A stretch of 9,248 nt of DNA from Candidatus Desantisiibacteriota bacterium (GTDB lineage Bacteria; JACRDZ01), in the NCBI GenBank assembly GCA_016209155.1, contig JACQWU010000027.1, positions 1-9,248 on the forward strand, written 5' to 3'. Both the position numbers and the translations under genes were made by a program. Shown one piece after another: positions 1 through 9,248 of this stretch (position 1 is its first letter; the number at the start of each line of letters is the position of its first letter). Below the pieces are notes generated by a model that was not told the origin of the DNA, ran no database searches, and saw only the letters and a program-made list of their open reading frames with translations.

Positions 1-122
1 AATAAATTAAGACCAATGAATCCTGTAAAATAAATCCAATTTTTACTATGAAAATAAAACAAAAATAAACTAATCAAAATAAAAATTCCGGCAATTAGCC
101 TTAGCCATCTTTCTTGAGACAT
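1..122 (-). CDS. DUF2892 / YgaP-like small inner-membrane protein (3' end beyond window)
   Basis: The reading frame opens with ATG at 122 and stays open to base 1, giving 40 visible codons that begin MSQERWLRLIAG and continue through a hydrophobic stretch to a YFTGFIGLNL motif. This matches my memory of DUF2892 proteins: an N-terminal xxxRWxRLIAG followed by two short membrane hairpin segments and an FxGLNL motif. The missing C-terminal part should be about 25 residues. An SD (GAGGTG, 130-135) lies 7 nt before the ATG, and the gene starts 23 nt after the stop of the barrel pseudogene, so it is probably the last visible cistron of the ArsR-led unit. DUF2892 domains are often fused to or encoded beside rhodaneses, as in E. 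coli YgaP, whose operon partner YgaV is an ArsR-family repressor; that parallel is inference here. Function of the isolated domain is not settled. The family call rests on motif recognition of a partial protein. Confidence 0.8.
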   Translation of the reverse strand, partial: MSQERWLRLIAGIFILISLFLFYFHSKNWIYFTGFIGLNL

Positions 123-145
123 ATTGTATCACCTCTTCTTTTTAT

Positions 146-1379
146 TTAAAAATTATACTTTACTCTCATATAAACATTGTCGTTTTTCTGAAACTGTCCG
201 AATGTTGTATAATTTTTATCTCCTTCTATAAAATTACCTCCTGCTGTTAACATCAGATCATCAGTCATCTTGTATGATATTTCCGGAATCAGCATATAAT
301 CTTTTTCTGTAATTCCATAAAAACCAAACAATGACAGTTTCCATGTTTCATATTTTAAAAATTGTGTCAGCCGCAATGTGACTGTCTGCCTGGTTTCGTG
401 TTCCAGTGGAAATCCTGGAACAGGATTATTTTTGTATTTCTGATAATCACTCATTATTTCACTATAATACTGCGCTCCCAGATGCAAATTTTCATTTATC
501 TGCCGCCCATAACCTAGAAGATATTTATATTTAGAATTATCTATAAACGGATCGCTGCCTTTTTTATCCTCACGGGAATCATAATATCCTGCTTCCACGC
601 TGACAACTCCGCCAAGTGAGTTTATTTGATAGCTTGCTCCATATACATTGAGTTCAGGATAAAAATAAGTCACGTTGGTTGAGTTATATGTCTTTATACC
701 CGGCACATGATAAAATCCTTTGTAAAAATAAAAGGAAATATCTCCTGCTACTGTCTGATGAAAAATCCGTAAACCTGTCTCAATATCTTTTATTTTTTTA
801 TCCGGGTTTTGAGTTGTTTTATTTTTGATATCAGCAAACGGATCAAAAAAAATAAATTTATCTGATAATGGCAGATTATCACTTTTAAATGCCGGCATTA
901 TAACTAATTCCATTGATACAAAATTCGGATATAACGAAATTTTAATAGCTTCCGATATCCTGTCCGGAATAAAACGCATTCCAGTCTTTTGGAAAAATAT
1001 CATTTATAAAAAGTAAATCACCTGTACCCCATGTGATAACCTGTTCTCCAATTCTAATATCATAATTTTTACCTGTTGAATTTATATACATTTCTCTTAA
1101 ATCTATTTTGGTTTCATTAATTGTACCATCGTGTATAAAATCAATCTTAGCTTGAAAATTAGCATCGCTTGTCTGCGAATATGAGTTAATATCAAGACGT
1201 AATTTTTCTTCACTTAAAATTAAATCTCTATCTTTTTCATCACTTTTAGTTCTAAAGGAATATGTTCCAAGTCCGAATCCATGCATATTCATTTCTGATG
1301 CCTGTGTAGAGACGCAAAATTTTGCGTCTCTACTTGAAAATATAAAAAAAATTAAAAGTAAAATTAGTTTTTTTTTCAT
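146..1379 (-). pseudogene. Outer-membrane beta-barrel protein (DUF1302-like), frameshifted
   Basis: Two overlapping frames make one protein. The N-terminal frame (1379-942, 145 aa) has a signal peptide and runs to the conserved block WGTGDLLFINDIFPKDW, then stops shortly after FYSGQD. The C-terminal frame (usable to 146) resumes at SEAIKISLYPNF and ends in a barrel with terminal Phe (VYMRVKYNF). In relatives as I remember them, these blocks are joined by about seven residues (like EYLKxP), which are absent here. A deletion of 3n+2 bases (about 20) near 957-952 would explain both the loss and the frame change. Total length, about 400 codons, fits an intact family member. The start overlaps the upstream stop (ATGA), with AGGAGG at 1388-1393, 8 nt before the ATG. 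A 28-bp palindrome also lies within the signal-peptide codons. It would be the outer-membrane end of the RND/LolA-like route. Sequencing error remains possible. Confidence 0.8.
1306..1333. repeat. 28-bp perfect palindrome, copy 1 (inside the signal-peptide codons)
   Basis: The half-site GTAGAGACGCAAAA is followed directly by its exact reverse complement, with no spacer. It is identical to the copy at 2191-2218. Here it lies in the coding sequence of the barrel pseudogene, read in frame as roughly RDAKFCVS between a hydrophobic signal-peptide core and the mature N-terminus. As RNA it could fold into a long hairpin about 45 nt after the start codon. Very similar GTAGAGACG...CGTCTCTAC palindromes are, as I recall, dispersed in many environmental bacterial and cyanobacterial genomes as small repeats. 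Confidence 0.95.
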
Positions 1380-2170
1380 TCCAGATACCTCCTCTGAGGA
1401 TTTTGCATAAATCTTTCTTCAAATAAATCATCTCCGATTCCAATATTATATTTTATATTGTTATACAACACTTCAGTATAATTGCCTGTTTTTACATCTT
1501 TCATTATTCTTTTCATTATTGTTGGAAATCCGTCAATGTCTTTAATTTCCTCTGCTGTAAAAACTTTTTCAAGCTCATCAGATGAATTGTAATATTCTTC
1601 TTTACGCGGTAAAAATTTTTCCCCATCTATCCATGATAATTTACGTGAAAATTTATCTTCTTCTTTTGGAATGCTTTGAATCACAAAACAATCTATTCCA
1701 TTTAATTTTTCTTTTCTAAGCAATTTATAATTATCAAGTGAAATATCTCTTCCGGATATATCTTCATAAGTAAAATCAGAACCGACAAAACTCGAATGCT
1801 TATCACTTGATGCAATACGTCTTACCATTTTTAATGCAGGAATAAATAGCCAGCGCAGGTCGTCTTTATCCGGTAATTTATGTACCATAAAAGTCATATC
1901 GCGAAAATCCTGCGGTTTTTCAAAATAAATAAAAAATTTTTGTTCTCTGTTTGCAAGATTTTTACGCAGCATAATAAGTTTACGCTGCCTCTCTTTCCCT
2001 TCACGATTAACAAGCCGCATGGATACATTAGCTTTCATATCAGCAGCTTGATAAAAAAAGACTTCCTGCGATTTAACTGCAATTTCATCCGCGGACATTT
2101 CAGCATAAATAGATTTTATGCTGCCAAGCAGTATGATTACCAGCATTAACTTTGTGATATTTTTTTTCAT
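1376..2170 (-). CDS. LolA-like periplasmic protein (outer membrane lipoprotein-sorting family)
   Basis: A 264-aa exported protein. Residues 1-23 form a Sec signal peptide (MKKN start, hydrophobic core, likely cleavage after IYA); no lipobox Cys is present, so it is probably soluble in the periplasm. The family hallmark is at about residues 107-137: RWLFIPALKMVRRIASSDK followed by SFVGSDFTYEDI, which I recognise from the LolA-like proteins annotated 'outer membrane lipoprotein-sorting protein' (PF17131 type). Full length for that family. The LolA fold is a half-barrel that shields acyl chains, so it is expected to carry a lipid or lipid-like cargo from the inner to the outer membrane. It lies between an RND/MMPL transporter and a barrel gene, the usual company for this family. 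SD AAGGAG is 8 nt before ATG 2170, and a palindromic repeat separates it from the transporter. The specific cargo is unknown. Confidence 0.87.
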   Translation of the reverse strand: MKKNITKLMLVIILLGSIKSIYAEMSADEIAVKSQEVFFYQAADMKANVSMRLVNREGKERQRKLIMLRKNLANREQKFFIYFEKPQDFRDMTFMVHKLPDKDDLRWLFIPALKMVRRIASSDKHSSFVGSDFTYEDISGRDISLDNYKLLRKEKLNGIDCFVIQSIPKEEDKFSRKLSWIDGEKFLPRKEEYYNSSDELEKVFTAEEIKDIDGFPTIMKRIMKDVKTGNYTEVLYNNIKYNIGIGDDLFEERFMQNPQRRYLE

Positions 2171-2190
2171 TATTTTTTCTCCTTTTATAT

Positions 2191-2218
2191 GTAGAGACGC
2201 AAAATTTTGCGTCTCTAC
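2191..2218. repeat. 28-bp perfect palindrome, copy 2 (intergenic)
   Basis: Identical to the copy at 1306-1333 (half-site GTAGAGACGCAAAA and its exact reverse complement). It fills half of the 57-bp gap between the RND transporter stop and the LolA-like start. It ends a few bases before the SD of the LolA-like gene, so in the mRNA the hairpin would stand just upstream of that ribosome site. The flanks of the two copies do not match clearly and I see no convincing target-site duplication. Confidence 0.95.
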
Positions 2219-2227
2219 TACAGTATT

Positions 2228-4528
2228 TTATTTCACTACTTCTTTATGAAAAAGCCGGATAAGACCTGGCAGATAAATAATACTCATTGCTGCTGATATA
2301 AGCATAATAACTGCCATAAGTACTCCAACTGTTATATATGGGGTAAGGTCTGCAAACACCATAACAAGAAAACCTAATGCAAAAAGAATGGCATTTAAAA
2401 AAATCCCTTTGCCGGGACGTTCTACTGTCCATATTAAAGCGTCATCCAGCTTTGGAAATTCTCTATAGCGATGTTGAAATCTACCGACAAAGTGAATTGC
2501 AAAATCAATTGCAAGCCCCAGAGACAGAGTTGAAAGCACAGCTACAGGCATATCAAAATCCTTTCCAATCAGACCGACAACACCATAGATTATTAAAATT
2601 GTAAATATGAGAGGCAAAAAGCTTATAACCCCTAACAATAGCGACCGTGTTTGAATAATTAAAAGTATTAGAACCAGTATTAATCCCCATAAAAAACTTT
2701 CCACCATACCCCATAAAACTTCGCTATTCCAGACAAGATTAAAATAAGCAATCCCCGCAGGTTGTATTTTTGCTCCGCCGGGAAGCGGACTTTTTGCTAA
2801 ATATTTATCTGTTCGTTTAATAATATCTTCCATAACTCCTGCATCCCATGTTTTAAGCTGAAGATGAATTATTGCTTTCTGAAATGGATAATCTACTACA
2901 TTATTTAAATCTTTTTGTTTTGCAGACATACTGAATAAAAAGATATATTGCCCTATTTCATCACTCGAATCCGGTATCCGATCATAATTTGGATCATCAT
3001 TATGTAATACCCGATTTATGCGTTTAACATAATCTGCGACAGAGAAAGTTTTTCCTACACGAGGATCTTTTTCCAATTCTTTCTGAAGATTTTCTATTCC
3101 CTTTAGCATCGCCGGATCTTTTATTGAATTTTCAGTTTGCGTCTCAATAACTAAATATGCTGTTGATGTACCGCCCAGATGTTTATTCATAATCCTGTCT
3201 GCTGTCCTGATAGGACTTGAATATTTAAACCAATTAACCATATTGTTATTTACTTTGATTTTATAAAGACCGACCCCCGAAATTATCAATAATATCCCGC
3301 CAAAAGCAGCTATTCCTTTAGCATATTTTATGCAAAATTTTCCTAACTGTGTTAAATACGATTGTGAGGAAACCTCTTTTTGTTCAGGATTTTGAGTGAT
3401 TTTTAAAATGCTGTCTTCTTTAATTAACATTAATATAGCAGGTACTAATGTAAAACTCATTAAAAGTATTACTAAAGTTCCAAATCCAATAAATAATCCA
3501 AATATTTTCACCGGAACTATGGATGCTGTTGCCAAAGAGGCAAATCCTACAGCAGTTGTAATATCGGAATAAAAAACAGGATTCGCAACCACAGCCATTG
3601 TGTCAATAACCGCACTGCGCTTATCGCGAACCTCACGAAATCTAAAAGCAAATTCATTAAAAATATGAATACTATCAGTAGCAATTGCCATTAAAAAAAC
3701 CGGACTCATTGAACTCATAATATGCACCGGAAATTTCATCCCGATTAAAAGCCCCATGCACCATATTATGCTAACCATTGCAACGGACATATTTGCAGCA
3801 ATTAGCGGAACACTGCGAAACATTATCCATATTGCAATGCACATAACAATACCAGCAATTGGAGAAAACAGTCCCATTTGACGAAACATCTCAATGCCGA
3901 ATGTGTCACGCGCTACAGGATCTCCTGCCAGATAATATTCATCATCACCGGCATCCTTCGGGAGAAGTTGTTTGATTTTATCAGCAACTTCCTTGCCATT
4001 AACTGCCGGTTTAATAGGAACATATATTGCTGTAGCAGTTGCATCAGGTGAAATAATGCGATTAACAAACAAAGGATTTTTTATAATAGATTTTTTCAAC
4101 AGTTCCAATTCTTTATCTGTTTCAGGAATACGTTCCAGTACCGGTTTTGCAATAAGAGTATTTTCTTCTGACAAAACATTATCAATAGTGGTAAAACTTA
4201 TAATATCCTGTGAAATAACTCCTGATATCTTTTTAATTTCATTGGTAAATTTTGTAATTCGTGAGAGTGTTTTTTTATTTATTACCCCATTTTTATTCAC
4301 AATCCCCAGTACTATAACATCAGCATTTAATTCAAAATCTTTTTCAACTTTATCATTATTTTTACGTACAGGTGAAGCTTGCGAGAGCATGTGCTTTGGA
4401 TCGGTATCAATAGTAATTTTAGGAAATTGAATTGCAAATAAAATAGTTATAAAAATTGTTAGTAAAATAATTAATTTTGGATGATCTACTGAAAAAATTG
4501 CTAATTTGGTTAACATCTTTATAAACAT
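2228..4528 (-). CDS. RND superfamily transporter, MMPL / HpnN-like
   Basis: A 766-aa inner-membrane protein with the two-fold RND plan. TM1 is at about residues 17-36, a first periplasmic domain at 37-220, TM2-6 at 221-370, TM7 at 403-422, a second periplasmic domain at 423-608 and TM8-12 at 611-757. Each half keeps the acidic TM4 residue of the proton relay: Asp285 in ATDSIHIF and Asp675 in AIDFAIHF; the first half also has the typical TTAVGFASL. Periplasmic loops of about 185 residues, smaller than in AcrB-type pumps, and the LolA-like and barrel neighbours place it with MMPL-type lipid exporters (HpnN-like), using proton-motive force. Cargo is unknown. I chose ATG 4528 (MFIKML) because AAGGAG lies 8 nt upstream; an ATG 30 nt earlier (4558) has no SD of its own. 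The gap to the ArsR gene is 64 nt, so cotranscription is likely. Confidence 0.9.
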   Translation of the reverse strand: MFIKMLTKLAIFSVDHPKLIILLTIFITILFAIQFPKITIDTDPKHMLSQASPVRKNNDKVEKDFELNADVIVLGIVNKNGVINKKTLSRITKFTNEIKKISGVISQDIISFTTIDNVLSEENTLIAKPVLERIPETDKELELLKKSIIKNPLFVNRIISPDATATAIYVPIKPAVNGKEVADKIKQLLPKDAGDDEYYLAGDPVARDTFGIEMFRQMGLFSPIAGIVMCIAIWIMFRSVPLIAANMSVAMVSIIWCMGLLIGMKFPVHIMSSMSPVFLMAIATDSIHIFNEFAFRFREVRDKRSAVIDTMAVVANPVFYSDITTAVGFASLATASIVPVKIFGLFIGFGTLVILLMSFTLVPAILMLIKEDSILKITQNPEQKEVSSQSYLTQLGKFCIKYAKGIAAFGGILLIISGVGLYKIKVNNNMVNWFKYSSPIRTADRIMNKHLGGTSTAYLVIETQTENSIKDPAMLKGIENLQKELEKDPRVGKTFSVADYVKRINRVLHNDDPNYDRIPDSSDEIGQYIFLFSMSAKQKDLNNVVDYPFQKAIIHLQLKTWDAGVMEDIIKRTDKYLAKSPLPGGAKIQPAGIAYFNLVWNSEVLWGMVESFLWGLILVLILLIIQTRSLLLGVISFLPLIFTILIIYGVVGLIGKDFDMPVAVLSTLSLGLAIDFAIHFVGRFQHRYREFPKLDDALIWTVERPGKGIFLNAILFALGFLVMVFADLTPYITVGVLMAVIMLISAAMSIIYLPGLIRLFHKEVVK

Positions 4529-4536
4529 ATAAGTTT

Positions 4537-4542
4537 CTCCTT
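4537..4542 (-). promoter_or_regulatory. Ribosome binding site that sets the RND transporter start
   Basis: AAGGAG on the minus strand, 8 nt before ATG 4528. It falls inside the longer alternative reading that would start at 4558, so the shorter start is preferred. The SD context AAAAGGAGAAA is repeated before the LolA-like gene. Confidence 0.8.
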
Positions 4543-4592
4543 TTATTATGCTATTCATATATTATAATAAATGAATGTTTTGTATCTAAAAA

Positions 4593-4925
4593 TTATTTCT
4601 CATCAAGTTTTTGGGCAAATTCCGCATTCTTGTGAATTTTGGCATATAACATTTCACGAACAATATCAAATGCTTTAAGTATACGTTTATCAGCGAGCGA
4701 GTAATAAATATTAGTTCCATCCCGGCGAGTCTCGACAATCATTTTATCTCGCATTAAACTTAAATGCTGTGAAATATTAGACTGATGAAGTCCTGTTGCT
4801 TTTTCAAGTTCAGTTACACTTTTTTCCCCATCGCGTAAAATATTTAATATTTCCAATCTTTTCGAATTGGTAAAAATCTTACACATCTCAGCATGCATTT
4901 CATAAATTTTTTTATCTATATCCAT
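4593..4925 (-). CDS. ArsR/SmtB-family winged-helix repressor
   Basis: A 110-aa DNA-binding protein. Residues 11-34 carry the ArsR-type helix EMCKIFTNSKRLEILNIL, residues 36-60 the helix-turn-helix (SVTELEKATGLHQSNISQHL) and residues 62-76 the beta wing ending in GTNIYYSL. Members usually bind promoters as dimers and release on metal binding or thiol modification. The classical alpha3 metal motif (CxC) is absent and there is only one Cys (Cys15), so a two-Cys persulfide switch of the SqrR/BigR kind is not evident; the inducer cannot be named. I start at ATG 4925 because AAGGA lies 8 nt before it. The upstream ATG at 4958 has no SD and falls at about the predicted transcription start. First gene of the unit with the RND, LolA-like, barrel and DUF2892 genes. 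Probably autoregulated through the palindrome at 4960-4985. Confidence 0.9.
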   Translation of the reverse strand: MDIDKKIYEMHAEMCKIFTNSKRLEILNILRDGEKSVTELEKATGLHQSNISQHLSLMRDKMIVETRRDGTNIYYSLADKRILKAFDIVREMLYAKIHKNAEFAQKLDEK

Positions 4926-4933
4926 AAAATATT

Positions 4934-4938
4934 TCCTT
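4934..4938 (-). promoter_or_regulatory. Ribosome binding site that sets the ArsR start
   Basis: AAGGA on the minus strand, 8 nt before ATG 4925. The in-frame ATG at 4958 has only A/T-rich promoter sequence before it and no SD, so the shorter protein is preferred. Confidence 0.7.
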
Positions 4939-4959
4939 ATATGACTCTTCTTATCCATT

Positions 4960-4991
4960 AATATATTAGAATATTAGAATATATTTGTCAA
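4960..4991 (-). promoter_or_regulatory. sigma70-type promoter with overlapping candidate ArsR operator
   Basis: On the minus strand, TTGACA (4991-4986) is followed by a 17-bp spacer and TAATAT (4968-4963), so transcription should start near 4956. Bases 4960-4985 form a 26-bp imperfect palindrome: AATATATT at both ends and AATATT in the centre, with 22 of 26 positions symmetric and only the two AG steps breaking symmetry. The palindrome exactly fills the spacer and -10, the position from which a bound ArsR dimer would exclude RNA polymerase. It also contains a direct repeat of ATATTAGA. The promoter strength is seen; binding by the adjacent ArsR is inferred. Confidence 0.75.
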
Positions 4992-5021
4992 GTAAAATTT
5001 TCGTTTATTTTTAGTTTACCG

Positions 5022-5741
5022 TTAAAACCATCTGACAACTCCCAGCCCAATTCCAAAATCAGGAGAATCTTTATTTAATCCTAAAAATGTATTACCTTTT
5101 AAAGAATATTGTTTATTTAAAATTCTAAAAAACCCCATATAAAATGCCAGGGGATTGCTTCCATTAATACTCAGATATTTTCTTCCTTCAAGAGAAGCAT
5201 ATATATTTGTTATTGCAAATATTTTCGAAAGCGTTAATCCATAAGGTAAAATATCATCATAACTTTGTAAAGCCGAATCACCTGTTTTTATAAAACCTGT
5301 TGAAAGAGATAATTTTATTTCTTTTAAACTTTTTTGAAAACTGATAAATGTACCATAATCTCTATTCCCTGTACTAAGTCCTTTATTTTCATTTCCTGTA
5401 GGCAGTTTTAGTGTAATTGCGCTATCAAGTCCAAAGTTATTGTTTTCTTCGGGAATAACTTCAAAATTAACATTTAAGATAGTATCTCCAATATCATTGA
5501 CATTATTCGAACCCGTTGTAAGAGATAAGTATGGAAGTGTTATATTAACATCATAAGTAGATGTAATATATCCTAAAGAGGGACTTTCATAATAAAGATT
5601 GGTGCGAGAGGAAGTTCCAAAATCACCTGTTTTGTAACCTCCCCCCATTTCCAGATAAACATTTCCTTTTTCTAATGCGTAAATATTTGGCAGTAAAAAT
5701 AGTATTGCAAAAATAATTTTTTTTATGAAATTTAAGCGCAT
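5022..5741 (-). CDS. Outer-membrane beta-barrel protein, transporter / MetA-pathway-like family
   Basis: A 239-aa exported protein. Residues 1-22 form a signal peptide, likely cut after IYA. The rest shows alternating beta strands and ends in a Phe-terminated strand (GIGLGVVRWF), the usual signal for barrel insertion. The central block GLDSAITLKLPTGNENKGL followed by STGNRDYG is like the KxPTGxxxKGLGTGxxDYG motif I remember from proteins annotated 'transporter' (PF13557, phenol MetA-like), so this is probably a small outer-membrane pore. Its ATG directly follows the TAA of the Met-rich gene with no spacer, so translation is probably coupled; its own SD is poor. The pair recalls CopB, which joins a Met-rich N-terminal region to a copper-linked barrel, but here the parts are separate genes and the barrel family may differ. 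Substrate unknown. I see no terminator between it and the ArsR promoter. Confidence 0.75.
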   Translation of the reverse strand: MRLNFIKKIIFAILFLLPNIYALEKGNVYLEMGGGYKTGDFGTSSRTNLYYESPSLGYITSTYDVNITLPYLSLTTGSNNVNDIGDTILNVNFEVIPEENNNFGLDSAITLKLPTGNENKGLSTGNRDYGTFISFQKSLKEIKLSLSTGFIKTGDSALQSYDDILPYGLTLSKIFAITNIYASLEGRKYLSINGSNPLAFYMGFFRILNKQYSLKGNTFLGLNKDSPDFGIGLGVVRWF

Positions 5742-6209
5742 TTATTCACTCTTTTTTTCTTGTTCCTGCTTTTTTTCTTTCATCATTTTATCCATTGTTT
5801 CATTCATATTTTTCATTTTATTTTTCATTTTTTCCATATTTTCATGATCCATTTTACCTGTTTTCATCTGTTCCGACATATCATTCATCATTCCGGACAT
5901 ATTTTTCATCATGTCTGCCATTTCTTTTGTTTTATTCGCGTCCATTGACATTCCATGCTCCATGGTGTTTGACATTTTACCCATCATATTATTCATTTGT
6001 TTCATCATATTGGACATATCCTGCATCATTTTATGATCCATCATTTTATCGCTCATCATTTGCGATGATTGATCATGCCCCATTCCTTTATGCATTTTCA
6101 TGTCATCATTTTTTTTTTTTTCTATCATCCCGCCGCCCATTTCCGCAAAAGTCTGTATACTTATAAAACAAAAAATAAAAGATAGTACTATCAAATTTTT
6201 TTTTATCAT
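5742..6209 (-). CDS. Exported methionine-rich helical protein, possible metal binder
   Basis: A 155-aa protein with a Sec signal peptide (residues 1-22, likely cleavage TFA/E). The mature part has 37 Met in 133 residues plus five His, many Lys, Asp, Glu and Asn, and no Cys. From about residue 62 to 143 the Met residues keep one heptad register: positions 62, 69, 76, 83, 97, 104, 111, 125, 132 and 139 on one face position, and 65, 72, 79, 100, 107, 128, 135 and 142 on the next. That predicts long amphipathic helices with a Met stripe. Met/His-rich periplasmic proteins often bind Cu(I) or Ag(I); this is inference, as I recognise no named family. A very strong SD (AAGGAGG, 6218-6224) lies 8 nt before ATG 6209. 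An A13 tract encodes Lys31-Lys33. It abuts the barrel gene. Confidence 0.8.
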   Translation of the reverse strand: MIKKNLIVLSFIFCFISIQTFAEMGGGMIEKKKNDDMKMHKGMGHDQSSQMMSDKMMDHKMMQDMSNMMKQMNNMMGKMSNTMEHGMSMDANKTKEMADMMKNMSGMMNDMSEQMKTGKMDHENMEKMKNKMKNMNETMDKMMKEKKQEQEKKSE

Positions 6210-6295
6210 ATTTTTTCCCTCCTTTAGGAAAATACTTTTTCATGGAATTTTGATGTGAATTAGCTGCATTATAAATTAATGAGTTATTTTAAATG

Positions 6296-6327
6296 ATTTG
6301 TCAAGTTTGCAATCAAACATGACAAAT
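6296..6327. promoter_or_regulatory. 32-bp inverted repeat in the divergent promoter region, candidate operator
   Basis: The arms ATTTGTCAAGTTTG (6296-6309) and CAAACATGACAAAT (6314-6327) are reverse complements at 13 of 14 positions around a CAAT loop. A related 9-mer, ATTTGACAT, follows at 6334-6342 and contains the ABC-F -35 element. The left arm holds a minus-strand TTGACA (6304-6299) facing the Met-rich gene, but no good -10 lies at the standard distance: the best hexamer, TATAAT at 6273-6268, is 25 bp away. No T tract follows, so a terminator is unlikely. The symmetry is seen; the role is inferred. Confidence 0.55.
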
Positions 6328-6335
6328 AAATTAAT

Positions 6336-6364
6336 TTGACATTACACTATACGCCTTCTATAAT
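6336..6364 (+). promoter_or_regulatory. Consensus sigma70-type promoter of the ABC-F gene
   Basis: TTGACA (6336-6341), a 17-bp spacer and TATAAT (6359-6364) match the full consensus. Transcription should start near 6371, giving a leader of about 30 nt. An SD (AAAGGA, 6387-6392) sits about 8-9 nt before ATG 6402. Confidence 0.85.
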
Positions 6365-6401
6365 ACACATTTCTAATTTTATATCAAAAAGGATTAATTA
6401 A

Positions 6402-8228
6402 ATGATAAAAGCAGTTGATGTATCTAAATCTTATGGATCACAGGTTTTATTTAAAGATATAACCTTTAATATAAACAGTGGAGAAAAAATAGGATTGGTT
6501 GGAAGAAATGGAAATGGGAAATCAACTTTATTTCAGATGATTTTGAGAAATATTGAACCGGATTCTGGAGAAATTTCAATACCCAAAAACTACAGAATAG
6601 GTTATCTTGAACAGCATATTAAATTCACACAAGAAACAGTATTAGAGGAAGGGTGTCTCAATTTACCTGATTTTGATAAAGGTTCTGAATGGAAAGTAAA
6701 AAAAATACTTACAGGTTTAGGGTTCACGATGGATGATATGATGAAGCATCCGTCACTTTTTTCCGGCGGTTATCAAATAAGATTAAATCTTGCAAAGGTT
6801 CTTGTATCAAGTCCAAATCTTCTTTTACTGGATGAACCGAATAATTATCTTGATATAGTTGCCATAAGATGGCTTGAAGGATTTTTAAATCAATGGCCCG
6901 GAGAAATAATGCTTATTACTCATGACAGAAATTTTATGGATTCCATCTCAACCCATACACTTTTAATTCATAGGCAGAAAATAAGAAAAATTGAAGGTGA
7001 CACTGAAAAAATTTATGCCCAGATCGCGCAGGAAGAAGAAATCCATGAAAAAACACGTTTAAATGAAGTAAAAAAGAGAGAAAAAACCGAATTGTTTATC
7101 AACAGGTTTAGAGCAAAAGCAAGGCTTGCAAGTCTGGTGCAGTCCAGAGTAAAAGCACTCGAAAAAATGGAAAAAATCGAGAAGCTTGAAGAAATTTACG
7201 ATCTTGATTTTTCTTTTAATTCAGCTCCGTTTCAAGCAGCAAATATGATGACTTTAGAAAATATATCTTTTTCATACGATCCATCCGAGCCTTTGATTAA
7301 TGATGTTTCTTTAACAATAGGTAAAAAAGACAGAATATGCATTATTGGTAAAAACGGAAAAGGGAAATCAACATTAATGAGAATAATGGCAGGGCAGCTT
7401 TCTCCGACAGAAGGAACTGTAAAAACACATCCGGTCTTGAAACTGGGTTATTATGCTCAAACGAATGTTGCAAATTTAAATGAAAACAGAATGATTTATG
7501 AAGAAATTATGAGCGCAGATCCTAAATGTTTAATGGAAAAAGCGCGCGGGATAAGCGGTGCAATGATGTTTGGCGGAGATATTGCCACAAAAAAAATATC
7601 AGTACTTTCAGGCGGTGAAAAAAGCAGAGTATTACTGGGGAAAATTCTTGTTGCGGAATCTCATATGATTTTACTTGATGAACCTACAAATCATCTTGAT
7701 ATGGAATCCTGCGAGGCACTGCTTAATGCCATTGAAGAATTTGAAGGTTCGGTAGTTCTTGTTACACATAATGAATTATTCCTTCATACACTTGCAACGC
7801 GTCTTGTTGTTTTTGACAGAGGTGAAATAAATGTGTATGATTATACTTATCAGGAATTCCTTGACCGTGTTGGATGGGAAGATAACACCAAAAAACCCGT
7901 TAAAAATTTAAAATCAGTAAATAAAGATAAAATTTCGGATAAGAATGAGCTTAAAAAGGAAAAAGCAAAAATTGTTCAGGAAAAATCAAGAGTGCTAAAG
8001 CCTCTTGAAGATGAAATAAAAAAAATCGAAAAAAATATTGAAATTTTAGAATTAGAAAAAAATCAAAATAATGAATTATTAGTAAAAGCATCAATGGATG
8101 GAGATGCAAAACAAATAATAGATTTATCCAAAAAAAACAATTTTATTGATAAGCAGATAGAATCTTTTTATAATAATCTGGCGGCCCTTTCCGGCAAATT
8201 CGAAGAAGAATCAAAAAAATATATATAA
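6402..8228 (+). CDS. ABC-F family ATPase (YheS/Uup-like)
   Basis: A 608-aa cytosolic protein with two ABC domains and no membrane segment. NBD1 has Walker [10 protein letters not shown] (34-42), signature SGGYQ (121-125), Walker B LLLDEP with Glu145 and an H-loop His174. NBD2 has GKNGKGKST (316-324), LSGGE (402-406), ILLDEP with Glu427 and His456. The inter-domain linker (about 205-265) includes [20 protein letters not shown], close to the helical linker of YheS-type proteins. A charged coiled coil (about 510-608) closes the protein. ABC-F proteins bind the ribosomal E site and affect translation or drug resistance; this one looks like a housekeeping member, not a resistance determinant, though that is inference. 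NBD1 reads DEPNNYLD where NBD2 has the usual DEPTNHLD. It has its own promoter and is transcribed away from the Met-rich gene. The subfamily is less certain than ABC-F itself. Confidence 0.93.
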
Positions 8229-8234
8229 TCTATA

Positions 8235-9248
8235 TTATTTAATATGTCCCAGATAAACCAATGCAAAATCCTGAGGACCCTTAGGAATATTTGACCCTAT
8301 TACATCAATTCGATATTTCCCTATAACAGGTTTTTTAATATGAATAACTTCAACATTATTATTTGTGTCCATTGACAGGGGCGCCCCTTCCGGCTGATTA
8401 CCGGCATACCTTTTCCCGTCAGGAGAAGATAAAACAAGATTCAGATTATTAACCAGAGAAGAACCGGGATAATCAGAATAGGCAATACAAATTCTAAGAG
8501 GAGCATCATCCGACATAATATTTATTTCAATACTCCACACTTCACCTGTTTTAATACCTTTTTTAACTTCAATGAATTCTGCCGAAACAGGTTTTGCAGG
8601 TAACAGAATTGCATCAAGATTGACCCTGCCATATCCCTGATGGATGTCAAAGATACTGCTGTCAGGTGCATATCCCTGAAGCCTTTTCGCTCCGGTTATC
8701 ATAGCAGCCTTAAGCAGAGCAGCAGTCGGTTTTTTTATTTTTTTATATTTTCGAAGATATTCTCTGACAATTGCGGCAGCACCGGATGTAAGCGGGGTAG
8801 CCATACTTGTCCCTCCCATAAAAAAATACATTTTACTCGGGGGGAAAGCTTCCCATGCCATATTATTTGGAGCTATCATTGTTGAACGTGTGGAAAGGAT
8901 AAAAGTACCGGGAGCAACAATATCGGGTTTTATACGATTATTTTTTGCCGGTCCTCTGCTGCTAAAAGCAACAACCTGGTCAGGATTATCCGCCATCGGA
9001 TCGTTTTTTATCGGCTCAACGGGAAAATCTTTCGCCCACCACTTGCCATATGTTTTGCTATTAAAATCTAATCTTTTATTTTCACAGGCGCCGACTGTTA
9101 TACAATTCTTCGCAGTCCCGGGAGAACTTACACTTTGCGGATTAATCCTTCCGTCCCCGTCCCTGTCGGTTCCATCATTACCTGCCGCAACCACAATGCA
9201 AAAATCTTTATGTTCAAAAACAAATTGATCAAGCTGTGCGCACTGAGT
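8235..9248 (-). CDS. Subtilisin-like serine protease, KP-43 type (5' end beyond window)
   Basis: The frame is open to base 9248, so the true start lies outside; a GTG at 9194 is internal. The 337 visible residues include the oxyanion-hole Asn in VVAAGN (residue 24), VAFSSRGP followed by IKPDIVAPG, and the catalytic Ser in GGTSMATP (residue 148, codon 8807-8805). Catalytic Asp and His must lie upstream. The catalytic domain ends near residue 205. A C-terminal beta-sandwich follows, with RICIAYSDYPGSS, LVNNLNLVLSSPDGKRY, NNNVEVIHI and GPQDFALVYLGHI; this order matches the jelly-roll domain of KP-43-like S8 proteases. These are normally secreted, but the signal peptide is not visible. The DGTDRDGDGRINP segment near the Asn is acidic and may bind calcium (inference). 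Its stop lies 6 bp from that of the convergent ABC-F gene, so no separate terminator fits between them. Confidence 0.93.
   Translation of the reverse strand, partial: TQCAQLDQFVFEHKDFCIVVAAGNDGTDRDGDGRINPQSVSSPGTAKNCITVGACENKRLDFNSKTYGKWWAKDFPVEPIKNDPMADNPDQVVAFSSRGPAKNNRIKPDIVAPGTFILSTRSTMIAPNNMAWEAFPPSKMYFFMGGTSMATPLTSGAAAIVREYLRKYKKIKKPTAALLKAAMITGAKRLQGYAPDSSIFDIHQGYGRVNLDAILLPAKPVSAEFIEVKKGIKTGEVWSIEINIMSDDAPLRICIAYSDYPGSSLVNNLNLVLSSPDGKRYAGNQPEGAPLSMDTNNNVEVIHIKKPVIGKYRIDVIGSNIPKGPQDFALVYLGHIK

Follow-up and report, generated by a model that had tools for sequence, protein, structure and literature searches.

A conserved ArsR-led RND–LolA-like–barrel gene unit with probable links to sulfur physiology

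The AmeABCD cassette of Castellaniella defragrans protects against apolar monoterpenes, whose export has been proposed (PMC6394551). The ygaVP operon of E. coli encodes a sulfide-responsive ArsR regulator and a rhodanese-DUF2892 protein (PMC9774250), and RND pumps receive a passing mention near sulfane-sulfur ArsR regulators (PMC12423496). We analysed a 9,248-bp stretch of DNA from a Candidatus Desantisiibacteriota bacterium (hereafter the window; its base 1 is base 1 of contig C3), in which ArsR, RND, LolA-like, barrel and DUF2892 genes follow one another in that order, all on the minus strand (Table 1). An initial annotation had claimed this codirectional arrangement with intergenic gaps of 64, 57, −4 and 23 nt. 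The gene calls bear out the order, and the gaps match exactly with the RND start at 4528, which has a better Shine-Dalgarno sequence (AAAGGAGAAACTTATATG) than the other possible opening of this frame at 4558. The ArsR frame also has an alternative start, an internal ATG at 4922 giving 109 aa. The best NCBIfam match of the RND, TIGR00921, reaches 216 bits, below the model's own cut-off. Two same-strand genes upstream (5022-5741 and 5742-6209) have no homologues in any related locus and were rejected as members of the unit. The 28-bp palindrome is a dispersed repeat: when up to 2 mismatches are allowed it occurs 27 times in the genome, against an expectation of 0 from shuffled sequence.

Table 1. 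Features of the unit and its surroundings, in window coordinates.
Feature	Position	Strand	Size or extent	Domain matches
ArsR/SmtB-family repressor	4593-4958	-	121 aa	PF01022 7e-13; NF033788 2.9e-23
RND/MMPL transporter, HAE3 group	2228-4528	-		PF03176 6e-37; TIGR00921 8e-64
Periplasmic LolA-like carrier	1376-2170	-	264 aa with signal peptide	PF17131 2e-56; DUF1329 6e-7
DUF1302-type outer-membrane barrel	146-1379	-	frame 1 945-1379; frame 2 149-1003	
YgaP-like transmembrane (DUF2892) protein	1-122	-	first 40 residues	PF11127 9e-5 (fragment)
Promoter TTGACA-N17-TAATAT and candidate ArsR operator	4960-4991	-		
28-bp palindromic repeat GTAGAGACGCAAAATTTTGCGTCTCTAC	2191-2218	.	in RND-LolA gap, exact	
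28-bp palindromic repeat, second copy	1306-1333	.	within barrel signal-peptide region	

The promoter ahead of arsR (4991-4963) has its spacer and −10 box covered by a 26-bp near-palindrome, AATATATTCTAATATTCTAATATATT, at 4960-4985. Promoter-like sites are no commoner than chance in this AT-rich window (48 found vs 46.8 expected from shuffles), so we rejected the consensus as evidence and rest the promoter call on conservation in relatives. Three related loci (L019, L021 and L086) share the layout, with TTGACA-N17/18-TAATAT inside CTAATATTCGAAYATA, and a related site, TAGTTTCGAAATA, occurs in 11/30 arsR upstream regions against 8/1200 random windows. Of the findings named beforehand as refuting the unit, none turned up outright: the gene order is conserved (see below), and the gap between ArsR and RND holds one promoter-like site (4590-4561), which is within chance expectation.

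The unit had been taken to hold a complete envelope transport route. The RND, LolA-like and barrel genes are indeed there, but in the assembly the barrel gene is broken: relatives align to its frame 1 until about position 957 and to frame 2 from about 955, and 7-8 of their residues have no counterpart here. The gene is split across two frames at about 956 by the loss of about 20 nt, which takes out a YLK motif that is invariant in 43 relatives. Because of this break, the envelope route may be incomplete in this genome. The PF06980 match of the window barrel lies just under the cut-off (7e-5, 22.4 bits vs 23.2), and that of its orthologue in locus L009 reaches 1e-6 and 28.3 bits; the orthologue is modelled as a porin/AlgE-like barrel (pLDDT 91.2). 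At base 1 of the window, the DUF2892 gene is present as claimed, but as a stub cut by the contig end. It stops before the conserved CP motif because the window begins at contig base 1, which also leaves no sequence further left in which a rhodanese or SQR gene could be read; a Cys is found in 15/16 DUF2892 relatives, which are stand-alone proteins of mostly about 60-120 aa. The visible part holds no rhodanese domain, its frame opening directly with the DUF2892 segment.

The resemblance of the unit's ends to ygaV and ygaP holds for the ArsR fold and the DUF2892 transmembrane part, but extends neither to a rhodanese nor to the YgaV/SqrR/BigR sensing dithiol (Cys31 and Cys98 in YgaV). By alignment both cysteines are missing from the window ArsR, the BigR pair falling on N44 and about Y105, and the protein scores 63 bits against the BigR model (cut-off 155). 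This rules out a YgaV/SqrR-type dithiol sensor and leaves the repressor YgaV-like at the level of fold only. Its one cysteine, C26, is at least 90% conserved among the ArsRs of related RND loci; the ArsRs upstream of related RNDs are 26-56% identical to that of the window.

How widespread the unit is can be seen from 79 related loci of at least 16 phyla, whose RNDs are 48-69% identical to that of the window. LolA occurs in 68 of these loci, the barrel in 65, ArsR in 58 and YgaP/DUF2892 in 16, and all five families occur together in 19. The order ArsR-RND-LolA-barrel-YgaP is kept in six (L018, L019, L020, L021, L068 and L086), with close variants elsewhere. As judged from sequence comparison, composition and order are conserved across phyla, strongly beyond chance. 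The proposal of a conserved ArsR-led envelope route is supported by this order and by the conserved promoter-operator region ahead of arsR.

A link to sulfur biology had also been suspected, and sulfur-trafficking genes prove to be the commonest neighbours of the unit in related loci. Of the 79 related loci, 51 have such genes within 5 kb; among 40 distant MMPL loci, a control set that was not phylum-matched, 2 do, both of them close kin (Fisher p = 7e-11). They are almost always codirectional with the unit (142 vs 2 opposed; background 204:117, p = 9e-20), and by Pfam include DsrE, DsrH, Sulf_transp/YeeE, TauE, rhodanese, an FCSD/SQR-like flavoprotein and redoxin. One locus of the same phylum, L126, reads ArsR-membrane protein-DsrE-RND-LolA-barrel-YgaP-SQR, the last gene split. 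Among deep relatives, neighbours include a thioredoxin (L130), a DUF302 protein (L136) and a rhodanese with a metallo-beta-lactamase-fold protein (L139), and in Ilyobacter polytropus the RND-LolA-barrel trio adjoins SelD-YedF-Se/S carrier genes. The window itself shows no sulfur gene. The genome, 79% complete, holds a CoA-disulfide-reductase-rhodanese, a second YgaP and one YeeE on another contig; neither DsrE nor an SQR orthologue was found in it.

In the RND tree, all transporters that have ArsR, YgaP or sulfur genes nearby fall into one clade (support 100) on a long stem, which includes the window RND. RNDs outside this clade keep LolA and the barrel and have no ArsR, YgaP or sulfur neighbours. 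We considered C161 of the LolA-like protein as a sulfur-carrying residue and dropped it because it also occurs in 18/31 LolA proteins of a second set, mostly outside the clade.

Our preferred reading, to which we give a probability of about one half, is that the unit encodes an AmeABCD-like efflux route through the envelope that is controlled by a repressor and belongs to reactive-sulfur (chalcogen) physiology. The sulfur or chalcogen context, suggested by neighbourhood and phylogeny, is highly probable, and outward transport is likely; direction, inducing signal and cargo are all things we infer. ArsR would occupy its own promoter and keep the operon off until released by a reactive sulfur species (persulfide, polysulfide or S0) or by a metal or thiol signal. 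The HAE3 RND would then pick up a hydrophobic or reactive compound, either in the periplasm or at the inner membrane's outer leaflet, the LolA-like protein would shield this compound on its way through the periplasm and the DUF1302 barrel would serve as its exit, while the YgaP-like protein would handle sulfane sulfur at the inner membrane. Our best guess at the cargo is zero-valent sulfur (S0 or long polysulfide) or a sulfur-loaded hydrophobic molecule, although sulfur itself as the cargo seems rather doubtful. More speculative still is the idea of a widespread ArsR-controlled exporter of S0 (of selenium in some lineages) in anaerobic subsurface phyla, with a LolA-like shuttle from RND to barrel. 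Some Omnitrophota loci also hold methyltransferases and a nucleoside phosphorylase, which S0 export leaves unexplained and which count against the sulfur reading. The lack of sulfur genes in the window and of DsrE and SQR orthologues in the genome, the out-of-frame barrel, the missing ArsR cysteine pair and the occurrence of C161 beyond the clade weigh against it as well. To our knowledge, there is no established account of how bacteria carry elemental sulfur, which is insoluble in water, across two membranes, and a literature search on this returned nothing. Tied to sulfane-sulfur genes by neighbourhood and phylogeny, the RND-LolA-barrel unit offers concrete candidate genes for such a passage.

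Of the other explanations, lipid or envelope remodelling survives best: the route may export or relocate a membrane lipid or a hydrophobic pigment, with sulfur species merely the inducing stress, a possible but somewhat unlikely account. LolA folds bind acyl chains, RND/LolA-like pairs have been assigned to aryl-polyene lipid localisation (PMC8253772), and the hopanoid transporter HpnN is among the HAE3 kin (PMC6394551). The closest folds to our AlphaFold model of the LolA-like protein (pLDDT 90.6) are likewise P. gingivalis LolA3 (9tp6, TM 0.82/0.91) and the DUF1329 proteins 4z48 and 3bk5. However, genes for lipid or polyketide synthesis are not among the unit's recurrent neighbours, whereas sulfur-transfer genes are, and the sulfur link follows one RND clade, RND-LolA-barrel units outside it lacking sulfur genes.

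Metal or metalloid resistance is improbable; in this account ArsR would respond to a thiophilic metal, arsenic or another, and a thiol or methylated conjugate would leave through the pump. The repressor does belong to the ArsR family, tributyltin derepresses the E. coli ygaVP operon (PMC9774250), and an ArsP_1 permease as well as the methyltransferases lies near some Omnitrophota units; but arsenic, cadmium and copper clusters do not recur among the neighbours, which sulfur-transfer genes dominate, and the recognition region of the ArsR has no CxC motif. An inward route, taking up a hydrophobic or sulfur substrate within sulfur oxidation or disproportionation, would suit the Nitrospirota units, whose YeeE, DsrE, SQR-like and rhodanese neighbours are typical of both the import and the oxidation of sulfur, but is just as improbable: HAE3-type RND pumps export (AmeD, HpnN; PMC6394551), and the RND-LolA-barrel trio goes unmentioned in publications on DsrEFH and the YTD disproportionation cluster.

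If the efflux reading is true, the AmeABCD-type route would be a generic platform for moving hydrophobic cargo, one that inorganic metabolism has recruited. Even with a lipid cargo, the unit would give a testable context to LolA_like, DUF1302 and DUF2892 genes of unknown function in Omnitrophota, Nitrospirota and other phyla.

Each of the known systems covers part of this picture. Many relatives of the unit adjoin DsrE and YedE/YeeE-type genes, as in the YTD sulfur-disproportionation cluster (PMC12998232), but the window has none of yedE, tusA and dsrE, the genome having no DsrE and its YeeE on another contig. Overlap with the published YTD/DsrEFH clusters was rejected, their papers mentioning no RND, MMPL or LolA. 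The SqrR/BigR/SoxR/sHdrR group shares the ArsR fold and the SQR, YeeE, TauE and rhodanese neighbours (PMC10451225, PMC12423496), but the window ArsR lacks the dithiol that defines this group, and its candidate operator is unlike the ATTC-N8-GAAT reported for SqrR. ApeL/ApeM/ApeN of aryl-polyene clusters likewise combine an RND pump and a LolA-like carrier for a proposed hydrophobic cargo (PMC8253772), but there a LolB-like partner takes the place of the DUF1302 barrel, and polyketide-type synthesis genes are present. As in ygaVP, an ArsR-family repressor shares an operon with a YgaP-type membrane protein; here, however, DUF2892 stands alone, the repressor is without the Cys31/Cys98 pair and RND, LolA and barrel lie between the two. 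AmeABCD sits in a terpene island where ArsR, YgaP and sulfur genes are not described, and has a 451-aa DUF1329 protein, AmeB, and an extra COG4447 protein, AmeC, with no counterpart in the window unit or among its recurrent neighbours. The likeness lies in the cassette itself, an HAE3-type RND with a LolA-superfamily periplasmic protein and a DUF1302 outer-membrane protein (PMC6394551): the window holds an HAE3/MMPL RND, a LolA-superfamily/DUF1329 partner and a DUF1302 protein, the last out of frame. A literature search returned no description of the whole unit (RND/MMPL, LolA, DUF1302, DUF2892 and sulfur genes), so the initial annotation's view that this exact composition is undescribed still holds for the searchable literature, but its RND-LolA-DUF1302 core is already known as AmeABCD (PMC6394551).

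All five codirectional genes that the initial annotation had grouped into an ArsR-led unit are present on the minus strand of the window, and the spacings it gave (64, 57, -4 and 23 nt) are exact. It overlooked, however, a frame change within the barrel gene and the truncation of the YgaP-like (DUF2892) gene, which runs off contig C3, so the sequence beyond it cannot be read. The window takes up bases 1 to 9,248 of that contig, and the source genome is fragmented (3.08 Mb in 352 contigs, 79% complete). A same-strand gene pair lies upstream of the unit, one encoding a secreted, very Met/Lys/Asp-rich protein of 155 aa and the other a barrel-like protein of 239 aa with only a weak Pfam match; neither has homologues in the related loci.

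Coordinates of features in the window (contig C3) and at other loci
Feature	Location	Coordinates	Strand
ArsR	window	4958-4593	-
HAE3-type RND	window	4528-2228	-
LolA-like protein	window	2170-1376	-
DUF1302-type barrel (frame changes at ~956)	window	1379-146	-
YgaP-like transmembrane (DUF2892) protein, first 40 residues	window	122-1	-
Near-palindrome, 26 bp	window	4960-4985	
GTAGAGACGCAAAATTTTGCGTCTCTAC copy, barrel signal-peptide coding region	window	1306-1333	
GTAGAGACGCAAAATTTTGCGTCTCTAC copy, RND-LolA gap	window	2191-2218	
Upstream gene pair	window	5742-6209; 5022-5741	
CoA-disulfide-reductase/rhodanese fusion with second YgaP-like gene	L167 (own genome, contig C109)	4921-7023	
Secreted protein, ~139 aa	L051	3176-3595	
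SelD, YedF and Se/S carrier with LolA-barrel-RND	L170 (pILYOP01)	2471-9553	

We scanned the RND protein once against 84,980 species genomes and found 79 loci with a related RND (48-69% identity) in at least 16 phyla by organism names, chiefly Nitrospirota (36) and Omnitrophota (18). Within 5 kb of the RND and on the same strand, these loci carry a LolA-like gene (68/79), a barrel (65/79), ArsR (58/79) and a YgaP-like gene (16/79). The co-occurrence proposed for the five families does exist: all of them occur together at 19 loci, two of these in genomes from the phylum that the window belongs to (L126, L128) and three in far relatives at 31-38% identity (L130, L136, L139), and the order ArsR-RND-LolA-barrel-YgaP is intact in six (L018, L019, L020, L021, L068, L086).

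The extra neighbours that recur belong to sulfur trafficking: DsrE of three kinds, DsrH, an SQR/FCSD-like flavoprotein, YeeE-type Sulf_transp, TauE, rhodanese and redoxin. Within 5 kb, one or more of DsrE, DsrH, SQR-like, YeeE, rhodanese and TauE are present in 51/79 related loci, vs 2/40 control loci of more distant MMPL pumps (Fisher p 7e-11), and both positive controls (L125 and L126) are themselves close relatives. Sulfur genes are codirectional with the RND in 142 cases and opposed in 2, against 204:117 for the remaining large ORFs at these loci (p 9e-20), so mere sulfur-gene abundance in these genomes does not account for the link. In deep relatives the sulfur set is replaced by thioredoxin (L130), DUF302 (L136) or rhodanese with a metallo-beta-lactamase-fold protein (L139). 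In another deep relative, on Ilyobacter polytropus plasmid pILYOP01, their place is taken by SelD, YedF and a Se/S carrier, which lie directly upstream of LolA-barrel-RND, possibly a selenium version of the unit in a cultured bacterium. The theme common to these neighbours, deep relatives included, is the handling of sulfane sulfur or selenium.

Further genes also recur beside the unit. SAM-dependent methyltransferases and a nucleoside phosphorylase are found in Omnitrophota loci (L014, L018, L077, L078 and others), one possible reading being that a chalcogen or thiol compound is methylated. In Nitrospirota units, a conserved secreted protein that has no Pfam match (L051; homologues in 9 loci) lies next to the genes for rhodanese and YeeE.

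A single clade (support 100, long stem) takes in all RNDs that have ArsR, YgaP or a sulfur gene as a neighbour, both in a FastTree phylogeny of 112 RNDs and in an IQ-TREE mixture-model tree of 43. Those outside it often keep LolA and the barrel; ArsR, YgaP and sulfur neighbours are all absent. On the 43-RND tree, the linked/unlinked state requires three changes. Inside the clade the host phyla are mixed, a pattern suggestive of horizontal transfer; the window, for example, groups with sequences from Schekmanbacteria, Lentisphaerae, Acidobacteria and Zixibacteria.

In the window's own genome we found neither DsrE nor an SQR orthologue, although this absence is weak evidence at 79% completeness. 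The genome has one YeeE (contig C63) and a separate persulfide-handling locus, where a 548-aa fusion of CoA-disulfide-reductase and rhodanese sits beside a second, divergent YgaP-like gene. The unit itself may be decaying here, or the assembly may be at fault. Relatives align to barrel frame 1 up to 957 and to frame 2 from 955, and the junction is 7-8 residues short, a deletion of ~20 nt that removes a YLK invariant in 43 relatives. The perfect 28-bp palindrome GTAGAGACGCAAAATTTTGCGTCTCTAC is dispersed over 27 places in the genome at up to 2 mismatches, 25 of them outside the window; the copy in the RND-LolA gap would form a strong RNA hairpin.

A TTGACA-N17-TAATAT promoter places its -10 box within the 26-bp near-palindrome, and the same layout with CTAATATTCGAAYATA occurs in three loci that have some of the nearest ArsRs, L019, L021 and L086. 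Elsewhere, TAGTTTCGAAATA-type palindromes occur in 11/30 arsR upstream regions vs 8/1,200 random windows. This conserved layout supports a model in which ArsR would repress its own operon. The suggested likeness to YgaV extends only to the fold, however: the cysteine pair of the dithiol repressors BigR/SqrR/YgaV aligns away from the family's own positions (C26, near-invariant, and 97, a cysteine in about half of members and F here) and is absent from the window ArsR. Many ArsR regulators near sulfur genes also lack that pair (PMC12423496).

Given the sulfur neighbours, we rank a zero-valent sulfur species or a sulfur-bearing hydrophobic molecule first as putative cargo. Lipid export under sulfur stress ranks second, and metalloid efflux or uptake by an inward route is less likely. 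The confident LolA-like model finds its matches in LolA3 of P. gingivalis and in DUF1329 structures, and the closest relative's barrel in those of the porin/AlgE type. Of the systems studied so far, the nearest is AmeABCD, the proposed monoterpene exporter of Castellaniella defragrans, whose deletion lowered monoterpene tolerance and raised Nile Red accumulation, read there as export (PMC6394551); by analogy, the route would run outward and carry a hydrophobic cargo.
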